Assembly: GCA_021773975.1 (NCBI GenBank)
Contig: JAJFJN010000038.1
Location: forward strand, 186,001-250,000
DNA from: Gammaproteobacteria bacterium
GTDB taxonomy: Bacteria > Pseudomonadota > Gammaproteobacteria > Chromatiales > Chromatiaceae
Direction: 5' to 3'
DNA: 64,000 nucleotides
Below the pieces are notes generated by a model that made no database searches, was not told where the DNA came from, and saw only the letters and a list, made by a program, of their open reading frames with translations. Numbering within the stretch: the first letter of the stretch is position 1; each line of letters opens with the position of its first letter. A program made the position numbers and the translations under genes. Of this stretch, positions 1 to 64,000 are shown piece by piece.

Positions 1-362
1 AAACCATGCGCAAACCCCTCTGGAATGTATACAGCTCGTCGGTTTGTTTCACTCAACTCCAGGCCTTGCCAGCAAAGAAAAGTAGCAGAGTCTGGACGCA
101 AATCAACGATAACATCAAAAATAGCGCCGCGCACACAGCGCACCAGTTTGGCCTCTTCATGAGGAGAAAGCTGGAAATGCATCCCTCGCAACGTGCCCAT
201 CTTTTTGTTATAGGAAATATTGCACTGCGCCAGCCTGGGATTCAGCCCATGCGCCTTAAATTCATTGCGGCACCAACTGCGGGTAAAAAATCCGCGTTCA
301 TCCTCAATCAGTTCAACATCAATAACAAAGGCGCCAGCGAGTCCAGTCTCTGTAAAAATCAA
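1..362 (-). CDS. rfbC: dTDP-4-dehydrorhamnose 3,5-epimerase family protein (RmlC-like), 3' end outside window
   Basis: About 120 N-terminal residues are visible; the gene runs off the left edge. The start is a TTG at 362 whose last bases overlap the TGA stop of the upstream methyltransferase gene (TTGA). The translation has the RmlC cupin pattern: N-terminus MIFTETGLAGAFVIDVELI, then DERGFFTRSW, the segment KMGTLRGMHFQ holding the family's catalytic histidine, KLVRCVRGAIFDVIVD, and YIPEGFAHGF. Family members epimerise C3 and/or C5 of 4-keto-6-deoxy sugar nucleotides in the cytoplasm. As the fourth gene of a CDP-glucose operon the substrate is more likely a CDP-4-keto sugar than dTDP-4-keto-rhamnose; that is inference. 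The family call is safe, the exact substrate is not. Confidence 0.85.
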   Translation of the reverse strand, partial: MIFTETGLAGAFVIDVELIEDERGFFTRSWCRNEFKAHGLNPRLAQCNISYNKKMGTLRGMHFQLSPHEEAKLVRCVRGAIFDVIVDLRPDSATFLCWQGLELSETNRRAVYIPEGFAHG

Positions 363-1594
363 TCGATAACCTCAACTCGCGGAATTGGCAGCACGAATTT
401 TGCTCCCCACTCCCTTGCATAGGAGAGCTGCCCTATCAGCTCTTCCTTTAAATTCCATGGCAGGATGAGAATATAATCTGGTTTTGTCTCAGCTATGCGC
501 TCGGGGTGATGGATTGGTATATGCGTACCTGGCAGGAACGTTCCCTGCTTATGCGGGCTGCGATCCACGGTGTAATCAATAAAATCACTGCGTACGCCGC
601 AGTAATTCAGCAAGGTGTTGCCTTTGGCTGGCGCACCGTATCCAACAATCGATTTTCCGTTGCGCTTGGCTTCAATAAGAAACTCCAGCAAGCCACGCTT
701 GGTTTCGCGCACCTGTTCTGCAAAAGAGCTGTAAACCGCCGCTTCATTGAGTCCTGCTTCTACCTCTTTGAGCTTCAAAGCTGTCACCGCATCTGTAACC
801 GGTTTTGTCTTGTCCTCTTTATGTTTGGCGTAAATGCGCAGAGAACCACCGTGTGTAGACAATTCCTCAACGTCGAACAGCGTCAGGCCGTGCGCTGCAA
901 ACACTTGTTCAACTGTTATAAACGAAAGATAGGAGAAATGTTCGTGATAGATGGTGTCGAACTGGTTATTACGAATAAGTTGTAACAGATGCGGGAATTC
1001 CATGGTGATTACGCCATCACCTTTAAGCAGTATTTTCATGCCACCAACAAAATCATTCAAATTAGGTACATGCGCCAACACATTGTTGCCCAACAATAGA
1101 TCGGCATATTTGCCTTCGTTAGCCAATTCGGTCGCAGTTGCCACACCGAAGAATTTTTCCAGCGTGGGCACGTTTTTAGCTCGTGCCACACTTGCGGTGT
1201 TCGCTGTCGGCTCCACACCCAGCACGGGGATGCCTTGCGCAACAAAATATTGCAACAGATAGCCGTCGTTACTGGCAATTTCAACTACATGGCTATTGTC
1301 ATCCAACTGCCAGCGTCGGGTCATTTGTTCTACATAAGCGTTTGCATGCGCTAGCCAGCTATCAGAATAGGATGAAAAATAGGCGTAATCAGCATCAAAG
1401 ATATGATCCGGCGCCTCAAATGAATCAAGCTGTACCAGCCAGCACTTGTTGCATACATAGGCATGCAGCGGATAGAAGCGCTCCATCTGATTCATCTGCT
1501 CAGGCTGGATATTGGCATTCGATAACGGTGACATGCCCAGGTCACAAAAACTCTGTGTCAGCGGTGTGTTGCAGAAACGACAATGTAAACTCAT
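359..1594 (-). CDS. SAM-dependent sugar C-methyltransferase (zinc-binding N-terminus)
   Basis: 411 residues. An N-terminal cysteine cluster (CRFCNTPL near residue 4, CNKCW near residue 50) looks like the zinc-binding Methyltransf_13 domain. A SAM-binding motif VVEIASNDGYLL follows around residue 105, and the C-terminal GYGAPAKGNTLLNY segment matches the Methyltransf_14 domain. This three-part layout is that of TylCIII/NovU-type deoxysugar C-methyltransferases, which methylate a carbon of a nucleotide-linked 4-keto sugar. The ATG at 1594 overlaps the rfbG stop as ATGA; the open frame extends further upstream but the conserved protein begins at MSLHCRFC. Placement between CDP-glucose 4,6-dehydratase and an RmlC-like epimerase supports a branched 6-deoxyhexose product. 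C- rather than O-methylation is inferred from the domain layout. Confidence 0.8.
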   Translation of the reverse strand: MSLHCRFCNTPLTQSFCDLGMSPLSNANIQPEQMNQMERFYPLHAYVCNKCWLVQLDSFEAPDHIFDADYAYFSSYSDSWLAHANAYVEQMTRRWQLDDNSHVVEIASNDGYLLQYFVAQGIPVLGVEPTANTASVARAKNVPTLEKFFGVATATELANEGKYADLLLGNNVLAHVPNLNDFVGGMKILLKGDGVITMEFPHLLQLIRNNQFDTIYHEHFSYLSFITVEQVFAAHGLTLFDVEELSTHGGSLRIYAKHKEDKTKPVTDAVTALKLKEVEAGLNEAAVYSSFAEQVRETKRGLLEFLIEAKRNGKSIVGYGAPAKGNTLLNYCGVRSDFIDYTVDRSPHKQGTFLPGTHIPIHHPERIAETKPDYILILPWNLKEELIGQLSYAREWGAKFVLPIPRVEVID

Positions 1595-2655
1595 ATTGCT
1601 ACCATCTTCTGAAATTCTTCCAGTTGCTGCTGCGAAAGCAACACCACATCCTCTTTGGCATAGTAGCCGCAATACCAGTCTGCAATCCATTTCAGCGCAA
1701 GCTCAAGATCGACAACCGGTCGCCAATTCAATTCCCGCCTAGCCTTATTACAGTTCAGTCGCAGGGTGTGTGCTTCATGCAGCTCTTCAGCATCACGTAT
1801 AATATTCCAGTCGGCATCACCCCATCCTGCAACAAAATGCTTAACAATCCATGCCACATCCTGTGCACCCGCATCTTCTGGGCCGAAATTCCACCCTTGC
1901 GCAAAGGCTTGCGTATTTTCTGCCATTTTTTCTAGCAACAAGAGATAACCGTGCAATGCCTCGAATACATGCTGCCACGGGCGCACCGCATCGGGATTAC
2001 GTATAGACACGCTTTCACCCGCTGTAAAAGCGCGAACCATATCAGGAATCAGTCTGTCTTTCGACCAATCACCGCCACCAATTACATTGCCCGCCCTGGC
2101 CGTTGCCACTGCCACCCGTTGATCGGCAGTAAAAAAGCTCTGCCGGTAGGCGGAAACCACCAGCTCAGCACAACCCTTGCTATTTGAATAGGGGTCAAAT
2201 CCACCCATCGCTTCATCTTCGCAGTAGCCGGCGTTGCGCTCCCTATTTTCGTAACATTTGTCACTGGTAACTACCAGCACGCTATGCACGGAAGCACATT
2301 CCCGTACTGCCTCCAGGAGATGAACGACACCCATCACATTAACTTCGTAAGTTTCAACTGGATGCTGATAGGAGTAGCGCACCAAAGCCTGTGCTGCCAT
2401 ATGTATCACCACCTCCGGCTGCGCCTCCAACATGGCCTTGGCCAATCCTTCTCGATTACGCACATCACCAATGATCGAATAGATGCCATCGCTCACATGA
2501 GCTGCAGCAAAAAGGCTGGGGCTGGTTGCTGGCTCTAAGGCGTAGCCAGTCACCTTGGCGCCAAGTTTTTTTAGCCACAGACAAAGCCAGCTGCCTTTAA
2601 ACCCGGTGTGGCCGGTTACAAAAACCCGTCTATCCTTCCAGAATGCCGGGTTCAC
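1591..2655 (-). CDS. rfbG: CDP-glucose 4,6-dehydratase
   Basis: 354 residues, extended short-chain dehydrogenase fold. The N-terminal NAD motif [11 protein letters not shown] and the catalytic YSNSKGCAE (YxxxK) are present, as are family segments [23 protein letters not shown] and RPWQHVFE. It converts CDP-glucose to CDP-4-keto-6-deoxyglucose. The chosen start is GTG at 2655: it forms a GTGA overlap with the rfbF stop, has GGAAGG about 8 bases upstream, and gives the usual family N-terminus NPAFWKxRRVFVTG. The open frame extends 12 codons further but lacks family similarity there. It is translationally coupled to rfbF and to the methyltransferase downstream. Confidence 0.93.
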
Positions 2656-3425
2656 TTCCAGACCTTCCAAGGGGCCTTGCCACTCTCCCATAACCCTTCG
2701 AGATGAGTTCGATCACGAAGCGTATCCATCGGGTGCCAAAAACCGTTATGGCGGTATGCAGCCAACTCACCTTCATTAGCCAATCTCTGAAGCGATCCAG
2801 CCTCCCACACGCTTACATCACCACCTTCTATATAATCCAGCACCTTGGGGGAAAGTACAAAATAACCTCCATTCACCCAAGAGCCGTCACCCTGCGGTTT
2901 TTCTTCGAATGTGCTTATTTTATTGCCGGTCACATCCAGTGCGCCAAAGCGGCCAGGGGGTTGCACTGCAGTAACTGTAGCTAACGTCGCCTGACTCTCA
3001 TGAAATGCAATCAAGGCGCCCAGATCGACATTTGACACTCCGTCTCCATAGGTAAAACAGAAATTATGCTCATCCAAATATTGGGCAACACGCTTCAGGC
3101 GCCCTCCCGTCATGGTTTTCTCGCCAGTATCCACCAGTGTAACTTTCCATGGTTCAGCAGCGTTTTGATGAATTTGCATCGAGTTATCCTGCATATCAAA
3201 TGTTACATCTGATGTGTGCAGATAATAATTGGCAAAATATTCTTTAATTAGATATCCCTTGTATCCCAGGCAGATAATGAAATCGTTAATACCATGGGCA
3301 CTGTACGTTTTCATGATATGCCAGAGAATTGGCTTGCCACCAATCTCAATCATGGGCTTAGGCTTCAAGTGTGTCTCTTCACTAATTCGAGTACCCAATC
3401 CACCAGCCAAAATTACTGCTTTCAT
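2652..3425 (-). CDS. rfbF: glucose-1-phosphate cytidylyltransferase
   Basis: 257 residues, the usual length for RfbF. The N-terminus [18 protein letters not shown] is the nucleotidyltransferase signature, followed by [30 protein letters not shown] (metal-binding Asp) and [18 protein letters not shown]. It makes CDP-glucose from CTP and glucose-1-phosphate and so commits sugar to the operon that follows (rfbG, methyltransferase, rmlC-like). It is the first gene of this minus-strand operon, so the promoter should lie in the 3426-3758 gap. Identity is unambiguous. Confidence 0.95.
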
Positions 3426-3758
3426 ATTGTTACCTTGCTATTAATCCATATCATTCCGATAGCATCGCTACCTCATGATAAATTTCGCACTTCTCTGCAA
3501 AAAATCGACTCGCTTACACGACAGCCTATCAGGAACTAACTGTCTTCACTTCACGCTCCATAGCGGTCAGCAAGTGCGACACATATATTTAGGCGGCCCT
3601 CTAGCGGTTTTTAAAATTATATAGTAAGACCACTTTTACTAAAATAGCTTGAAAATCTCTGTAAAGACATCAAAGATGGGAGTCATTAAGCCCAATTGCA
3701 CTAGCAAACTAAGCCTCTACATTTGCACTCACTAGCTATTAGTTAGGTAAACCACCAC
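3426..3758. other. AT-rich divergent intergenic region
   Basis: 333 bases between rfbF (minus) and a glycosyltransferase gene (plus). No coding sequence, RNA gene or clear terminator was seen. It should contain the divergent promoters of both transcription units, but no match to a sigma-70 promoter was good enough to place one. Confidence 0.5.
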
Positions 3759-4754
3759 ATGCTTCATAAGCAAAAAATCCTCTTTCTCAGCAAAGGAATC
3801 AATGCCTCCTCCACCCGCTATAGAGCAACTGATTTCTTTCCTTTGTTTGAAGAGGCAGGTTGGCATCCTACACATCTTAAAATTAAAAACTCATTAAGTG
3901 GGCGATTTCAGTTACTACAAGCAGCAAAAAGAGCAGATACTGTTGTCATTGTACGCCGTACATTTGACTCTTTATTTGCTAAATTACTACGCAATTATTC
4001 TCAGCAGCTTATCTTTACATTTGATGATGCCATTTTTGCCAAGGGCAACGGGGAGCCATCCAAAGGAAGAGAAAGACGCTTTGCTACTACGCTTCCACTC
4101 TGTGATCAGGTATGGGCAGGCAACAGCTATCTAGCTGAAAAAGCTGCTCAGTACAATCCAAACACCACTATTGTTCCAACTGCTGTAGATGATAAAAAGT
4201 ATGCTATTCAAGCAGATAAACCTAATGCCAACCTGGATATTGTCTGGATTGGTAGCCAGTCAACCCAAAAACATCTAACAACAATTATCCCTGCGCTTGA
4301 GGCTGCTTCTGCCCTAATACCCACATTACGGCTCAAAATTATTGCCGACTTCACGCTAGAATCAAGCCAACTAAAAATCCTACCTATTCCTTGGTCCCAA
4401 GAGCGGGAAGCACAAGAAGTAGCATCAGCACATATTGGTATCGCCCCTCTACCAGATAATGCCTATACTCGTGGCAAGTGTGGCTTAAAAGTATTGCAAT
4501 ATATGGCTGCAGGGCTGCCTGTTATATCTTCATCTGCAGGCGTTAATCAAGATATAGTGCAACATGGCATCAGCGGGCTACTTGCTACCAATGAGCAAGA
4601 GTGGGTAGAGGCTATTCAACAACTGGCTCAAAACATAAATTTACGCCAAACCATGGGGGCCGCAGGACAACAACGCTGTCATGAGCACTTTACTTTAGCC
4701 GCCAATTTCCAGAAAATGCTTGCCACACTTAAAAAACCATCTCAAAGTATCTAA
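3759..4754 (+). CDS. glycosyltransferase family 4-like protein
   Basis: 331 residues. The C-terminal half carries a GT-B/GT4 donor-site pattern: VWIGSQSTQKHL, then IGIAPLPDNAYTRGKCGLK (the E/K-rich donor loop) and LQYMAAGLPVISSSAG, ending with a helix containing AGQQRCHEHFT. The N-terminal half (LFLSKGINASSTRYRATDFF) is the acceptor domain. It probably transfers a sugar to a glycan or lipid-linked intermediate; donor and acceptor cannot be told. First of a plus-strand run, 15 bases before a methyltransferase gene. The gene is AT-rich compared with the rfb genes, suggesting separate acquisition. Confidence 0.8.
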   Translation: MLHKQKILFLSKGINASSTRYRATDFFPLFEEAGWHPTHLKIKNSLSGRFQLLQAAKRADTVVIVRRTFDSLFAKLLRNYSQQLIFTFDDAIFAKGNGEPSKGRERRFATTLPLCDQVWAGNSYLAEKAAQYNPNTTIVPTAVDDKKYAIQADKPNANLDIVWIGSQSTQKHLTTIIPALEAASALIPTLRLKIIADFTLESSQLKILPIPWSQEREAQEVASAHIGIAPLPDNAYTRGKCGLKVLQYMAAGLPVISSSAGVNQDIVQHGISGLLATNEQEWVEAIQQLAQNINLRQTMGAAGQQRCHEHFTLAANFQKMLATLKKPSQSI

Positions 4755-4769
4755 ATAACCACTCAATCA

Positions 4770-5738
4770 ATGTCGAATAACCTACAGAATATCACCCAAC
4801 TTTGCCCCGTCTGCGGAGGCACAGGCAAATTTGCCTACACTGGAAAAGATCTATTAATGGGACTCCCTGGTGAATTTACCTACGCTGCTTGCAATGCATG
4901 CCAAACAATCTACCAAACCCCAATCCCCAGTCCTGAAAAGATCGCCTCCTTTTACCCAGATGAATATGAGCCATATCGACCAGGCCAAGTCAAAAAATGC
5001 AGCCCACTAAAAAAGGCCATCTTACGCACAACATATGGATACAAGCACATCTCTGGCGGCCTTCCTGACTGGATAGGTCAATTAACTGGGAAATTTGCCT
5101 ACCGTGACACCATCCCATATAAAGTAGAAGGCCGTTTATTAGACATTGGCTGTGGCGGTGGTAAGTACCTACTCTCAATGCAGCAACTTGGCTGGCAAGT
5201 AGAGGGGGTAGAATTTAATCCAACTGCAGTTCAAACCTGTAAAGAATCGGGGCTTAAAGTATTTCCAGGTGAACTCTCTGCAGCTGCATTTCCTGATAAT
5301 CGATTTGATGTAATAACGGCGCGACACGTTATTGAACACATTGCGACTCCAAAATCATTTATTAATGAAATATTCCGCATCCTTAAGCCAGGTGGCATAA
5401 TGATTCTGGTAACACCTAATAGCCAAGCACTTGGGCGCGGTTGGTTCAACACTAACTGGTATGCCAATGACGCACCTCGCCACCTCATTCTTTTTGCACC
5501 TAATAATCTGCAACTGCTGACCTCACAAGAAGGTTTTCAAAGCGTTTCTCTGCACACCGCTTCATCACCAAAAATCTTTCTAAATAGCTGGGATTACCTA
5601 ACAAAAAACAAAGGAAAGCCCTCTAAAAGAAGAAAGATTAGACGTTTTTTTGCCAGAGCCTATGTTCTTGCTGCTGCACTTTGCAAGTCTGGAGATGAAA
5701 TTACCTCAGTCTTCAAGAAACCCTTAAGCCCAACATAA
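4770..5738 (+). CDS. class I SAM-dependent methyltransferase with N-terminal Cys4 motif
   Basis: 322 residues. Two cysteine pairs near the N-terminus (CPVCGG and CNAC) suggest a zinc ribbon, as in many glycan-locus methyltransferases. The SAM motif LLDIGCGGGKYLLSM lies near residue 125, then FDVITARHVIEHI (motif II) and ILKPGGIMILVTPNSQA (motif III). Follows the GT4 gene by 15 bases, so probably co-transcribed. Likely modifies a sugar or glycan; no substrate can be assigned. Confidence 0.8.
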   Translation: MSNNLQNITQLCPVCGGTGKFAYTGKDLLMGLPGEFTYAACNACQTIYQTPIPSPEKIASFYPDEYEPYRPGQVKKCSPLKKAILRTTYGYKHISGGLPDWIGQLTGKFAYRDTIPYKVEGRLLDIGCGGGKYLLSMQQLGWQVEGVEFNPTAVQTCKESGLKVFPGELSAAAFPDNRFDVITARHVIEHIATPKSFINEIFRILKPGGIMILVTPNSQALGRGWFNTNWYANDAPRHLILFAPNNLQLLTSQEGFQSVSLHTASSPKIFLNSWDYLTKNKGKPSKRRKIRRFFARAYVLAAALCKSGDEITSVFKKPLSPT

Positions 5739-5827
5739 AGCCGCTCTTACTTACACACTTAAATACACTAAATGCTAAGATACAAAAAAGTTCGAATTCC
5801 CCAGAAACACACTGGTAACCATATGAT

Positions 5828-6508
5828 ATGAGCAACAAACAGCAAAATATAACCGAGTTGGAGTTTTCCGAAAAATATACCGAAGACCACGCCCGCTACT
5901 ACTTTGAGAAACACGATCAGGAGTTCTGGCGTCGCCTCTCCAACTGGCGTGATCACCAGGTCTGCGCCAAGGCACTCAAGATTGCTGGCAACCCCAAAAG
6001 CATTCTGGATATGCCTTGCGGTACAGGTCGATTTTGGGATCTGCTGACAGAAGACCCTGGCCGCAAACTATGGGCCTCTGACAACAGCCAGGACATGATC
6101 AATGCTGGGCTAAAATTTCGCCCACCCGAGGTGGCCAGCCGCTTTGAGACCTTCCAAGGCTCCGCTTTTGATCTGCCGGTAGAGGGTAACTTTGTCGAGT
6201 CTGTCTTCTGTATTCGACTGATGCACCACATCGGTGAGCATGAAGACCGTTTAAAACTGCTATCAGAGCTGGCTCGCGTCTCATCTAGCAGCATCATCAT
6301 CTCACTCTGGGTAGACGGCAATATAGGTTCTTGGAAGCGCAAGCGGCATGAGGCAAAACGCGGCAAAAAAGGCCACCAAAACCGTTTTGTAATCCCACAA
6401 AGCATAATTGAAGATGAATTCAAAGAGTGCGGCCTGACCATCGAAGCCAAATTAGATTTTATTCCTTACTACGCCATGTGGCGCACCTATGTTCTAAAGG
6501 TTCAGTAG
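5828..6508 (+). CDS. class I SAM-dependent methyltransferase
   Basis: 226 residues. SAM motif SILDMPCGTGRFWDLL near residue 60, followed by VFCIRLMHHIGEHEDRL and SIIISLWVDG. It is not closely related in sequence to the methyltransferase just upstream. Codon use is noticeably more GC-rich than that gene and it is separated from it by 89 bases, so it may begin a new transcription unit with the LPS-kinase gene two bases downstream. Linkage to the kinase suggests an LPS-core or related glycan substrate; this is inference. Confidence 0.78.
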   Translation: MSNKQQNITELEFSEKYTEDHARYYFEKHDQEFWRRLSNWRDHQVCAKALKIAGNPKSILDMPCGTGRFWDLLTEDPGRKLWASDNSQDMINAGLKFRPPEVASRFETFQGSAFDLPVEGNFVESVFCIRLMHHIGEHEDRLKLLSELARVSSSSIIISLWVDGNIGSWKRKRHEAKRGKKGHQNRFVIPQSIIEDEFKECGLTIEAKLDFIPYYAMWRTYVLKVQ

Positions 6509-6510
6509 CC

Positions 6511-7290
6511 ATGGATTTTATCGCCGATGATTGGCGAGAAATCCTGCAGCAGAACGGACTGGACAGCTTTGATGCACTGTGGGATTTGGATGTAGAGTGG
6601 TTTGAGGAACCCAATATCCGCCGTGGCGGATGGAGTGGCGTTGCCCGTATTCAACTAAAATCGCCAGAGGGAAAGGAGATTGGGATCTTTCTCAAGCGGC
6701 AAGAAAACCACATGTGCAAGTCATTGCTGCACCCCATTCGGGGCGTCCTGACCTTTGCTCGTGAATTCGATAACATCAAGCATTTTCAGCAGCTCAATGT
6801 TCCAGCCCTGGAACCCGTTTTTTTTGGCAAACGACATATTGATGGAGATTACCGAGGCATCCTGCTCACACGTGAGCTGGAGGGGTTTGGTTCCATGGAT
6901 ACAGAAAAATTCCGTCCAGGCAGAGAAGGGATACTGGCATCGATCAAAGCCCGTCGGGCCTTATTTGAACGATTGGCAGAGATGCTGCGAAGGCTGCATA
7001 CCGGCAAGCGCCAGCACAGCTGTCTTTATTTTAAACACATCTTCATCAAGCCATTGTCTCAGGATACATTCGATGTGCGCCTGATTGATCTGGAAAAAGC
7101 GCGCTGGCAGCCTCTCAAAAGTCGGGCTGTTTTTCGTGACCTTTACTCCCTCTCCCGCCATGCAGAATACTGGCAGCGGACGGACTATATGCGGTTCTTT
7201 CTAATCTACCGCCAAGAAAAAAAACTAAGTGCCGCATCCAAAAAAATATGGCGTGCAATTGCTGCTAAGCAAGCGACTAAAGCATCATAA
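6511..7290 (+). CDS. lipopolysaccharide kinase InaA/WaaP family protein
   Basis: 259 residues. Features of the LPS-kinase (InaA-like) branch of the protein-kinase fold: RRGGWSGVARIQL (nucleotide-binding strand), FLKRQENHMCK (probable ATP lysine), ILLTRELEGFGSMD (hinge), QHSCLYFKHIFIK in place of the usual HRD loop, and VRLIDLEKARW as the DFG equivalent. It probably phosphorylates LPS core sugar from the cytoplasmic side; Pseudomonas WapP/WapQ-type proteins are the nearest analogues by layout. The ATG at 6511, two bases after the methyltransferase stop, gives the natural N-terminus; an in-frame extension into the methyltransferase gene is not used. The catalytic loop lacks the canonical Asp, which is usual for the InaA branch. 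Confidence 0.85.
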   Translation: MDFIADDWREILQQNGLDSFDALWDLDVEWFEEPNIRRGGWSGVARIQLKSPEGKEIGIFLKRQENHMCKSLLHPIRGVLTFAREFDNIKHFQQLNVPALEPVFFGKRHIDGDYRGILLTRELEGFGSMDTEKFRPGREGILASIKARRALFERLAEMLRRLHTGKRQHSCLYFKHIFIKPLSQDTFDVRLIDLEKARWQPLKSRAVFRDLYSLSRHAEYWQRTDYMRFFLIYRQEKKLSAASKKIWRAIAAKQATKAS

Positions 7291-7304
7291 AAAATGCAAC
7301 CGGC

Positions 7305-8756
7305 ATGCAACTTCAGCAAATAACACATGATCCCCCTGTTCCATTTCAACTAGAGATCGCGACACAATCACAGGCAGACATCACAAATACTCTAGAATGC
7401 CTGGAAATATTACGGCTACTGCCAGGGCGGCGCATAGTATGCCGAGCAACTTTTCAAGGGCAAACAGTTATTGCCAAACTTTTTATTCACCCAGGTAAAT
7501 CAGCAGCCGATCATGAGCAAGAGCTAACCGGTTATAAACATTTCATCAGCGCTAAAATCATAACGCCCACACTTTTATTTAGTGGTTCATTAAAAAGCGC
7601 TGGATTCTTTGTATTGTATGAATATATAGCCTCAACAACATCACTAGAAAGCCATATCGCATTGAAGCCAAACCAATCATCAATAGCCTATATCAGAGAG
7701 CTAATGCCTCTTATTGCAAAAATGCATAACGCCCATATTCAGCAAATTGATCTGCACCTAAATAATTTCTTAGTCCAACACCATAAAAAAGAGAAGCAAC
7801 TGTACGCAATTGACTGCGGTGATATTTCATTACTGAGTCAATCTGAAGATACTCGTTTGTTACAAATCAATAAAAATATAGCCTGCATCCTTTCTCAACT
7901 ACCCATTATTTATGATCAGTTTTTGTATGACTTTTTAAAACTATATCAACAAAAGTCTATTTTTAAACCAATCGCTTCTCATGAGGCAATTTGCGATCAA
8001 ATCAATCAATGGAGAAAATGGCGTATACGTAAATATCTTAAAAAGGCAACCCGAAGTTGCAGTGAATTTATACATGAGCAAAACTGGCATGAACTGCGTA
8101 TCTATAAACGAGAATATGCAGATCAAGAGTGGCAAAGTTTTTACAACCATTTAGATGAACTTGTAGAAAATTCACCTCGACTCAAAGATGGGAACAGCGC
8201 AACTGTTGCATTAGCTGAATGCCAAGGACAAAAAATAGTTATCAAACGTTATAATATAAAGGATTTTCGCCACTGGTTAAGTCGATTTTGGCGGCCAAGC
8301 CGAGGCTGGAAAACCTGGCAAAATGCACACCAATTAATCGTATTAGGAATTAAAACACCTGAACCAATAGCCATCATTGAGCATCGCCTTGGTTGGCTAC
8401 GGCATAAAGCCTTTTACGTCAGCAGATATGATCCGGCAGAAGATGCCTTATCAAGATATACTAAAACAGATAAAGTCACAGCTGTTCAAATCGAGGATTT
8501 CAGGCAGCTATTTACAGCTATGATTCATTCACATCTTAGCCATGGTGACTTAAAGGCTAATAATATTTTGCTTACAGAAGGCGGGTTATCTATTATTGAC
8601 TTAGATGCTATGAAAACCCATACAAGCTCACGATGTTTTGAAAAAGCATTCAAACGGGATTTAAGGCGGTTTATGCAAAATTGGGCTTTTGAATCTAAAG
8701 TACATAAGCAACTTGCACAGCTGCTCAAGGAATTACCCAATAATTCAATTAGCTAA
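7305..8756 (+). CDS. tandem-domain LPS kinase-like protein (two kinase folds)
   Basis: 483 residues with two successive kinase-like domains. Domain 1 (about residues 40-190) has HNAHIQQIDLHLNNFLV (catalytic loop near residue 148) and YAIDCGDI (DFG-like). Domain 2 (about residues 300-475) has QKIVIKRYNIKD (ATP lysine), HSHLSHGDLKANNILL (residue ~413) and LSIIDLDAMK. Both catalytic loops keep the Asp and Asn, so both may be active. As recalled, Pseudomonas aeruginosa has a protein of similar length (PA5006) in its LPS core locus. Follows the InaA-like gene by 14 bases. Markedly AT-rich. Target unknown, presumably core oligosaccharide or a related glycolipid. Confidence 0.78.
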   Translation: MQLQQITHDPPVPFQLEIATQSQADITNTLECLEILRLLPGRRIVCRATFQGQTVIAKLFIHPGKSAADHEQELTGYKHFISAKIITPTLLFSGSLKSAGFFVLYEYIASTTSLESHIALKPNQSSIAYIRELMPLIAKMHNAHIQQIDLHLNNFLVQHHKKEKQLYAIDCGDISLLSQSEDTRLLQINKNIACILSQLPIIYDQFLYDFLKLYQQKSIFKPIASHEAICDQINQWRKWRIRKYLKKATRSCSEFIHEQNWHELRIYKREYADQEWQSFYNHLDELVENSPRLKDGNSATVALAECQGQKIVIKRYNIKDFRHWLSRFWRPSRGWKTWQNAHQLIVLGIKTPEPIAIIEHRLGWLRHKAFYVSRYDPAEDALSRYTKTDKVTAVQIEDFRQLFTAMIHSHLSHGDLKANNILLTEGGLSIIDLDAMKTHTSSRCFEKAFKRDLRRFMQNWAFESKVHKQLAQLLKELPNNSIS

Positions 8757-8909
8757 ATTTAAAACACCGACACCTCATCTACATCATGCTCTCAAAAATC
8801 ATTCAACCCTGCTGAATTAAATAATCCAGACATAAATGTCTTCCATATTGGGGCAATGATGAACTATATGAGTATTGGTGACATAATTTGGTTCTCACTC
8901 CTTTCAACG

Positions 8910-9402
8910 CCTTCTTGATGCCCATAGAGTGGTTCGACTGTTACATCAGCTCTAATATCCATAGTTTTTTAGCAAAGGTTCGTAACAAGATTGCAGATGT
9001 TTCTGTAGCCACTCAAACCCTGCGCTTTTATCAATTTTCATTAGGGCTCTGCGCGCAGAGTCATCACTAAGCACTTTCTCATACCCAATAGTTTGGAATA
9101 AAACGGTCACTCATCAGGTTGGTGATATGGGCACAACGTCTGTGACCTGAAAGTATTGAAAGAAACAGGAAACCCAGCACATCGACTATTTGGGGTGCAT
9201 TATTACTTTGGTAATGTAACGAACAATCATTTACCCAGAGTTCAAAACGGCCACCTAATTTTAAGAATTGGATGAAAAAGGGTAGCTGCCCCATTGGGGT
9301 AACTACTGCTTCTTGATCCCATTCTATGTCTATTATTCCAGCATATGTCTCAACCTGAATGGCCTCAAGGAGCTGGTTTTTTAGCAGGCACCGGCTTGTC
9401 AC
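8910..9402 (-). pseudogene. IS1380-family transposase remnant, frameshifted and truncated
   Basis: The first intact stretch (9402-9079) reads GQLPFFIQFLKLGG, LHYQSNNAPQIVDVLG and LSILSGHRRCAHITNLMSDR, the N-terminal signature of IS1380-family DDE transposases. Reading resumes in the next frame at about 9090 with GYEKVLSDDSARRALMKID and SAGFEWLQKHLQSCYEPLL, and shifts again near 8960 to give DIRADVTVEPLYGHQEG, the segment with the first catalytic Asp. Similarity stops near 8910, so roughly two thirds of the transposase is missing. No terminal inverted repeats were identified. A dead insertion relic within the glycan locus. Confidence 0.8.
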
Positions 9403-9639
9403 CCTTTGGGTGACCTAGTTGTGGTGGGTGAATCACGCTTTTGACCGTTACAAATGTTTACCCGTGTAAAGCTTTTTTAGCTGATTTTTATAGGTTTATT
9501 AATTGGCCAAGAGCAATTCAGGCATGGAAATGATGACTATTTTCGAAAAGCCGTGAGGAAAAATGAACTCTTCTTTAAAACAGACTTAAACCAATTAAAA
9601 CAGTTATTTGATGAAAAACAGAACCCAATCAGTTTTTAA
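9403..9639. other. intergenic stretch with a possible coding tail
   Basis: Between the IS1380 relic and the end of the minus-strand membrane protein gene. On the plus strand 9481-9639 is open without a start codon and encodes about 52 residues ending NQLKQLFDEKQNPISF before a stop. This could be the 3' end of a plus-strand gene broken by the insertion sequence, but the family is not recognised. The sequence between the tandem kinase gene and the relic (8757-8909) also shows no start codon and no recognisable product. Confidence 0.25.
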
Positions 9640-11146
9640 CTCTATAAACCAGCCCAACATCTTTTTTCTTATTTTCAAATCGTTTTAATAGAATTAAATC
9701 CTCATCTCCCGCCAATGTTTTCAGCATAGTGGTGTTTTTATGCTTCACCCACAATAATAGATAAGTGTAATTTTTATCTTTTAAGAAACGAATGTCTGAC
9801 GGGGTATAACTTTCATAAAAGCGGCTGTCTGTAAAATAGCATTTTTGTTGCGTGTAATGAGCATATCGAGCTTCATTACATGCAATGCGCTCTCCTGGCT
9901 TTATAAGCTCACTAATCCATTCACTACTCTGTTTAATGGGTGTTTTTTTTGCCCCTGTTGAAATAACGCTATCTAAAAACTGGAAGGCAATAAATGCAAA
10001 AAGAAGTCCCTGCCCAACTTTTTTTTTCTGCCTGCTTAAATATGCGATCAAATAATCAAGATATTGAACGATAACAAGTCCAACCAAAAGCAGTAATAAA
10101 ACCAGGTATCGAGATGAAATAAATAGCCGACTAGTGAGAAAAACACTCACAATCAAAAAAGCAATGAGCACAAAGTAATAAATAATATAAGATTCTTGCT
10201 TTAAATTAATCCAGCGTTTATAGCTACCCATTAACCAAATACCTGAATAGATCAAGGTTAAGTTATTAATCACCTTGAACAGCAGCATGCTCAATAGGCC
10301 AGAAGCAAGCATCAAGTGACTGTAACGAGCAGAATAATCAAGCGGCAATACATGCTGAGTAAAATTCTCTACTGCTGTATTAAAGTTAGAAAAAACTATT
10401 TCTGGTGAAAAATATTGAATCTGTGGAGGCAGGTTGCTAAATGCAATATCTTGCAACTGACTGGAAAACATAATGGCGCTAATCGTCAACAAGCCCATTG
10501 GGAAAAATATTGAGTTTAATATTAGCAGGTGCTTGAAATTCTCAAGCCGTAAACAGCTACGATTAAATAATAAATAGAAGGGTGCAAGAACTGCAAAAAC
10601 AACTGCTTCAGGCCGAAACAGCGTGGCGATAACAATTGATACTTGCCACAAAAACGCTCTGATTTTATATTTAGTTTGAAAATAAACAATGAATTGATAA
10701 ACCGCAACTAAAGTGAATGCCCAGAATCCATACCCTCTTATTATGTCTGCTTTATAACCATTCAAAGCAACGAAGGTAAGAATAAAAAGCATTGCCACCC
10801 ATAAGCGAGCACCATCAAATGCAATCTTTGAGTATATTTTTACAAATGTAACGCTAATAATTGTTTCAAATATAATTGTGAGCAGGTAAGCAGAGTTCTC
10901 AAAACCAAGCCCTGTAAGCTTATGAATAATGGCAATAACAATAGGATAAAATGGCCACTTCCATACTTCAAAGGCAGCACTAACTCCACCACTGTGAAAA
11001 GCCTGGGCAGCCCTAATATATACAGTACCATCACGAGAGATAATATCGCTGGATGCAAACAACCACAGAGAGATAAGCAGGCTCAATAGCGCGCTTATTA
11101 GATAAATATGCTTTTCTAAAATCAGTGTAGCCGTCTTTAACATCAT
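9629..11146 (-). CDS. GT-C-type membrane glycosyltransferase-like protein
   Basis: About 505 residues with around ten hydrophobic segments and a hydrophilic C-terminal domain. After the first membrane helix a loop reads SRDGTVYIRAAQAF, the acidic first-loop motif typical of GT-C (ArnT/PMT, family 39-like) enzymes, which use polyprenyl-phosphate sugars on the periplasmic side. The C-terminal part has ERIACNEARYAHYT and a series of short strands. The ATG at 11146 is preferred; a TTG at 11185 just after the preceding stop would add 13 residues, and neither has a strong ribosome-binding site. It ends the carbamoyltransferase-kinase run. AT-rich. Probable role: adding a sugar to lipid A or core. 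Confidence 0.65.
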   Translation of the reverse strand: MMLKTATLILEKHIYLISALLSLLISLWLFASSDIISRDGTVYIRAAQAFHSGGVSAAFEVWKWPFYPIVIAIIHKLTGLGFENSAYLLTIIFETIISVTFVKIYSKIAFDGARLWVAMLFILTFVALNGYKADIIRGYGFWAFTLVAVYQFIVYFQTKYKIRAFLWQVSIVIATLFRPEAVVFAVLAPFYLLFNRSCLRLENFKHLLILNSIFFPMGLLTISAIMFSSQLQDIAFSNLPPQIQYFSPEIVFSNFNTAVENFTQHVLPLDYSARYSHLMLASGLLSMLLFKVINNLTLIYSGIWLMGSYKRWINLKQESYIIYYFVLIAFLIVSVFLTSRLFISSRYLVLLLLLVGLVIVQYLDYLIAYLSRQKKKVGQGLLFAFIAFQFLDSVISTGAKKTPIKQSSEWISELIKPGERIACNEARYAHYTQQKCYFTDSRFYESYTPSDIRFLKDKNYTYLLLWVKHKNTTMLKTLAGDEDLILLKRFENKKKDVGLVYRVKN

Positions 11147-11191
11147 ATAAATTTTAAGGCGCGAAGCAATCAACCATTGAAACAATCCAAC

Positions 11192-12022
11192 TCACTGACG
11201 CGAGGGTAACACAAGAGGTTTTGGAGGTCGGCGACCAAGGTTCGCTGCAACCTCTTGATACAGTCGCTTTGCATCACCTGGCTTACGCTCATTTCCCATA
11301 TATTTAGCGATAAAACGCATCCGGTCATAAACACTCAGTAGACTTATGGCGATGCGTGCCAACCCAGCAAAATCAACAACAGCTCCACGGCGTTCTCGAA
11401 GTGGCATTGTTGATGCACGCGGTGCATCAATCCAAACAGTTGAATAATGCTCACCTTTTTTCTGAACTAGGATATTCCGCCACTTGAGATCATGGTGAAA
11501 AAAGCCCCCTTTATGAGCTACTCGCATCTGCTCCAATAGAGAACTTGAGATCTCCTGATAGACTCGCCGCCGCATGGGTTCAGCCATCTGATACCATTTA
11601 TCCAAAGCAAAACGGTCTAGATCCTGACTATTCGGCACTGCACGGGTAATTAGAAAACTTGCCCGCATTACGCCAAAAAAACGCCGCTCACCAAATGCGA
11701 TCACATCCAATGATGGAATACCTAATGCCGCCAGTTTTCGATAAGCCCAGACCTCAACGGCCGCCTTACCAGGGCGCATCCAAAAACGCATCGCTCGCCT
11801 GATGGAACCCACATAACGTTTGTAATAAAAGATATCACCATTATTTAAGACAACTCGGTAGCAGCGAGTTGCTGGCGAGTCTGAAATCAACTCTCCAGCA
11901 GAAAAATTAGCCCAATCCATATCTGCATGAATACCCATTTCACCAAGCTGGGGCCCATAGCCTGGATCAAGCAAAAACCTCCGCCCATGAAACCGCTGCA
12001 TACGACGTGCCAGATGAAGCAT
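11192..12022 (-). CDS. lipopolysaccharide kinase family protein (WapP/InaA-like)
   Basis: 276 residues. Kinase-fold landmarks: DIFYYKRYVG (ATP lysine), ASFLITRAVPNSQDL (hinge), GGFFHHDLKWRNILV (catalytic loop with Asp and Asn intact) and TVWIDAPRAS (DFG position). This is the LPS core kinase group in which the loop reads HHDLKWRN. It lies 16 bases after the carbamoyltransferase gene, as expected for a core-modification operon. Predicted to phosphorylate core heptose or a neighbouring sugar from ATP in the cytoplasm; the exact position is unknown. Confidence 0.82.
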   Translation of the reverse strand: MLHLARRMQRFHGRRFLLDPGYGPQLGEMGIHADMDWANFSAGELISDSPATRCYRVVLNNGDIFYYKRYVGSIRRAMRFWMRPGKAAVEVWAYRKLAALGIPSLDVIAFGERRFFGVMRASFLITRAVPNSQDLDRFALDKWYQMAEPMRRRVYQEISSSLLEQMRVAHKGGFFHHDLKWRNILVQKKGEHYSTVWIDAPRASTMPLRERRGAVVDFAGLARIAISLLSVYDRMRFIAKYMGNERKPGDAKRLYQEVAANLGRRPPKPLVLPSRQ

Positions 12023-12038
12023 TACTCAGCTGCCCGGA

Positions 12039-13763
12039 CTATTTAGTGACCAACACATCTTCCATGATCAGATACTCCAGATCTGAGCCGAAGAACATAT
12101 TGAGGGCATCAGTAGGCGAACAGACCATTGGCTCACCTCGCCGATTAAGAGAGGTATTAAGAACCACACCGTTGCCGGTATGCTTCTCCAGCTCTTCGAT
12201 CAGTTCATAGTAACGAGGATTGGTCTCAGGGGTCACTATCTGGGCACGCGCCGTGCCATCCTCATGCACCACCTCCGGTACTCGCTCTGCCCATCCTTCA
12301 GCCACATCAAAAGTGAAGGTCATATAGGGGGCGGGATGATCACTCTTTAACATCTGCTTTGCCACCCGATCCAGCATGCTGGGGCAGAATGGGCGCCAAC
12401 GTTCACGGTATTTGATCTGTTCATTGATGCGATCAGCAATGCCTTCTGTGTTAGGCGCACCCAGGATAGATCGATTACCCAATGCGCGTGGCCCAAACTC
12501 CATACGTCCTTGGAACCAGGCTACTGGATTTCCATCCGCTAACAGCTGTGCTGCTCGCAGAGAGGTCTGCTCAATACGCTCCCATTTGGGCTTTTCTGCA
12601 TGCTGTTCACAAGCCTCAATGCACTGTTCATTGGTGTAACAGGGGCCGAGATAGGCATGAGCCATCGGCTCAATACTATCTCCCAATTCATTGGCTACAT
12701 AAGAGGCCGCTCCAATGGCTGTTCCTGCATCAGAGGCTGCTGGCTGTACAAACAACTCCTTCACATCAGGGCGAGAAATGATACGTTGATTCAGTTTTAC
12801 ATTAAGAGCCACACCCCCTGCAAAGCAGATCTTGCCGGTATCTTTCAGGATATCGCCGAGATAATACTCGATCAGACCGAGGGAGACCTCTTCCAGAATA
12901 TTCTGAATGCTGGCGGCATAATCGATGTAAGGGTCATCAATTGCATCTCCCTCACGCTTTGGCCCCAGCCAGTCAATCAATTTAGGGCTAAAGAAGTAGC
13001 CTTTACCTTTGGCATCTTTATAGCGGCGTAGACCAATCACGTTGACCAGTTCGGTATTAACCTTAAAGCCACGCTCATCAAATTCGATCAACCGAGAGAA
13101 ATCAAACCGTTTGGGATCCCCATAAGGTGCCATGCCCATCACCTTGAATTCACCATCCAGCATCTCAAACCCAAGGTATTCGGTCAGCGCTCCATAGAGA
13201 CCCCCGAGGGAATCAGGATCATAAAACTCTTTGATCTTATGGATACGTCCATTCTCACCATAGCCAAAGAAGGTAGTGGCATACTCTCCCTTACCATCAA
13301 TACCAAGAATCGCCGTCTTCTCTTTGAAACCACTCAGATGATAAGCACTGCTGGCATGCGCCAGGTGATGCTCCACCGCCTCAATCCGTACCTTGCCACC
13401 ACCAATATTCAGGTCGGTAATCAGCTTATTGAGCTGAACCATATTGCGATGATGACGACGGTTACCATTGAACAGTGCTGTTAGTGCGCGATCTGGGGCA
13501 TACCAATGACGAGCCGCATAGTGCCAGCGGGCAGGGCTGCTGAGCGGGATCTCAGCATGCGGAAAGGCCACCACATTGACATCTTCTGGGCGGACACCCG
13601 CAAACTCCAGACAGAAGCGGGTTGCCTCATAGGGAAAGCAGCCCTTGGCATGCTTATCACGGGTAAAGCGCTCTTCCTCTGCCGCCGCAACCAGTTTGCC
13701 ATCGATAAAAAGTGCTGCTGAGGGGTCGTGACTAACCGCACCGGATATGCCCAAAACTATCAT
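12039..13763 (-). CDS. carbamoyltransferase, NodU/CmcH family
   Basis: 574 residues. Starts MIVLGISGAVSHDPSAALF, the N-terminal actin-like fold signature, followed by AAAEEERFTRDKHAKGCFP, HHLAHASSAY (histidine-rich active-site motif), FAGGVALNVKLN, and in the C-terminal YrdC-like part WFQGRMEFGPRALGNRSIL and NTSLNRRGEPMV. These enzymes move a carbamoyl group from carbamoyl phosphate via carbamoyl-AMP to a sugar hydroxyl. In Pseudomonas a homologue in the same locus (WapO, PA5005) is linked to 7-O-carbamoylation of core heptose, and the surroundings here make the same role likely. The promoter probably lies in the 72-base gap after waaP. Confidence 0.9.
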   Translation of the reverse strand: MIVLGISGAVSHDPSAALFIDGKLVAAAEEERFTRDKHAKGCFPYEATRFCLEFAGVRPEDVNVVAFPHAEIPLSSPARWHYAARHWYAPDRALTALFNGNRRHHRNMVQLNKLITDLNIGGGKVRIEAVEHHLAHASSAYHLSGFKEKTAILGIDGKGEYATTFFGYGENGRIHKIKEFYDPDSLGGLYGALTEYLGFEMLDGEFKVMGMAPYGDPKRFDFSRLIEFDERGFKVNTELVNVIGLRRYKDAKGKGYFFSPKLIDWLGPKREGDAIDDPYIDYAASIQNILEEVSLGLIEYYLGDILKDTGKICFAGGVALNVKLNQRIISRPDVKELFVQPAASDAGTAIGAASYVANELGDSIEPMAHAYLGPCYTNEQCIEACEQHAEKPKWERIEQTSLRAAQLLADGNPVAWFQGRMEFGPRALGNRSILGAPNTEGIADRINEQIKYRERWRPFCPSMLDRVAKQMLKSDHPAPYMTFTFDVAEGWAERVPEVVHEDGTARAQIVTPETNPRYYELIEELEKHTGNGVVLNTSLNRRGEPMVCSPTDALNMFFGSDLEYLIMEDVLVTK

Positions 13764-13835
13764 TAAGTGAATTCTTTTCTAAAAAATTGGAATAAGACCG
13801 CTGATTTTGCCAGCGATTAAGGTTTGGTGCGAGTT

Positions 13836-14645
13836 TTAATCCGCTTCCGGCAGTGGCCGGGTACGGTATAGAGCATCTCCTCGTTGCTGTACAGCTTTTA
13901 GAAAACCCGCCTTATCAGTCAAAATCTCGCGCAATGGCCGCCCAAAATAGATCCGCAGAAAACGTAACCTATCCCGCCGAGTTAACCCTATCTCCATGGA
14001 TGAGAAGTGCAGAGAGCCAACATCCTTTACCACCCAGCGTACAGGGGTCTGCTTGCGGAGCTGCACCCGATGCAGATCAATCAAATGCAGGCGCAAAGAC
14101 TTCTCGCTTCCATCCCACGGTAGCTGTAACAAAAAATGGCAGATATAAAGGTCACGGTGATTCACTCCGTTCTGATGGAGGCAACGCGCCATCTCTGCCA
14201 CACGCTTGATCAAGTCTCTTTTTTGGGTGAAGGGAGGGGGTTTTTCTGACCAATCACAGCAGTAGTCTTCAAGGCTGACACAGCCTGCCAGATCTTCAGT
14301 AATTACAAAGGATTTTTGTTGCGCAGGATTCAAACCAATACGCCCATAACCTGCCAGCTGCATGGTCTCCACACCCAGCTGTTCTAGTTTTTGGATGGCT
14401 TGCCACTCATTTTTTGCACCCAGCACCGGCAGGCGCAGACTGGTGAGGTTTTTGATGATCTCACGCCAACCGACACCCCAATGCAGCTTGAGGTAAAACC
14501 CCTGCCCTTTACGCTCTAAACGTAGTGTACGGCGGTTGGCTCCGGGAGGTTCCCGATATATTTCACCCGTTATATTAAATATCTCCGCCATACTGGGAGC
14601 CGCCTTCCCCCAAGCAGCCAGAAATTTTGGTGAAAACCAGATCAC
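13836..14645 (-). CDS. waaP: LPS core heptose (I) kinase
   Basis: 269 residues, normal for WaaP. Family motifs: GANRRTLRLERKGQGFYLKL (ATP site), QKSFVITEDLAGCVSLEDY, NHRDLYICHFLLQ (catalytic loop), LHLIDLHRVQLRK, and GLTRRDRLRFLRIYFG. WaaP phosphorylates O4 of the first heptose of the inner core. The start is a GTG at 14645 overlapping the waaG stop (GTGA), indicating translational coupling. It is the last gene of the waaF-waaC-waaG-waaP run, the same order as in Pseudomonas. Confidence 0.93.
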   Translation of the reverse strand: MIWFSPKFLAAWGKAAPSMAEIFNITGEIYREPPGANRRTLRLERKGQGFYLKLHWGVGWREIIKNLTSLRLPVLGAKNEWQAIQKLEQLGVETMQLAGYGRIGLNPAQQKSFVITEDLAGCVSLEDYCCDWSEKPPPFTQKRDLIKRVAEMARCLHQNGVNHRDLYICHFLLQLPWDGSEKSLRLHLIDLHRVQLRKQTPVRWVVKDVGSLHFSSMEIGLTRRDRLRFLRIYFGRPLREILTDKAGFLKAVQQRGDALYRTRPLPEAD

Positions 14646-15763
14646 TTATCAGACGCCTGTTGCAAAATAATCTCTGCAGCCAGTTTTGGCATACTGTAAA
14701 GATCCTCCGTCTGCCCATAGTGAATTCCACTATTTCGCCACTGTTCACGTTGGGGAGCGTCCAGCATCTCAGCCAAATCATGGTTTAACTGCGTCTGCTC
14801 AAAGGGGGATGGTACTACACGACCACCACCACTCCGCTCTACATGAAAGGCATAGCCACAACTAGCCGTAGTCAACACCGGCAGACCCGCAACCAACGCC
14901 TCCAACAATACAGTGCCAGTGTTCTCATAATAGGCTGGGTGAATCAGCAAATCGCCTCCTTGCAAGAAGCGCGGCACATCATCTCGGCCAGACATAATCT
15001 CAAACTGCTGCTCCAACCCCAGCTGCTTTGCCATTTTAATAAAGGCCTTCGGATTATCTGTCCCCATGGCAATTAACCGAGTGCGTGATCTTTGCTGTTC
15101 CGGCAGCGCTTTAATGGCCTGCAGTGTTCGATCCAGCCCTTTAGTTTTGAAGCCAGAGCCAATCGCCAGCAGCAGCCGATCATCCTCTGACAAACCAAAC
15201 TCTTTACGGAACTCTTTTCTGATCTCAGCAGCATCCACTGGCACCCTACGATCCTTGGCAATACCAGGGGGTAGCAGGTGCAGCCGCTCCGGTGCTGTGT
15301 TGTAGTGATGTAGAAACTCTTTCTGCTGTGTGGGTGAGATTAACAGGGCGTGCGTCTTTGAATCAGGGCCAAAGACAGCCTCTTCAAAATACAGAAAGTG
15401 TCGGTAACGGGGGCTAAATTGGATCAATCTGCTGCGATGTGACAGCTTCTCTTTAAAACAGCTATCTGCTGCATAATAGATGTCCAGCCCTGGCATACGG
15501 TTAAAACCGATAACACAATCGATGCCCTCATCAGCAAATCGGGCCCGCAATGCCCGGTGGAATGCCTGATACTTTGCATAATTGGTCAGGCGTTTCACTT
15601 CCGCCTGATGCACTGAAAAACCTTGCGGAATCTCACCCTCCCAAGTCAAACAATAGACATGGATCTCATGTCCCCAGGACTGACACTCCTGCGCAATGCG
15701 GCACATATCACGCTGCAGCCCACCATAGGGAAAATATTTGAACAGGACGAAGGCCAGCTTCAT
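14642..15763 (-). CDS. waaG: LPS core glucosyltransferase WaaG
   Basis: 373 residues, GT4 family. N-terminus MKLAFVLFKYFPYGGLQRDM is diagnostic of WaaG; later NRMPGLDIYYAADSCF, LLPPGIAKDRR, LLAIGSGFKTKGLDR, LLIHPAYYENTGTVLLEALV (donor-binding E-x7-E) and GLPVLTTASCGYA. It adds the first outer-core glucose to heptose II. The ATG at 15763 overlaps the waaC stop as ATGA; the open frame extends 13 codons upstream but the family N-terminus begins here. Middle gene of the core operon. Confidence 0.95.
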   Translation of the reverse strand: MKLAFVLFKYFPYGGLQRDMCRIAQECQSWGHEIHVYCLTWEGEIPQGFSVHQAEVKRLTNYAKYQAFHRALRARFADEGIDCVIGFNRMPGLDIYYAADSCFKEKLSHRSRLIQFSPRYRHFLYFEEAVFGPDSKTHALLISPTQQKEFLHHYNTAPERLHLLPPGIAKDRRVPVDAAEIRKEFRKEFGLSEDDRLLLAIGSGFKTKGLDRTLQAIKALPEQQRSRTRLIAMGTDNPKAFIKMAKQLGLEQQFEIMSGRDDVPRFLQGGDLLIHPAYYENTGTVLLEALVAGLPVLTTASCGYAFHVERSGGGRVVPSPFEQTQLNHDLAEMLDAPQREQWRNSGIHYGQTEDLYSMPKLAAEIILQQASDK

Positions 15764-16797
15764 GCTGCCGTCCATTGAGCCTGTTTTTTGAAACGATCCC
15801 AAACAGCCATCGGTGTAAGCTGCTCATAACAAGCGGGTTGCACACTGGATTCACCCACATAGTCACAGACCTGTTTGAGGCAGGGGGCGCATGGGAACTC
15901 TGCAACTAGATTTTGATGATGGGCACCCATCACCCCTGTCAGATCCGCTCTTGTGGCACCATAGATAGTCACCCCTGGAACCGCCAGCGCAGCCGCCAGA
16001 TGGCTAAGGCCACTATCGAGCCCAATGACACCAACTGCACCACGCAACTCCTGCATCAATTCTGTCAGGTTCATTTGCGGCAGGATCTGGACAGCAGGGT
16101 GATCTGCCGCCAATCGCTCTGCACGCGCTCTCTCTTCACTTCCACCCCAGGGAAGATGAACGGTCAGACCCTGTTGGGTAGCCAGCGTAATGAGTTCTGC
16201 CCAATAGCGCTCGGGCCAATGTTTGCTTGGCCAGGTCGTACCATGCAGAAATACCAGATAGGGGCTGTTTTCTGTTTGGCCGCCGCCTATCTGGATATTA
16301 CTTAACCCATATTCTGGTGCTGTTTCTGGCAGCTTGTAATTAAGCGCCTGAGCAAATAGCTGTCGCACACGTGCTATGGCATGCTGCTCACGCGAGATGG
16401 TGTAACGATTTTTATAGGTTGGCGCTACCCAGGGGTCACGGGCTGAACTGCGGTCATAGCCCGCTCGCAACCCTTTGGCCAACATCGCTACCAGCGCGCT
16501 TTTAAACATCAGCCCCTGGGCATCGATGATGAGGTCGTAACTCTCCAAACGCAGGTCCCGTAGAAAAGCGGCAATCTCACCACTGCTGAAGGCTGCTTTC
16601 CACCCTTTACGCCAGCGCCGCAAGGCAATAGGGATGGCTCGGTTTACTGCTGGATGTAGATCTGGAATCTCTGCAAAAGCCTCTTCCACCACCCAATCAA
16701 ATCGAATAGCAGGCATAGCCGTAGCGGCATCTGTCACCGCAGGCAGGGTATGAATGACATCACCCAGTGAAGAGGTTTTAACAATCAGTACCTTCAC
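15760..16797 (-). CDS. waaC: LPS heptosyltransferase I
   Basis: 345 residues, GT9 family. N-terminus KVLIVKTSSLGDVIHTLPAV is the WaaC signature; AQGLMFKSALVAMLAKG, LHGTTWPSKHWPERYW and GLDSGLSHLAAALAVPGVTI are the other conserved blocks. It transfers L,D-heptose from ADP-heptose to Kdo. The start is GTG at 16797 in a GTGA overlap with waaF. A cysteine-rich stretch near the C-terminus (FPCAPCLKQVC) is shared with waaF. Confidence 0.95.
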   Translation of the reverse strand: MKVLIVKTSSLGDVIHTLPAVTDAATAMPAIRFDWVVEEAFAEIPDLHPAVNRAIPIALRRWRKGWKAAFSSGEIAAFLRDLRLESYDLIIDAQGLMFKSALVAMLAKGLRAGYDRSSARDPWVAPTYKNRYTISREQHAIARVRQLFAQALNYKLPETAPEYGLSNIQIGGGQTENSPYLVFLHGTTWPSKHWPERYWAELITLATQQGLTVHLPWGGSEERARAERLAADHPAVQILPQMNLTELMQELRGAVGVIGLDSGLSHLAAALAVPGVTIYGATRADLTGVMGAHHQNLVAEFPCAPCLKQVCDYVGESSVQPACYEQLTPMAVWDRFKKQAQWTAA

Positions 16798-17813
16798 AAA
16801 AGTACTCCGTTAAGAGCCTCCTCAACCTGATCTACTGTGAGTGCCTCCAAACATTTGAGATGCCCTTTTGGGCACTCTCGTTTGAAGCAGGGACTACAAT
16901 CAAGCCCCAGGGTGACAACCTGTGAACGATCATTCAATGGTGGAGTAAAACCCGGATCAGAGGAGCCGTAGACAGCCACCAGCGGGCGATCCAAGGCAGC
17001 CGCCACATGCATCAGACCAGAGTCATTACTCACCACGGCATCCGCCAGTGAGAGCAGATCTACCGCCTGTGCCAGTGAGGTACGACCACTCAGGTCAATG
17101 CCTCCTCCCGTATGTTTGATAATCTCAGCACAGACAGGTTGATCCTTGGCTGAACCAAACATCCATAGATCCCAGCCTTGCTTCATCTTTCGAGCAGCCA
17201 ACTCGGCATAGTGTGCCTCTGGCCAACGCTTGGCTGGACCAAATTCCGCACCCGGGCAGAGTGCCAGCACCGGCCTTTTTTTCTCTCCCATCCCCAGAAT
17301 CTGCATCGCCTGTTCAGCAGCAGCCTGATCAACCTGGAGTTTGGGTGTGGGTATCTGTGGAATCCCCTGAAAATCCGCAGCCAAGCCTAAAGCCACGAAA
17401 CGCTGCACCGTCATCGTGAGGTGAGATTTATCCAACTTGCGGGCATCATTAAGCAGGCCATAGCGCATCTCACCCAGCCAGCCGGTACGTTGAGGAATCT
17501 TCGCCCAGAACGGGGTAAGTGCTGATTTTAGGGAGTTGGGGAGGAGAATGGCCTGATCGTAATGCCGATCACGCAGTTCACGACCCAGCTGCCAGCGGGT
17601 CTTGAAATCAAGCTTGCCGTGGCCAAGCGGCATATCAATGGCATCGGTGACCTCTGGCATGCGTTCTAGCAGCGGCAGACTCCAGCCAGGAGCCAATACA
17701 TCGATTTGTGGTTCAGGATCACGCTGTTTAAGGGTAATAAACAGACTCTGAGCCATCACCATGTCGCCAACCCAGGAGGGGCCGACGACGAGGATTTTAG
17801 GTGATTGATTCAA
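16794..17813 (-). CDS. waaF: LPS heptosyltransferase II
   Basis: 339 residues, GT9 family. KILVVGPSWVGDMVMAQSLF at the N-terminus, LPNSLKSALTPFWAKIPQRT, LCPGAEFGPAKRWPEAHYAE, VSNDSGLMHVAAALDRPLVA and YGSSDPGFTPPL are all WaaF blocks. It adds the second heptose. The preferred start is TTG at 17813, overlapping the TGA of the small zinc protein gene as TTGA; this matches the family length. An in-frame TTG at 17840 would add nine residues with no family similarity. Opens the waaF-waaC-waaG-waaP series. Confidence 0.94.
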   Translation of the reverse strand: MNQSPKILVVGPSWVGDMVMAQSLFITLKQRDPEPQIDVLAPGWSLPLLERMPEVTDAIDMPLGHGKLDFKTRWQLGRELRDRHYDQAILLPNSLKSALTPFWAKIPQRTGWLGEMRYGLLNDARKLDKSHLTMTVQRFVALGLAADFQGIPQIPTPKLQVDQAAAEQAMQILGMGEKKRPVLALCPGAEFGPAKRWPEAHYAELAARKMKQGWDLWMFGSAKDQPVCAEIIKHTGGGIDLSGRTSLAQAVDLLSLADAVVSNDSGLMHVAAALDRPLVAVYGSSDPGFTPPLNDRSQVVTLGLDCSPCFKRECPKGHLKCLEALTVDQVEEALNGVLL

Positions 17814-17983
17814 TCCACAAGTTCGTAGCGGGCACCACAATATTTGCAGGCCGCTTTGCCTGTCTTTTTAATATCGAGAAAAACAACTGGATGTTCACTC
17901 CAGTCATTGGCATCTTTTGGTGGACAGCTCAGTGGCAGCTCTTTACGACTGACCTGGATTACAGCTTGGTTTTCTTCTGTCAT
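17810..17983 (-). CDS. zinc-finger (CHCC, NDUFS6-like) domain protein
   Basis: A 57-residue protein: MTEENQAVIQVSRKELPLSC at the start, then HPVVFLDIKKTGKAACKYCG and ARYELVD at the end. The C-x(n)-H-x(n)-CxxC arrangement is the zf-CHCC domain, found as a short stand-alone protein next to ilvE/waaF in many proteobacteria. AGGAG lies 6 bases before the ATG at 17983. The stop overlaps the waaF start. Function is not established; zinc binding is inferred from the ligands. Confidence 0.85.
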   Translation of the reverse strand: MTEENQAVIQVSRKELPLSCPPKDANDWSEHPVVFLDIKKTGKAACKYCGARYELVD

Positions 17984-18037
17984 CTTTTTCTCCTGATTAG
18001 AGATTAAAGCATTTTGTAAGATTTAACTTGAAACGGA

Positions 18038-18961
18038 TTAAACCAGTGACAGCCACTCAGGGCGCTCATCACGACGGCCGTGTACCTGATCAAAGTAGAG
18101 GCTCTGTAGCCGCTCTGTGATCGGACCACGTCCGCCATCACCAATGGCGCGATTATCAACCTCACGGATCGGGGTCACTTCAGCCGCTGTGCCGGTAAAG
18201 AAAAGCTCATCAGCAATATAGACCTCATCACGGGTAATGCGCTTCTCTTTTACAGGGATGCCCAACTCAGCTGCCAGCTGGAAAATGGTATTACGGGTGA
18301 TGCCATCCAGCGCAGAGGTCGTATCAGGTGTTACCAGCGTGCCATCCTGAACCAGGAAGATATTCTCACCGCTGCCTTCAGCCACGTAGCCTTCCGTATC
18401 CAGCAGCATCGCCTCATCATAGCCACAGGAGAGCGCCTCTTGCAGTGCCAACATGGAGTTCATGTAGTTGCCGTTGGCCTTGGCCTTACACATAGTGACA
18501 TTGACGTGATGACGGCTATAGGAGGAGGTACGAATACGGATACCCTTCTGCATATTCTCTTCGCCCAGATAGGCTCCCCACTCCCAGGCCGCGACCATGG
18601 TATGTACCTTGAGGTTATCAGCCCGCAGACCCATACCCTCTGAACCGTAGAAACACATGGGACGGATATAGGCAGAATCGAGATTGTTCTCACGTACAAC
18701 CTGCTTCTGTACATCATCCAAGGTCTCAACATCATAGGTCATTGGCATGCCCAGGATGTGGGCAGAACGCGTCAGCCGAACAGAGTGATCACGCAGACGA
18801 AAGATCGCAGCACCCTTGTCTGTCTTGTAGGCGCGTACACCTTCAAACACACCCATACCATAGTGCAGGGTATGTGTTAGGACATGGATCTTCGCTTCAC
18901 GCCAGGGCACCATTTCACCGTCGAGCCAGATGACCCCATCACGATCCGCCATTGTTAACAT
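18038..18961 (-). CDS. ilvE: branched-chain amino acid aminotransferase
   Basis: 307 residues, fold-type IV PLP enzyme. Motifs: ADRDGVIWLDGEMVPWREAK at the N-terminus, HYGMGVFEGVRAYKT, YIRPMCFYGSEGMGL, CKAKANGNYMNSMLA (the lysine here forms the Schiff base), AEGSGENIFLV and FFTGTAAEVTPI. It catalyses the last step of valine, leucine and isoleucine synthesis. GGAG stands 8 bases before the ATG at 18961; a second in-frame ATG three codons later is possible. Follows glnE by 39 bases, probably in one transcript. Confidence 0.95.
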   Translation of the reverse strand: MLTMADRDGVIWLDGEMVPWREAKIHVLTHTLHYGMGVFEGVRAYKTDKGAAIFRLRDHSVRLTRSAHILGMPMTYDVETLDDVQKQVVRENNLDSAYIRPMCFYGSEGMGLRADNLKVHTMVAAWEWGAYLGEENMQKGIRIRTSSYSRHHVNVTMCKAKANGNYMNSMLALQEALSCGYDEAMLLDTEGYVAEGSGENIFLVQDGTLVTPDTTSALDGITRNTIFQLAAELGIPVKEKRITRDEVYIADELFFTGTAAEVTPIREVDNRAIGDGGRGPITERLQSLYFDQVHGRRDERPEWLSLV

Positions 18962-19000
18962 TGGATTTTCTCCACAGCAATTACTCGTTAATCAGTTAAT

Positions 19001-21868
19001 TTATGGGCAGGCCACCATGGTGGCCTGCCAGATATCCTGAACCAGCTTGCGCTCCTCAACCAACTCATCATCAGCCACTATGGCCGGCGAGTCTTGAAGA
19101 CTTTTACGGTGTGAGGCCGTGCGCAAGGCACGATAGGCATCAGCCAGTCTGTCTGCCGCCTTTCCTTCCATCAATTGACGCTTGGAAAGCGTCTCAAGCA
19201 GACGAATATTATCGCTCCACTCAAGCAGATCCGGGTATTTATGCGCCCATCGCAGAACCGCATATTGAACCATAAATTCAATATCTGCGATACCGCCTGA
19301 ACCCTGCTTTAGATCAAATTGTCCTGGCTTTGTTTTATCCAGAGATTGGCGCATCTTTTCACGCATCTCAACCACCTCTTTTTGCAACAACGCGGGGTCA
19401 CGCTCACGGGAGAGGATCTTATGGCGGACATGTTCAAACTTCTCAATTACCTTTTTATCACCGGCAACCGCTCGCGCCCGCAGCAAAGCCTGATGCTCCC
19501 AAGTCCAGGCTTCATCATCCTGATAGCCTTCAAATGCCTTCAGGGAGCTAACCAACATGCCAGAATTTCCGTTGGGGCGCAGCCGCATATCCGCCTCATA
19601 TAGCATGCCCGAGGCCGTACGTGTGGTAAACATATGCACAATGCGCTGACCCAGGCGGATGTAAAAAACATCATTACCCACTGAGCGATCACCCTCTGTC
19701 ATAGCATTAGGATTTTGACTGCCATGCAGAAAAACCATATCCAGGTCTGAGCCATACCCCAACTCAATACCACCCAGCTTGCCGTAGCCAATGACGGCAA
19801 AGCCGGTATCTTCACCCAAAATATCAGCAGGTTTGCCATTAACCGCTACAAGATTATCCCATGCCAGCTGCAAAACCCGGGCCGTTACCACCTCAGCAAT
19901 CTCAGTCAGGTAGTCACTGACCACCATCAGCGGGATGGCATTCGTCACATCCGCTGCCGCCACCCGAAGCATATTACTCTGGGTAAACTGACGCAGGGAC
20001 TCCATCTGCTGCTCCAGATCATCCGCATCCAAAGACGCCAATAGGCTATCCAGCTCTTTCTCTAGCGCCCCTCGATGCAGAGGCTCATACAGACGACGGG
20101 GATCCAGCAACTCATCCAGCAGTAGCGGGTGTCGCGTCAACTGACGGCTAATCCAAAGGCTCTGGGCGCTAAGACGCACCAGCTGTGACAGTGCCAAGGG
20201 CCGCTCCACCAACAGGGCAATATAGGCCGTTCGCCGGGCAATGGCCTCAATCAGGGGCGTCAAACGCTCCAGCACCTGGTCTGGCTCAGCTGTTTGACCT
20301 ATTGCCTCCAGCAGCAGCGGCATCAACTGTTCCATGCGCAGCCCACCCTTTGCTCCCAAGGCACGGCAGGCATGTGAGCTACGCAATTGATGTAGCCGTT
20401 CCAGGCTCTCAGCAGGGTGATTAAAGCCAATACCCTGCAAGATCTCATGCGCATCCTCTGCTTCCTGCCGCCCTTGCCACAAAGAAATCAAGATATGTTG
20501 TTCCGCCTCTGCCTCTGTTTGGGGCGCAGCAAATACCTGGTTGAATTGCGCCTGTACCCGCTGGCGATGTTGCTCCAGCTCAGTATAAAAACCATTCCAA
20601 TCCTCAAAGCCCATGGAGCGAGCCAGTCGCAGCTGCCCTAGCTCATCTTCAGGCAGGGAGTGGGTTTGCTGATCCTGCCAGGCTTGAAGCCGGTTCTCTG
20701 CCAGACGCAGAAAAACATAGGCATTGGTCAACTCCCGTTCTACAAACGCTGGCAGCAGGTCTTTCTCCCCCAACAGTCGAAGTACTTTGAGGATGGGGCG
20801 AACCTGTAGATCAGGGTCACGCCCACCCCGCACCAGCTGAAAGGCCTGGCCAATAAACTCAATCTCACGAATCCCACCGGGGCCAAGTTTAATGTTGTCC
20901 GCCATGCTTTTGCGCTTCAGCTCTTGGGTGATAAGCCCTTTCATATCCCTGATGGCCTCAATCACGCCAAAATCAAGATAGCGACGATAGACAAAGGGCT
21001 TGAGCATCTGCATCAACTCAGCTCCAACCTCACGATTACCGGCCACAATCCGTGCTTTGATCATGGCATAGCGTTCCCACTCCCGCGCCTGGGTTTGGTA
21101 GTAATCCTCCATCGCGGCAAAACTCATCGCCAAGGGACCAGAATCACCAAAAGGCCGCAGCCGTACATCCACCCGAAAGACAAACCCATTGGCATCCTGC
21201 TGGTTTAACACCTGTACCAAGCGCTGACAGAGACGGAGAAAAAACTGCTCATTGCTGAGAAAACGGCGTGCACCCTCCACCTCACCATGTGCAGGAAAGG
21301 CAAAGATGAGATCAATATCGGAAGAGAGATTTAGCTCACGAGCACCCAACTTACCCATGCCAAGCACCGCCAGGTACTGCTGCACACCCTCTTCACCACG
21401 GGGGATACCCTGCTCGGCACAGGCCCACTCATAGAGCTTATTCAGTGCTTCATCAATACAGGCATCCGCCAGGGCACTCAGATCTTCCAGCGTCTCATCC
21501 AGGGGAGCGGTTTTCATTAGATCCCGCCAGATAACGCGCACCATCTGATAACGGCGAAACTGGCGCAATGACTTTGCCAAGGCAACCTCATCAGCCGCCT
21601 CACTCAGCTGCTCTTGCAGTTGCTGAGCCATACTGCCCACGGGATATGAATTGAGCAGATCACCTTTTTCCAGCAAGGTAGTCAGCAAATTGGGATCACG
21701 GAGACAGCTTTGGGCAACATAATCACTGCCCTCCCAAACCTGTTTGAGTGTACTGATGAAATCCACATCATTTGGGATAACCAGCCCTTCAGCCCCTGCT
21801 ACCTCACACCAGGATTGCCACAGCTTTTCACTGCGACCCACAAGATCATCTAATGAGTTTGTTTTCAT
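19001..21868 (-). CDS. glnE: bifunctional glutamine synthetase adenylyltransferase/deadenylylase
   Basis: 955 residues, close to E. coli GlnE. Two nucleotidyltransferase cores are visible: GMGKLGARELNLSSDIDLIF in the N-terminal deadenylylase half and GYGKLGGIELGYGSDLDMVF in the C-terminal adenylylating half, each followed by RLRPFGDSGPL or RLRPNGNSGML. Between them lies the linker region. It adds or removes AMP on glutamine synthetase in response to the PII protein and glutamine. Gene order glnE-ilvE-waaF follows the Pseudomonas arrangement. No truncation. Confidence 0.96.
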   Translation of the reverse strand: MKTNSLDDLVGRSEKLWQSWCEVAGAEGLVIPNDVDFISTLKQVWEGSDYVAQSCLRDPNLLTTLLEKGDLLNSYPVGSMAQQLQEQLSEAADEVALAKSLRQFRRYQMVRVIWRDLMKTAPLDETLEDLSALADACIDEALNKLYEWACAEQGIPRGEEGVQQYLAVLGMGKLGARELNLSSDIDLIFAFPAHGEVEGARRFLSNEQFFLRLCQRLVQVLNQQDANGFVFRVDVRLRPFGDSGPLAMSFAAMEDYYQTQAREWERYAMIKARIVAGNREVGAELMQMLKPFVYRRYLDFGVIEAIRDMKGLITQELKRKSMADNIKLGPGGIREIEFIGQAFQLVRGGRDPDLQVRPILKVLRLLGEKDLLPAFVERELTNAYVFLRLAENRLQAWQDQQTHSLPEDELGQLRLARSMGFEDWNGFYTELEQHRQRVQAQFNQVFAAPQTEAEAEQHILISLWQGRQEAEDAHEILQGIGFNHPAESLERLHQLRSSHACRALGAKGGLRMEQLMPLLLEAIGQTAEPDQVLERLTPLIEAIARRTAYIALLVERPLALSQLVRLSAQSLWISRQLTRHPLLLDELLDPRRLYEPLHRGALEKELDSLLASLDADDLEQQMESLRQFTQSNMLRVAAADVTNAIPLMVVSDYLTEIAEVVTARVLQLAWDNLVAVNGKPADILGEDTGFAVIGYGKLGGIELGYGSDLDMVFLHGSQNPNAMTEGDRSVGNDVFYIRLGQRIVHMFTTRTASGMLYEADMRLRPNGNSGMLVSSLKAFEGYQDDEAWTWEHQALLRARAVAGDKKVIEKFEHVRHKILSRERDPALLQKEVVEMREKMRQSLDKTKPGQFDLKQGSGGIADIEFMVQYAVLRWAHKYPDLLEWSDNIRLLETLSKRQLMEGKAADRLADAYRALRTASHRKSLQDSPAIVADDELVEERKLVQDIWQATMVACP

Positions 21869-21931
21869 GTAAAGAGCTTAACTGGCACTGCCAGAGCTGG
21901 CAATGCAGAGAGTTTGCTTTTAATTGGGGTG

Positions 21932-21972
21932 CAAAATAAAAAAAGCCCCGGCTACATTCCATTAACCGGGGA
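21932..21972 (-). terminator. rho-independent terminator upstream of glnE
   Basis: A CCCCGG (21946-21951)/CCGGGG (21966-21971) stem with a 14-base loop; on the minus strand it is followed by TTTTTTTATTTT. It lies about 65 bases upstream of the glnE start, so it would end a short minus-strand transcript arising around 22000-22200, or act as an attenuator for glnE. Closer to glnE a further repeat, TGCCAG-AG-CTGGCA at 21889-21902, could be an operator. Confidence 0.6.
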
Positions 21973-21997
21973 TAAATTCCAGATTCGATGTGTCTAG

Positions 21998-22099
21998 TCA
22001 TCTTTCTGAATCAGCAACAATAGAACTGCTGCCAGATACTACCGAGGGGAAAAAGCGATCCATGCCGCTACTACTTCCAATTCCATGCTGAGATTCCAT
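21998..22099 (-). CDS. possible small ORF or sRNA locus upstream of glnE
   Basis: A 33-residue open frame, MESQHGIGSSSGMDRFFPSV to the stop, rich in Ser and Gly, ending 26 bases before the terminator hairpin at 21932-21972. The ribosome-binding site is poor (only GAG next to the ATG). No family is recognised. The 335-base gap between glnE and the plus-strand gene at 22204 holds nothing else clear. It may instead be the template of a small regulatory RNA. Confidence 0.2.
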   Translation of the reverse strand: MESQHGIGSSSGMDRFFPSVVSGSSSIVADSER

Positions 22100-22203
22100 C
22101 TCAAAAGCGGAATTATTGTGGTACTACGAGGCTAAAACCAACATAGGCATTTCCAAACTATCCATGTAAGATTTTTCTTAACAAACTGAAATAGGCAACT
22201 TCC

Positions 22204-22731
22204 GTGAACTATGACCTCGTACTATCCGAGCTACAGCAGGCCTCAAGCTTTGAGCTGTTTCGCCTGCAAGCTGCAATCAGCACACTGCTGGATGACCCCG
22301 ATCGATTAAAAATCATCAAGCAACAGCTCAGACCAGGCATGGATATTAACTACTTCCATGAACAGGAGAATCGACTGAGACCTGCCAAGCTATTAGAGGT
22401 GCGAAAAACTCGTGCCACCATTCAGGATGGTGCAACCGGCAAGCGTTGGAGCATTCCCCTCTATCAAATCAATCTGGAAGATGCAGATACAAACCTCACC
22501 CCACAAAGACAAGGGGTTGACCGGCTCTCACTGCGCATTGATGATCGGGTAGGTTTCAGAGGAAAAGATAATGAGGAACAGTTTGGCACTGTCAAAAAGC
22601 TCAATCCAAAACGGGCCAAGATCAAGGTGGGAGACACCCTCTGGAGCGTACCCTACGCCATGCTGTTCAGCATCATTGACGGCGAACAAGGTGCTGATCT
22701 TTTTATTCCAGCACGTTCACCAGATTGGTAA
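22204..22731 (+). CDS. conserved-looking protein of unknown function
   Basis: 175 residues from a GTG start (22204). The N-terminal part is helical ([20 protein letters not shown]). Residues 45-150 form two segments of strand-rich, SH3-like appearance: [20 protein letters not shown] with WSIPLYQIN, and [20 protein letters not shown] with [20 protein letters not shown]. The two look like a repeated small barrel, suggesting a nucleic-acid- or protein-binding module. No enzyme motif, signal peptide or membrane segment. It lies 34 bases before ubiD and may be co-transcribed. Function not assigned. Confidence 0.7.
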
Positions 22732-22765
22732 ACTCCATTTAACAAAAACACTAGCCGGACACCGA

Positions 22766-24229
22766 ATGAAATACAAAGACCTGCGCGACTTCATTAAACA
22801 GCTGGAGGCTAAAGGCGAGCTTAAGCGCGTCAGCATGGAGGTTGATCCCAATCTGGAGATCACCGAGATCTGCGACCGCACCCTGCGCGCAGGTGGCCCT
22901 GCGCTACTGTTTGAGAAGGTTAAAGGCTCAGAATTTCCACTGCTGGGCAATCTATTCGGTACCCCAAAACGGGTCGCCATGGGCATGGGTGAAGAGAACG
23001 TAGAGGCACTACGAGAGGTCGGCAAGCTACTCTCTGTATTAAAAGAGCCTGAGCCACCCAAGGGGATGAAAGATGCTGTAAGCAAACTCCCCATGTATCG
23101 CAAGGTGTTGGATATGGCGCCCAAAGAGCTGAAACGCGCACCCTGCCAAGAGGTTATCAAAGAGGATGCAGTGGTCGATTTGGGTAAACTCCCAGTACAA
23201 ATCTGCTGGCCAGGCGATGGTGGGCCGCTGATTACATGGGGTTTAGTCATTACTCGCGGACCAGAAAAGTCACGCCAAAACCTCGGCATCTACCGCATGC
23301 AGGTGATCGGGAAAAATCGCGTCATCATGCGCTGGCTCTCCCATCGCGGTGGCGCACTCGATTTTCGCGAGTGGCAGATCAAGCATCCCGGAGAGCCATT
23401 CCCTGTCGCTGTCGCATTGGGCGCAGACCCTGCCACAATCCTGGCTGCCGTCACTCCAGTGCCAGACACCCTCTCTGAGTATGCCTTTGCCGGGTTGCTG
23501 CGCGGCAGCCGCACCGAAGTAATCAAAGCACTAATCTCTGACCTGCAAGTACCTGCCAGTGCCGAATTTGTCCTGGAAGGACACATCTACCCCGATGATA
23601 TGGCTCCCGAAGGCCCCTTTGGCGACCACACCGGCTACTACAATGAGGTAGACAACTTCCCCGTATTCACCGTCGAACGCCTCACTCACCGGCAAAAACC
23701 GATCTATCACAGCACCTATACCGGCCGTCCACCCGATGAGCCTGCCATCCTGGGTGTGGCGCTGAATGAGGTCTTCGTGCCTATTCTGCAAAAACAGTTT
23801 CCAGAGATTATCGACTTCTACCTGCCACCTGAAGGGTGCTCCTATCGCATGGCCGTGGTGAGCATGAAGAAGCAGTACCCAGGACATGCCAAGCGAGTCA
23901 TGCTGGGCATTTGGTCCTTTCTACGCCAGTTTATGTACACAAAATTCGTGATCGTCACCGATGATGACGTTAACGTGCGCGATTGGAACGATGTCATCTG
24001 GGCCATGACCACCCGCATGGATCCAGCACGCGATACCACCATGATCGAGAACACACCCATTGATTATCTGGACTTTGCCTCACCTGTATCAGGCCTGGGC
24101 TCAAAGATCGGTTTTGATGCCACTAACAAGTGGCCAGGGGAAACCAACCGTGAGTGGGGAACACCCATTGAGATGTCAGCAGAGGTTAAACAGCGGGTGG
24201 ATGAGATTTGGGAGCAGTTGGGGATTTAA
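22766..24229 (+). CDS. ubiD: 4-hydroxy-3-polyprenylbenzoate decarboxylase
   Basis: 487 residues, near the E. coli length. [20 protein letters not shown] at the start is typical; [60 protein letters not shown] and [20 protein letters not shown] are conserved UbiD blocks. Uses prenylated FMN (made by UbiX, not in this window) to decarboxylate the ubiquinone precursor. The ATG at 22766 is chosen because the family N-terminus begins there; the longer open frame upstream overlaps the preceding gene out of frame. Confidence 0.96.
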
Positions 24230-24250
24230 TTTCATTTAATTTAGCCAGTG

Positions 24251-24316
24251 AACTAAGCTTACTTTAAACAGCCAACATGTTTACTATGCAGTAAAACTAA
24301 GTTTACTATATGGCAA
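24251..24316 (+). repeat. three direct repeats at a 22-base period (possible operator)
   Basis: Three copies sharing a core A-N-GYTTACTWT lie immediately upstream of the gene at 24340. Their TTACT cores start at 24259, 24281 and 24303, exactly 22 bases apart, about two helical turns, so all face the same side of the DNA. Copies 1 and 3 share AACTAAG before the core. The last ends 23 bases before the ATG. Binding by the winged-helix protein encoded next is a natural inference. Confidence 0.6.
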
Positions 24317-24339
24317 AATTAAGTGACTAAAGGTTTACA

Positions 24340-25374
24340 ATGACCAGGCAGATTACAGACCGCACTAAAATTATAAGAAATTTCCTGATCGACGCTGTAC
24401 GTGCTGGCCGTCAGGACATCGTCCCATCAGCTTCTTCAGTATTTAATATTTCCAGACAGTCAATACACAAACATTTAACGGCACTGGTAAAAGAAGGACA
24501 GTTAGCTGCTACTGGCCACACAAGAGCTAGAGTCTACTCATTAGGTTCTGTCCGGTCACATATTGCACACTACCCTTTGGCCAACCTGGATGAACACATT
24601 GTCCATCGTAAAGACTTTTCATTCATCTTTGAAGATCTGCCAGAAACTGTGGCTGAAATTTGTCACTATGGCTTCACTGAGATACTAAATAACGCAATTG
24701 ACCATTCAGAGGGAAAATCAGTAATCATTTTTGCTAAGCGCAATGAGAAAAAAGTCGTCATTCAGATCTTTGATGATGGAGAGGGCATATTTAAGCACAT
24801 AGCTCGACTACTTGGCCTTCCTGACCCCAGAGAATCAATTTTAGAGCTTAGCAAGGGAAAATTAACTACTGATCCAGATAATCACACAGGGGAAGGTATC
24901 TTTTTCACCAGCAGATCATTTGATTACTTCCATATTGATTCTGGCGACCTATGTTTCTCTCACAGCAATGATATTCCCAATGACTACCTTCTTCATAACG
25001 ACCAGGATAAAGAGGGCACAATCGTCCACATGGAGATTACCTTAGATAGCACCAAGGATCTTGGGGCTGTCTTTGACGAATACAGTAGCGGCCCTGATGA
25101 GTATCGTTTTGAAAAAACTGTGGTTCCTGTACGACTAGCACTTTATGAAGGGGAAAGCCTCGTCTCTAGATCTCAGGCTAAGCGAATATTAAATCGAGTT
25201 GAGCGGTTCCGCTCTGTCATACTCGACTTTGAAGGCGTAGATAAAATCGGCCAAGCTTTTGCTGATGAGGCATTCCGCGTATTCACTAACAGTCATCCAA
25301 ATATAGAGCTGATACCTCTCAATACAGCACCACGGGTTAAACAGATGATAGCTCGGGCGCAAGCTGGCAGTTAA
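24340..25374 (+). CDS. winged-helix / GHKL ATPase / STAS-like (DUF4325) regulatory protein
   Basis: 344 residues in three parts. Residues 1-70 form a winged-helix DNA-binding domain (SSVFNISRQSIHKHLTALVK). Residues 90-230 are a histidine-kinase-type ATPase: TEILNNAIDHSEGKSVII (N box), IQIFDDGEGIF (G1) and HTGEGIFFTSRSFD (G2). Residues 265-340 resemble the STAS-like DUF4325 domain (RFRSVILDFEGVDKIGQAFA). No phospho-accepting histidine region is seen, so this is not a classical sensor kinase. AAAGG stands 6 bases before the ATG. Probably autoregulated through the 22-base repeats upstream. Target genes unknown. Confidence 0.8.
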   Translation: MTRQITDRTKIIRNFLIDAVRAGRQDIVPSASSVFNISRQSIHKHLTALVKEGQLAATGHTRARVYSLGSVRSHIAHYPLANLDEHIVHRKDFSFIFEDLPETVAEICHYGFTEILNNAIDHSEGKSVIIFAKRNEKKVVIQIFDDGEGIFKHIARLLGLPDPRESILELSKGKLTTDPDNHTGEGIFFTSRSFDYFHIDSGDLCFSHSNDIPNDYLLHNDQDKEGTIVHMEITLDSTKDLGAVFDEYSSGPDEYRFEKTVVPVRLALYEGESLVSRSQAKRILNRVERFRSVILDFEGVDKIGQAFADEAFRVFTNSHPNIELIPLNTAPRVKQMIARAQAGS

Positions 25375-25414
25375 TTTATTATTGATTCCACACACAAAAC
25401 CATATCAACGAAAA

Positions 25415-25963
25415 CTACCTGACCAACCCCTTTTCCACCTCATGCCGTTTATCCTGATCAACCAGGGATTCAATCAGCTGTAGTGCAAAATCCATTGCAG
25501 CACCAGGACCTCGGCCAGTAATCACCTGCCCATCCACCACCACAGGCAGATCCTTTATACCTATCAGTGGAAAATCCATCCGACCCAGTACACCGGGATA
25601 ACAGGTAGCTCGCTTACCATTTAGCAAACCCGCATGGGCTAGCACCTTGGGGGCAGCACAGATGGCAGCAACATAGCCGCCATGATCAGCTGTTCGTTTC
25701 AGCAGTTCACGAATGCGGGGATCACTATCAAGGTGATCAGAACCAGGCAGGCCACCTGGCAGGACAATCATGTCAAAATCCTGCGTCATTACTGCATCCA
25801 GCGTGGTATCTGGCAGGAGCATCACACCACGTGAAGCCTTGATTGATCCATCTGTCAGACCGGCAGTTGTTACCTCAATATTGGCTCTTCGTAGTAGGTC
25901 AACAATGGTGACAGCTTCAAGCTCTTCACAGCCTTCGGCGAGGGGGACAAGGACATTTGCCAT
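25415..25963 (-). CDS. DJ-1/PfpI family protein (YajL-like)
   Basis: 182 residues. ANVLVPLAEGCEELEAVTIV at the N-terminus (with the conserved Glu), FDMIVLPGGLPGSDHL, and AAICAAPKVLAHAGLL containing the reactive nucleophile-elbow cysteine. YajL/DJ-1 proteins are linked to protection against oxidative and glyoxal damage. AAAGGA lies 7 bases before the ATG. The first 15 or so codons fall inside a repeated segment shared with the end of the upstream deacetylase gene (see repeat 25921-26203). Confidence 0.88.
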   Translation of the reverse strand: MANVLVPLAEGCEELEAVTIVDLLRRANIEVTTAGLTDGSIKASRGVMLLPDTTLDAVMTQDFDMIVLPGGLPGSDHLDSDPRIRELLKRTADHGGYVAAICAAPKVLAHAGLLNGKRATCYPGVLGRMDFPLIGIKDLPVVVDGQVITGRGPGAAMDFALQLIESLVDQDKRHEVEKGLVR

Positions 25964-26203
25964 GGAATATTCCTTTGTTTAGTTGCAATGATCTCAGAGC
26001 AAAAAACGGGTTTAACGCCACTCTTACCCAGTTTTTCCAGCGCTTCACAGCCAATCAACCATGCGGGTTATTTAGCGCTCTTCACTTCCTTCTGTGGCGG
26101 GGATAAAGAGGCTTGCCGTGGGATATTCTGTCGTTTAGCAATGGTTTCAGAGATGAAAACCAGTTTAACGCCACTCTCTTCTAGTTTTTCCAGCTCTTCA
26201 GCT
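25921..26203. repeat. diverged tandem duplication spanning a gene junction
   Basis: Two direct copies of about 130 bases, roughly 25921-26050 and 26077-26203, with visibly around 70-75% identity; shared anchors are GCTCTTCAC (25921, 26077), GTTTAACGCCACTCT (26010, 26163) and TTTTTCCAG. Read on the minus strand, the copy at 26077-26203 encodes the deacetylase C-terminus (LEKLEESGVKLVFISETIA and onward). The other copy encodes a decayed version (LEKLGKSGVKPVFCSEIIA) that, in another frame, supplies the start of the DJ-1 gene. Confidence 0.85.
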
Positions 26204-26907
26204 AGGGTAGCAATGGTCTCAGGAAATGGATGGCCGATACCAATCGCTTTGCCACGGATCTTTGCCCGACGAATGAGTTGTTGAAACTGCTCACGAATAT
26301 ATTTAGGTTCACGAACATTATCCAAGAAAATATCCCGACCAGCAGAGGGGATTTGGTGCTCACGGGCAAGCTTTTCAGCTACCGTCAGCGAGGTGGTGCG
26401 ACTGTCCACAAAAAAGAGGTCGCCACGTTGCCGCACATCTTCCATCAACCAATCCATGGCTCCTGGGTGTCGCGTCAATAGACTCCCCATATGATTGTTT
26501 AACCCCACCACATGAGGCACTGAAGCCAAACTGCTGGCCAGCGCATCTTGAAACTGCTGTTGGGTCATATGCAGGGATAGGCCACCCGGCCCCAATTTCT
26601 CGCCTTCGTGGGCATCCATCGGCAGATGCAACATCACCTCTTTTCCTGAGGCGTGCGCCTGCTCTGCCATTTTACGGGCATGAGGTGCATGTGGAAGAAA
26701 AGCATAGGTAACGGCGCCCGGCAGCTCCAGCGCCCTGTTTCCATCCTGGAGCCGATGCCCCATATCATCAATAATGATGGAGATGACTGGCTGTGCCTGC
26801 TCCATCGGTACAGCATCCAGCTCTTCAGCTATCACATCCCAACTGATCAGCAGCATGAGCAAAACCAGAGAGACATGTAGCATGTTACTTTTCTGGTAGT
26901 TGTTCAT
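26068..26907 (-). CDS. divergent polysaccharide deacetylase family protein (YibQ-like)
   Basis: About 279 residues. A hydrophobic signal segment (LHVSLVLLMLLISWDVIA) is followed by ISIIIDDMGHRLQDGNRALE, VTYAFLPHAPHARKMAEQAH, HLPMDAHEGEKLGPGGL, NNHMGSLLTRHPGAM and FVDSRTT, the conserved blocks of the divergent deacetylase family (DUF610), periplasmic proteins commonly next to CtpA and EnvC genes. The start at 26907 comes just after the protease stop; 26883 is an alternative. Its last ~40 codons lie in the tandem duplication, so the C-terminal tail may be a recent addition. Confidence 0.85.
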   Translation of the reverse strand: MNNYQKSNMLHVSLVLLMLLISWDVIAEELDAVPMEQAQPVISIIIDDMGHRLQDGNRALELPGAVTYAFLPHAPHARKMAEQAHASGKEVMLHLPMDAHEGEKLGPGGLSLHMTQQQFQDALASSLASVPHVVGLNNHMGSLLTRHPGAMDWLMEDVRQRGDLFFVDSRTTSLTVAEKLAREHQIPSAGRDIFLDNVREPKYIREQFQQLIRRAKIRGKAIGIGHPFPETIATLAEELEKLEESGVKLVFISETIAKRQNIPRQASLSPPQKEVKSAK

Positions 26908-26914
26908 ATGTGCA

Positions 26915-28246
26915 TTAATTGCGCTGATTGAGAATCTCCAAACCCTTGAGCAGGTTGAGTGCTTCATTTAATTGATAATCACGCTCAGCCAGTGGTTTAT
27001 CCTTAGAACCATTGTCACTCTTTTTAGGGAGTGCTTTTTTACCATTCCCCTGGTCCAGATGACCTTCCAGGTTGGCTTCTTTCAGGTGATTCATCCCTGT
27101 TTCTTTTTTGGCAGCCACCTTTATATTTTCAAGCACAATATCCGGGGTGATGCCTTCAGCCTGAATGGATCGGCCAGAGGGAGTGTAGTAGCGCGCTGTT
27201 GTCAGTTTAATCGCCCGTTTCTCGGAGATGGGGATAACCGTCTGAACCGACCCTTTACCAAAGGTCTCTGAACCCATGATGATGGCGCGTTTTCGATCCT
27301 GCAAAGCACCCGCAACAATCTCACTGGCCGAGGCTGATCCACCATTGACCAATACCACGATGGGTGCGCCCTCCAACACATCATCCGGTGCTGCGTTGAA
27401 TTTAAGCTGAGAATCCTTAACCCGCCCTTCGGTATAGACAATCAGCCCATCTTCAAGAAAGGCATCACTAACCGCCACCGCACCGTTTAGTACGCCACCC
27501 GGGTTATTGCGCAGATCCAAAATCAATCCTTTCAGGGTGCCCCCACTCTCATCCTTTAAGCGTTGAATATTTTTCAGCATATCCTCGCTGGTGTGTGCCT
27601 GAAAGTGGGAGATACGAATATAGCCAAGTTTTTCCGCCAGCATGCGCCCTTTAACACTGCTGGTTTTGATAATGTCGCGAATAATTTCTATCTGAAAGGG
27701 TGCATTACTCCCTTCACGAACCACCATGATGACGATTTTACTGCCCGGCTTGCCACGCATGATCTTAACCGCATCATTGAGGCTCATACCTTTAACCGGC
27801 TTATCATCCAAACGAATAATCAGGTCACCCGCTTCAACGCCTGCTCGTTGTGCTGGGGTGTCATCAATAGGAGAGATAACCTTTACGAAGCCATTTTCCA
27901 TTCCCACTTCGATGCCTAAACCGCCAAATTCGCCTGTTGTGCCTACTCGTAACTCTTTAAATTCGTCATCACCTAAATAGGCCGAGTGCGGGTCAAGCCC
28001 CGCCAACATGCCACGAATAGCATGTTCCAACAGCACTCGGTCCTCCACCGGCTCAACGTAGTCACGCTTAATGCGGCCAAAGATTTCAGCAAAGGTGCGC
28101 AACTCTTCCAGAGGCATCTCAGAATCTGAGGTTGCAGGAGCTGCATCCTGGTTCTCTTCAGCCATCGCCACGCGATCTGGCAGAAAAGCCCCGCCAATCA
28201 TTAAACCCAGCATCAGTGCCAGAACAACTTTCAACCTTTGATTCAT
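26915..28246 (-). CDS. ctpA: S41 family C-terminal processing peptidase
   Basis: 443 residues. Signal peptide 1-29 (ending DRVAMA), PDZ domain around residues 95-180 (GGLGIEVGMENGFVKVI, AGVEAGDLIIRLDD), and the S41 catalytic core with NGGSASASEIVAGALQD (nucleophile serine near residue 306) and GSETFGKGSVQTVIPI (general-base lysine at 331). It cleaves periplasmic proteins from their C-termini. It sits between EnvC-like and deacetylase genes, an arrangement frequent in gammaproteobacteria. The Lys-rich segment around 390-425 is low complexity. Confidence 0.93.
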   Translation of the reverse strand: MNQRLKVVLALMLGLMIGGAFLPDRVAMAEENQDAAPATSDSEMPLEELRTFAEIFGRIKRDYVEPVEDRVLLEHAIRGMLAGLDPHSAYLGDDEFKELRVGTTGEFGGLGIEVGMENGFVKVISPIDDTPAQRAGVEAGDLIIRLDDKPVKGMSLNDAVKIMRGKPGSKIVIMVVREGSNAPFQIEIIRDIIKTSSVKGRMLAEKLGYIRISHFQAHTSEDMLKNIQRLKDESGGTLKGLILDLRNNPGGVLNGAVAVSDAFLEDGLIVYTEGRVKDSQLKFNAAPDDVLEGAPIVVLVNGGSASASEIVAGALQDRKRAIIMGSETFGKGSVQTVIPISEKRAIKLTTARYYTPSGRSIQAEGITPDIVLENIKVAAKKETGMNHLKEANLEGHLDQGNGKKALPKKSDNGSKDKPLAERDYQLNEALNLLKGLEILNQRN

Positions 28247-28327
28247 CTTTAAACCCAGATCCTGTTTAAATATTTAACTTAAATAGTATAGAACTCAGCA
28301 GCATAAGCTGATATTTAAAATTTTTCC

Positions 28328-29551
28328 TCAACTTTCTACCAACGCGCTCTTACCGCTAACCCTTAGAACCCCAGTCACTCTGTTACCTTTTATTTTTTTA
28401 CACCAGCGTTTGGGGTTAACTGGCTTACCTTTTTTACGAATACTAAAATAGACACCCGACTTTAGCCGCCCACCGCTGCTCCCGACCAAAGCAATCATCT
28501 CACCCGCCTCCACCCAGTCGCCCGCCTCTTTAAACAGGCTCTGATTGTGGCCATAAAGGCTCATGTAACCATTACCATGGTCAATAATCAGCAGCAGACC
28601 AAATCCTCGCAGCCACTCAGCAAAAGCAACGCGCCCATGGTGTACAGCCTTCACCTCTTGACCCTCCTGGCCGGCAATCACCACACCATCCCAACGCAGG
28701 CCGGCCCCTTTTGACGAACCAAAATGAGCAATGAGTTTCCCTTTTGATGGCCAGGGCAAACGCCCTTTCAAGCTGCGAAAAGCCTTATGCACCTCGGCTT
28801 CGGCTGGGGGTGGTGCTAGCTCCTGCTGTAACCGCAGCATAAGAGACTTCAGCTGATGTTCATTCTGCTTCAATCCACCCAGCTCTTGACCCTGACTGCT
28901 TATTTTTTCTGCAAGCGATTTAACCACCTCATAACGTGCCACCTGCGCCTTTTTTAACTCATCTTGCTGCTGCAGCTCTTTGGCCTGCAACTCTTCCAAC
29001 CTATTAGTCTCACTAATAAGGTCAGCCTCTGTCTCCTGTAGATTTTTTATCAGTCCTTGAATGAGTGCCAACTGCTCCATTCTGGCCTGATTAAAATAGT
29101 CGTAATAGGCCAGAACCCGGCTAATGGTGGCAGGATCCTGCTGATTAAGCAGGATCTTTATGCGTTCTTGCCGCCCCATGGCGTAGGCCGTGCGAATCTG
29201 CTGTGACAAAAGCGAGCGGTGGGTATCCAGCTCTTGCGCTTGTTTAGTCTGTTTTTTCTGCAACTGTTTAAGCTGCTGCTGTTGACGGCTCAAGCTGCTT
29301 GCCAGCACGCGTAAACGGCGTGCTAACTGACCAATTTTCTGCTCTACCACTTGTAGATTCTTATTCAGCTCCGTCTGCTGATTTTTCGATGACTCCAACT
29401 CTGATTGAAGATTACTGATACGTCCACGAACCTCTTTCAGCTTCTCCTGTTTAGTATCAAGCACTGTGGCTTGAGCACAGGTCATCATGCCAAACAGTAG
29501 TATGCCAGCGCCTTGTATCCGCAAAAAATGTACTCGGGGTGATTGGATCAT
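28328..29551 (-). CDS. envC: murein hydrolase activator EnvC-like (degenerate LytM/M23)
   Basis: 407 residues: signal peptide, a long coiled coil (about residues 35-245, rich in Gln, Leu and Lys) and a C-terminal M23/LytM domain. The zinc ligands of active M23 peptidases are lost: the HxxxD position reads GLRWDGVVIAG and the final HxH position reads SGVYFSIRKKG. That is the pattern of EnvC-type activators, which switch on amidases at the division septum rather than cutting peptidoglycan. Directly downstream of gpmI, as in E. coli. Confidence 0.9.
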   Translation of the reverse strand: MIQSPRVHFLRIQGAGILLFGMMTCAQATVLDTKQEKLKEVRGRISNLQSELESSKNQQTELNKNLQVVEQKIGQLARRLRVLASSLSRQQQQLKQLQKKQTKQAQELDTHRSLLSQQIRTAYAMGRQERIKILLNQQDPATISRVLAYYDYFNQARMEQLALIQGLIKNLQETEADLISETNRLEELQAKELQQQDELKKAQVARYEVVKSLAEKISSQGQELGGLKQNEHQLKSLMLRLQQELAPPPAEAEVHKAFRSLKGRLPWPSKGKLIAHFGSSKGAGLRWDGVVIAGQEGQEVKAVHHGRVAFAEWLRGFGLLLIIDHGNGYMSLYGHNQSLFKEAGDWVEAGEMIALVGSSGGRLKSGVYFSIRKKGKPVNPKRWCKKIKGNRVTGVLRVSGKSALVES

Positions 29552-29571
29552 AAATCGGTAAGTAGCTGTGT

Positions 29572-31116
29572 TTAGCTATGATCCACCAAGGGTCGCCCTT
29601 CCATCTCTGCGGGTTGATCCAAACCCAGTAGTTTCAACATCGTAGGGGAGAGATCACAGAGTGACCCCTGCTCTGCCAGCTCCGCAGCTGATCCAACATA
29701 GATCAGCGGCACAGGGTTATGGGTATGTGCCGTATGCGGTTGCCCACTCTCTGGATCTCGCATCTGCTCAACATTACCGTGATCTGCCGTTATCAACATC
29801 TGACCACCCACACCTTCAATAGCCGCAATAACTCGCCCCAGATTCCGGTCTATTGTCTCAACCGCCTTAACCGCTGCTGCATAAATACCCGTGTGTCCCA
29901 CCATATCTGGATTGGCCATATTGCAGATAATGACATCATATTGCCCACCTTCAATTGCCTCAATCAGCCTATCTGCAACCTCATCGGCACTCATCTCAGG
30001 TTGCAGGTCATAGGTTGCCACCTTGGGTGATGGCACCAAAATGCGATCTTCATTTTCAAACGGCTCTTCCCGTCCACCATTAAAGAAGAAGGTGACGTGG
30101 GCATATTTTTCAGTCTCAGCCAGACGCAGCTGCCGCAAACCATGCTTCGCGATAACCTCACCAAAGACGTTATGCAGATCATTGGGCGGAAAAACAACCG
30201 GCGTATCAAATGCCTGATTGTATTGAGTGAGGGTTACAAAGCTCGACAGCTTTGGTGTGACGTGCCGGTCAAAACCACTAAAATCAGATTCAATAAAGGC
30301 CTGGGTAATCTCGCGGGCACGATCTGAGCGGTAGTTCATGAAGATCACCGCATCGCCATCTTCAATCAATGCAGGTTTGTCATCAGCCCCCTGGATTCGA
30401 GTAGGCTCAACAAATTCATCGGTTTCACCCCGCTCATAGGCCTGATGCAAAGCAGTGATTGCATCAGCAGCTTTAAACTCCGCCTTGTCTTCAGTCATGA
30501 CAGCATAGCCTTTCTCAACACGCTCCCAGCGCTGATCCCGATCCATGGTGTAGTAACGCCCTGTAATGCTGGCAATACGCCCAACTCCCTGATCAGCAAA
30601 CACCTTATTCATCGCCTGCAATGAAGGCTCTGCACTTTTTGGTGGCACATCCCGACCATCCAATAAGGCATGCATGTAGATTTTTGTAGCTCCCCTTTTC
30701 GCCGCCATTCGCGCCATGGCATGAATGTGCTCTTCATGGCTGTGCACCCCACCTGGCGATAACAATCCCATGATATGCACTGCTTTGCCATTGGTGACAG
30801 CACGATCTACCGCTTGTGTCAGGGTAGGGTTGGAATAGAAATCACCCGAATCAATGGATCGACCAATACGAGAAAGCTCCTGATAGACCACCCGGCCTGC
30901 CCCTAAATTGAGATGTCCAACCTCTGAGTTGCCCATCTGCCCATCCGGTAAGCCAACGGCCTCACCCGAGGTACTAATCAAAGTATGAGGGTACTGTTGC
31001 CAGAGCCGATCCCATACAGGCGTCTGCGCACCATGAATGGCGTTATCATCACCGCCTTCCCTATATCCCCAACCATCCAGAATTAGCAGTACAACGGGTT
31101 TGACTTTGTCTATCAT
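29572..31116 (-). CDS. gpmI: 2,3-bisphosphoglycerate-independent phosphoglycerate mutase
   Basis: 514 residues. [20 protein letters not shown] (metal site), [16 protein letters not shown] (phosphorylated serine), [39 protein letters not shown] and [13 protein letters not shown] are the family's metal- and substrate-binding blocks. It interconverts 3- and 2-phosphoglycerate in glycolysis using manganese. Gene pair gpmI-envC is conserved with E. coli. Confidence 0.96.
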
Positions 31117-31291
31117 CAGTTTTTATCTTCGTAATTGGTCATCGGACTATTGAATCATGCCGCCCAAACTCTGGCAAAGCTATTCCTTATAATCCTGAGA
31201 AAACAGGTAAAGGTTCTCAACCCTTACCTAAACAGAGTATTATTCTATGCTGTTTTGCTAATGTAGCAGTCACTAGAACCAAAATGCATCC

Positions 31292-31597
31292 ATGAAACCA
31301 CCCATAATAAATGATGATGACATTGCCCGCGCCTCACTCTCCCTTAAAGCGATGTCTCATCCTCTACGGCTAAAAATCCTGTGCGTACTGGGCAATGCTG
31401 AAATCAGCGTCCAGGATATCGTTGATCATGTTGGCACTTCGCAAAGCAATATATCCCAACATCTTGCCATTCTGCGGGACAAGGGTATCCTAGCGTGCCG
31501 AAAAGATGCCAACCGCGTCTATTACCGGATCAGCGACAATCGCACATTACGTCTTATCAAGATGATGCGAGAGATTTTTTGTTCCCAGGATCACTAA
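31292..31597 (+). CDS. ArsR-family winged-helix transcriptional regulator
   Basis: 101 residues. LSLKAMSHPLRLKILCVLGN, ISVQDIVDHVGTSQSNISQH (recognition helix) and LAILRDKGILACRKDANRVY (wing) are standard for ArsR/SmtB repressors. The metal-binding ELCVCDL motif is absent, so it probably does not sense arsenic or cadmium; two cysteines (residues ~30 and ~70) could serve redox sensing. Divergent from gpmI across 175 bases and 74 bases before the rhodanese gene, which is its most likely operon partner. Confidence 0.88.
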   Translation: MKPPIINDDDIARASLSLKAMSHPLRLKILCVLGNAEISVQDIVDHVGTSQSNISQHLAILRDKGILACRKDANRVYYRISDNRTLRLIKMMREIFCSQDH

Positions 31598-31671
31598 CCT
31601 TAATGGAATGGTACAGAAGATAACTTCTACACCGTGACCCCGGATTTTATACCAATCAGGCACTATGAAAA

Positions 31672-32106
31672 ATGGCACAATTTAACGAATTTGTTAGTAA
31701 CAACTTTCCACTCTTCCTCGGTTTAGCTGTTGTGCTGGGGCTGCTGGCACAGAACCTCTGGGCAAGCCTCACCAATAAAACCGCTATCGACCCAGCGCGC
31801 CTCACAGAATTGATTAACCGAGAAGATGCTCTGGTCGTCGACGTTCGCGCCATGGCAGATTATGCAAAAGGCCATATCATTAATGCCATTAACATCCCCA
31901 GCAACGGTTTTAAAGATCAGCTCCACCAGCTAAAAAATAAAGAACAACCCATCATTGTTACCTGCAACACCGGTTCAACATCCAGTAGCATCTGCAAACT
32001 ATTGCGTGCAAATGACTTTGAAAACGTCTACGAACTAAAAGGCGGCATGGCAACATGGATCAGCGTTAATCTGCCTCTGAGTAAAAATAAAAATAAAAAA
32101 AGCTAG
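31672..32106 (+). CDS. yibN: membrane-anchored rhodanese-like protein (YibN-like)
   Basis: 144 residues. One N-terminal membrane helix (FPLFLGLAVVLGLLAQNLWA), then a rhodanese domain: ALVVDVRAMADYAKGHIINA, and an active-site loop IIVTCNTGSTSSSICKLLRA with the catalytic cysteine kept, ending GGMATWISVNLPL. In E. coli yibN lies between gpmI and grxC-secB-gpsA; here the order is the same except that no grxC is present. Sulfur-transfer activity is likely but the acceptor is unknown. Confidence 0.88.
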   Translation: MAQFNEFVSNNFPLFLGLAVVLGLLAQNLWASLTNKTAIDPARLTELINREDALVVDVRAMADYAKGHIINAINIPSNGFKDQLHQLKNKEQPIIVTCNTGSTSSSICKLLRANDFENVYELKGGMATWISVNLPLSKNKNKKS

Positions 32107-32208
32107 CCAGCATCTTTTAAGATCTAGCCAAAATGATTTTTCCACCGTAGATTCTCTCTAGCCCTACAGACTCCTAAAAATCTATAAACCTGACAACTGG
32201 ACCCTAAA

Positions 32209-32697
32209 ATGACTGATAACAAAAAAGAGCAAACAGCAGCGACCCCACGCGAGTTTGCGATACAGCGCATCTACACCAAAGATATCTCCTACGAAACACC
32301 CAATGCCCCTCAAATCTTTAACAGCGAGTGGAAACCCGAATCCAACCTCAACCTTAATAGCGAAGCCAAACAGATAGGTGAAGATAGCTATGAGGTTGTC
32401 CTCTCTGTCACTGTTACCACCAAGGTTGACGGCAAGGTAGCCTTCCTGGTTGAGGCGCAGCAGGCTGGCATCTTCAGACTCGTGGGCTTTCCAGATGAGG
32501 AGAAGGGACACATGCTGGGCAGCTACTGCCCCAACACCCTGTTCCCCTATCTGCGTGAAGTGGTCTCTGATCTGGTCATGAAAGGCAGCTTCCCTCAGCT
32601 TGTGCTTACACCTGTTAATTTTGATGCGCTCTATGCCCAACATCTGGCTGAAAAAAGCGCCAAAGAGAAGACTGATAGCAAAGCTACAACACACTAG
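32209..32697 (+). CDS. secB: protein-export chaperone SecB
   Basis: 162 residues. FAIQRIYTKDISYETPNAPQ at the N-terminus, SYEVVLSVTVTTKVDGKVAF, and the hallmark CPNTLFPYLREVVSDLV with GSFPQLVLTPVNFDALY. SecB tetramers hold preproteins unfolded and hand them to SecA. Followed 21 bases later by gpsA, an order conserved from E. coli. Confidence 0.97.
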   Translation: MTDNKKEQTAATPREFAIQRIYTKDISYETPNAPQIFNSEWKPESNLNLNSEAKQIGEDSYEVVLSVTVTTKVDGKVAFLVEAQQAGIFRLVGFPDEEKGHMLGSYCPNTLFPYLREVVSDLVMKGSFPQLVLTPVNFDALYAQHLAEKSAKEKTDSKATTH

Positions 32698-32718
32698 CCA
32701 TAACTGAGACTCTCCACT

Positions 32719-33720
32719 ATGTCGCCAACAACAACCATCGCAGTACTGGGCGCAGGTTCCTGGGGCACTGCCCTGGCCATCCTGCTCAGCCGCAATGGCA
32801 ACAACGTGCGACTTTGGGGACACCTCAAAGCAGAGATAGAGCCACTGCAACAAGATCGGGAGAACCGGCAATATCTACCGGGCATCCCACTACCTGAGCT
32901 ACTGCAGCCGGTTTCTGACCTGGCTGAAGCGGTAACAGGTGCTGACCAGCTGCTGGTCGTGGTTCCCAGCCACGCCTTCCGCCAGGCACTGGAGGCCGTC
33001 AAGCCACTGATCGCCACAGATACCCCGGTCAGCTGGGCCACTAAAGGGCTTGAGCCAAAAACCCGCAAGCTGCTGCATCAGGTCACACTCGAAGTATTAG
33101 GTGAACGGCCCATCGCTGTAGTCTCAGGCCCAACCTTTGCCATGGAGGTAGCCGCCGGCCTGCCAACCGCTATCACCGTAGCTTCACCTTCAGCTGAGCA
33201 TGCCCAACGCTTTGCTGGTTATCTCAACTCCGACTGCTTTCGTGCCTATACCAGTGATGACATCATCGGCGTACAGATTGGTGGCGGTGCCAAAAATGTG
33301 CTCGCCATCGCCGCTGGCATTGCCGATGGTCTTGGCTTTGGTGCCAACACCCGTGCAGCCCTCATCACCCGTGGATTGGCTGAGATCATGCGATTGGGAC
33401 AAGCGGTCGGTGGCAAGCCTGAGACCTTCATGGGACTGGCTGGGCTGGGCGATCTGGCACTCACCTGCACCGATAACCAGTCACGCAACCGGCGCATGGG
33501 ATTGGCGCTAGCCAAGGGGTTGACCATCGAACAGGCGCGCAAAGAGATTGGGCAAGAGGTAGAGGGAGTCGGCACCGCCCAGGAGGTTTTCGACAAAGCC
33601 AATGAATTGGGTGTAGAGATGCCGATCACCGAGCAGGTCTACCGGATACTCTACGAAGGGTTAGATCCGAAAGAGGCCGTGCATCGACTATTGGCCAGAG
33701 ACATCAAGGCAGAATACTAA
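32719..33720 (+). CDS. gpsA: NAD(P)H-dependent glycerol-3-phosphate dehydrogenase
   Basis: 333 residues. [20 protein letters not shown] (dinucleotide-binding), [55 protein letters not shown] (catalytic lysine) and [19 protein letters not shown] are all present. It makes sn-glycerol-3-phosphate for phospholipid synthesis. Its last four bases overlap the end of trmL on the other strand. Confidence 0.97.
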
Positions 33721-34181
33721 CTGCCACCGGCAAACCCCTGTTGTCGCCAGGCTTCATAAAGAATGACAGCCGCAGCATTCGACAGATTCATACTTCGGTT
33801 TTCCGGCAGCATCGGGATGCGAATCAGCTGTTCAGGCGGCAACTCATCCAATAGGGATTGCGGCAGTCCCCGCGTCTCTGGCCCAAATAACAAGGCGTCC
33901 CCCGCTTCATAGGCAGCATCCGTGTAGTATTGGCTAGCCCGCGTGGTGCAGGCAAAGAGACGAGCTGGCTGGCACGCCGACATAAAGGCCGCCATGCTTT
34001 TGTGCTCTTGCACCCCCACCCATTCACGGTAATCCAGCCCGGCACGGCGCAGGCGTTTATCATCCAAAGTAAAACCTAATGGATGAATTAAATGCAAAGT
34101 GCTGCCAGTATTGGCGCACAGGCGTATGATATTACCCGTATTGGGTGGTATCTCCGGCTCAAACAGAACAATATGAAACAT
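33717..34181 (-). CDS. trmL: tRNA (cytidine(34)-2'-O)-methyltransferase
   Basis: 154 residues, SPOUT knot methyltransferase. [51 protein letters not shown] and [20 protein letters not shown] are the three SPOUT motifs in TrmL form. It 2'-O-methylates the wobble base of leucine tRNAs. Converges on gpsA with a 4-base overlap, and its ATG lies only 11 bases from the ATG of the divergent pyrD-like gene. Confidence 0.94.
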
Positions 34182-34192
34182 AGGTCTATCTC

Positions 34193-35140
34193 ATGGCATC
34201 AAATTCAGACACATCCTTGGCCGTAGATTTCTGCGGGCTCCATTTCAACACCCCCCTGGTACTGCTCTCAGGCTGTGTCGGCTTTGGCGAAGAGTATACG
34301 CGGGTGAAGGGCTTTTCCAACCGCGATGCGGGGGCCATCTGCCTAAAAGGTACTACCGGAGAGGCTCGCCCTGGCAATCCACCCCATCGCGTCTATGAAA
34401 CACCCAACGGGATGCTAAATGCCATTGGTCTGCAAAACCCTGGTGTCGCCAAGGTAGTGGATGAGATCCTGCCACAACTTGATTTTGAAGAGACTCGCTT
34501 CATCGCCAATGTCTCTGGCTCCAGTATCGAAGAGTATCAAGCGGTTACCGAACGATTCAACGACTCCCCTATTGATGCCATCGAGATCAACATCTCCTGC
34601 CCCAATGTGAAAGAGGGCGGTGTTACCTTTGGCAATGACCCTGCCATGTCAGCCAAGGTGGTAGCCGCCTGCCGCAAGATGACCAACAAACCGCTGATTA
34701 TCAAACTCTCGCCCAACCAGACCGACATCGCCACCAACGCCAAAGGCTGCATTGAAGCGGGGGCAGATGCCTTCTCAGTGATCAACACCCTGATGGGCAT
34801 GGCTATCGACATCGAAAGCCGCACCCCCATCATCGGCAACAACCAAGGCGGCCTCTCTGGTCCAGCCATCAAACCTGTGGCGCTGCTCAAAGTGCATCAG
34901 GTCTATCAGGTCTGCCGTGACCACGGCATTCCCATCATCGGCCAGGGCGGCATCTGCAATGCTGAAGATGCTATTGAATTCCTAATCGCTGGAGCCACCG
35001 CCGTCGGCATCGGCACGGCGCTGTTCTACGATCCGCTGGTATGCCAAAAGATCAATCAAGGCATTCAAGAGTATCTGGCACGGCACGAACTGCAGTCTGT
35101 CGCTCAGCTCACCGGCACACTGCAGTTGCACAGTCGTTAG
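34193..35140 (+). CDS. pyrD: dihydroorotate dehydrogenase, class 1B-like
   Basis: 315 residues. VDFCGLHFNTPLVLLSGCVG, ICLKGTTGEARPGNPPHRVY, NAIGLQNPGV, INISCPNVKEGG (class 1 catalytic cysteine), IKLSPNQTDI, GGLSGPAIKPVALLKVHQVY and IGQGGICNAEDAIEFL (FMN phosphate site). The cysteine instead of serine and lack of an N-terminal membrane helix mark class 1B, which normally pairs with PyrK for NAD+; no pyrK is in the window. Gammaproteobacteria more often use class 2 quinone-linked PyrD, so this may be a paralogue. Start codon 11 bases from that of trmL. Confidence 0.85.
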   Translation: MASNSDTSLAVDFCGLHFNTPLVLLSGCVGFGEEYTRVKGFSNRDAGAICLKGTTGEARPGNPPHRVYETPNGMLNAIGLQNPGVAKVVDEILPQLDFEETRFIANVSGSSIEEYQAVTERFNDSPIDAIEINISCPNVKEGGVTFGNDPAMSAKVVAACRKMTNKPLIIKLSPNQTDIATNAKGCIEAGADAFSVINTLMGMAIDIESRTPIIGNNQGGLSGPAIKPVALLKVHQVYQVCRDHGIPIIGQGGICNAEDAIEFLIAGATAVGIGTALFYDPLVCQKINQGIQEYLARHELQSVAQLTGTLQLHSR

Positions 35141-35201
35141 AGCTCAAAGCATAGATACCCGAACCATAAAACAATTAGCAGCAGACCCTTGAGACACTGA
35201 A

Positions 35202-36047
35202 ATGATCAGCATTGGTACGAATCACACATTAGAAGTAGTGAAAACAGTCCCTTTTGGTTTCTATTTGGATGCCGGTGACCTTGACGAGGTATTGTTACCA
35301 CGCAAGCAAGCACCAAAAGGTCTGTCCGTAGGCGATTATATCGATGTATTCCTTTATCTGGATTCTGAAGATAGACCTATAGCCACAACAAAAACCCCAA
35401 AAGCCCGCGTAGGGGAATTCGCCTATCTCAAGGTATTGGCTCTCACTGATGTGGGGGCTTTTTTAGACTGGGGGCTGGATAAAGATCTGTTAGTCCCTTT
35501 TGGTGAGCAACACAGACCCATGGAAGTTGAACACGCTTATTTGGTCTATTTATATCTGGATAAGGTTGATGGCCGGATTACTGCATCATCCAAAGTCGAC
35601 AAGTTTCTTGATTATGAAAGAGCACATGATTTTAAACCTCGACAAGCGGTTAGTTTAATTATCGCCAACAGCACCGATCTCGGTTACAAAGCGATTATTA
35701 ACCACAGCCACTGGGGCATGTTATACAAAGATGAGGTGCATCAACGTTTAAGTTTTGGCCAGAACAAAAAGGGATTTATTAAACATATCCGCCCTGATGG
35801 AAGGATTGACCTCAGCCTCCAAGGCGGCCAGGAGACGCGCGACAAATATGCCAAAATTATTTTGATCTATTTAAAGCAAAAAAATGGATTTGCTCCCGTA
35901 CATGACAAATCTGACCCTCAACTCATTGCAGATCTCTTTGGCATGAGTAAAGGAGCCTTTAAAAAAGCCATTGGTGGTTTGTACAAAGAAAGAATTATCA
36001 CCATCGAAAAAGATGGCATTCGTTTGGTTGAAAAAAATACCCAATGA
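35202..36047 (+). CDS. S1-domain RNA-binding protein, CvfB-like
   Basis: 281 residues. Tandem S1-like barrels: HTLEVVKTVPFGFYLDAGDL, then GEFAYLKVLALTDVGAFLDW, and a third LGYKAIINHSHWGMLYKDEV. The C-terminal winged helix reads LFGMSKGAFKKAIGGLYKER. This is the CvfB/YitL layout (S1-S1-S1-wHTH). Family members bind RNA and influence virulence or translation in Gram-positive bacteria; role in Gram-negatives is poorly known. Stands alone between pyrD and lgt. Confidence 0.88.
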   Translation: MISIGTNHTLEVVKTVPFGFYLDAGDLDEVLLPRKQAPKGLSVGDYIDVFLYLDSEDRPIATTKTPKARVGEFAYLKVLALTDVGAFLDWGLDKDLLVPFGEQHRPMEVEHAYLVYLYLDKVDGRITASSKVDKFLDYERAHDFKPRQAVSLIIANSTDLGYKAIINHSHWGMLYKDEVHQRLSFGQNKKGFIKHIRPDGRIDLSLQGGQETRDKYAKIILIYLKQKNGFAPVHDKSDPQLIADLFGMSKGAFKKAIGGLYKERIITIEKDGIRLVEKNTQ

Positions 36048-36102
36048 TACTTTTTGAACAGCGTTCCTCCGCACATCCTTTTTTGCTTTAAAATCTCAAC
36101 CC

Positions 36103-36942
36103 ATGTTGACCTATCCTGATATTGATCCTGTTCTTGTTGCCTTGGGCCCACTTAAGGTTCATTGGTATGGCCTGATGTACCTAACCGCCTTTGCCAGTGC
36201 TTGGGGTTTGGGCAGATTGCGCGCTGCACGCCCCAACTCAGGGTGGAAGCTGGAAGCTGTGGACGATATGCTTTTTTACGGTGCACTTGGTGTCGTACTA
36301 GGCGGGCGTATTGGTTATGTGCTGTTTTATGACTTCTCCCGTTTTCTTGATGATCCACTAATTCTAATCGCTGTCTGGAAAGGCGGAATGTCTTTTCATG
36401 GCGGATTTTTGGGTGTTTTGGTTGCCATGTGGTTTTTTGCCCGTCGCCAAAAGATGACCTTTTTCCAGATGATGGATTTTGTTGCCCCACTGGTCCCTAT
36501 TGGTCTGGGTGCCGGACGTATGGGCAACTTTATCAATGGTGAGCTGTGGGGTGCTCCCAGCAATGTGCCTTGGGCAATGCGCGTACCTTGCAATGAATTT
36601 GTTGAACTGTGCGCCTATAAATTGCATCTGCCATTCGGGACTGAATTTACACCACCCCTGCACCCCAATCAGCTTTATGAAGTAGCGTTGGAAGGAGTGG
36701 CACTGTTTCTTCTGCTATGGATCTTTTCTGCCAAACCCCGCCCCGTAATGGCCGTCTCTGCGCTGTTTCTACTGGGGTATGGCATCTTTCGATTTGGCGT
36801 TGAGTTTGTGCGGATGCCCGATGCACACCTAGGGTATCTGGCCTTTAACTGGGTGACGATGGGGCAGGTGCTCTCTTTACCGATGATTATTGGTGGCATT
36901 GTTCTATTTGTTTTAGCCTATCGAAAAAAAGAGGCCGTTTAG
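36103..36942 (+). CDS. lgt: prolipoprotein diacylglyceryl transferase
   Basis: 279 residues, seven membrane helices. Motifs: [50 protein letters not shown] (catalytic histidine region), [15 protein letters not shown] (signature) and [12 protein letters not shown]. It transfers diacylglyceryl from phosphatidylglycerol to the lipobox cysteine of prolipoproteins; several lipoprotein substrates are encoded in this window. Two bases before thyA, the usual lgt-thyA operon. Confidence 0.97.
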
Positions 36943-36944
36943 TT

Positions 36945-37739
36945 ATGCAGCAATATCTGGATCTGATGCGTCATGTACGGGACAACGGAGTTCGCAAAGA
37001 GGATCGCACCGGCACCGGCACGGTCAGTCTATTTGGTCACCAAATGCGTTTTAATCTGGCTGATGGCTTTCCTGCCGTCACCACCAAAAAACTGCACCTA
37101 CGCTCTATCATCCATGAGTTGCTGTGGTTTTTGCAGGGCGATACCAATATTAAATATCTAAAGGACAATGGTGTTCGCATCTGGGATGATTGGGCCGATG
37201 AGAAGGGTGACCTGGGGCCTGTTTACGGCTATCAGTGGCGCTCCTGGCCTGCCCCTAACGGCGGCTCAATTGATCAAATCAGCAACCTAATTGAACAGAT
37301 TCGCAACAATCCAGATTCTCGTCGACTGATGGTCACTGCCTGGAACCCAGCCTATGTCGATCAAATGGCGCTGCCACCCTGCCACTGCCTGTTTCAGTTT
37401 TATGTGGCAGAGGGCAAACTCTCCTGCCAACTCTATCAACGCAGTGCCGATATCTTCCTTGGCGTGCCTTTCAATATCGCCTCTTATGCCCTGCTGACAT
37501 TGATGATCGCCCAGGTTACTGGCCTGCAACCCGGCGAATTCATTCACACCTTTGGCGATGCTCACCTCTATCTCAACCATCTGGAACAAGTAGAGCTACA
37601 ACTCTCACGGGAACCCTATCCGCTGCCCACGATGAAATTAAACCCTGCAATCGATTCACTGTTTGATTTCACCTATGACGATTTTGAACTGGTAGATTAT
37701 CAATCGCACCCACACATCAAGGCACCCGTCGCCGTTTAG
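36945..37739 (+). CDS. thyA: thymidylate synthase
   Basis: 264 residues, standard. [72 protein letters not shown] (nucleophile cysteine), [20 protein letters not shown] and [15 protein letters not shown]. It methylates dUMP using methylenetetrahydrofolate, producing dihydrofolate for FolA, encoded 2 kb downstream. Confidence 0.97.
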
Positions 37740-37802
37740 TTCCTGTTTTCAAAGCCTTGGGGGATTTTCAATCTAAACTTAGGTATTAAGTGGAGATTAA
37801 AT

Positions 37803-38687
37803 ATGCGGACAATTGAAGCTATTGGTGCAGCATCCTGTATCGCGGGCAATCGTTTCGGTTGTTGCGGCGGACCACGCATGTTGCGCCACTCGGGTATCGT
37901 AGGTGCATTGGCACGGAAACATGGTCTACTCCTAAACTGGCAACAGGTTTTAGAACCCCACACAGAGACAGATAAAGAGACTGCTCTACGCGCGCTTTTC
38001 CATAATCTCTCACAACAGGTGCAGACACTGGTGAGGCAACAACGCCCCTTTGTGTTTATGGGCGGTGACCACGCCTGTGCCATGGGGGTTTGGGGCGGCG
38101 TACTTTCGGCCATCCGGCAACGGCAGAACCTTGGACTCATCTGGATTGATGCCCATATGGATTCACACACCTTTGCCACCTCAGGTTCCGGCAACATCCA
38201 CGGCATGCCACTAGCTGCACTGTTGGGACAGGCTGACCCCAGGCTGGCCAATATTTATGGCCAGCACCCTTTTCTTGACCCATCACGTTTGGTATTGATT
38301 GGCGTACGCAGCTATGAAAAGGCCGAACAGCAACTGCTCAAACATCTGGGGGTGCAGGTTTACGATATGGCCAGAATTCGCCGATCAGGCGGATTGGGGG
38401 TTGTGCTACGCCGGGTGCTAAATAGCATGCGCAGTCGCTGTCATCATTACGGCATTACCATTGATCTGGATGGAATAGATCCACGAGATGCCCCGGGCGT
38501 TGGTGTCCCCGTTGTTGGTGGTCTATCAGGTGCTGTACTGTCCCGAACACTGAAAGGGCTGGGATCAGACCCCGCTTTGGTTGGCCTGGAAATTTCTGAA
38601 TTCAACCCGCTGCGCGATAAAAACCACCGCACAGAACAGCTGGTGGAAGAGCTGGTGGGCTCAATCTATGGAGACCGCTGGCGCTAG
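37803..38687 (+). CDS. arginase family protein
   Basis: 294 residues. Binuclear manganese ligands are intact: FVFMGGDHACAMGVWG (His), LIWIDAHMDSHTF (two Asp and His), SGNIHGMPLAALLGQ, ITIDLDGIDPRDAPGVG (two Asp) and GLEISEFNPLRDKNH. The pattern SGNIHGMPLA is that of true arginases, which yield ornithine and urea. Its 3' end overlaps by four bases the end of an ornithine cyclodeaminase-like gene, suggesting an arginine-to-proline route. Agmatinase or formiminoglutamase activity is less likely. Confidence 0.85.
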   Translation: MRTIEAIGAASCIAGNRFGCCGGPRMLRHSGIVGALARKHGLLLNWQQVLEPHTETDKETALRALFHNLSQQVQTLVRQQRPFVFMGGDHACAMGVWGGVLSAIRQRQNLGLIWIDAHMDSHTFATSGSGNIHGMPLAALLGQADPRLANIYGQHPFLDPSRLVLIGVRSYEKAEQQLLKHLGVQVYDMARIRRSGGLGVVLRRVLNSMRSRCHHYGITIDLDGIDPRDAPGVGVPVVGGLSGAVLSRTLKGLGSDPALVGLEISEFNPLRDKNHRTEQLVEELVGSIYGDRWR

Positions 38688-39697
38688 TCGTTCAGCAGGG
38701 CACCAAACAGATTTTTGGGGTCTTTCAGATCAGGAATCAATGAGGTCTCCTGGCCAATGCCCGTCTCCTCAGCCAGCTCATTAACCAGTCGCAAAGCAGA
38801 AAAATCTTCCAGTGCAAAGCCTACCGAATCCAGTATTGTCAGCTCTTCATCACTCTCACGGCCTGGCCGACGACCCGTGATAATCTCCCACAGTTCGGCA
38901 TGGATTGTGGCTTCTGGCCGGTTTTGGATCTCACCCTCTATTTGACTCTGCGGGCTATATTCCACCACGATTTTGGCATGATCCAGTAGCGCGGGATCCA
39001 ATTCCGTCTTGCCAGGGCAGTCGCCACCCAACGCATGGATATGCGCTCCAGGGCTGACCATATCCCGGGTAAGAATCCGATTATGACGCTTGGCTGCAGT
39101 GGCTGTAACAATCAGGCTGGCGCCTTCAGCCGCCTCCTCTGCACTTTTGCATGCCAGCAGCTGTGAAAAGCGCCCTTTGAGATTATTGGCAAACTTAGCC
39201 ATCGCCTTGGCATCTGGGTCATAGTAACGAACTGCGTGAATATCACACACTCCGGCCAGGGCAGAGACCTGAAATTCTGATTGAGCCCCGGTGCCAATAA
39301 TCGCCAGCACATGACTCTCTTTGCGGGCCAGATATTGCGCGCCCAGTGCAGCCGTGGATGCTGTACGCAGGGCCGTCAACCAGGTCATTTCACACAGCAT
39401 CAGTGGATACCCTGTGGCTACATCAGCCAGCATTCCAACTGCCACCACACAGAGCTTTCCCTGCTGTGGATTGCTGGGGTGCCCATTCACGTATTTGAAG
39501 GCATAAAGGTCATCATCCGAGCTGGGCATCAGTTCAATGACACCATGATGATAATGTGTCGCATGACGGGGGCTTAGATGAAACTGCTCCCAGCGGCTGA
39601 AATCCTCCTCCAGGTTTTTTAGCAGCCGTGCATTAAATTCATCCAGACCTATATGACGAACCAACTGACACATATCGGTTGTTGTGATCAATCTCAT
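38684..39697 (-). CDS. ornithine cyclodeaminase family protein
   Basis: 337 residues of the OCD/mu-crystallin family. KYVNGHPSNPQQGKLCVVAV (substrate site), LCEMTWLTALRTASTAALGA (arginine and Ala-rich helix), VLAIIGTGAQSEFQVSALAG (NAD-binding), LIVTATAAKRHNRIL and ALGGDCPGKTELDPALL with the catalytic Asp. True OCD turns ornithine into proline and ammonia. TGAGGAG lies about 7 bases before the ATG. Converges with arginase by a 4-base overlap, an arrangement that supports ornithine as substrate, though opposite strands imply separate control. Confidence 0.87.
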   Translation of the reverse strand: MRLITTTDMCQLVRHIGLDEFNARLLKNLEEDFSRWEQFHLSPRHATHYHHGVIELMPSSDDDLYAFKYVNGHPSNPQQGKLCVVAVGMLADVATGYPLMLCEMTWLTALRTASTAALGAQYLARKESHVLAIIGTGAQSEFQVSALAGVCDIHAVRYYDPDAKAMAKFANNLKGRFSQLLACKSAEEAAEGASLIVTATAAKRHNRILTRDMVSPGAHIHALGGDCPGKTELDPALLDHAKIVVEYSPQSQIEGEIQNRPEATIHAELWEIITGRRPGRESDEELTILDSVGFALEDFSALRLVNELAEETGIGQETSLIPDLKDPKNLFGALLND

Positions 39698-39723
39698 TCG
39701 GCACTCCTCAATAGTAAAACCTA

Positions 39724-39737
39724 TAGACTAAAGTCTA
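39724..39737. promoter_or_regulatory. inverted repeat between divergent OCD and folA genes
   Basis: TAGACT-AA-AGTCTA, a perfect 6-base inverted repeat with a 2-base centre, in the 90-base gap between two divergent starts. Position suits an operator. No regulator is implied by the sequence. Confidence 0.25.
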
Positions 39738-39787
39738 GCTGGGTTTTGCCCACACGCATTTAGACGGCATGTTATGCTTTGAATACT

Positions 39788-40291
39788 ATGAAACAGGTTC
39801 GCCCCATCATCTCTCTGATTGCAGCTATGGCTAAAAACCGGGTCATTGGCATCAATAACAAGATGCCCTGGCATCTGCCCGCTGACCTACGTCACTTCAA
39901 GGCACTGACTGTTGGCAAGCCCATTGTTATGGGACGCAAAACATGGGAGTCACTACCTGGTCTGCTACCTGACCGACCGCATATTGTGGTGACCAGAGAT
40001 CTGAACTATCAAGCTGAAGGATGTCTGGTGGTTCACTCGATTGATGAGGCGTTGGCCACTGTGGGAGATGTTCCTGAGATAATGATTGTAGGCGGCGCTG
40101 CATTTTACGCTACCATGTTACCGCAGGCTGATCGTCTCTATCTCACTCAGATAGAGACGACCGTGGAAGGAGATGCTTTCTTTCCTGAGTACAATACCGC
40201 TGAGTGGCAAGTAATAGCTCAAGAAGAACATTCTGCTGATGAAAAAAATCCATTTTCATATCGTTTTCTGACCTTGGAGCATCACGGCTAA
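39788..40291 (+). CDS. folA: dihydrofolate reductase
   Basis: 167 residues. ISLIAAMAKNRVIGINNKMP, WHLPADLRHFKALTVGKPIV (active-site Asp region), MGRKTWESLPGLLPDRPHIV, IMIVGGAAFYATMLPQADRL and LTQIETTVEGDAFFPEY. It reduces dihydrofolate formed by ThyA. The ATG at 39788 is preferred over an in-frame TTG three codons upstream. Confidence 0.96.
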   Translation: MKQVRPIISLIAAMAKNRVIGINNKMPWHLPADLRHFKALTVGKPIVMGRKTWESLPGLLPDRPHIVVTRDLNYQAEGCLVVHSIDEALATVGDVPEIMIVGGAAFYATMLPQADRLYLTQIETTVEGDAFFPEYNTAEWQVIAQEEHSADEKNPFSYRFLTLEHHG

Positions 40292-40367
40292 AAAATCACC
40301 CCTTGCACTAAAACCTACTCTAGCGTTAAGGTATTATCAACTGGGGTTTTAAAGAAGGCGGAGCAGG

Positions 40368-41282
40368 ATGAAGACTTTCACTAAACGTACCATTATAGCC
40401 GTTGCCACCCTTTTAGTGATTGGCTGTCAAAGTAACCCATCTACACAACCAACAATGCACGAAAAGATAGCAGGCTTCACCCCTTTTGGTGTAGAAGGCG
40501 GCTATGATGTCGGATCACTTATTGACTACTCCGATCAATCTTATAAAACACTTTTCACATCTGAATATATTGAGCAAAATGCCAAGCCCGAAGCTCAGGA
40601 CACACTGCATAAACTTTTTCATACCCCTTTAATACCTGTCTCACCCCGCTATAACGACAATCAAAAAAAGCAGTTTATGAATGCCATTAAGATTGCTCTA
40701 CTTACAGGGGATTTTGGTCTATCCAACAAGGCAAAGGCGGCAATACAAAAAATATATAAAGTAGATATTACTGTGCAAGCTGCTGTAACAAAATCAGCTT
40801 CTGCACCTGATGACCTGCAGCACAAGATAATTGAAGCTATTCCTTCAAGAGGAGGAACTATTATAGGCATCTCCTCTAAAACCGGCATGGCAAAAACACC
40901 GGTTGCCATAACCAGCATATTGGCTTTCAATCAAGCCACCGTCACTATATATTTCGACAGCTCCGTTAGCTCGGCTGAGCGCATGGAGATATTCGATAAG
41001 ATTCATTTTGATAACCGGGTAATCATCAGACTTGGCTCAATGCAAGCCAATAGCCTAATGATTGAGTATACAAAACCAACCATTGTGGCATTTAAAGGTT
41101 ATATATTTGATAACCAGTCTGTTCATTTCTATAGAAAGAATGGACGGCTACCAACATCAGAAGAATCTCTTGCTCTATCCACTAACAAACAAAAACAGAC
41201 TAAAAAAACAAAAGCCAAGACCGTTGTTCAAAAAAAGAAATCGGTTAACCAAAGTGATATGTATAACGTACCTTGGAATTAG
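40368..41282 (+). CDS. predicted lipoprotein of unknown function
   Basis: 304 residues. Lipobox LLVIGC at residues 15-20 follows a basic N-terminus, so it should be a substrate of Lgt. The body shows alternating strands and helices with no motif I recognise (for example GGTIIGISSKTGMAKTPVAI). The C-terminus is Lys-rich (KQKQTKKTKAKTVVQKKKS), which could bind peptidoglycan or nucleic acid or be an extended tail. AAGGCGGAGCAGG precedes the ATG. Monocistronic, between folA and the divergently placed fliW. Confidence 0.75.
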   Translation: MKTFTKRTIIAVATLLVIGCQSNPSTQPTMHEKIAGFTPFGVEGGYDVGSLIDYSDQSYKTLFTSEYIEQNAKPEAQDTLHKLFHTPLIPVSPRYNDNQKKQFMNAIKIALLTGDFGLSNKAKAAIQKIYKVDITVQAAVTKSASAPDDLQHKIIEAIPSRGGTIIGISSKTGMAKTPVAITSILAFNQATVTIYFDSSVSSAERMEIFDKIHFDNRVIIRLGSMQANSLMIEYTKPTIVAFKGYIFDNQSVHFYRKNGRLPTSEESLALSTNKQKQTKKTKAKTVVQKKKSVNQSDMYNVPWN

Positions 41283-41303
41283 CAGGCCACCCATTCAAAA
41301 TAG

Positions 41304-41759
41304 TTAAACACCGCTGACTTTTGTCGTTTTGGTTATGTTAGCGAGTGTTTTTTGCAAGCCGATTCTACCCTTTACATTAATAACAATGGGCGACCTCCAA
41401 TTGGCTTCCATTGGCGCGTCTGTTGCTCGACGCTGACCACTATCATCTGCTTTATAGACCATAAGAAAAAACACCAGGTTTTCTTTATCATTAGTCTTTA
41501 GCCGCTCCAAATCTTCATCACTCAATAGCATTTCGTACTCATACCCAAACAAAGTAGGCTCCATAAGCGAGAAACAAGCTTCCACATCATCTACTGATTG
41601 CAGGCATTGCAGCGGCTCACATTCATCAGAGTGGAACAATTTAAACTGCTTACACTCTTCAAATCCTGGAAGCCCGTTTGGAAAGGTGATAATGGTGTCG
41701 GGATCAATCTCCTGCTGTCCAAAAAATATCGTGTTTATTTTCATAGATTCGTCTGCCAT
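41304..41759 (-). CDS. fliW: flagellar assembly factor FliW-like
   Basis: 151 residues. INTIFFGQQEIDPDTIITFP, NGLPGFEECKQFKLF and VINVKGRIGLQK match the FliW family, which binds flagellin and sequesters or antagonises CsrA. No flagellin, csrA or other flagellar gene is in the window, so it is an orphan here. FliW is common in Gram-positives and epsilon-proteobacteria and less so in gammaproteobacteria. There is an alternative in-frame ATG at 41744. Confidence 0.83.
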   Translation of the reverse strand: MADESMKINTIFFGQQEIDPDTIITFPNGLPGFEECKQFKLFHSDECEPLQCLQSVDDVEACFSLMEPTLFGYEYEMLLSDEDLERLKTNDKENLVFFLMVYKADDSGQRRATDAPMEANWRSPIVINVKGRIGLQKTLANITKTTKVSGV

Positions 41760-41824
41760 TGGTTAGCTGTAAATAGATTAGCTATGTAATCGACCACTCA
41801 CACCAAAGCTTAAGGACACCTCTG

Positions 41825-43234
41825 TTAATCGGCAACGGGCAACCCCTTACCTGGGTTAAGGATGTTATTTGGATCAAATTGTCGTCGAATGTCATGCATC
41901 AATCGTAGTGTGACAGGGTCAATTTCACGGTCAATAAAATCTCTTTTTTCTAGACCAACGCCATGCTCCCCTGAAAGAGTACCATCCAGCTTAAGAACCA
42001 GATCAAAAACATCACTGAGGCACAATGTTGCCCGCTGCATCTCATCTGGGTCATCTGGGTTTACCAGCAAATTGACATGAATATTGCCATTACCTGCATG
42101 GCCAAAATTCACAATCCGAATCTGATAACACTTTGCCAACTGCTCCAACCCATCAATCAGTGCTGGGATACGAGAGACTGGCACCACCACATCTTCATTG
42201 ATCTTCTTGGGTGCAACGCTACGCAGGGCCGGTGAAAGCGCCTTACGTGTCTTCCACAGTGCCTCCACCTCCTCTTCGGTTTTGGCTCGATAGATATCAA
42301 CCACACCATCAACCCTGGCCGCTTGCTCTACCGCTGCCACCGATTGATCCAGCCCATATTCCGGGCCATCCACCTCAATCATCAACAGCGCACCAACCTC
42401 TTCATCCAACTGTAGATCAGAGAAATTACGCACCATTTTAATGGATGCCCCATCCATAAATTCCAAAGCACAGGGGGTAACAGGTTGAGCCATAATGGCT
42501 GAGACAGCGGCGGCAGCTGAATGGATATCCCGATAGGTAGCACGCAAGGTGCATTTGGCTTCTGGTAGTGGCGTTAACTTTAGTGTCGCCTCGGTAATAA
42601 TAGCCAACGTGCCTTCAGAGCCAATCAGCAGGCGAGTCAGGTCATACCCTACTACGCCTTTGGTTGTCATGACGCCGGTTTTAATTGTCTCACCTAAACC
42701 TGTGACAGCACGTAACCCCAGGGTATTTTCACGCACTGTGGCATATTTAACCGCACGAGGTCCCGCTGAGTTATAGGCTAAATTACCGCCAACTGAACAT
42801 ACTGCCGCACTTGAAGGGTCAGGCGGCCAAAAAAAACCATGCTCTGCAAGGGCTAGCTGTAAGGTCTGATTGGTAACACCCGGCTCTACTCGTGCCAAAC
42901 GGTTGGCAGGATCAATCTCCAGAATTTTTGACATGCGTTCCAGCGACAACACAATGCCACCGTGATCTGGCACCGTGGCACCTGTTGTTCCTGTACCTCG
43001 ACCACGTGCAATCAGCGGGATGCTTTCGCGGTTACACAGCTGCACCAGATCTTGCACCTGTTTATGACAAGTGGCAAAAACAACAGCCTGGGGGAGCGCC
43101 TGGCGACGACTATTATCATAGCCATAAGACCAGCAATCTGCCGGATCAGTCAGCAGATTCTTAGCACCGGCAATAGCCTGTAGCTCACCTATCAGTGACG
43201 AAGCAAGCTGTGGTGCTGAATCAGTAGTATTCAA
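41825..43234 (-). CDS. FAD-linked oxidase (GlcD/D-lactate dehydrogenase-like)
   Basis: 469 residues. FAD-binding PCMH domain: IPLIARGRGTGTTGATVPDH, VEPGVTNQTLQLALAEHGFF, DPSSAAVCSVGGNLAYNSAG and YDLTRLLIGSEGTLAIITEA; C-terminal oxidase domain with IVNFGHAGNGNIHVNLLVN and DGTLSGEHGVGLEKRDFI. Such enzymes oxidise 2-hydroxy acids (glycolate, D-lactate, D-2-hydroxyglutarate). The only in-frame start is a TTG at 43234 that overlaps the last 14 bases of the dolP-like gene. No GlcE or GlcF genes follow, so a stand-alone D-2-hydroxyacid dehydrogenase is more likely than glycolate oxidase. Confidence 0.85.
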   Translation of the reverse strand: MNTTDSAPQLASSLIGELQAIAGAKNLLTDPADCWSYGYDNSRRQALPQAVVFATCHKQVQDLVQLCNRESIPLIARGRGTGTTGATVPDHGGIVLSLERMSKILEIDPANRLARVEPGVTNQTLQLALAEHGFFWPPDPSSAAVCSVGGNLAYNSAGPRAVKYATVRENTLGLRAVTGLGETIKTGVMTTKGVVGYDLTRLLIGSEGTLAIITEATLKLTPLPEAKCTLRATYRDIHSAAAAVSAIMAQPVTPCALEFMDGASIKMVRNFSDLQLDEEVGALLMIEVDGPEYGLDQSVAAVEQAARVDGVVDIYRAKTEEEVEALWKTRKALSPALRSVAPKKINEDVVVPVSRIPALIDGLEQLAKCYQIRIVNFGHAGNGNIHVNLLVNPDDPDEMQRATLCLSDVFDLVLKLDGTLSGEHGVGLEKRDFIDREIDPVTLRLMHDIRRQFDPNNILNPGKGLPVAD

Positions 43235-43796
43235 AGACCTTGACTACCCGCTTTACACCCGCGACAAAGCGCACCTTCTCTACCACCTTTTGCGCCACGT
43301 CCTGTTTGATAATGCCCATCAAAAATGCTGTTCCCTGAGAGGAAACAACCTTTACACGGGTTGCATCAAAACCTTCACCATCGATACTCAGCAACGCAAA
43401 CTTAATTTTACTGGTCAGATAGACATCATTGGTTTGATCCAGCAAGGTTCCACTGGGGCCAATAACAACCTCATTATGTACTAGCTCGACCCGTTGAATA
43501 TTACTAACCAGTTCAGCAAAGCGATCACTGATCCCCTGCGTATCAGCCTCACCCGACAGCAGTACCTTCAGGTTATAACTGGTGATGCTGATATTGCTGT
43601 GCTTGCTGATCTCAGGATGATCCAGCAGCAACTTCAACGCTTTAATCTCAACCGCTTGATCTTCCAGCATGGTAGGCGCCGTTCGACGGTCATGAACCAT
43701 CGCGGCTCCCGTTGCTGCACCACCCACTACTGCAGTTGTGCAACCTACAAGCTGAAAAATCAGCGCAACTAACACAATCAGAAAAGTAGCTCTCAT
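43221..43796 (-). CDS. dolP: BON-domain outer-membrane lipoprotein (DolP/YraP-like)
   Basis: 191 residues. Lipobox LIFQLVGC gives a lipidated cysteine at about 19. Two BON domains follow: residues ~45-110 (KHSNISITSYNLKVLLSGEA) and ~120-190 (VYLTSKIKFALLSIDGEGFD, VSSQGTAFLMGIIKQDVAQK). E. coli DolP supports outer-membrane integrity and septal amidase regulation. The ATG at 43796 has AAGGAG nine bases upstream; a TTG two codons earlier is too close to it. Position after diaA matches E. coli. Confidence 0.92.
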   Translation of the reverse strand: MRATFLIVLVALIFQLVGCTTAVVGGAATGAAMVHDRRTAPTMLEDQAVEIKALKLLLDHPEISKHSNISITSYNLKVLLSGEADTQGISDRFAELVSNIQRVELVHNEVVIGPSGTLLDQTNDVYLTSKIKFALLSIDGEGFDATRVKVVSSQGTAFLMGIIKQDVAQKVVEKVRFVAGVKRVVKVFEYY

Positions 43797-43809
43797 AGTC
43801 AATCTCTCC

Positions 43810-44418
<609 letters not shown>

Positions 44419-44787
44419 TCAAAAGTCGGCTTGGAATGCATCCCTAATCCAATCGATATTCTGCTGCTCTTTACCCACAATGGACAACATATCAAAACGG
44501 CAGGGTGGCATTTTGCGCCCATTTTTAGATTGCAGATAGTGGTTTGCCGTCGAAATGATACGTCGCTGTTTGGATGGGGTGACGCTCTCAGCGGGCGATC
44601 CAAACCCCGTGGTTTTTCGGTAGCGCACTTCGATAAATGCCAGGGTTTCACCCTCCTGCATGATTAAGTCAATCTCACCTTGCCGGCAATGATAATTCCG
44701 CTCTACCAAGCGCAGCCCCTGTTTTTCCAGATAGATCCGCGCTACCTCTTCTGCTTTAGCTCCTGTCTCACTTGGCAGTGGCCTCAT
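44419..44787 (-). CDS. yraN: YraN family protein
   Basis: 122 residues of the UPF0102 family, an endonuclease-like fold: GAKAEEVARIYLEKQGLRLV, ERNYHCRQGEIDLIMQEGET and LAFIEVRYRKTTGFGSP carry the conserved Glu, Asp and Glu-x-Arg positions. Role not established. ATGA overlap with the lpoA stop; lies 21 bases before diaA. Confidence 0.93.
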   Translation of the reverse strand: MRPLPSETGAKAEEVARIYLEKQGLRLVERNYHCRQGEIDLIMQEGETLAFIEVRYRKTTGFGSPAESVTPSKQRRIISTANHYLQSKNGRKMPPCRFDMLSIVGKEQQNIDWIRDAFQADF

Positions 44788-46796
44788 ATCTGATTGTCTG
44801 TATCAGATACTGGCACTGCGGCAGGTGGTACTGGCACAGCAGGCACTACTGTTGGAAAAATCAGCGGCGGCAGATCATCTCCAGGGGCGGTTAAACCTGA
44901 TTCAATACGTGGTGCATAGCCTAATACATCAGGTAACCCTTTGCGTATTTGTGCCCACACCAAACGTCGGTGCACCTGATTAATCTCATCCAGATAGAGA
45001 TTTCCAGTCTGCCCATCCAGCGTCTCCCAAGGACTCACCTTGAGCCGCTCTAAATGTGGCAGCAGATTAAAGCTATCTATCCCCATAGCATACAGCCGTT
45101 GGTAGGCACGCTTGGCATTGGGAAAGACCGCTGCAAGTGCATCTTGAGAGAGACGGCTCGTTTTCTCACTGACCAGCAACCAGGGAATATCCGGGAACTT
45201 AACACCCTCCAAGTCTCGATCCTTCTTGGCATCGGGGTTTCCGGTATAGATATGCGAGGTAGCATAAACCGGCAGATCTGCTGCATGGTAGAACTGTAGA
45301 AGTGGTCGGATCTGGCGTGCTATCTCAATTTTTGCAGCAAAAAATACAAAATCGGCATCCTGTCGACGACGAGGTTCATATTTAACATTCTGTATCAAAA
45401 CACGCTGCATCTCACGATGCCGCTGTTTGCTTTCATCAATATCCAGTAGCGTTAATACCGGCTGGGAAAAATCCTGCCCTTTGGCATCATAGGTTTGATG
45501 CTCCAACAGCGTGCCACCCAAGGTCTCCCAACGCTCACGAAAACTATTGAGGACGCGCTCACCCCATGAGCCTTCGGGGATAATAACCAGCGCCTGTGAC
45601 AAGCCATCCTGCCAGGCACGCTCTGCTGCTTGACGAGCCTCATCCTCTGGTGACAGGCCAAATTGGAACAGATTCTCTGGTTGTCCTATCTGTGGCGGTA
45701 TCTGGTTCAGGGCCAGCACTGGAATCTCCAGCTCTCCGGCCCGCGCCAACTGTGAAACAGCATCCTTATTCAACGGGCCAATAACCATATCAGCACCCGC
45801 ATCCACCGCCTGCCGGTAAAGTGGCCAGGTATCTGCTGCATTGCTGCTGTCATAAAAGCGCAGTTGCGGACGTTTTTCTAGTGGCAGTTGATAATAGGCG
45901 GCCATGAAACCATCCCGCAAAGCAGCAGCCGCTTCAGCCAAAGCTCCGGATTGGGGCAACAATACGGCCAGATGGCTGACCTGTCGATACTGCGCCTGCA
46001 ACCGTTGGTAGTAGCCTTCCAGCAGCGCTGGGCGTGCAGGGTGTACCGGGAAGCGGGTGCGCCACTGAGTCAATAGAATCTGGGTATTGGCAGGATCACC
46101 GTCGTAACCCTTAATGATACGTGCCAACTCCATCCAACCACCCTGCAAGCCAGGTGGATCAGGTTGGAACATTCTCAAGGCCCCATCAGTCAGGATAGTC
46201 AGGGTTTGTAGAATAGCCTGCTGATTATGCAGTCGTGCCGATGGATCAGTGATCAACAGATCCAACAGACTCAATTCACGCGCACTCTCCAGCAAATTAC
46301 CCTCAAGCCGCAATATCTGTGCCCGCTGTCGATGATAGCGTTGCTGAAGGTCTGTGGAGATATCTGCGGGCAGTGGCTCTTCCAATAGCGAAAAAGCCTC
46401 TTTCAGCTTGCCATTTCTGGTTGCCAGCTCGGAGGCATGCAGGCGTTTGCGCAGATCAAAGAGGGGGGGCAATCCTGCAACATCTATCTGTGCCAGCACC
46501 CCACTGGCTGATTCCACATCCTGTGCCGATAGGAAATTAGTAACCGCCAGAAGCTGTAGATTCTGGCGATAGGGTGGTGGCATCCGTGTTGCCAAACTCT
46601 GATAGAGTGCGGCAGCGGCAACATGGTCACCCATCAGCTCTAACTCGGTGGCTCGATCCAGCTCCGCCTGTGGCACAGGCGAAACCACCTGCTCATCAGC
46701 AGGTTTTAGCAGCGTTGATAGTTGGGGGCTAACACAACCCGTTAGCAATAGAGCGCATAACAGGCTTACGGTTGAAATATATTTAGTTAGTTGCAT
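44784..46796 (-). CDS. lpoA: penicillin-binding protein activator LpoA
   Basis: 670 residues. Lipobox LLCALLLTGC near residue 20. The N-terminal part (~40-260) is TPR-like and helical (RATELELMGDHVAAAALYQS). The C-terminal part (~275-640) is a periplasmic-binding-like fold: VSHLAVLLPQSGALAEAAAA, ADMVIGPLNKDAVSQLARAG, ALVIIPEGSWGERVLNSFRE, DADFVFFAAKIEIARQIRPL. LpoA activates PBP1a from the outer membrane. Divergent from rsmI, as in E. coli. The C-terminal tail is Pro-rich. Confidence 0.94.
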   Translation of the reverse strand: MQLTKYISTVSLLCALLLTGCVSPQLSTLLKPADEQVVSPVPQAELDRATELELMGDHVAAAALYQSLATRMPPPYRQNLQLLAVTNFLSAQDVESASGVLAQIDVAGLPPLFDLRKRLHASELATRNGKLKEAFSLLEEPLPADISTDLQQRYHRQRAQILRLEGNLLESARELSLLDLLITDPSARLHNQQAILQTLTILTDGALRMFQPDPPGLQGGWMELARIIKGYDGDPANTQILLTQWRTRFPVHPARPALLEGYYQRLQAQYRQVSHLAVLLPQSGALAEAAAALRDGFMAAYYQLPLEKRPQLRFYDSSNAADTWPLYRQAVDAGADMVIGPLNKDAVSQLARAGELEIPVLALNQIPPQIGQPENLFQFGLSPEDEARQAAERAWQDGLSQALVIIPEGSWGERVLNSFRERWETLGGTLLEHQTYDAKGQDFSQPVLTLLDIDESKQRHREMQRVLIQNVKYEPRRRQDADFVFFAAKIEIARQIRPLLQFYHAADLPVYATSHIYTGNPDAKKDRDLEGVKFPDIPWLLVSEKTSRLSQDALAAVFPNAKRAYQRLYAMGIDSFNLLPHLERLKVSPWETLDGQTGNLYLDEINQVHRRLVWAQIRKGLPDVLGYAPRIESGLTAPGDDLPPLIFPTVVPAVPVPPAAVPVSDTDNQI

Positions 46797-46847
46797 GGTT
46801 TTGTTAAGGCAGGCACGATGTGACGAGTATCTTGCGTGGGGTGAAAA

Positions 46848-47705
46848 GTGTCAATCGAAAAAGGCGTACTCTTTGTGGTGGCAACACCCATCGGCAATCT
46901 AGATGATTTTTCACCTCGTGCGGTGAAGACTCTAAAACAGGTCAATCTTATCGCTGCGGAGGATACCCGTCACAGCAAACCCCTGCTGCGGCATTTTGGG
47001 ATCAGCACACCATTGATCGCCATGCATGAGCACAACGAACGGGAAGCCATGCAGAACATTTTGGCACGTCTAAAAGAGAACCAGTCCATTGCGCTCATCT
47101 CTGATGCGGGTACACCGCTGATCAGCGACCCCGGATTTCCACTCGTGCGTGAGTGCCACCAGCTCGGCATTCGTGTCTGCCCAATACCTGGAGCCAGCGC
47201 AGCAATCTGTGCCATTTCAGCTGCCGGCCTGCCTTCTGACCGATTTCTGTTTGAGGGATTCCTGCCCCGCACCCAAGCCGCTCGCCGCGAACGACTGCAA
47301 GGCTTAAAACACGAACACTGCACCCTGGTTTTCTATGAATCAAACCACCGGATACGCGAATCATTACAGGATATGCAATTAGTATTTGGTGCAGATCGCC
47401 CTGCCCTGTTGGCGCGGGAACTAACCAAGCTACACGAAACCCTGATCAGCGCGCCACTGGATGAGCTACTGCAACAGGTTGAAGCCGACCCAATGCAACG
47501 CAAAGGTGAGATTGTGCTATTGGTAGCTGGGGCTGAGAAAAAGGCCGATGCTGAGCAAACGGCAGAGGCCACTCGCATCCTTGAAATTTTGCTGAAAGAG
47601 CTGCCGGTAAAACAGGCTGCGGCACTGACCGCCCAGATAACCGGAGAGAAGAAAAACCAGCTCTATCAAGAGGCATTGGCGTTACGAGATCCACCTAAAA
47701 GCTAA
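46848..47705 (+). CDS. rsmI: 16S rRNA (cytidine(1402)-2'-O)-methyltransferase
   Basis: 285 residues. VLFVVATPIGNLDDFSPRAV, AAEDTRHSKPLLRHFGI, ALISDAGTPLISDPGFPLVR, PGASAAICAISAAGLPSDRF and FYESNHRIRESL are the tetrapyrrole-methylase-fold motifs of RsmI. Start is GTG at 46848. Its last 75 codons or so reappear, decayed, at 49409-49575. The rnpB gene that follows rsmI in some gammaproteobacteria is not here. Confidence 0.95.
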   Translation: MSIEKGVLFVVATPIGNLDDFSPRAVKTLKQVNLIAAEDTRHSKPLLRHFGISTPLIAMHEHNEREAMQNILARLKENQSIALISDAGTPLISDPGFPLVRECHQLGIRVCPIPGASAAICAISAAGLPSDRFLFEGFLPRTQAARRERLQGLKHEHCTLVFYESNHRIRESLQDMQLVFGADRPALLARELTKLHETLISAPLDELLQQVEADPMQRKGEIVLLVAGAEKKADAEQTAEATRILEILLKELPVKQAAALTAQITGEKKNQLYQEALALRDPPKS

Positions 47706-47778
47706 TACTTTTTTAGCTACAAATAATAGGCAAGAGACCCGAAGTAAGTACCACTTCTACCCCATTGCACCTTAGCAC

Positions 47779-49041
47779 CTATTTGATTAGTAGAATTGCA
47801 TGCCGCCAACCTTTTCCACCGCCACAAACCCAGCTTGGACAAATGCCATCCGTTGGATCAAGGTTATTATCCAACTCATATCTGTCTGAAAGGCCATCCC
47901 GATCCGTGTCCTTTTTAGTTGGGTTACTGCCCGCTGAATATTCTTGAAGATTGGTAAGGCCATCTTCATCTTGATCTAAGGCCGCATCAGAACCATTGAG
48001 TGGGTCAAGAAATGCATGGCTGTCTTCATAGCTGTCTGGCAGACCATCATTGTCATCATCTGGATCATCAATATCTGGCGTTCCATCACCATCAGAATCA
48101 TGATGACCTGTTTCGCAATAATCGAGCAATGCCTCAATGATTTCAGCTCGATCATTTACATCTGCAATAGCTTCTAACGGAAAAGCCATAAAACCTGTTC
48201 GGTAAACCTCAGTCTCTTTAAAAATAGCAGCACTACCATTTGTTCCAATAAACCCTATAAATGCCGTACTATCCGGAGTAACAGCATCACTAAAGTCTGA
48301 CCAATCATATATCAAACTATCTGAACCTAACCCACTAAATCTCCCAGCACCAGAAACTGTAGCAGTAGAAACCTCACCCACCATAGAAGCAACACCCAGA
48401 TAACTACTCATAAAGGCAGTTACTTCATTAGTATAATTTGAATGTGCATAATAATCCTGTGCGCTTATAAGCAGACACTTCCCTGCATCCAGGGTTGCCG
48501 CCAAAGCCGTTTCTTCCGCTTGATCTGGGCCGGTCTCAAACCACCCGTTAAACCATATGATTTTATTATAGATATTGGGATATGCTCTATGAACTGCCAG
48601 CTGAGCTGATACATCAACTGCATCGGCACTGATCACATCATAAGTTACACCAAGCTGATCAAGTACGGTGGTATAAGAGGAAAGTGCACTAAACCCTGGA
48701 ATATCATCATCTACTAGCAGTACCTCACCGGGTGATGCTGCAGAGGCTGGGTTTGTGTTTAGGACATATTCATCATGATTAGTGTATCCATCACCATCCT
48801 GATCTAATGCCGCATCAGCGGCATTTTGTGGATCAAGGAATGCACGACTATCTTCATAGGCATCTGGCAGACCATCGCCATCACTATCTACACTTTGATT
48901 GGATAACGCTATTCCCGAATAAAGAGTGCAAATCAGCGCAAAAAGTACGCATAGGCCAGCATGCTGGTATTGCGAAAGCGATGACGCTTTCTCAGCAGTT
49001 CTAAATCTACTCCCTATCATTCGCACCTTATGCATTGCCAT
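47779..49041 (-). CDS. exported protein with thrombospondin type-3-like calcium-binding repeats
   Basis: 420 residues. A hydrophobic signal segment at about residues 29-48 follows a long basic N-terminus. Two acidic calcium-type blocks (DSDGDGLPDAYEDSRAFLD, residues 51-98, and DDDNDGLPDSYEDSHAFLDP, 328-374) flank a middle domain (about 105-310) that looks like an alpha/beta Rossmann or GATase-like fold (GEVLLVDDDIPGFSALSSYT). GAGGG stands 7 bases before the ATG. A Cys-containing tail (DGICPSWVCGGGKGW) ends the protein. It is probably secreted or surface-bound; ligand and enzymatic role, if any, unknown. Confidence 0.7.
   Translation of the reverse strand: MAMHKVRMIGSRFRTAEKASSLSQYQHAGLCVLFALICTLYSGIALSNQSVDSDGDGLPDAYEDSRAFLDPQNAADAALDQDGDGYTNHDEYVLNTNPASAASPGEVLLVDDDIPGFSALSSYTTVLDQLGVTYDVISADAVDVSAQLAVHRAYPNIYNKIIWFNGWFETGPDQAEETALAATLDAGKCLLISAQDYYAHSNYTNEVTAFMSSYLGVASMVGEVSTATVSGAGRFSGLGSDSLIYDWSDFSDAVTPDSTAFIGFIGTNGSAAIFKETEVYRTGFMAFPLEAIADVNDRAEIIEALLDYCETGHHDSDGDGTPDIDDPDDDNDGLPDSYEDSHAFLDPLNGSDAALDQDEDGLTNLQEYSAGSNPTKKDTDRDGLSDRYELDNNLDPTDGICPSWVCGGGKGWRHAILLIK
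47920..48891 (-). repeat. internal repeat pair in the calcium-binding protein gene
   Basis: The two blocks, 48748-48891 and 47920-48060, encode about 47 residues each of matching sequence (DGLPD-x-YEDS-x-AFLDP then AALDQD-x-DG-x-TN then EY) and are also similar in DNA, for example CATCTGGCAGACCATC against TGTCTGGCAGACCATC. The intervening domain separates them, so this is an internal duplication or paired module rather than an array. Confidence 0.7.
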
Positions 49042-49340
49042 TTATTGACCCTCTACAGTTTACTTATATTTTTTGCACATCAAGCTAGAGTGGTTAAATG
49101 TCAGCTATCGTAGCATTACACATGCAGTTGCCAACGCTACTCCACACGTATCCACCCAACATCCATGCAAAAAAGACTAACCTATTGTCACGTATTGCTT
49201 ATTTCTATGTAAGCATTTAATAGCGCTCTGTCATTAAAGCCATTTGCATGTATCTTATTCAAAACCAATTACTATTGCATTAATGCCGTACTATTTGAGG
49301 AAGCAAGCGACTTTTTCAAAAGAAACAAAAAACATGTAAG
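49042..49340. other. AT-rich intergenic region
   Basis: About 300 bases upstream of the calcium-binding protein gene. Nothing beyond its ribosome-binding site (GAGGG at 49047-49053) was recognised: no open frame of note, no terminator, no riboswitch. Confidence 0.4.
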
Positions 49341-49575
49341 GCCACCCTAAACTGCCAGCCCAGTGGATTCAAATGAACTGCGTATTTCTCCAGCCGCATG
49401 GAAGCAGTCTGCAACAAGCTGAAGCAGACACTATTCTAATGCAGTGCAAAGGTGAAGTTGTGTTATTTATGAATGAATAAAACCGACCTGAACAAGCAAC
49501 AGAGACCAGCCACATTCTTGAGATCCTGCTGGAAGAGCTACCAGCAGAACAGGCAATGATTGTAAGCCAACTTTC
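49341..49575 (+). pseudogene. chimeric relic: hyuB 5' end joined to rsmI 3' end
   Basis: 49341-49408 aligns with hyuB upstream sequence and first codons (51843-51910): shared GCCACC-TAAA, CCCAGTG at the GTG start, GAGCT/GAACT, GTATTT, TCCAG and the codons for SR(I/M)EAVC, with one base missing. 49409-49575 aligns with rsmI 47469 onward: CTGCAACA, GAAGC, GCAAAGGTGA then EQATETSHILEILLEELPAE against EQTAEATRILEILLKELPVK. A stop codon and a frameshift interrupt the rsmI part. This join is what a tandem duplication from inside rsmI to inside hyuB would leave. Confidence 0.75.
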
Positions 49576-49637
49576 ACTTATCCATTTGCCATACCAACGC
49601 TTTCTTCCTGCCCATTACCAAGTATGTAACTCAGTAT

Positions 49638-51272
49638 TTAGATATGTCTGCCTTGATTAATTGATATCACTGAAGCTCCATCAGAATGACTATGGGATCC
49701 AGTCGCCATATGATCGAGATGCCAGCAATTTCTCCCCATATCTTTAGCCTTATATAACGCGTCATCCCCACATTTTATTATCTCTTCTATTTTAACCTCT
49801 CCCGCCTCACTCAGGTAAGCAAGCCCCATAGAAACCGTGAGGAAAGGCGTAACATCATTGCCCTTATGCTCAATTTTAAGCGCCATAATTCTCAGTCTTA
49901 CCTGTTCCAGCAGTGTCTCGGTTGCTTCCTCATTCATCCCTGTCACAAGAAAACAGAACTCTTCTCCTCCGATACGAAACACGAAATCCCCAGACCTGCG
50001 TAGAACCTTTGTTAATATATTAGCGACTCTCTTTAGGATGAGGTCTCCCTCTGGGTGGCCATACATATCGTTATAACGCTTGAAATGGTCTACATCCAAA
50101 ATCCCAAATGCAAAACTTTTCTTTTCTCTTCTAGCTCTAAGCAATTCTTTTGGGAAAACCCGGTAAAGGTGTCGTCTGTTGTACAACTTAGTGAGGGGGT
50201 CGGTAATAGAGAGTTGCTCAATCTTTTTAAATGCAGCTCTATTTATCCGATAAAAGGAGTTTATAAAGTAGCTAATCAAAATAGCCGCTAGTAACGCGCC
50301 TATTATGGTGTACAGCTGCAACTTCTGATGTGATTTCAGTCTTTCCTTCAAGTGGTCAATGAGTAGAATACCGATTTTTTCGTAAGCATTTTGGAAAGCA
50401 CCAATTACTTTAGTGCCAGCATAGAAATAATGCTCAGCTTCTGGCTGAATAGCGCCATCTGTAATTAATGCGCTGCTCACATCTACAAAGTGGCTTACGT
50501 CTTCATTCGCTTGTTCAATTATAGGTTTAATAATATTCTGCAATTGAGGTGCAGCAGTCAGTTTAATATTAATAGCATTAGTAATGTTTTCAATTCCAAG
50601 GTTGATTGCGGTCAAGCGTTCCCTGAAAAATATTTTCTCTTCATCGCTAACCGCTCCGCTTGCTAATATCCCGCTACCTACTCCCCGGACTCTCCCGATA
50701 AACTCGATCAATTGCGGAAGCTGATTAACGAGCAGATCCATCATGTAATGAGACTCAAACTCACGGTCTAATATCAGATAGGCACGGTTAGCAATCAGCT
50801 GGATAATTTGTCGTTGCCCCTCAATGATCTGAGTATATTGTTGAAAACGATCTTTTAGTGGGATGGCATGAAGCGGAGTTGTAAATAGTGTGTTCGCATC
50901 TTTTAGCAGCTTGGCGGCATCATTCTCTACTCTGAATTTGGTACTCTGAATTTGCCATTGTGGGGTGGAAATGTTTGCTATGAACTGTCTCTGCAGTGAT
51001 TCGAGCTTTTGCCTGTCTGCATTTTCTTTGCGCGCACTGATTTCTGAAAAGCCACGTATCTTTTGCAAATGGATAATTCCATCATGGATAGTCTGAATAG
51101 CTGCGACACCATGTAATTCATTTTCTGTAAATCTGATTTCTGAATTCAGATATTGGACTACACCAAAAATGGAGAAGAAAAGTAGCAGCAAAGGCACTAC
51201 TGTAGCAGCAAGATAGCGCCAGGTACTGATGGACACTTGCCGCTTGTCTCCTGTTTCTTGCGTTGAATCCAT
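49638..51272 (-). CDS. membrane-bound diguanylate cyclase (GGDEF)
   Basis: 544 residues. Membrane helix 1 at about 19-41, a periplasmic helical sensor of about 280 residues (IQTIHDGIIHLQKIRGFSE and onward, like the NIT/helical nitrate-sensor group), membrane helix 2 near 322-340, and a C-terminal GGDEF domain with DPLTKLYNRRHLYRVF, FGILDVDHFKRYNDMYGHPE and RIGGEEF at 433-439. An inhibitory RxxD site (RSGD) lies five residues before GGEEF. The catalytic residues are intact, so it should make cyclic di-GMP. AGGAAG is 6 bases before the ATG. A long leader with a c-di-GMP-I-like riboswitch precedes it (see 51542-51628). Confidence 0.9.
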   Translation of the reverse strand: MDSTQETGDKRQVSISTWRYLAATVVPLLLLFFSIFGVVQYLNSEIRFTENELHGVAAIQTIHDGIIHLQKIRGFSEISARKENADRQKLESLQRQFIANISTPQWQIQSTKFRVENDAAKLLKDANTLFTTPLHAIPLKDRFQQYTQIIEGQRQIIQLIANRAYLILDREFESHYMMDLLVNQLPQLIEFIGRVRGVGSGILASGAVSDEEKIFFRERLTAINLGIENITNAINIKLTAAPQLQNIIKPIIEQANEDVSHFVDVSSALITDGAIQPEAEHYFYAGTKVIGAFQNAYEKIGILLIDHLKERLKSHQKLQLYTIIGALLAAILISYFINSFYRINRAAFKKIEQLSITDPLTKLYNRRHLYRVFPKELLRARREKKSFAFGILDVDHFKRYNDMYGHPEGDLILKRVANILTKVLRRSGDFVFRIGGEEFCFLVTGMNEEATETLLEQVRLRIMALKIEHKGNDVTPFLTVSMGLAYLSEAGEVKIEEIIKCGDDALYKAKDMGRNCWHLDHMATGSHSHSDGASVISINQGRHI

Positions 51273-51432
51273 TGCTTGCTTCCTATAGGCAGAACCCTAC
51301 AACCGAATGTGTTGTATTGACGATGTAACGCAGGGGTGAGCCACCCACTACAAGTACATTGATTCCCTTTCCCATTGTTGCCACCAAAAAAGCCATGGTT
51401 AAACGCATTTATTTTGATACAAACTCAGACGA

Positions 51433-51452
51433 TCTTGATTGATGAATCAAGA
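51433..51452. other. hairpin in the leader of the diguanylate cyclase gene
   Basis: TCTTGATT-GATG-AATCAAGA, a perfect 8-base stem with a 4-base loop, about 160 bases upstream of the start codon and 90 bases beyond the aptamer. No T-run follows on the minus strand, so it is not a typical terminator. It may be part of the expression platform. The leader between here and 51272 shows no other clear element. Confidence 0.35.
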
Positions 51453-51541
51453 GAAAGGGCTGGCAAATAAGAACTATACTGCTTGGTATATATGATGGGC
51501 GTAGCCTTCCTGCGGATGACCAGCGTATCAGATTAAGTTGG

Positions 51542-51628
51542 CTCGGCAGCCCCGCTGTCGTAGGAATAAATTCCCTTAGATCGGTGGCTTTGCGTTCCCA
51601 TTCTTTAGAAAGGGGCGGCCCTTATCAA
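51542..51628 (-). promoter_or_regulatory. candidate cyclic di-GMP-I (GEMM-I) riboswitch aptamer
   Basis: Minus-strand RNA reads GATAAGGGCC, then a CCC-UUUC-UAAA-GAA-UGGG hairpin, then AACGCAAAGCCACCG, AUCUAAGG, a short UUAUUCC arm, and ACAGCGGGGCUGCCGA. The ACGCAAAGCC joint, the CUAAG tetraloop receptor and the AGC-GGG-GCUGCCGA 3' arm are hallmarks of GEMM-I. The 5' arm is less typical: GGGCCGCCCC where GGCAAACC is expected. It sits 270 bases upstream of a diguanylate cyclase gene on the same strand, right after a TTGACA promoter. Confidence 0.7.
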
Positions 51629-51634
51629 ACAAAC

Positions 51635-51664
51635 ATACTCAAGGAGCATCGTCTAACCTGTCAA
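51635..51664 (-). promoter_or_regulatory. putative sigma-70 promoter of the riboswitch leader
   Basis: Minus strand: a perfect -35 TTGACA (51664-51659), an 18-base spacer and a poor -10 GAGTAT (51640-51635). Transcription would start near 51628, at the first bases of the aptamer. The -10 matches the consensus weakly, so this is tentative. Confidence 0.4.
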
Positions 51665-51864
51665 CTACGTCACATACTAGAGACTTTTTTAACAGAAAGC
51701 AGTGACATACATCAATAACAGCGGCAATAGCAACAATTATGAGAATTAAAATCACTTTTGTCTGGACTACTGTCAATCAGTATAGCTCACATGAAGCACG
51801 ATGCATTGAATCAACGCTTCAGGTATTCTTCGATCTCTCTTTGCCACCTTAAATTAGCAACCCA

Positions 51865-53421
51865 GTGAATCCTGTAGAGCTAAGTATTTTTTCCAGTCGT
51901 ATAGAGGCGGTATGCGATGAAATGGGGGCCGTGCTGCGTAATGCTGCATTTTCACCCAACATCCGTGACCGGTTGGATTTCTCCTGCGCTGTATTTGATC
52001 AGCAGGGTGAACTCTGTGCGCAAGCCGCTCACATCCCAGTTCATCTGGGCAGCATGGCCTTTGCCATGCGTGGCATCGTGGCACAACTGGCGTGGCAAGC
52101 TGGGGATATGGTTATTCTCAACAATCCCTACCTTGGTGGCACACACCTGCCTGATGTCACCATTATTGCCCCACTATTTATTTCCGACAAATTGACGGCA
52201 TTTGTCGTTAATCGCGCCCATCACGCTGATATTGGCGCAGAAACACCCGGTTCAATGCCTGTCTCTACTACCCTGCATGAAGAGGGACAAATTATTGATC
52301 CTGTGCATCTTATGCAGAATGGCTCGCTGAATCAGGATCTACTGAATAACCTTACTGACAACACCCGCAATCCAGAAGAGTCTCAGGGTGACTTTGCCGC
52401 CCAGATCAGTGCCAACCGCACTGGGTTAACCCGTCTGCAAGCGCTGATCACAAAGCAGACCTTGCCCGGTTTTTTAGCCGGATTGGAGGCTTTAAATAGT
52501 TACGCTGAACAGCTGGCTGTAAGCGCTCTGCGGTCCATACCCGATGGCAAATATCAATTTCAGGATTGGATGGACAATGATGGACAGGGCAATGAAAACA
52601 TTCCTATCCGCGTCTCTCTAACGGTAAACAATGGCAAGGTAAAAGCAGACTTTACCGGTAGCGCCCCACAGGTATCAGGCAACATCAATGCCCCGCTCTC
52701 CGTTGCGGCGGCGGCTGTCTACTATGTTTTTCGCTGCCTCATGCCAAGCTACACCCCTGCTTGTGCGGGCACTTTTCGCCCCATCTCTCTACACGCCCCA
52801 GAGGGCACGCTACTCAATGCCCGTTACCCAGCAGCAGTAGCTGCCGGCAACGTTGAAACCAGCACCCGGGTGGTGGATGTGGTGATGGGTGCATTAGCCA
52901 AAGCGCTGCCACAGCGGATCCCCGCTGCCAGCCATGGCAGCATGAACAACATCGCCATGGGCGGAGAGACAACTACTGGACATTGGGACTATTACGAAAC
53001 CATCGGCGGTGGCATGGGGGCAGGTGCTCAATATGATGGCCTATCCGGAGTTCAAACCCACATGACCAATACCCTGAATACACCCATCGAAGTACTTGAA
53101 TCCCGCTTTCCTCTGCGCATCAATCGTTACCAACTCAGGCATGGATCAGGTGGCGATGGTCTGCACAAAGGGGGAGACGGTCTGATCCGGGAATTTGAGT
53201 TTCTCTCCCCCACAACGGTGACACTACTCACCGAACGGCGTAGCCATAAACCCTGGGGGATAGCCGGTGGTGCTCCCGGTCAAGCAGGCCAAAATCACCT
53301 CAACGATGAACAGCTACCCGGTAAGACCTGCAGGCAACTGAAGCCCGGCCAACGGCTTACCATCAAAACACCCGGTGGCGGGGGCTTTGGCACCCCTGTC
53401 CAAAACCTGAAGGACGGATAA
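51865..53421 (+). CDS. hyuB: hydantoinase B/oxoprolinase family protein
   Basis: 518 residues, HyuB family. NPVELSIFSSRIEAVCDEMG, RDRLDFSCAVFDQQGELCAQ, HIPVHLGSMAFAMRGIV, ILNNPYLGGTHLPDVTIIAP, HHADIGAETPGSMPVS and GGFGTPVQNL are conserved. These ATP-dependent enzymes cleave cyclic amides such as 5-oxoproline or N-methylhydantoin, normally with a HyuA partner; none is in this window. Start is GTG at 51865. It ends 4 bases before the asparagine synthase-like gene, so the two are probably translated from one mRNA. Confidence 0.9.
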   Translation: MNPVELSIFSSRIEAVCDEMGAVLRNAAFSPNIRDRLDFSCAVFDQQGELCAQAAHIPVHLGSMAFAMRGIVAQLAWQAGDMVILNNPYLGGTHLPDVTIIAPLFISDKLTAFVVNRAHHADIGAETPGSMPVSTTLHEEGQIIDPVHLMQNGSLNQDLLNNLTDNTRNPEESQGDFAAQISANRTGLTRLQALITKQTLPGFLAGLEALNSYAEQLAVSALRSIPDGKYQFQDWMDNDGQGNENIPIRVSLTVNNGKVKADFTGSAPQVSGNINAPLSVAAAAVYYVFRCLMPSYTPACAGTFRPISLHAPEGTLLNARYPAAVAAGNVETSTRVVDVVMGALAKALPQRIPAASHGSMNNIAMGGETTTGHWDYYETIGGGMGAGAQYDGLSGVQTHMTNTLNTPIEVLESRFPLRINRYQLRHGSGGDGLHKGGDGLIREFEFLSPTTVTLLTERRSHKPWGIAGGAPGQAGQNHLNDEQLPGKTCRQLKPGQRLTIKTPGGGGFGTPVQNLKDG

Positions 53422-53425
53422 AGCA

Positions 53426-55201
53426 ATGTGCGGTATTTGTGGTGAATTGAGATTTGATAAACAACCCGCTGATCTGGCAACCATCCAGCGCATGACAGCC
53501 TGCCTGGAACGACGCGGACCTGACCATGGCGGCAGTTTTAGTGATGGCCCCCTGGGGTTTGGCCATCGGCGGCTGGCGGTTATCGACCTCTCTGAACACT
53601 CCGACCAACCTCTGGTTGACCAGGAACTGTGCCTGTCTCTGGTTTTTAATGGGGCTATCTACAACTATAAAGAGCTGCGCAGTGAGCTTCAGGGCAAGGG
53701 CTACCACTTCTTCTCCGAGGGCGACAGTGAGGTCATTCTCAAGGCCTGGCATACCTGGGGCGAGGCCTGTGTCGAACGGCTGCATGGCATGTTTGCCTTT
53801 GCCATTTGGGATGAACATAAACACCAGCTATTCCTGGCACGGGATCGCTTCGGCATCAAACCGCTCTACTACACAGCTGACACAGAACGGTTCCGCTTTG
53901 CCTCCAATATGCAGGCGCTATTAGCCGCTGGCGACATTGACACACGCATCAACCCAATTGGATTGCATCACCAGTTCACGCTGCATGGTGTTGTTCCTGC
54001 GCCCCACACCATTCTCTCTGGTATCAAAAAACTTCCTCCAGCCCATACCCTTTTGATTGAAGCTGGAGGTAGGCAAAAACTACAACAATACTGGACACTA
54101 TCAGCAACCCGGCCAGCAACTTCTCGCAGTGACGATGACTGGTTGGAAGCCATCCATGAATCTCTGCGTGCCGCTGTACGTCGTCGGAATGAGATTGCCG
54201 ATGTGCCTGTTGGCGTTCTGCTCTCAGGTGGGCTTGACTCCAGCCTACTGGTAGCACTGCTGGCAGAGATCGGGGCCACTGATATCAACACCTTCTCCGT
54301 CGGCTTTGAAGATACCCCACAGGAGGAGGGCAATGAATTTGTCTACTCTGACATGGTGGCAAAACACTATGCTACAAACCATCACCGCTATCGTGTGCCC
54401 AATGCCGAGGTTCTGCAACGCCTGCCCGAGGCGGTCGATGCCATGGCTGAACCCATGTTTGGTCAGGATGCCGTTGCCTTCTATCTGTTGGCTGAGCAGG
54501 TCTCTAAAAAGATAAAGGTCGTACAATCCGGCCAGGGTGCCGATGAGGTCTTCGGCGGCTATTTTTGGTATCCACGTATGCAGTCTGAAGCCACGGGGTC
54601 TGCTGTGGAACGTTTTGCAAAACACTATTTTGATCGGGATCACAGTGAGCTTCTTCAAATGATCTCCGGTGATTTCTGTGGGGAAGATTACAGCACCCAG
54701 CTGATCTCCAAATTATTAGCTGAACCCGGTGCCGATAACTTTATGGATGCAGTGCTGCGCATGGATACCACCACCCTGATCGTGGATGATCCGGTAAAGC
54801 GTGTCGACAACATGACCATGGCCTGGGGATTGGAAGCACGTGTGCCTTTTCTGGATCATCAACTGGTCGAGCTGGCTGCCCAATGTCCGCCAGAACTCAA
54901 GCTACGAGAAGGCGGCAAATACCCACTTAAAGCCATGGCGCGTGGACTGCTGCCAGATGCCGTTATTGATCGCCCAAAAGGCTACTTCCCCATGCCTGCA
55001 CTAAAATATGTACGGGGTGAGTTTCTGGATTTTATGCGGGATATTCTAGATTCACAGGTCTGCCGTGAACGTGGCCTCTACAACCGCGCCTATGTTGAGA
55101 TGTTGCTCGACGCGCCCGAACAGCACCACACCCGACTACAGGGTAGTAAGCTGTGGCATCTGGCACTGTTGGAATTTTGGTTGCAGCGGAATGTGGACTA
55201 A
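53426..55201 (+). CDS. asparagine synthase-like amidotransferase, probably N-acetylglutaminylglutamine amide-forming
   Basis: 591 residues. Cys2 nucleophile at MCGICGELRFDKQPADL, glutaminase segments RRGPDHGG, VFNGAIYNYKELRSEL and RDRFGIKPLYY, then the synthetase domain with LLSGGLDSSLLVALL (PP-loop), SGQGADEVFGGYFWYP and RVDNMTMAWGLEARVPFLDH. Length and the ELRFDKQPADL start resemble the N-acetylglutaminylglutamine amidotransferases that make the osmoprotectant NAGGN. The usual partner, the dipeptide synthetase, is not next door, so ordinary asparagine synthase or another amide ligase remains possible. AAGGACGG precedes the ATG. Confidence 0.8.
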   Translation: MCGICGELRFDKQPADLATIQRMTACLERRGPDHGGSFSDGPLGFGHRRLAVIDLSEHSDQPLVDQELCLSLVFNGAIYNYKELRSELQGKGYHFFSEGDSEVILKAWHTWGEACVERLHGMFAFAIWDEHKHQLFLARDRFGIKPLYYTADTERFRFASNMQALLAAGDIDTRINPIGLHHQFTLHGVVPAPHTILSGIKKLPPAHTLLIEAGGRQKLQQYWTLSATRPATSRSDDDWLEAIHESLRAAVRRRNEIADVPVGVLLSGGLDSSLLVALLAEIGATDINTFSVGFEDTPQEEGNEFVYSDMVAKHYATNHHRYRVPNAEVLQRLPEAVDAMAEPMFGQDAVAFYLLAEQVSKKIKVVQSGQGADEVFGGYFWYPRMQSEATGSAVERFAKHYFDRDHSELLQMISGDFCGEDYSTQLISKLLAEPGADNFMDAVLRMDTTTLIVDDPVKRVDNMTMAWGLEARVPFLDHQLVELAAQCPPELKLREGGKYPLKAMARGLLPDAVIDRPKGYFPMPALKYVRGEFLDFMRDILDSQVCRERGLYNRAYVEMLLDAPEQHHTRLQGSKLWHLALLEFWLQRNVD

Positions 55202-55231
55202 CTGAGCGATTAAGTTTGGAGCAAACAAAAA

Positions 55232-55253
55232 GCGCCCGGTCAAAACCGGGCGC
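55232..55253. terminator. rho-independent terminator after the amidotransferase gene
   Basis: GCGCCCGGT-CAAA-ACCGGGCGC, a perfect 9-base stem with a 4-base loop, 30 bases past the stop codon. The T-run is better on the minus strand (TTTTTGTTTGC) than on the plus strand (AATTGCTTCTCTTT), so it may work in both directions. Confidence 0.75.
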
Positions 55254-55336
55254 AATTGCTTCTCTTTAGCTATACAAGCTTATTAGGGCATGGTTGAGTC
55301 ATATGGGCGGGAAAGGCGGGAGTGGAAAAGGAGCTT

Positions 55337-55357
55337 AAAAGGGTCCTGGCCCTTTTT
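55337..55357. terminator. second terminator-like hairpin
   Basis: AAAAGGG-TCCTGG-CCCTTTT followed by further T residues and TTGTTTTT. Short GC stem, A/T flanks on both sides, so possibly bidirectional. It stands 70 bases before the small gene at 55431. Confidence 0.45.
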
Positions 55358-55430
55358 CCCATTGTTTTTAATCATGTTTGGTGGTTTTCAGTCAGGCACT
55401 AAATAGATAAATCATCGAGAAATACAAGCT

Positions 55431-55775
55431 ATGGAGCTATCTGAAGCAACAAAAATTGTCCGGTTGTTATTGGAAGGAATTGATCCTGAAACAGGAGAGG
55501 TTCTAGAAAAAGAAAATACATTTAATAACCCTCAAGTTGTAAGAGCGCTATTTGTTGCAGTAAATGCATTGGAAAGAGTTAAAAAGATTGAAAGTAGAAA
55601 AAGTGATCTTCCAGGTAATTCGGGCAAGGCATGGACAGCTGAAGAAGATGAAAGTCTAATTAATGCCTTTGATAAAGGAAAAAATATTAATGAATTAGCT
55701 ACGATTCATATAAGAACAAAGGGAGCCATTTCTACCCGTTTAATGCGTTTAGGCAAAATAAATGAAAGATCATAA
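55431..55775 (+). CDS. small protein with C-terminal HTH-like domain, unknown function
   Basis: 114 residues, AT-rich gene. The N-terminal half is helical and acidic (MELSEATKIVRLLLEGIDPE, NNPQVVRALFVAVNALERVK). The C-terminal half, AWTAEEDESLINAFDKGKNI with ELATIHIRTKGAISTRLMRL, has the Myb/SANT-like helix pattern seen in small bacterial proteins with DNA- or complex-binding roles. No partner is adjacent on the same strand; it directly precedes the attC-like site at 55787, so it could be an integron cassette gene. Confidence 0.6.
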   Translation: MELSEATKIVRLLLEGIDPETGEVLEKENTFNNPQVVRALFVAVNALERVKKIESRKSDLPGNSGKAWTAEEDESLINAFDKGKNINELATIHIRTKGAISTRLMRLGKINERS

Positions 55776-55786
55776 CTTTATAAAAA

Positions 55787-55854
55787 GTAAATCAACCTGA
55801 CATTTTGTTCGCTAGCGCTCTCAAAATGACAGGTTATTTACGGCGTTAGATGCC
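55787..55854 (+). repeat. attC-like site A (left border of the ccdAB segment)
   Basis: Long imperfect palindrome: left arm 55787-55807 (GTAAATCAACCTGACATTTTG), loop, right arm 55822-55841 (CAAAATGACAGGTTATTTAC), pairing with one extra unpaired base (C) and one mismatch, a hallmark of integron attC sites. Three bases after the right arm comes GTTAGATGCC (55845-55854), fitting the GTTRRRY core. The opposite core (RYYYAAC) is not convincing. The core overlaps the ccdB stop codon. Confidence 0.5.
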
Positions 55855-56163
55855 AGAAATAAGCATATCAATTGCAGCAAGGATTTCGTAACGAAAGTCT
55901 TCTAGAGATGTTACCTCTGTCTTCAATATTGATTTTGGTACAGAGGTCATTTGGTGAGTTAGTAAAACAAAGTTGCCTTCATCAAGGCGTATTACAGGAC
56001 ACAACTTTTTTACATCTGTATTTTGCAATGCCGTATGTGGTGATAATGGAATAACAAGCCGAGAATTTAAATCACTGAGCAGTGAGTTTTGGATGTCAAT
56101 AAAATAAGGGTAAGTGCTATTCGAAGAGCTATCCTCGTTTCGATAAAGTATAAATTGGCTCAT
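55846..56163 (-). CDS. ccdB: CcdB family toxin
   Basis: 105 residues. SQFILYRNEDSSSNSTYPYF, IDIQNSLLSDLNSRLVIPLS, VIRLDEGNFVLLTHQMTSVP and LEDFRYEILAAIDMLISGI match CcdB, a gyrase poison whose C-terminal three residues (here SGI; classic WGI) contact GyrA. The Trp of the classic WGI end is replaced by Ser, which may weaken activity. The ATG overlaps the ccdA stop by one base (TAATG). The stop codon lies inside the attC-like core. Confidence 0.9.
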   Translation of the reverse strand: MSQFILYRNEDSSSNSTYPYFIDIQNSLLSDLNSRLVIPLSPHTALQNTDVKKLCPVIRLDEGNFVLLTHQMTSVPKSILKTEVTSLEDFRYEILAAIDMLISGI

Positions 56164-56408
56164 TAGAAAGCCCTATAGTTATCTGAGAACAGACCGTTGT
56201 TGTTAGCTAACTTATTTAAGGAATTTATGGCTTTTTTGTTATCTCTTAACCAAGCTTGTCGTTCAGCGGCTCGCAATTCACTTTCCAAGGCTTGCTCAAG
56301 TGTGGCTGATAAATTGATCTTCAGCTCTCTTGCCTTAGATAGTAAATCACTGTTTATACTAAGGTTAGTGGCTTTTTTTGTTGCATTTTCGTCATATATG
56401 CGCAGCAT
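56163..56408 (-). CDS. ccdA: CcdA family antitoxin
   Basis: 81 residues from the ATG at 56408, which has AAAGGG eight bases upstream; an in-frame ATG at 56429 is less likely. LRIYDENATKKATNLSINSD, LLSKARELKINLSATLEQAL (ribbon-helix-helix DNA-binding part), WLRDNKKAINSLNKLANNNG and LFSDNYRAF (toxin-binding tail) match CcdA. It neutralises CcdB and autoregulates the operon. The pair lies between two attC-like sites. Confidence 0.92.
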   Translation of the reverse strand: MLRIYDENATKKATNLSINSDLLSKARELKINLSATLEQALESELRAAERQAWLRDNKKAINSLNKLANNNGLFSDNYRAF

Positions 56409-56471
56409 GAAATGTACCCTTTGTGTCATATGCGTATTAAGTGTGCGTATTCTTAATATAGCAGGTAAAAT

Positions 56472-56543
56472 GGCATCTAACGAATAAGGTTAGATGGTGG
56501 TTCGTGTGCAGCGCGAAGCCACAATCTGAACCGTTTGTTGGAC
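56472..56543 (-). repeat. attC-like site B (right border of the ccdAB segment)
   Basis: On the minus strand: GTCCAAC (R'' core, RYYYAAC), AAAC, an imperfect arm GGTTCAGATTGTGGCTTC, loop GCGCTGCACAC, arm GAACCACCATCTAACC, TTATTC, then GTTAGAT (R' core, GTTRRRY) and GCC. The arms pair except for two extra bases in one arm and one mismatch, as expected of attC. It follows the IS91 remnant and precedes ccdA by about 64 bases. Confidence 0.6.
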
Positions 56544-56607
56544 AAGCCCGTTGATTGTGAAATACCTTTACTCTTTATGAAAATATCTTTTTGACATCTG
56601 TTTGTTC

Positions 56608-56922
56608 TCAAGAACTACAGGTTAACTGGGGTCGCTTTTTGACCCAGGCCAATGCGCGATGGGGATCCAGTTTGAGCAGATACTGTAACAACTGAATCAG
56701 TCGCTTGCTGTTCGGGTGCAGAAAACCAAAATTCCTGGCCCGTCTAAATCCCTTGGGCAAGACATGCTGAAGGACCAGCCACAAAAACTCTGCACCCGTG
56801 ACGTCTTGAGCTTGATTTTCTTTGTTTTACTCTCTTTGTATCGGAAGGTTACTTTCCCATTTGCACAGGCAACAATATCTTTTTCCTGGACTACGCCACG
56901 ATAGAGCAGCTTAGTGATCCAT
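56608..56922 (-). pseudogene. IS91-family transposase remnant, C-terminal part, frameshifted
   Basis: Minus strand from about 56922 reads KLLYRGVVQEKDIVACANGK and VTFRYKESKTKKIK, then a frameshift near 56803, then VTGAEFLWLVLQHVLPKGFR, RARNFGFLHPNSKRLIQLLQ and LDPHRALAWVKKRPQLTC before a stop. These are the C-terminal blocks of IS91-type Y2 transposases. The catalytic N-terminal half is absent. The remaining sequence up to 57117 shows no gene. Confidence 0.8.
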
Positions 56923-57117
56923 CTATGTTATAACCAACTGATAAATAGAGCGATTAGAGGTAATTTTTCCATCGTTGATAGCATGTCATTTTCCAATCAA
57001 CCACCCTTATTTGATAGGAGCTTGGAAATAACCATGGGGCCATGAATGTGAGCAAATGGAGAGTGTAAAATTTACTGGCACCTGTATGGTGCGCATGTTT
57101 TATCTGGCGGATAGTAC

Positions 57118-58326
57118 TTATTTTAGTTTTTCTTTGGCGGCTTCAAGTGCAGCCGTCATGCCCAAATCCAGCTTTTTATTGGCATAGCTGACCAATGGCA
57201 GAACAGAGCGCATAAGGCTGCTCAGCTGATCTGAACTAATGGCACTCTCTACCCCAGCTTCAATCTGGGCAATGGCCTGGATAATCTCCATGCCGAGCGG
57301 ATTTTCATCCGTCGCCCTTCGTATCTGCTCAGCGGGAGCCTCTTGACTCACTGGAGTCTCTTCACGAGCAGGAGCACCGGTACCTCCACTCAGAGAACGA
57401 ACCACGTTATCACCTGTGCTCACCATGCTACTACCGCCACTGGCAATGGCCTTATTTAGAGCGCCCTCTGCCTGTTCAACCAACAGGGTAAAGCTGGCAC
57501 AACCCTGTTCAGGATCAACCCCTGCCACTCCAGCACTGATCTGAACATTTAACGGTTTACCTTCCACCCGCAACCCTAACGAGTTGATCTTTTCACAGAT
57601 ACGCTCAATAGAACGTAAGCTACCTACTCGGTTGGTCAAGGGCAGAATAAGCGCAAATCTGGCTGTAGCGATACGGGCACAGAGATCCTCTTTACGCAGA
57701 CTACCTGTAATGGTTTGGCTAATTTTAAGCAATACCCGCGCTGCATTCTGTTTACCACAGGTATTGATGAGATCCATAAAATGGTCGACCTCAATCAGTG
57801 CAACCGCCAGCTCTGTCTCATGGCGCACTGCTAGCGATAGATCCTTTTCACCATGGGTAAAAAAGAACTGCTTATTGGCAAGCCCCGTTAGCTTATCCTG
57901 TTCCAGCTTACCTTCTACTTCAGCCAACTTTTGACTATAGCCAATATAGGCTGCCGCCCGATTCTTCAGGGTGACACTATCAAATGGTTTGATGATGAAA
58001 TCGGTCGCACCCAGATTCAGCACCTCTGCCCTGGTGTCATCATCATCATCCTTTCCTGTGATGATAATGACGGGCAGATTTAATAAACGCTGATCATCCG
58101 AACCACGAATCAGGCCCAGCAGCTCATAGCCATCGGAGCCGTCCATCTGAAGATCAGAGAATACGGCTACAATATTTTTATTCTGCTGCAGTATCTCCCA
58201 AGCCTCCAAACCATTGCAGGCTTCATGCACCGTATAACCATTCCTCAGGATCTTGCTTGCTGCCCAACGGATTACCTTGGAGTCATCGACTATTAGAATC
58301 TCTGCTTTTGAAGCTTCACTATTCAC
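57118..58326 (-). CDS. response regulator with degenerate GGDEF-like domain
   Basis: 402 residues from a GTG start. REC domain 1-130: AEILIVDDSKVIRWAASKIL (acidic pocket), VAVFSDLQMDGSDGYELLGL (phospho-Asp), IIITGKDDDDDTRAEVL and FIIKPFDSVTL (Lys). A GGDEF-fold domain of ~160 residues follows (DKLTGLANKQFFFTHGEKDL, VALIEVDHFMDLI) but the active-site GG(D/E)EF reads ARIATARFALILP, so cyclase activity is not expected. The C-terminal 110 residues are unusual: Gly/Ser/Glu-rich, then helical. No histidine kinase lies beside it. Confidence 0.85.
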   Translation of the reverse strand: MNSEASKAEILIVDDSKVIRWAASKILRNGYTVHEACNGLEAWEILQQNKNIVAVFSDLQMDGSDGYELLGLIRGSDDQRLLNLPVIIITGKDDDDDTRAEVLNLGATDFIIKPFDSVTLKNRAAAYIGYSQKLAEVEGKLEQDKLTGLANKQFFFTHGEKDLSLAVRHETELAVALIEVDHFMDLINTCGKQNAARVLLKISQTITGSLRKEDLCARIATARFALILPLTNRVGSLRSIERICEKINSLGLRVEGKPLNVQISAGVAGVDPEQGCASFTLLVEQAEGALNKAIASGGSSMVSTGDNVVRSLSGGTGAPAREETPVSQEAPAEQIRRATDENPLGMEIIQAIAQIEAGVESAISSDQLSSLMRSVLPLVSYANKKLDLGMTAALEAAKEKLK

Positions 58327-58385
58327 GGATTAGCTCTCTTTTTTATAATTACCCTGAAAGTATAGTCGGCCGCTTTGTCCTTCAC

Positions 58386-59684
58386 TCAAGCATTACTCGT
58401 TTGTGCTTTCTCCACAGCCCGTCGAATATAACGCACACCTACCGTTACAAGCAGCGCAATCACAGGGATGGAGATACCAATCACCAATGCAGGATTAATA
58501 GGCAAACCCATCTCTTTACCGGCTTTAGCAATATAGCCCACCAAACTTGCAGCGTAGTATGTAATAGCAGCTACAGAGAGCCCTTCAACTGTCTCTTGCA
58601 AGCGCAGCTGAAGCTTGGCGCGGCGATCCATCGATTCAAGCAGGATTTGGTTTTGACGCTCCAGCGCAATCTCCACCCGGGTACGCAGCAGTTGGCTGGC
58701 ACGAGCAATACGTTTAGAGAGCGTGATTTGGCGGCGCTCAACAGCAGAACAGGTATTCATGGCGGGTTCCAACCGTCGATCCATAAATTCAGCCAGCGTC
58801 TGAATACCCCGAATACGCTCCTCCCTTAGCTCATTGATACGCAGCCCAACCAGGCGAAAGTACGCTTGAGAGGCACTGAGTCGAAACTGAGTTGATGACT
58901 GACTGTGCTCAACCTCAGCAGCAAGCATTGTCAGATTGTCCAACAGATCGGCTTCGTTACTACTCGCCTGAGACATCTCTGTTGTAATACACAGTAGGCG
59001 CTGATCTGCATCAGTCAGCTGGGGTATCAACCTTCTGGCAATAGGAAAGGTCAATAGCGCCATCATACGATAGACCTCTATCTCAAACATGCGTTGCAGC
59101 AGGCGACCTAATTGGCGAGAGCGCAATCGACGATCATAAATAAGGATACGACCAAAGCCATCAGAATGGATGCGGAAATCAGTAAATACCTGAGCAGCAC
59201 CACCGGAAACATCTGACCCAATCAGTGTATTGTCACTAAACAGGGGAGAGATAACATCCAGGTCTGCGCCCTGTTCATCACTCTGCACAATCGTTGCATG
59301 GGTGCCAACAATCAGCTGTCCAGGCAGTGATTTTAGCCACTCAGCTGGCACGAGCGCCAGTGCCGTCTCAGTAAAGGCATCATTAAATGGGCCATGCACA
59401 TAGAAGGTATAGGTACTGAACTCACCATGCTGCTCCCAACGCAGCCGAAAAGGGCCGAGATCTGCAACAAAATGATCTGCCCCAGCTGCTGGAGGGGGCT
59501 GGATATAACGCTCACACAAGACCGCAAGTGCCTCCCGCTCTTCCACCCGCTGCTCAGCTGTCATCATAAGCGCAATATGGCTGGTGCGTTCTGGGGCATA
59601 GAGGGATGTGCAAGGTCGAGCATGAACCTCGTTATTCAGTAGGTAACGTTGGGGGTGATTGGGGGGAAGAGAGAATGTAGTCAT
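58386..59684 (-). CDS. DUF3422 family membrane protein
   Basis: 432 residues. LNNEVHARPCTSLYAPERTS near the N-terminus and ERRQITLSKRIARASQLLRT with LLESMDRRAKLQLRLQETVE further on are conserved in the family. Two C-terminal membrane segments (SVAAITYYAASLVGYI and ALVIGISIPVIALLVTVGV) anchor a long cytosolic part. Biochemical function unknown. Starts 8 bases after the end of no other gene; the retropepsin-like gene below begins a separate frame. Confidence 0.85.
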   Translation of the reverse strand: MTTFSLPPNHPQRYLLNNEVHARPCTSLYAPERTSHIALMMTAEQRVEEREALAVLCERYIQPPPAAGADHFVADLGPFRLRWEQHGEFSTYTFYVHGPFNDAFTETALALVPAEWLKSLPGQLIVGTHATIVQSDEQGADLDVISPLFSDNTLIGSDVSGGAAQVFTDFRIHSDGFGRILIYDRRLRSRQLGRLLQRMFEIEVYRMMALLTFPIARRLIPQLTDADQRLLCITTEMSQASSNEADLLDNLTMLAAEVEHSQSSTQFRLSASQAYFRLVGLRINELREERIRGIQTLAEFMDRRLEPAMNTCSAVERRQITLSKRIARASQLLRTRVEIALERQNQILLESMDRRAKLQLRLQETVEGLSVAAITYYAASLVGYIAKAGKEMGLPINPALVIGISIPVIALLVTVGVRYIRRAVEKAQTSNA

Positions 59685-59691
59685 AGATGAT

Positions 59692-60789
59692 TTATTGCGT
59701 CATATATTTGGTTGGATTTTTCAATAAGAGCAGCTTACCCTCATCTTGATTTATATCAATATTAAAGTGGTTTAGGAAGCTTAGCCCTAACAGCCCATCA
59801 AAGCCGTTCAGCTCATTCAACACCACAGCTGGCACCTGCTCCACCAAGGCACCCTGGAGATTAACGGCATTTAAAATAACCATGGGCACCTGAATCATGC
59901 CATTGGCTGTACTGATCTGAATAGTAGGCTGATCAGATGAAATGGTTACACCCAATTTCTGCGCTACATCTAGAGAGATTGCTGTAAATGAAGCACCTGT
60001 ATCCAGAATAAAGCGAAAGCTTTGAGGGAGATTATTCAGCTTCACATCCACATTCAACGCCCGGCCATGATCTGAGATGGGCAGTTCAACCAACCCTGGA
60101 TTCTCCAACCGTTGTTTAGCCGCATCAATCAGCGGCTGAAGTATCGGGCTCTGGGTATGATCCAGTTGCAATGCATACGCTAGATTGGTGATGGCATCAG
60201 CATATTCTTCATGCGTGTAATAGACTCGCCCAAGCAGCATGTAGTAGTTGGCAAAACCCGGATCATTGATGATCTCTTCCGAGAGTATCTGCACCTTTTC
60301 GTTGAAGCTCAATGCATCAACCTGAGCATTGATAAGGGCGGTAACCACCTGCCGAATCATCAGGTAAACCTGTGCGGTAATGGTGGGATCAACCTCAAGT
60401 GCCTGATGTAAAGTAGCTCTGGCTTGCTTGAAATTTTTACGTCGTTGATAAAGTTCTGCTAGCAAAACCAAGCGGTGGGCACTGATGCCAAACTGCTGTT
60501 GTGCCTCTGCCAACAGATCAAATGCCTTGCTGAGTTCTTTGTTTGATACTGCTTCACGGATCAATAAAAGATAGCCAGATTCACTCTTGGAAAGTGGCTT
60601 ACTTTGTTGAGAGATAAGCGCTGGCTGGGTTGAGGCAGCTTGATAGACTGGCAGCTTATGAATGCCAGTAATCTGTGCTGTAGGTTGAATAATCTCAGTT
60701 TTTACCGACTGAGGCTGAAGATAGCGTGCCACCCCATAGCCAACACTTGCACCCAAAATAAAGATTGGCAGCCAGCGAAATGAAATCAA
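59692..60789 (-). CDS. TPR and retropepsin-like aspartic protease-domain protein
   Basis: 365 residues. N-terminal membrane anchor (FRWLPIFILGASVGYGVARY), TPR-like helices (~70-225: AFDLLAEAQQQFGISAHRLV, ANYYMLLGRVYYTHEEYADA) and a C-terminal clan AA domain: QSFRFILDTGASFTAISLDV (catalytic DTGAS) and FDGLLGLSFLNHFNIDI (the partner flap). One catalytic Asp per chain is expected, as it should dimerise. Periplasmic protease-like proteins of this layout are widespread but uncharacterised. Start is TTG at 60789; AGG lies 8 bases upstream. 8 bases before the DUF3422 gene start. Confidence 0.82.
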   Translation of the reverse strand: MISFRWLPIFILGASVGYGVARYLQPQSVKTEIIQPTAQITGIHKLPVYQAASTQPALISQQSKPLSKSESGYLLLIREAVSNKELSKAFDLLAEAQQQFGISAHRLVLLAELYQRRKNFKQARATLHQALEVDPTITAQVYLMIRQVVTALINAQVDALSFNEKVQILSEEIINDPGFANYYMLLGRVYYTHEEYADAITNLAYALQLDHTQSPILQPLIDAAKQRLENPGLVELPISDHGRALNVDVKLNNLPQSFRFILDTGASFTAISLDVAQKLGVTISSDQPTIQISTANGMIQVPMVILNAVNLQGALVEQVPAVVLNELNGFDGLLGLSFLNHFNIDINQDEGKLLLLKNPTKYMTQ

Positions 60790-60831
60790 TTTTTTAACCT
60801 AAATTTAATCATGCAAGAAAAACCCGTATAT

Positions 60832-63252
60832 TTAATCCAGTACGGTTAAAGGTAGTCCAAGATTAAGGGGCTCTGGTGGCAGACAGATGCGATCATCACA
60901 AGCCTGTAGATTCAGCTTGAGCGGGAGAGCCAATGGCTCTTCTGCCTGCTTATTATCCTGCTGTTTTAGCTCAGCTCGGAGGGTAAGGGTGTTTTCATAT
61001 AACGCCAGTGGCTCACGTTGAAAACCCAGGCTTTTGGTCTCAGGGAGAGGATAGATCACTGCCCCCAATTGCCAATTTGATGCGGCCTCACCCAACTCCA
61101 GTGCAGTAGGGATCAAATAATCCTGCAACGGTTTATGGGCATTAAGATGCCAATTAGGGGCGATATTGATATCGACTACCAGCCAATTTTTTCCCTCCAC
61201 ATCCCTTGTCACCTGAGCCTTTGCCTGCACGACACCGCGCCCGGCATATTGGTGAGCACCCAGCTCCCCTCTTAAAAGCTCATCTGCTGCTGTCAGCATA
61301 TAGGCATACCCCACTGGTCGACGATTGATCAGCCCGGCAAAGGCCACCAGCGTGGCATTGGCCTTAATGCCATACGCCAACGTACCCGCCCGTTTATCCA
61401 ACATGGCCAATACCCGTAGTGCCACAGAGTTGCCTGATGGGGTGGCATCATCACTGCTATCCTTTGGGCGACCCATGGAGGCAAGTTCATCAACAGCGCT
61501 GTTCATATAGAAGCCGCCACGCTCCTGATCCCAGAATTTGCTCAACATAGCATCTGTAATTTGGCGAGCTTGATCCAGCCATTGGTGATTATGGGTGGCA
61601 TCGTAAAGATGCAACAGACCTTCAGCAAAATAGGCATGATCATCCTGAGCGGCCGAAACGGATGAGCTGCCATTCAGATAGACCCGCAGCAGCCCCTCTT
61701 TAGCACGGTGATTTTTGCTCCAGATAAACTCAGCCGCCTGGGTTGCAGCATTCAGATAACGGGGTTCAGAAAATAGATCCCCTGCCATTGCCAGTGTGGT
61801 GATCATCATGCCATTCCAGGCAGTGATCACCTTGTCATCCCGCAGTGGGTGAATACGTTGTTCCCGCACCAGTCGGAGCTGTTCACGAATCCGGTCGAGT
61901 GATTTTAATAAGCGAGGCAGAGGCTGTTTTGTTTGCTTGGCGTAGCGATCAAGGGCAATCGACAGGTTCAGGATATTACTGCCCTCAAAGTTGCCGTTAG
62001 CCGTTATGCCAAACAGATCAATTGCCAGTTTGGCATCTTCTGGGGATAGCGCCTGTTGGATCTGCTGCTTGCTCCAGAGAAAAAACAGCCCCTCCTCCCC
62101 ATCGCTGTCTGCATCGGTTGCGGAGTAAAAGGCACCTTCGGATAACGTCATATCTCGCAAAACATAATCCAGGGTTTCACGTGCCACACGTTCATAGAGC
62201 GGGTTGCCGGTCAACCGCCAGGCCAACAGGTAAGCGCGTGCCAAATGCGCCTGGTTGTAGAGCATCTTTTCAAAGTGGGGGATCAGCCAATTCTCATCTG
62301 TAGCATAACGATGAAAGCCTCCACCGATCTGATCATAGATGCCCCCCTGTGCCATCGCCTTAAGGCTGGTTTCAACCGCAGCCAGTGCTTCCCTGTTATT
62401 GTGGCGTTCGGCTCTCTCCAATAATAGAAAAAGCTCCGACTCATGCGGGAATTTTGGCGCTGGGCTAAACCCCCCTTTAAGCTTGTCATGGCCACTGAGA
62501 ATGGCTATTACAGCCTGTTGAACAGCCGTCTCCCCCAATTTACTGGCCGCACCTTCTCCTGCATTGATCTGTGCAACCGTGCGCGCTACCTCATCAGCCT
62601 GTTTACGCAGCCCCTCCTCCTGCTGACCCCAAACCTCATTGACCTGACGGAGTAGCTGGGCAAATTGTGGCTGAGGAAAATAGGTGCCACCAAAGAAGGT
62701 CTTACCTTCGGGTGTAAGAAAGCTAGACATAGGCCAGCCGCCACTTTTATTCAGCAACATTACAGCCGTCATATAGATTTTATCCACATCAGGATTGCGC
62801 TCCCGATCAACCTTGATGGCGACAAAATACCTGTTTAACAGCGCGGCAATTTCAGGGTCATCAAAACTCTCCTCCTCCATCACATGACACCAGTGACAGG
62901 TGGAGTAACCGATAGAGAGAAAGATAGGCTTGTTCTCTCGCTTAGCTTTTTCAAATGCCTCTTTGCCCCACGAGTACCAATTTACCGGGTTATGGGCATG
63001 CTGTTGCAGATAGGGTGAATCTTCCAAAATCAGACGATTGGTGTATTTGGGGCTGCCATCCGCTTGCAAATGCCGCGTTCTGGGCTGGTAATCTGCCCCC
63101 ATGGCACTCAGCGCTGCCATTAATTGCTGCTGCAACGCAGCGGAGTAGGTTACATAGGCCATCGGTGACTCATTCATTGTCCCTGCTCCTGCGTAGAACG
63201 ATAAGGGGATTAGTAGGGAAAACAGAAAAATACGGCAACGCAATTTCAGCAC
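60832..63252 (-). CDS. thioredoxin-domain DUF255 protein with C-terminal DsbD-alpha-like domain
   Basis: 806 residues from a GTG start, with a signal peptide ([16 protein letters not shown]). Residues ~70-240: thioredoxin-like domain, [38 protein letters not shown] with the CHWCH site. Residues ~240-650: (alpha/alpha) barrel with [20 protein letters not shown] and [20 protein letters not shown] (spermatogenesis-associated-20/YyaL family). The C-terminal ~130 residues resemble the N-terminal domain of DsbD ([20 protein letters not shown], two cysteines). A periplasmic disulfide or thiol-handling role is inferred; the barrel substrate is unknown. Confidence 0.85.
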
Positions 63253-63377
63253 GACAAAACTCTCATCAGGAGTAACAGTGGCAGCGATATGCCAATGCTG
63301 TAGACAAGCTAAGCGGGTGATGATGGCTCATTCCATTTTGCCAAAATAGAGCAGATTAAGAAAAATCACTCAGAGAT

Positions 63378-63405
63378 GCAGAGAGTGGCCGCAACCACTC
63401 TCTGC
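63378..63405 (-). terminator. terminator-like hairpin after dsbA
   Basis: GCAGAGAGTGG (63378-63388), loop CCGCAA, CCACTCTCTGC (63395-63405): a perfect 11-base stem ending 14 bases below the dsbA stop. On the minus strand ATCTCTGAGTGATTTTTCTT follows, a moderate T-run. Confidence 0.7.
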
Positions 63406-63419
63406 CATAGAGATAAATA

Positions 63420-64000
63420 CTATTTAGCACCCTCTTTTGCTACCAATGCATTGATCACCTGTAGCAAACGCGCTTCACCGCCCGCCTTGTGAGCACTAGT
63501 ACGATACTTACCATTTACAATCACAGCAGGAACACCGCTGATGCCATAACGCCGGGTCATCTGTTTTGCCCGGTTAGCCTTGGTAGTCACCGCAAAGGAG
63601 TTGTAGGTTTTAAGAAATTCAGCCCGATCAACACCCAGCTCAGCAAAGAAATCCGCAATGGTTTCTTCGGTATATAATTTGCGCTTTTGAGCGTGCAGGG
63701 CATCAAATAGTGGCTTATGCACTTTATCAAAAATACCCATCGCTTCTGCCGCGTAAAAAGCTTTAGCATGAATCATCCAGCCAGCACTGAAGACTGCTGG
63801 CAGACGAATATAGGTTGCATTAGCTGGCTTCTTTTCCAGCCATTGATCAATAAAAGGTTCAAGCTTGTAACAGTGTGGACAGCCATACCAAAACAACTCC
63901 AGCACTTCGACTTTTTCACCCGTTTGCGTGGGTTGCGGCTTACCCATCACCTCATATTCAACACCTGCTTTAAAAGCCCCTGCGTCATTAGGGCCAGCAA
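63420..64000 (-). CDS. dsbA: thiol:disulfide interchange protein DsbA, 5' end outside window
   Basis: 194 residues visible; the frame is open to the right edge, so the signal peptide and start are missing. Visible from AGPNDAGAFKAGVEYEVMGK onward; ELFWYGCPHCYKLEPFID holds the CPHC active site and ISGVPAVIVNGKYRTSA the cis-proline loop. It introduces disulfides into periplasmic proteins. An internal GTG at 63950 gives a shorter frame but would omit family sequence upstream, so it is not the start. Terminated by the hairpin at 63378-63405. Confidence 0.93.
   Translation of the reverse strand, partial: AGPNDAGAFKAGVEYEVMGKPQPTQTGEKVEVLELFWYGCPHCYKLEPFIDQWLEKKPANATYIRLPAVFSAGWMIHAKAFYAAEAMGIFDKVHKPLFDALHAQKRKLYTEETIADFFAELGVDRAEFLKTYNSFAVTTKANRAKQMTRRYGISGVPAVIVNGKYRTSAHKAGGEARLLQVINALVAKEGAK

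Follow-up and report, generated by a model that had tools for sequence, protein, structure and literature searches.

Features of the locus

The window, a 64-kb stretch of gammaproteobacterial DNA, carries on its minus strand an open frame of 544 residues (51272-49638) that encodes a GGDEF protein and is preceded by a match to the c-di-GMP-I (GEMM-I) riboswitch family (Table 1). Upstream of this pair lie a hydantoinase B-type gene (hyuB; 51865-53421) and, adjoining it, a gene for N-acetylglutaminylglutamine amidotransferase (53426-55201; TIGR03104, 984.6 bits). On the other side, beyond fragments resembling the rsmI 3' end and the hyuB start, lies a gene (47779-49041) whose product matches the bacterial TSP3 repeat of calcium-binding type and which contains an internal DNA repeat of 111 bases (47938-48048 and 48766-48876, 77% identical).

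The only Rfam match above cut-off in the 64-kb window was that of RF01051, which scored 61.5 bits (gathering score 35; E 1.3e-9 for 64 kb and both strands), and the alignment spans model positions 1-87 of 87. The same aptamer was recovered when the whole genome was searched, and it again ranked first when 51300-51900 was scanned permissively (up to E 10), the three sub-threshold rows there belonging to unrelated families. The c-di-GMP-II family RF01786 did not exceed the cut-off anywhere in the 64-kb window and gave no row up to E 10 among those listed for 51300-51900, where the output omitted two overlapping matches of lower score from the RF01051 clan. A preliminary description had placed a GEMM-I leader at 51542-51628; the covariance match confirms this element at full length and extends it by two bases, and the hallmarks named for it, ACGCAAAGCC, CUAAG and ACAGCGGGGCUGCCGA, were all located.

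The bases expected of a functional aptamer are conserved in the alignment. The ligand contacts equivalent to G20, A47 and C92 of the V. cholerae aptamer Vc2 are all three kept, as is the inter-helix Watson-Crick pair (C35-G74); these contacts, and a universal inter-helix C-G pair, have been described for the class (PMC4744006). The contact spacings of Vc1 (27 between the first and second contacts, 24 between the first and the inter-helix C) agree with model positions 11, 38 and 35. The CUAAG receptor in P3 is kept together with the three adenines of the P2 loop, whose replacement is reported to have abolished binding in the Cd1 aptamer (PMC9262584). Relative to the model, P2 contains two single-base insertions, and only one of the 22 model pairs is non-standard (an A-C pair in P3, at aptamer bases 50 and 74). 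We conclude that this element is a genuine c-di-GMP-I riboswitch, for which binding of c-di-GMP is predicted.

The downstream frame ends in a GGDEF domain recognized by PF00990 (E 8.2e-43) and TIGR00254 (E 5.7e-44), with the signature GGEEF at residue 435. Five residues before the signature, RSGD at residues 426-429 forms the RxxD motif of an I-site (region RSGDFVFRIGGEEF). Such a site is not required of all diguanylate cyclases. The family match, the signature and the usual spacing of the RxxD motif agree with the earlier claim of a c-di-GMP synthase with a product-inhibition site, and they support the assignment of this gene as a diguanylate cyclase of that type, its activity being predicted. 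Among solved structures, 46 distinct sequences match the protein at E <= 1e-10, best over residues 348-515. Its N-terminal part matched no Pfam family at E 0.001, and relatives of this part are at most 28% identical among the matches listed for 210 genomes of the family and 369 of the class. A search of the genome contigs for the cyclase returned three loci, each matching the GGDEF region only, and at least three further GGDEF proteins of the same genome match it at E <= 1e-30.

No expression platform was found in the leader between the aptamer and the start codon. We found no terminator-like site in 51200-51900 (0.5 expected), which led us to reject a terminator as the platform. As no intrinsic terminator was detected, control of translation start, Rho-dependent termination or RNA stability is likelier than hairpin termination; as for C-over-G stretches of the Rho type, the C/G ratio of the leader reaches at most 1.67 in 78-base windows. 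A 381-nt stretch containing the leader folds no better than its shuffles (z -0.83), and we found no second copy of the leader in the genome. The 37-codon frame within the leader matched neither Pfam (up to E 5) nor NCBIfam (up to E 0.01); its reading as a metallo-hydrolase relic, suggested by a motif, was dropped because no family matched. Transcription had been proposed to start from a TTGACA promoter. The hexamer is present at 51664-51659 but, as read by eye, it is followed after an 18-nt spacer by a poor -10 element (GAGTAT, 3 of 6), and it is not among the two promoter-like sites returned by a scan of 51200-51900 (1.3 expected by chance), so this promoter was not substantiated.

Table 1. 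Coordinates in the window of the riboswitch, the cyclase gene and the edges of the block that contains them.
Feature	Position	Strand	Basis
Diguanylate cyclase: N-terminal region of ~350 residues without Pfam match, C-terminal GGDEF	49638..51272	(-)	PF00990
Leader, aptamer to start codon, 269 nt	51273..51541	(-)	sequence
Putative 37-codon frame within the leader, without family match	51283..51396	(-)	sequence
c-di-GMP-I (GEMM-I) riboswitch aptamer, full length	51542..51630	(-)	RF01051
Model position 11 (= Vc2 G20), c-di-GMP/cGAMP selectivity base: G	51620	(-)	RF01051 alignment; described in PMC9262584
Equivalent of Vc2 A47 (model A38): A	51591	(-)	counted by hand from the alignment
Equivalent of Vc2 C92 (model C83): C	51546	(-)	counted by hand; 3' neighbour likewise C
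Inter-helix pair C35-G74 (Vc1 C36-G90)	C 51594, G 51555	(-)	alignment; G counted by hand
Deviating triplet CGC, model positions 14-16 (consensus AAA)	51615..51617	(-)	alignment
P2 terminal loop UAAA replacing GAAA, three A kept	51604..51607	(-)	alignment
Edge of congener-shared sequence, outside the block, before hyuB	51796..51864	(+)	blastn: G005 from 51796, G003 from 51845
Relic like the rsmI 3' end, far edge of the block	49409..49554	(+)	69% identical to 47469-47617, self-comparison
Piece like the hyuB start, far edge of the block	49343-49405		matches the same G003 bases as 51845 onward

A riboswitch-cyclase block absent from the matching intervals of two congeners

The aptamer lies upstream of the cyclase gene and on the same strand, and both fall inside one lineage-specific block. 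In the congener G003, where the region is found on one contig, riboswitch and cyclase are missing: the TSP3-gene region is followed by about 48 unaligned bases and then by hyuB (from 51845). The part of G003 on the TSP3 side aligns, with a gap, to window positions 48867-49348, which cover the beginning of the calcium-repeat (TSP3) gene and the sequence upstream of it. The rsmI-hyuB interval of G005, likewise on one contig, measures about 1 kb and contains a different open frame without the riboswitch-cyclase block. In G002, rsmI is directly followed by the amidotransferase gene, which in the window comes after hyuB.

Because the block is absent both at the G003 site and in the G005 rsmI-hyuB interval, riboswitch and cyclase were probably gained together as one block, and their location in the same block supports the view that they belong together. 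Alternatively, it is possible that the block was lost in G003 and G005. The succession of TSP3 gene, hyuB start, rsmI end, cyclase, riboswitch and hyuB suggests a head-to-tail join between two versions of a single rsmI-hyuB interval. Base composition alone does not mark the block: G+C content is 41.6% in the cyclase gene, 43.5% in the leader and 36.4% in the DNA upstream of the aptamer, against 53-54% in rsmI, hyuB and the amidotransferase gene, but the TSP3 gene, which is shared with G003, is also low (43.7%) and the aptamer itself reaches 52.8%.

The interval from rsmI to hyuB and the amidotransferase gene (window 46848-53426; L239, L248, L252 and L253) varies between the congeners compared. 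Duplicated fragments of the rsmI 3' end occur both in the window (the relic of Table 1) and in genome G001 (L252 1932-2198, 88%), and the hyuB start is likewise duplicated. This interval is perhaps a hot spot of insertion or recombination.

GEMM-I aptamers upstream of GGDEF genes

RF01051 was found in 41 of 210 genomes of the family and in 67 of 369 genomes of the class, the genome of the window being included in both counts; searches across more than 40 genomes used stricter filters. Under stricter filters, no match at E 0.001 was detected in any of five congeners. The genome of the window contains two matches. The second aptamer (L002 1501-1584; G000:C94:7697-7780) precedes a short exported-looking protein of 114-123 residues and, by eye, resembles an aptamer of another genome of the class (L207); its P3 is unusual and may mark a sub-type.

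We compared 151 aptamers, namely all 52 rows of the family search and 99 rows of the class search from outside the family, including the one described here and leaving out 14 further class-search rows with at most 45.1 bits. For most of these aptamers, about 1.5-1.9 kb of downstream DNA or less was available; 20 hand-picked loci were extended (~2-5 kb), and a local GGDEF profile was run on every one of them and Pfam on 18. No readable downstream frame was found for 11 of the 151. In six genomes, that of the window included, at least seven of the 151 aptamers had a GGDEF gene as their first long downstream frame, a number that is a lower bound given the short downstream DNA of most loci. Matches of the local GGDEF profile on the opposite strand at L206 and L222 were excluded from this count. 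The other six aptamers come from five other genomes, and the proteins encoded after them are of the types REC-GGDEF (G076), HAMP-GGDEF (G292) and GGDEF-EAL (G122, G249 and two genes of G554).

These six cases indicate that the arrangement recurs. According to one review, GEMM elements lie upstream of some genes for diguanylate cyclases and phosphodiesterases (PMC12564702), and GEMM-I elements before c-di-GMP enzymes are already in print (PMC12564702, PMC3971182), although another review calls them rare (PMC6366702). Neither the element nor its setting is of a new kind, although the setting is uncommon. In the literature searched, we found no measurement of a GEMM-I switch acting on a cyclase.

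Other loci of the same survey also connect GEMM-I with c-di-GMP signalling. Two aptamers of G554 (L118 and L190, contig C213) are separated by 2 kb, and each precedes a GGDEF-EAL gene of its own. Three others are followed by proteins containing PilZ, a receptor domain for c-di-GMP (L226 4118-4933, L227 4153-4923 and L228 113-886), two of which also carry a receiver domain. Downstream of the aptamer of G308, a gene for a receiver-domain protein is followed by an HD-domain gene.

Proposed function and direction of control

Taken together, these results make it very probable that the mRNA of a GGDEF diguanylate cyclase carries this element as a c-di-GMP-I riboswitch in its 5' leader. In the mechanism that we propose, aptamer and cyclase would be co-transcribed, the leader RNA would bind c-di-GMP, and binding would alter the production of the cyclase, so that feedback through the RNA would add to the product inhibition of the enzyme. 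Because the genome encodes other GGDEF proteins, the riboswitch would read a shared c-di-GMP pool, beyond the product of its own cyclase alone. Of the earlier proposals, the riboswitch ahead of an I-site cyclase stands and two feedback layers on one enzyme are plausible, whereas the promoter and the altered ligand found no support. Counting against the mechanism, neither the terminator scan nor folding revealed an expression platform, and the 269-nt gap with its 37-codon frame leaves room for another target.

On general grounds only, we weakly favour an OFF switch, that is, negative feedback. An ON switch, by which the RNA would exert positive feedback on the cyclase limited by the I-site, is somewhat less probable and nevertheless a serious alternative. 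Vc1, with its long leader, is reported to be an ON switch (PMC4744006). In our minimum-energy fold without constraints, the aptamer contributes its 5' flank and 5' arm to pairing with the start region of the cyclase. Formation of the aptamer slightly opens this region, the predicted openness of the ribosome site rising from 0.33 to 0.39 (from 0.28 to 0.34 when the transcript was longer and the stretch slightly wider), but 9 of 60 linker shuffles reach this difference, so the change lies within the shuffle range and reveals no masking of the ribosome site. The predicted openness of the start of the 37-codon frame is likewise unaffected by the aptamer (0.44 free, 0.43 with the aptamer formed). 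Vc2, moreover, is reported to be an OFF switch acting on translation (PMC7371385, PMC9262584), although one review calls it ON (PMC12564702).

It is unlikely that the cyclase is expressed from another promoter and that the aptamer instead controls a small peptide of the leader or an independent small RNA. The long distance between aptamer and cyclase and the 37-codon frame within it would allow this reading, and Vc2 controls a putative small RNA according to the title of a reference in PMC7371385. However, the 37-codon frame has no family match, and aptamer and cyclase lie within a single block missing from congeners.

Ligand specificity

The deviating 5' arm of the aptamer had been taken as a hint of another ligand, such as cGAMP. 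Its triplet at model positions 14-16, which follows the P1b pairs, is unusual: as read by fixed offset from the match start, so that a nearby insertion or deletion would misplace bases, AAA occurs in 109 of the 151 aptamers and other triplets, of 15 forms, in 42 including this one, CGC being found here only. The P2 loop also departs from GNRA; in a simple stem-loop scan, UAAA was found in two of 151 aptamers (this one included), another non-GNRA loop in seven, and five were unassignable.

We nevertheless consider a cGAMP (GEMM-Ib) or otherwise altered-ligand aptamer very unlikely. An A at the position of Vc2 G20, which we take to be the cGAMP-type (GEMM-Ib) base, is not what the alignment contains at this site: the base is G, as in 140 of the 151 aptamers under the same fixed-position reading, with A in the other 11. 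This position, G11 of the model, has been described as a selectivity factor (PMC9262584). The triplet at 14-16 varies among aptamers that retain G11. In Hypr enzymes, which make cGAMP, a serine replaces the canonical aspartate (Ser348 of GmGacA, nine residues after Asn339; PMC6456294). In our cyclase, the residue nine after the asparagine of FKxxND (N401) is D, the state of c-di-GMP makers, and the serine of Hypr enzymes is thus absent. With the selectivity base being G and the triplet variable, the odd 5' arm gives no evidence for another ligand; an altered-ligand aptamer was rejected on these two grounds and on the aspartate of the cyclase. Triplet and loop consist of unusual letters, but the deviations are of a kind tolerated by the class and leave the selectivity base untouched. 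That the aptamer is a chance similarity or a dead relic is extremely unlikely: we found no direct support for it beyond a score below that of the best family member (85.4 bits), against an E-value of 1.3e-9 across all 87 positions, a single non-standard pair in 22 and a second RF01051 match (58 bits) in the same genome.

Among the other aptamers, one with A at position 11 (L136 1501-1583) precedes a HAMP-GGDEF protein (L220 76-1098) in which, despite the A11 aptamer upstream, both the canonical aspartate and an RxxD I-site are present. A set of aptamers shows a swapped first P1b pair (GCC...CGGAAAG; e.g., L146-L148 and L209-L213), and C at position 12 was read by fixed position in 27 of 151.

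Significance and comparison with known systems

Knowledge of the riboswitch class is unchanged by this case. The new detail is that riboswitch and cyclase share one block, which is missing at the corresponding site of G003 and in the rsmI-hyuB interval of G005. The enzyme paired here with the RNA possesses a product-inhibition site itself, and both were seemingly acquired together. Clear cases of GEMM-I before a cyclase are test beds for RNA feedback on the synthesis of a second messenger. It is conceivable, though rather unlikely, that the sensor RNA and the enzyme making its ligand are a compact feedback cassette that can be transferred, entering and leaving the rsmI-hyuB interval as a single block. 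On this reading, an ON switch would turn the pair into a positive loop capped by the I-site, which might act as a memory or bistable switch in c-di-GMP signalling.

As a member of the GEMM-I class, the aptamer shares the full-length match, the contact bases, the inter-helix C-G pair, the loop adenines and the CUAAG receptor; it differs by CGC in place of AAA at positions 14-16 and by a UAAA loop in place of GNRA, and its placement ahead of an enzyme that makes c-di-GMP is uncommon for the class. Vc1 of V. cholerae, in the gbpA leader, resembles our locus in its long leader (244 nt from transcription start to start codon) with no evident terminator or anti-Shine-Dalgarno element (PMC4744006), but it has another target gene, and the leader here is predicted from the sequence. 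Vc2, in the tfoY leader, is likewise a class-I aptamer in a leader, and when bound it is reported to restrict translation (PMC7371385), whereas folding with shuffles indicated no masking structure here. The closest parallels are the six other loci with GEMM-I before a GGDEF gene. Four of these six encode GGDEF-EAL proteins, unlike our cyclase, and their gaps of 28-236 nt to the first possible start codon are shorter than the 269 nt observed here. The remaining two, in G076 and G292, have GGDEF without EAL and, as in the cyclase described here, an RxxD motif before GGEEF.
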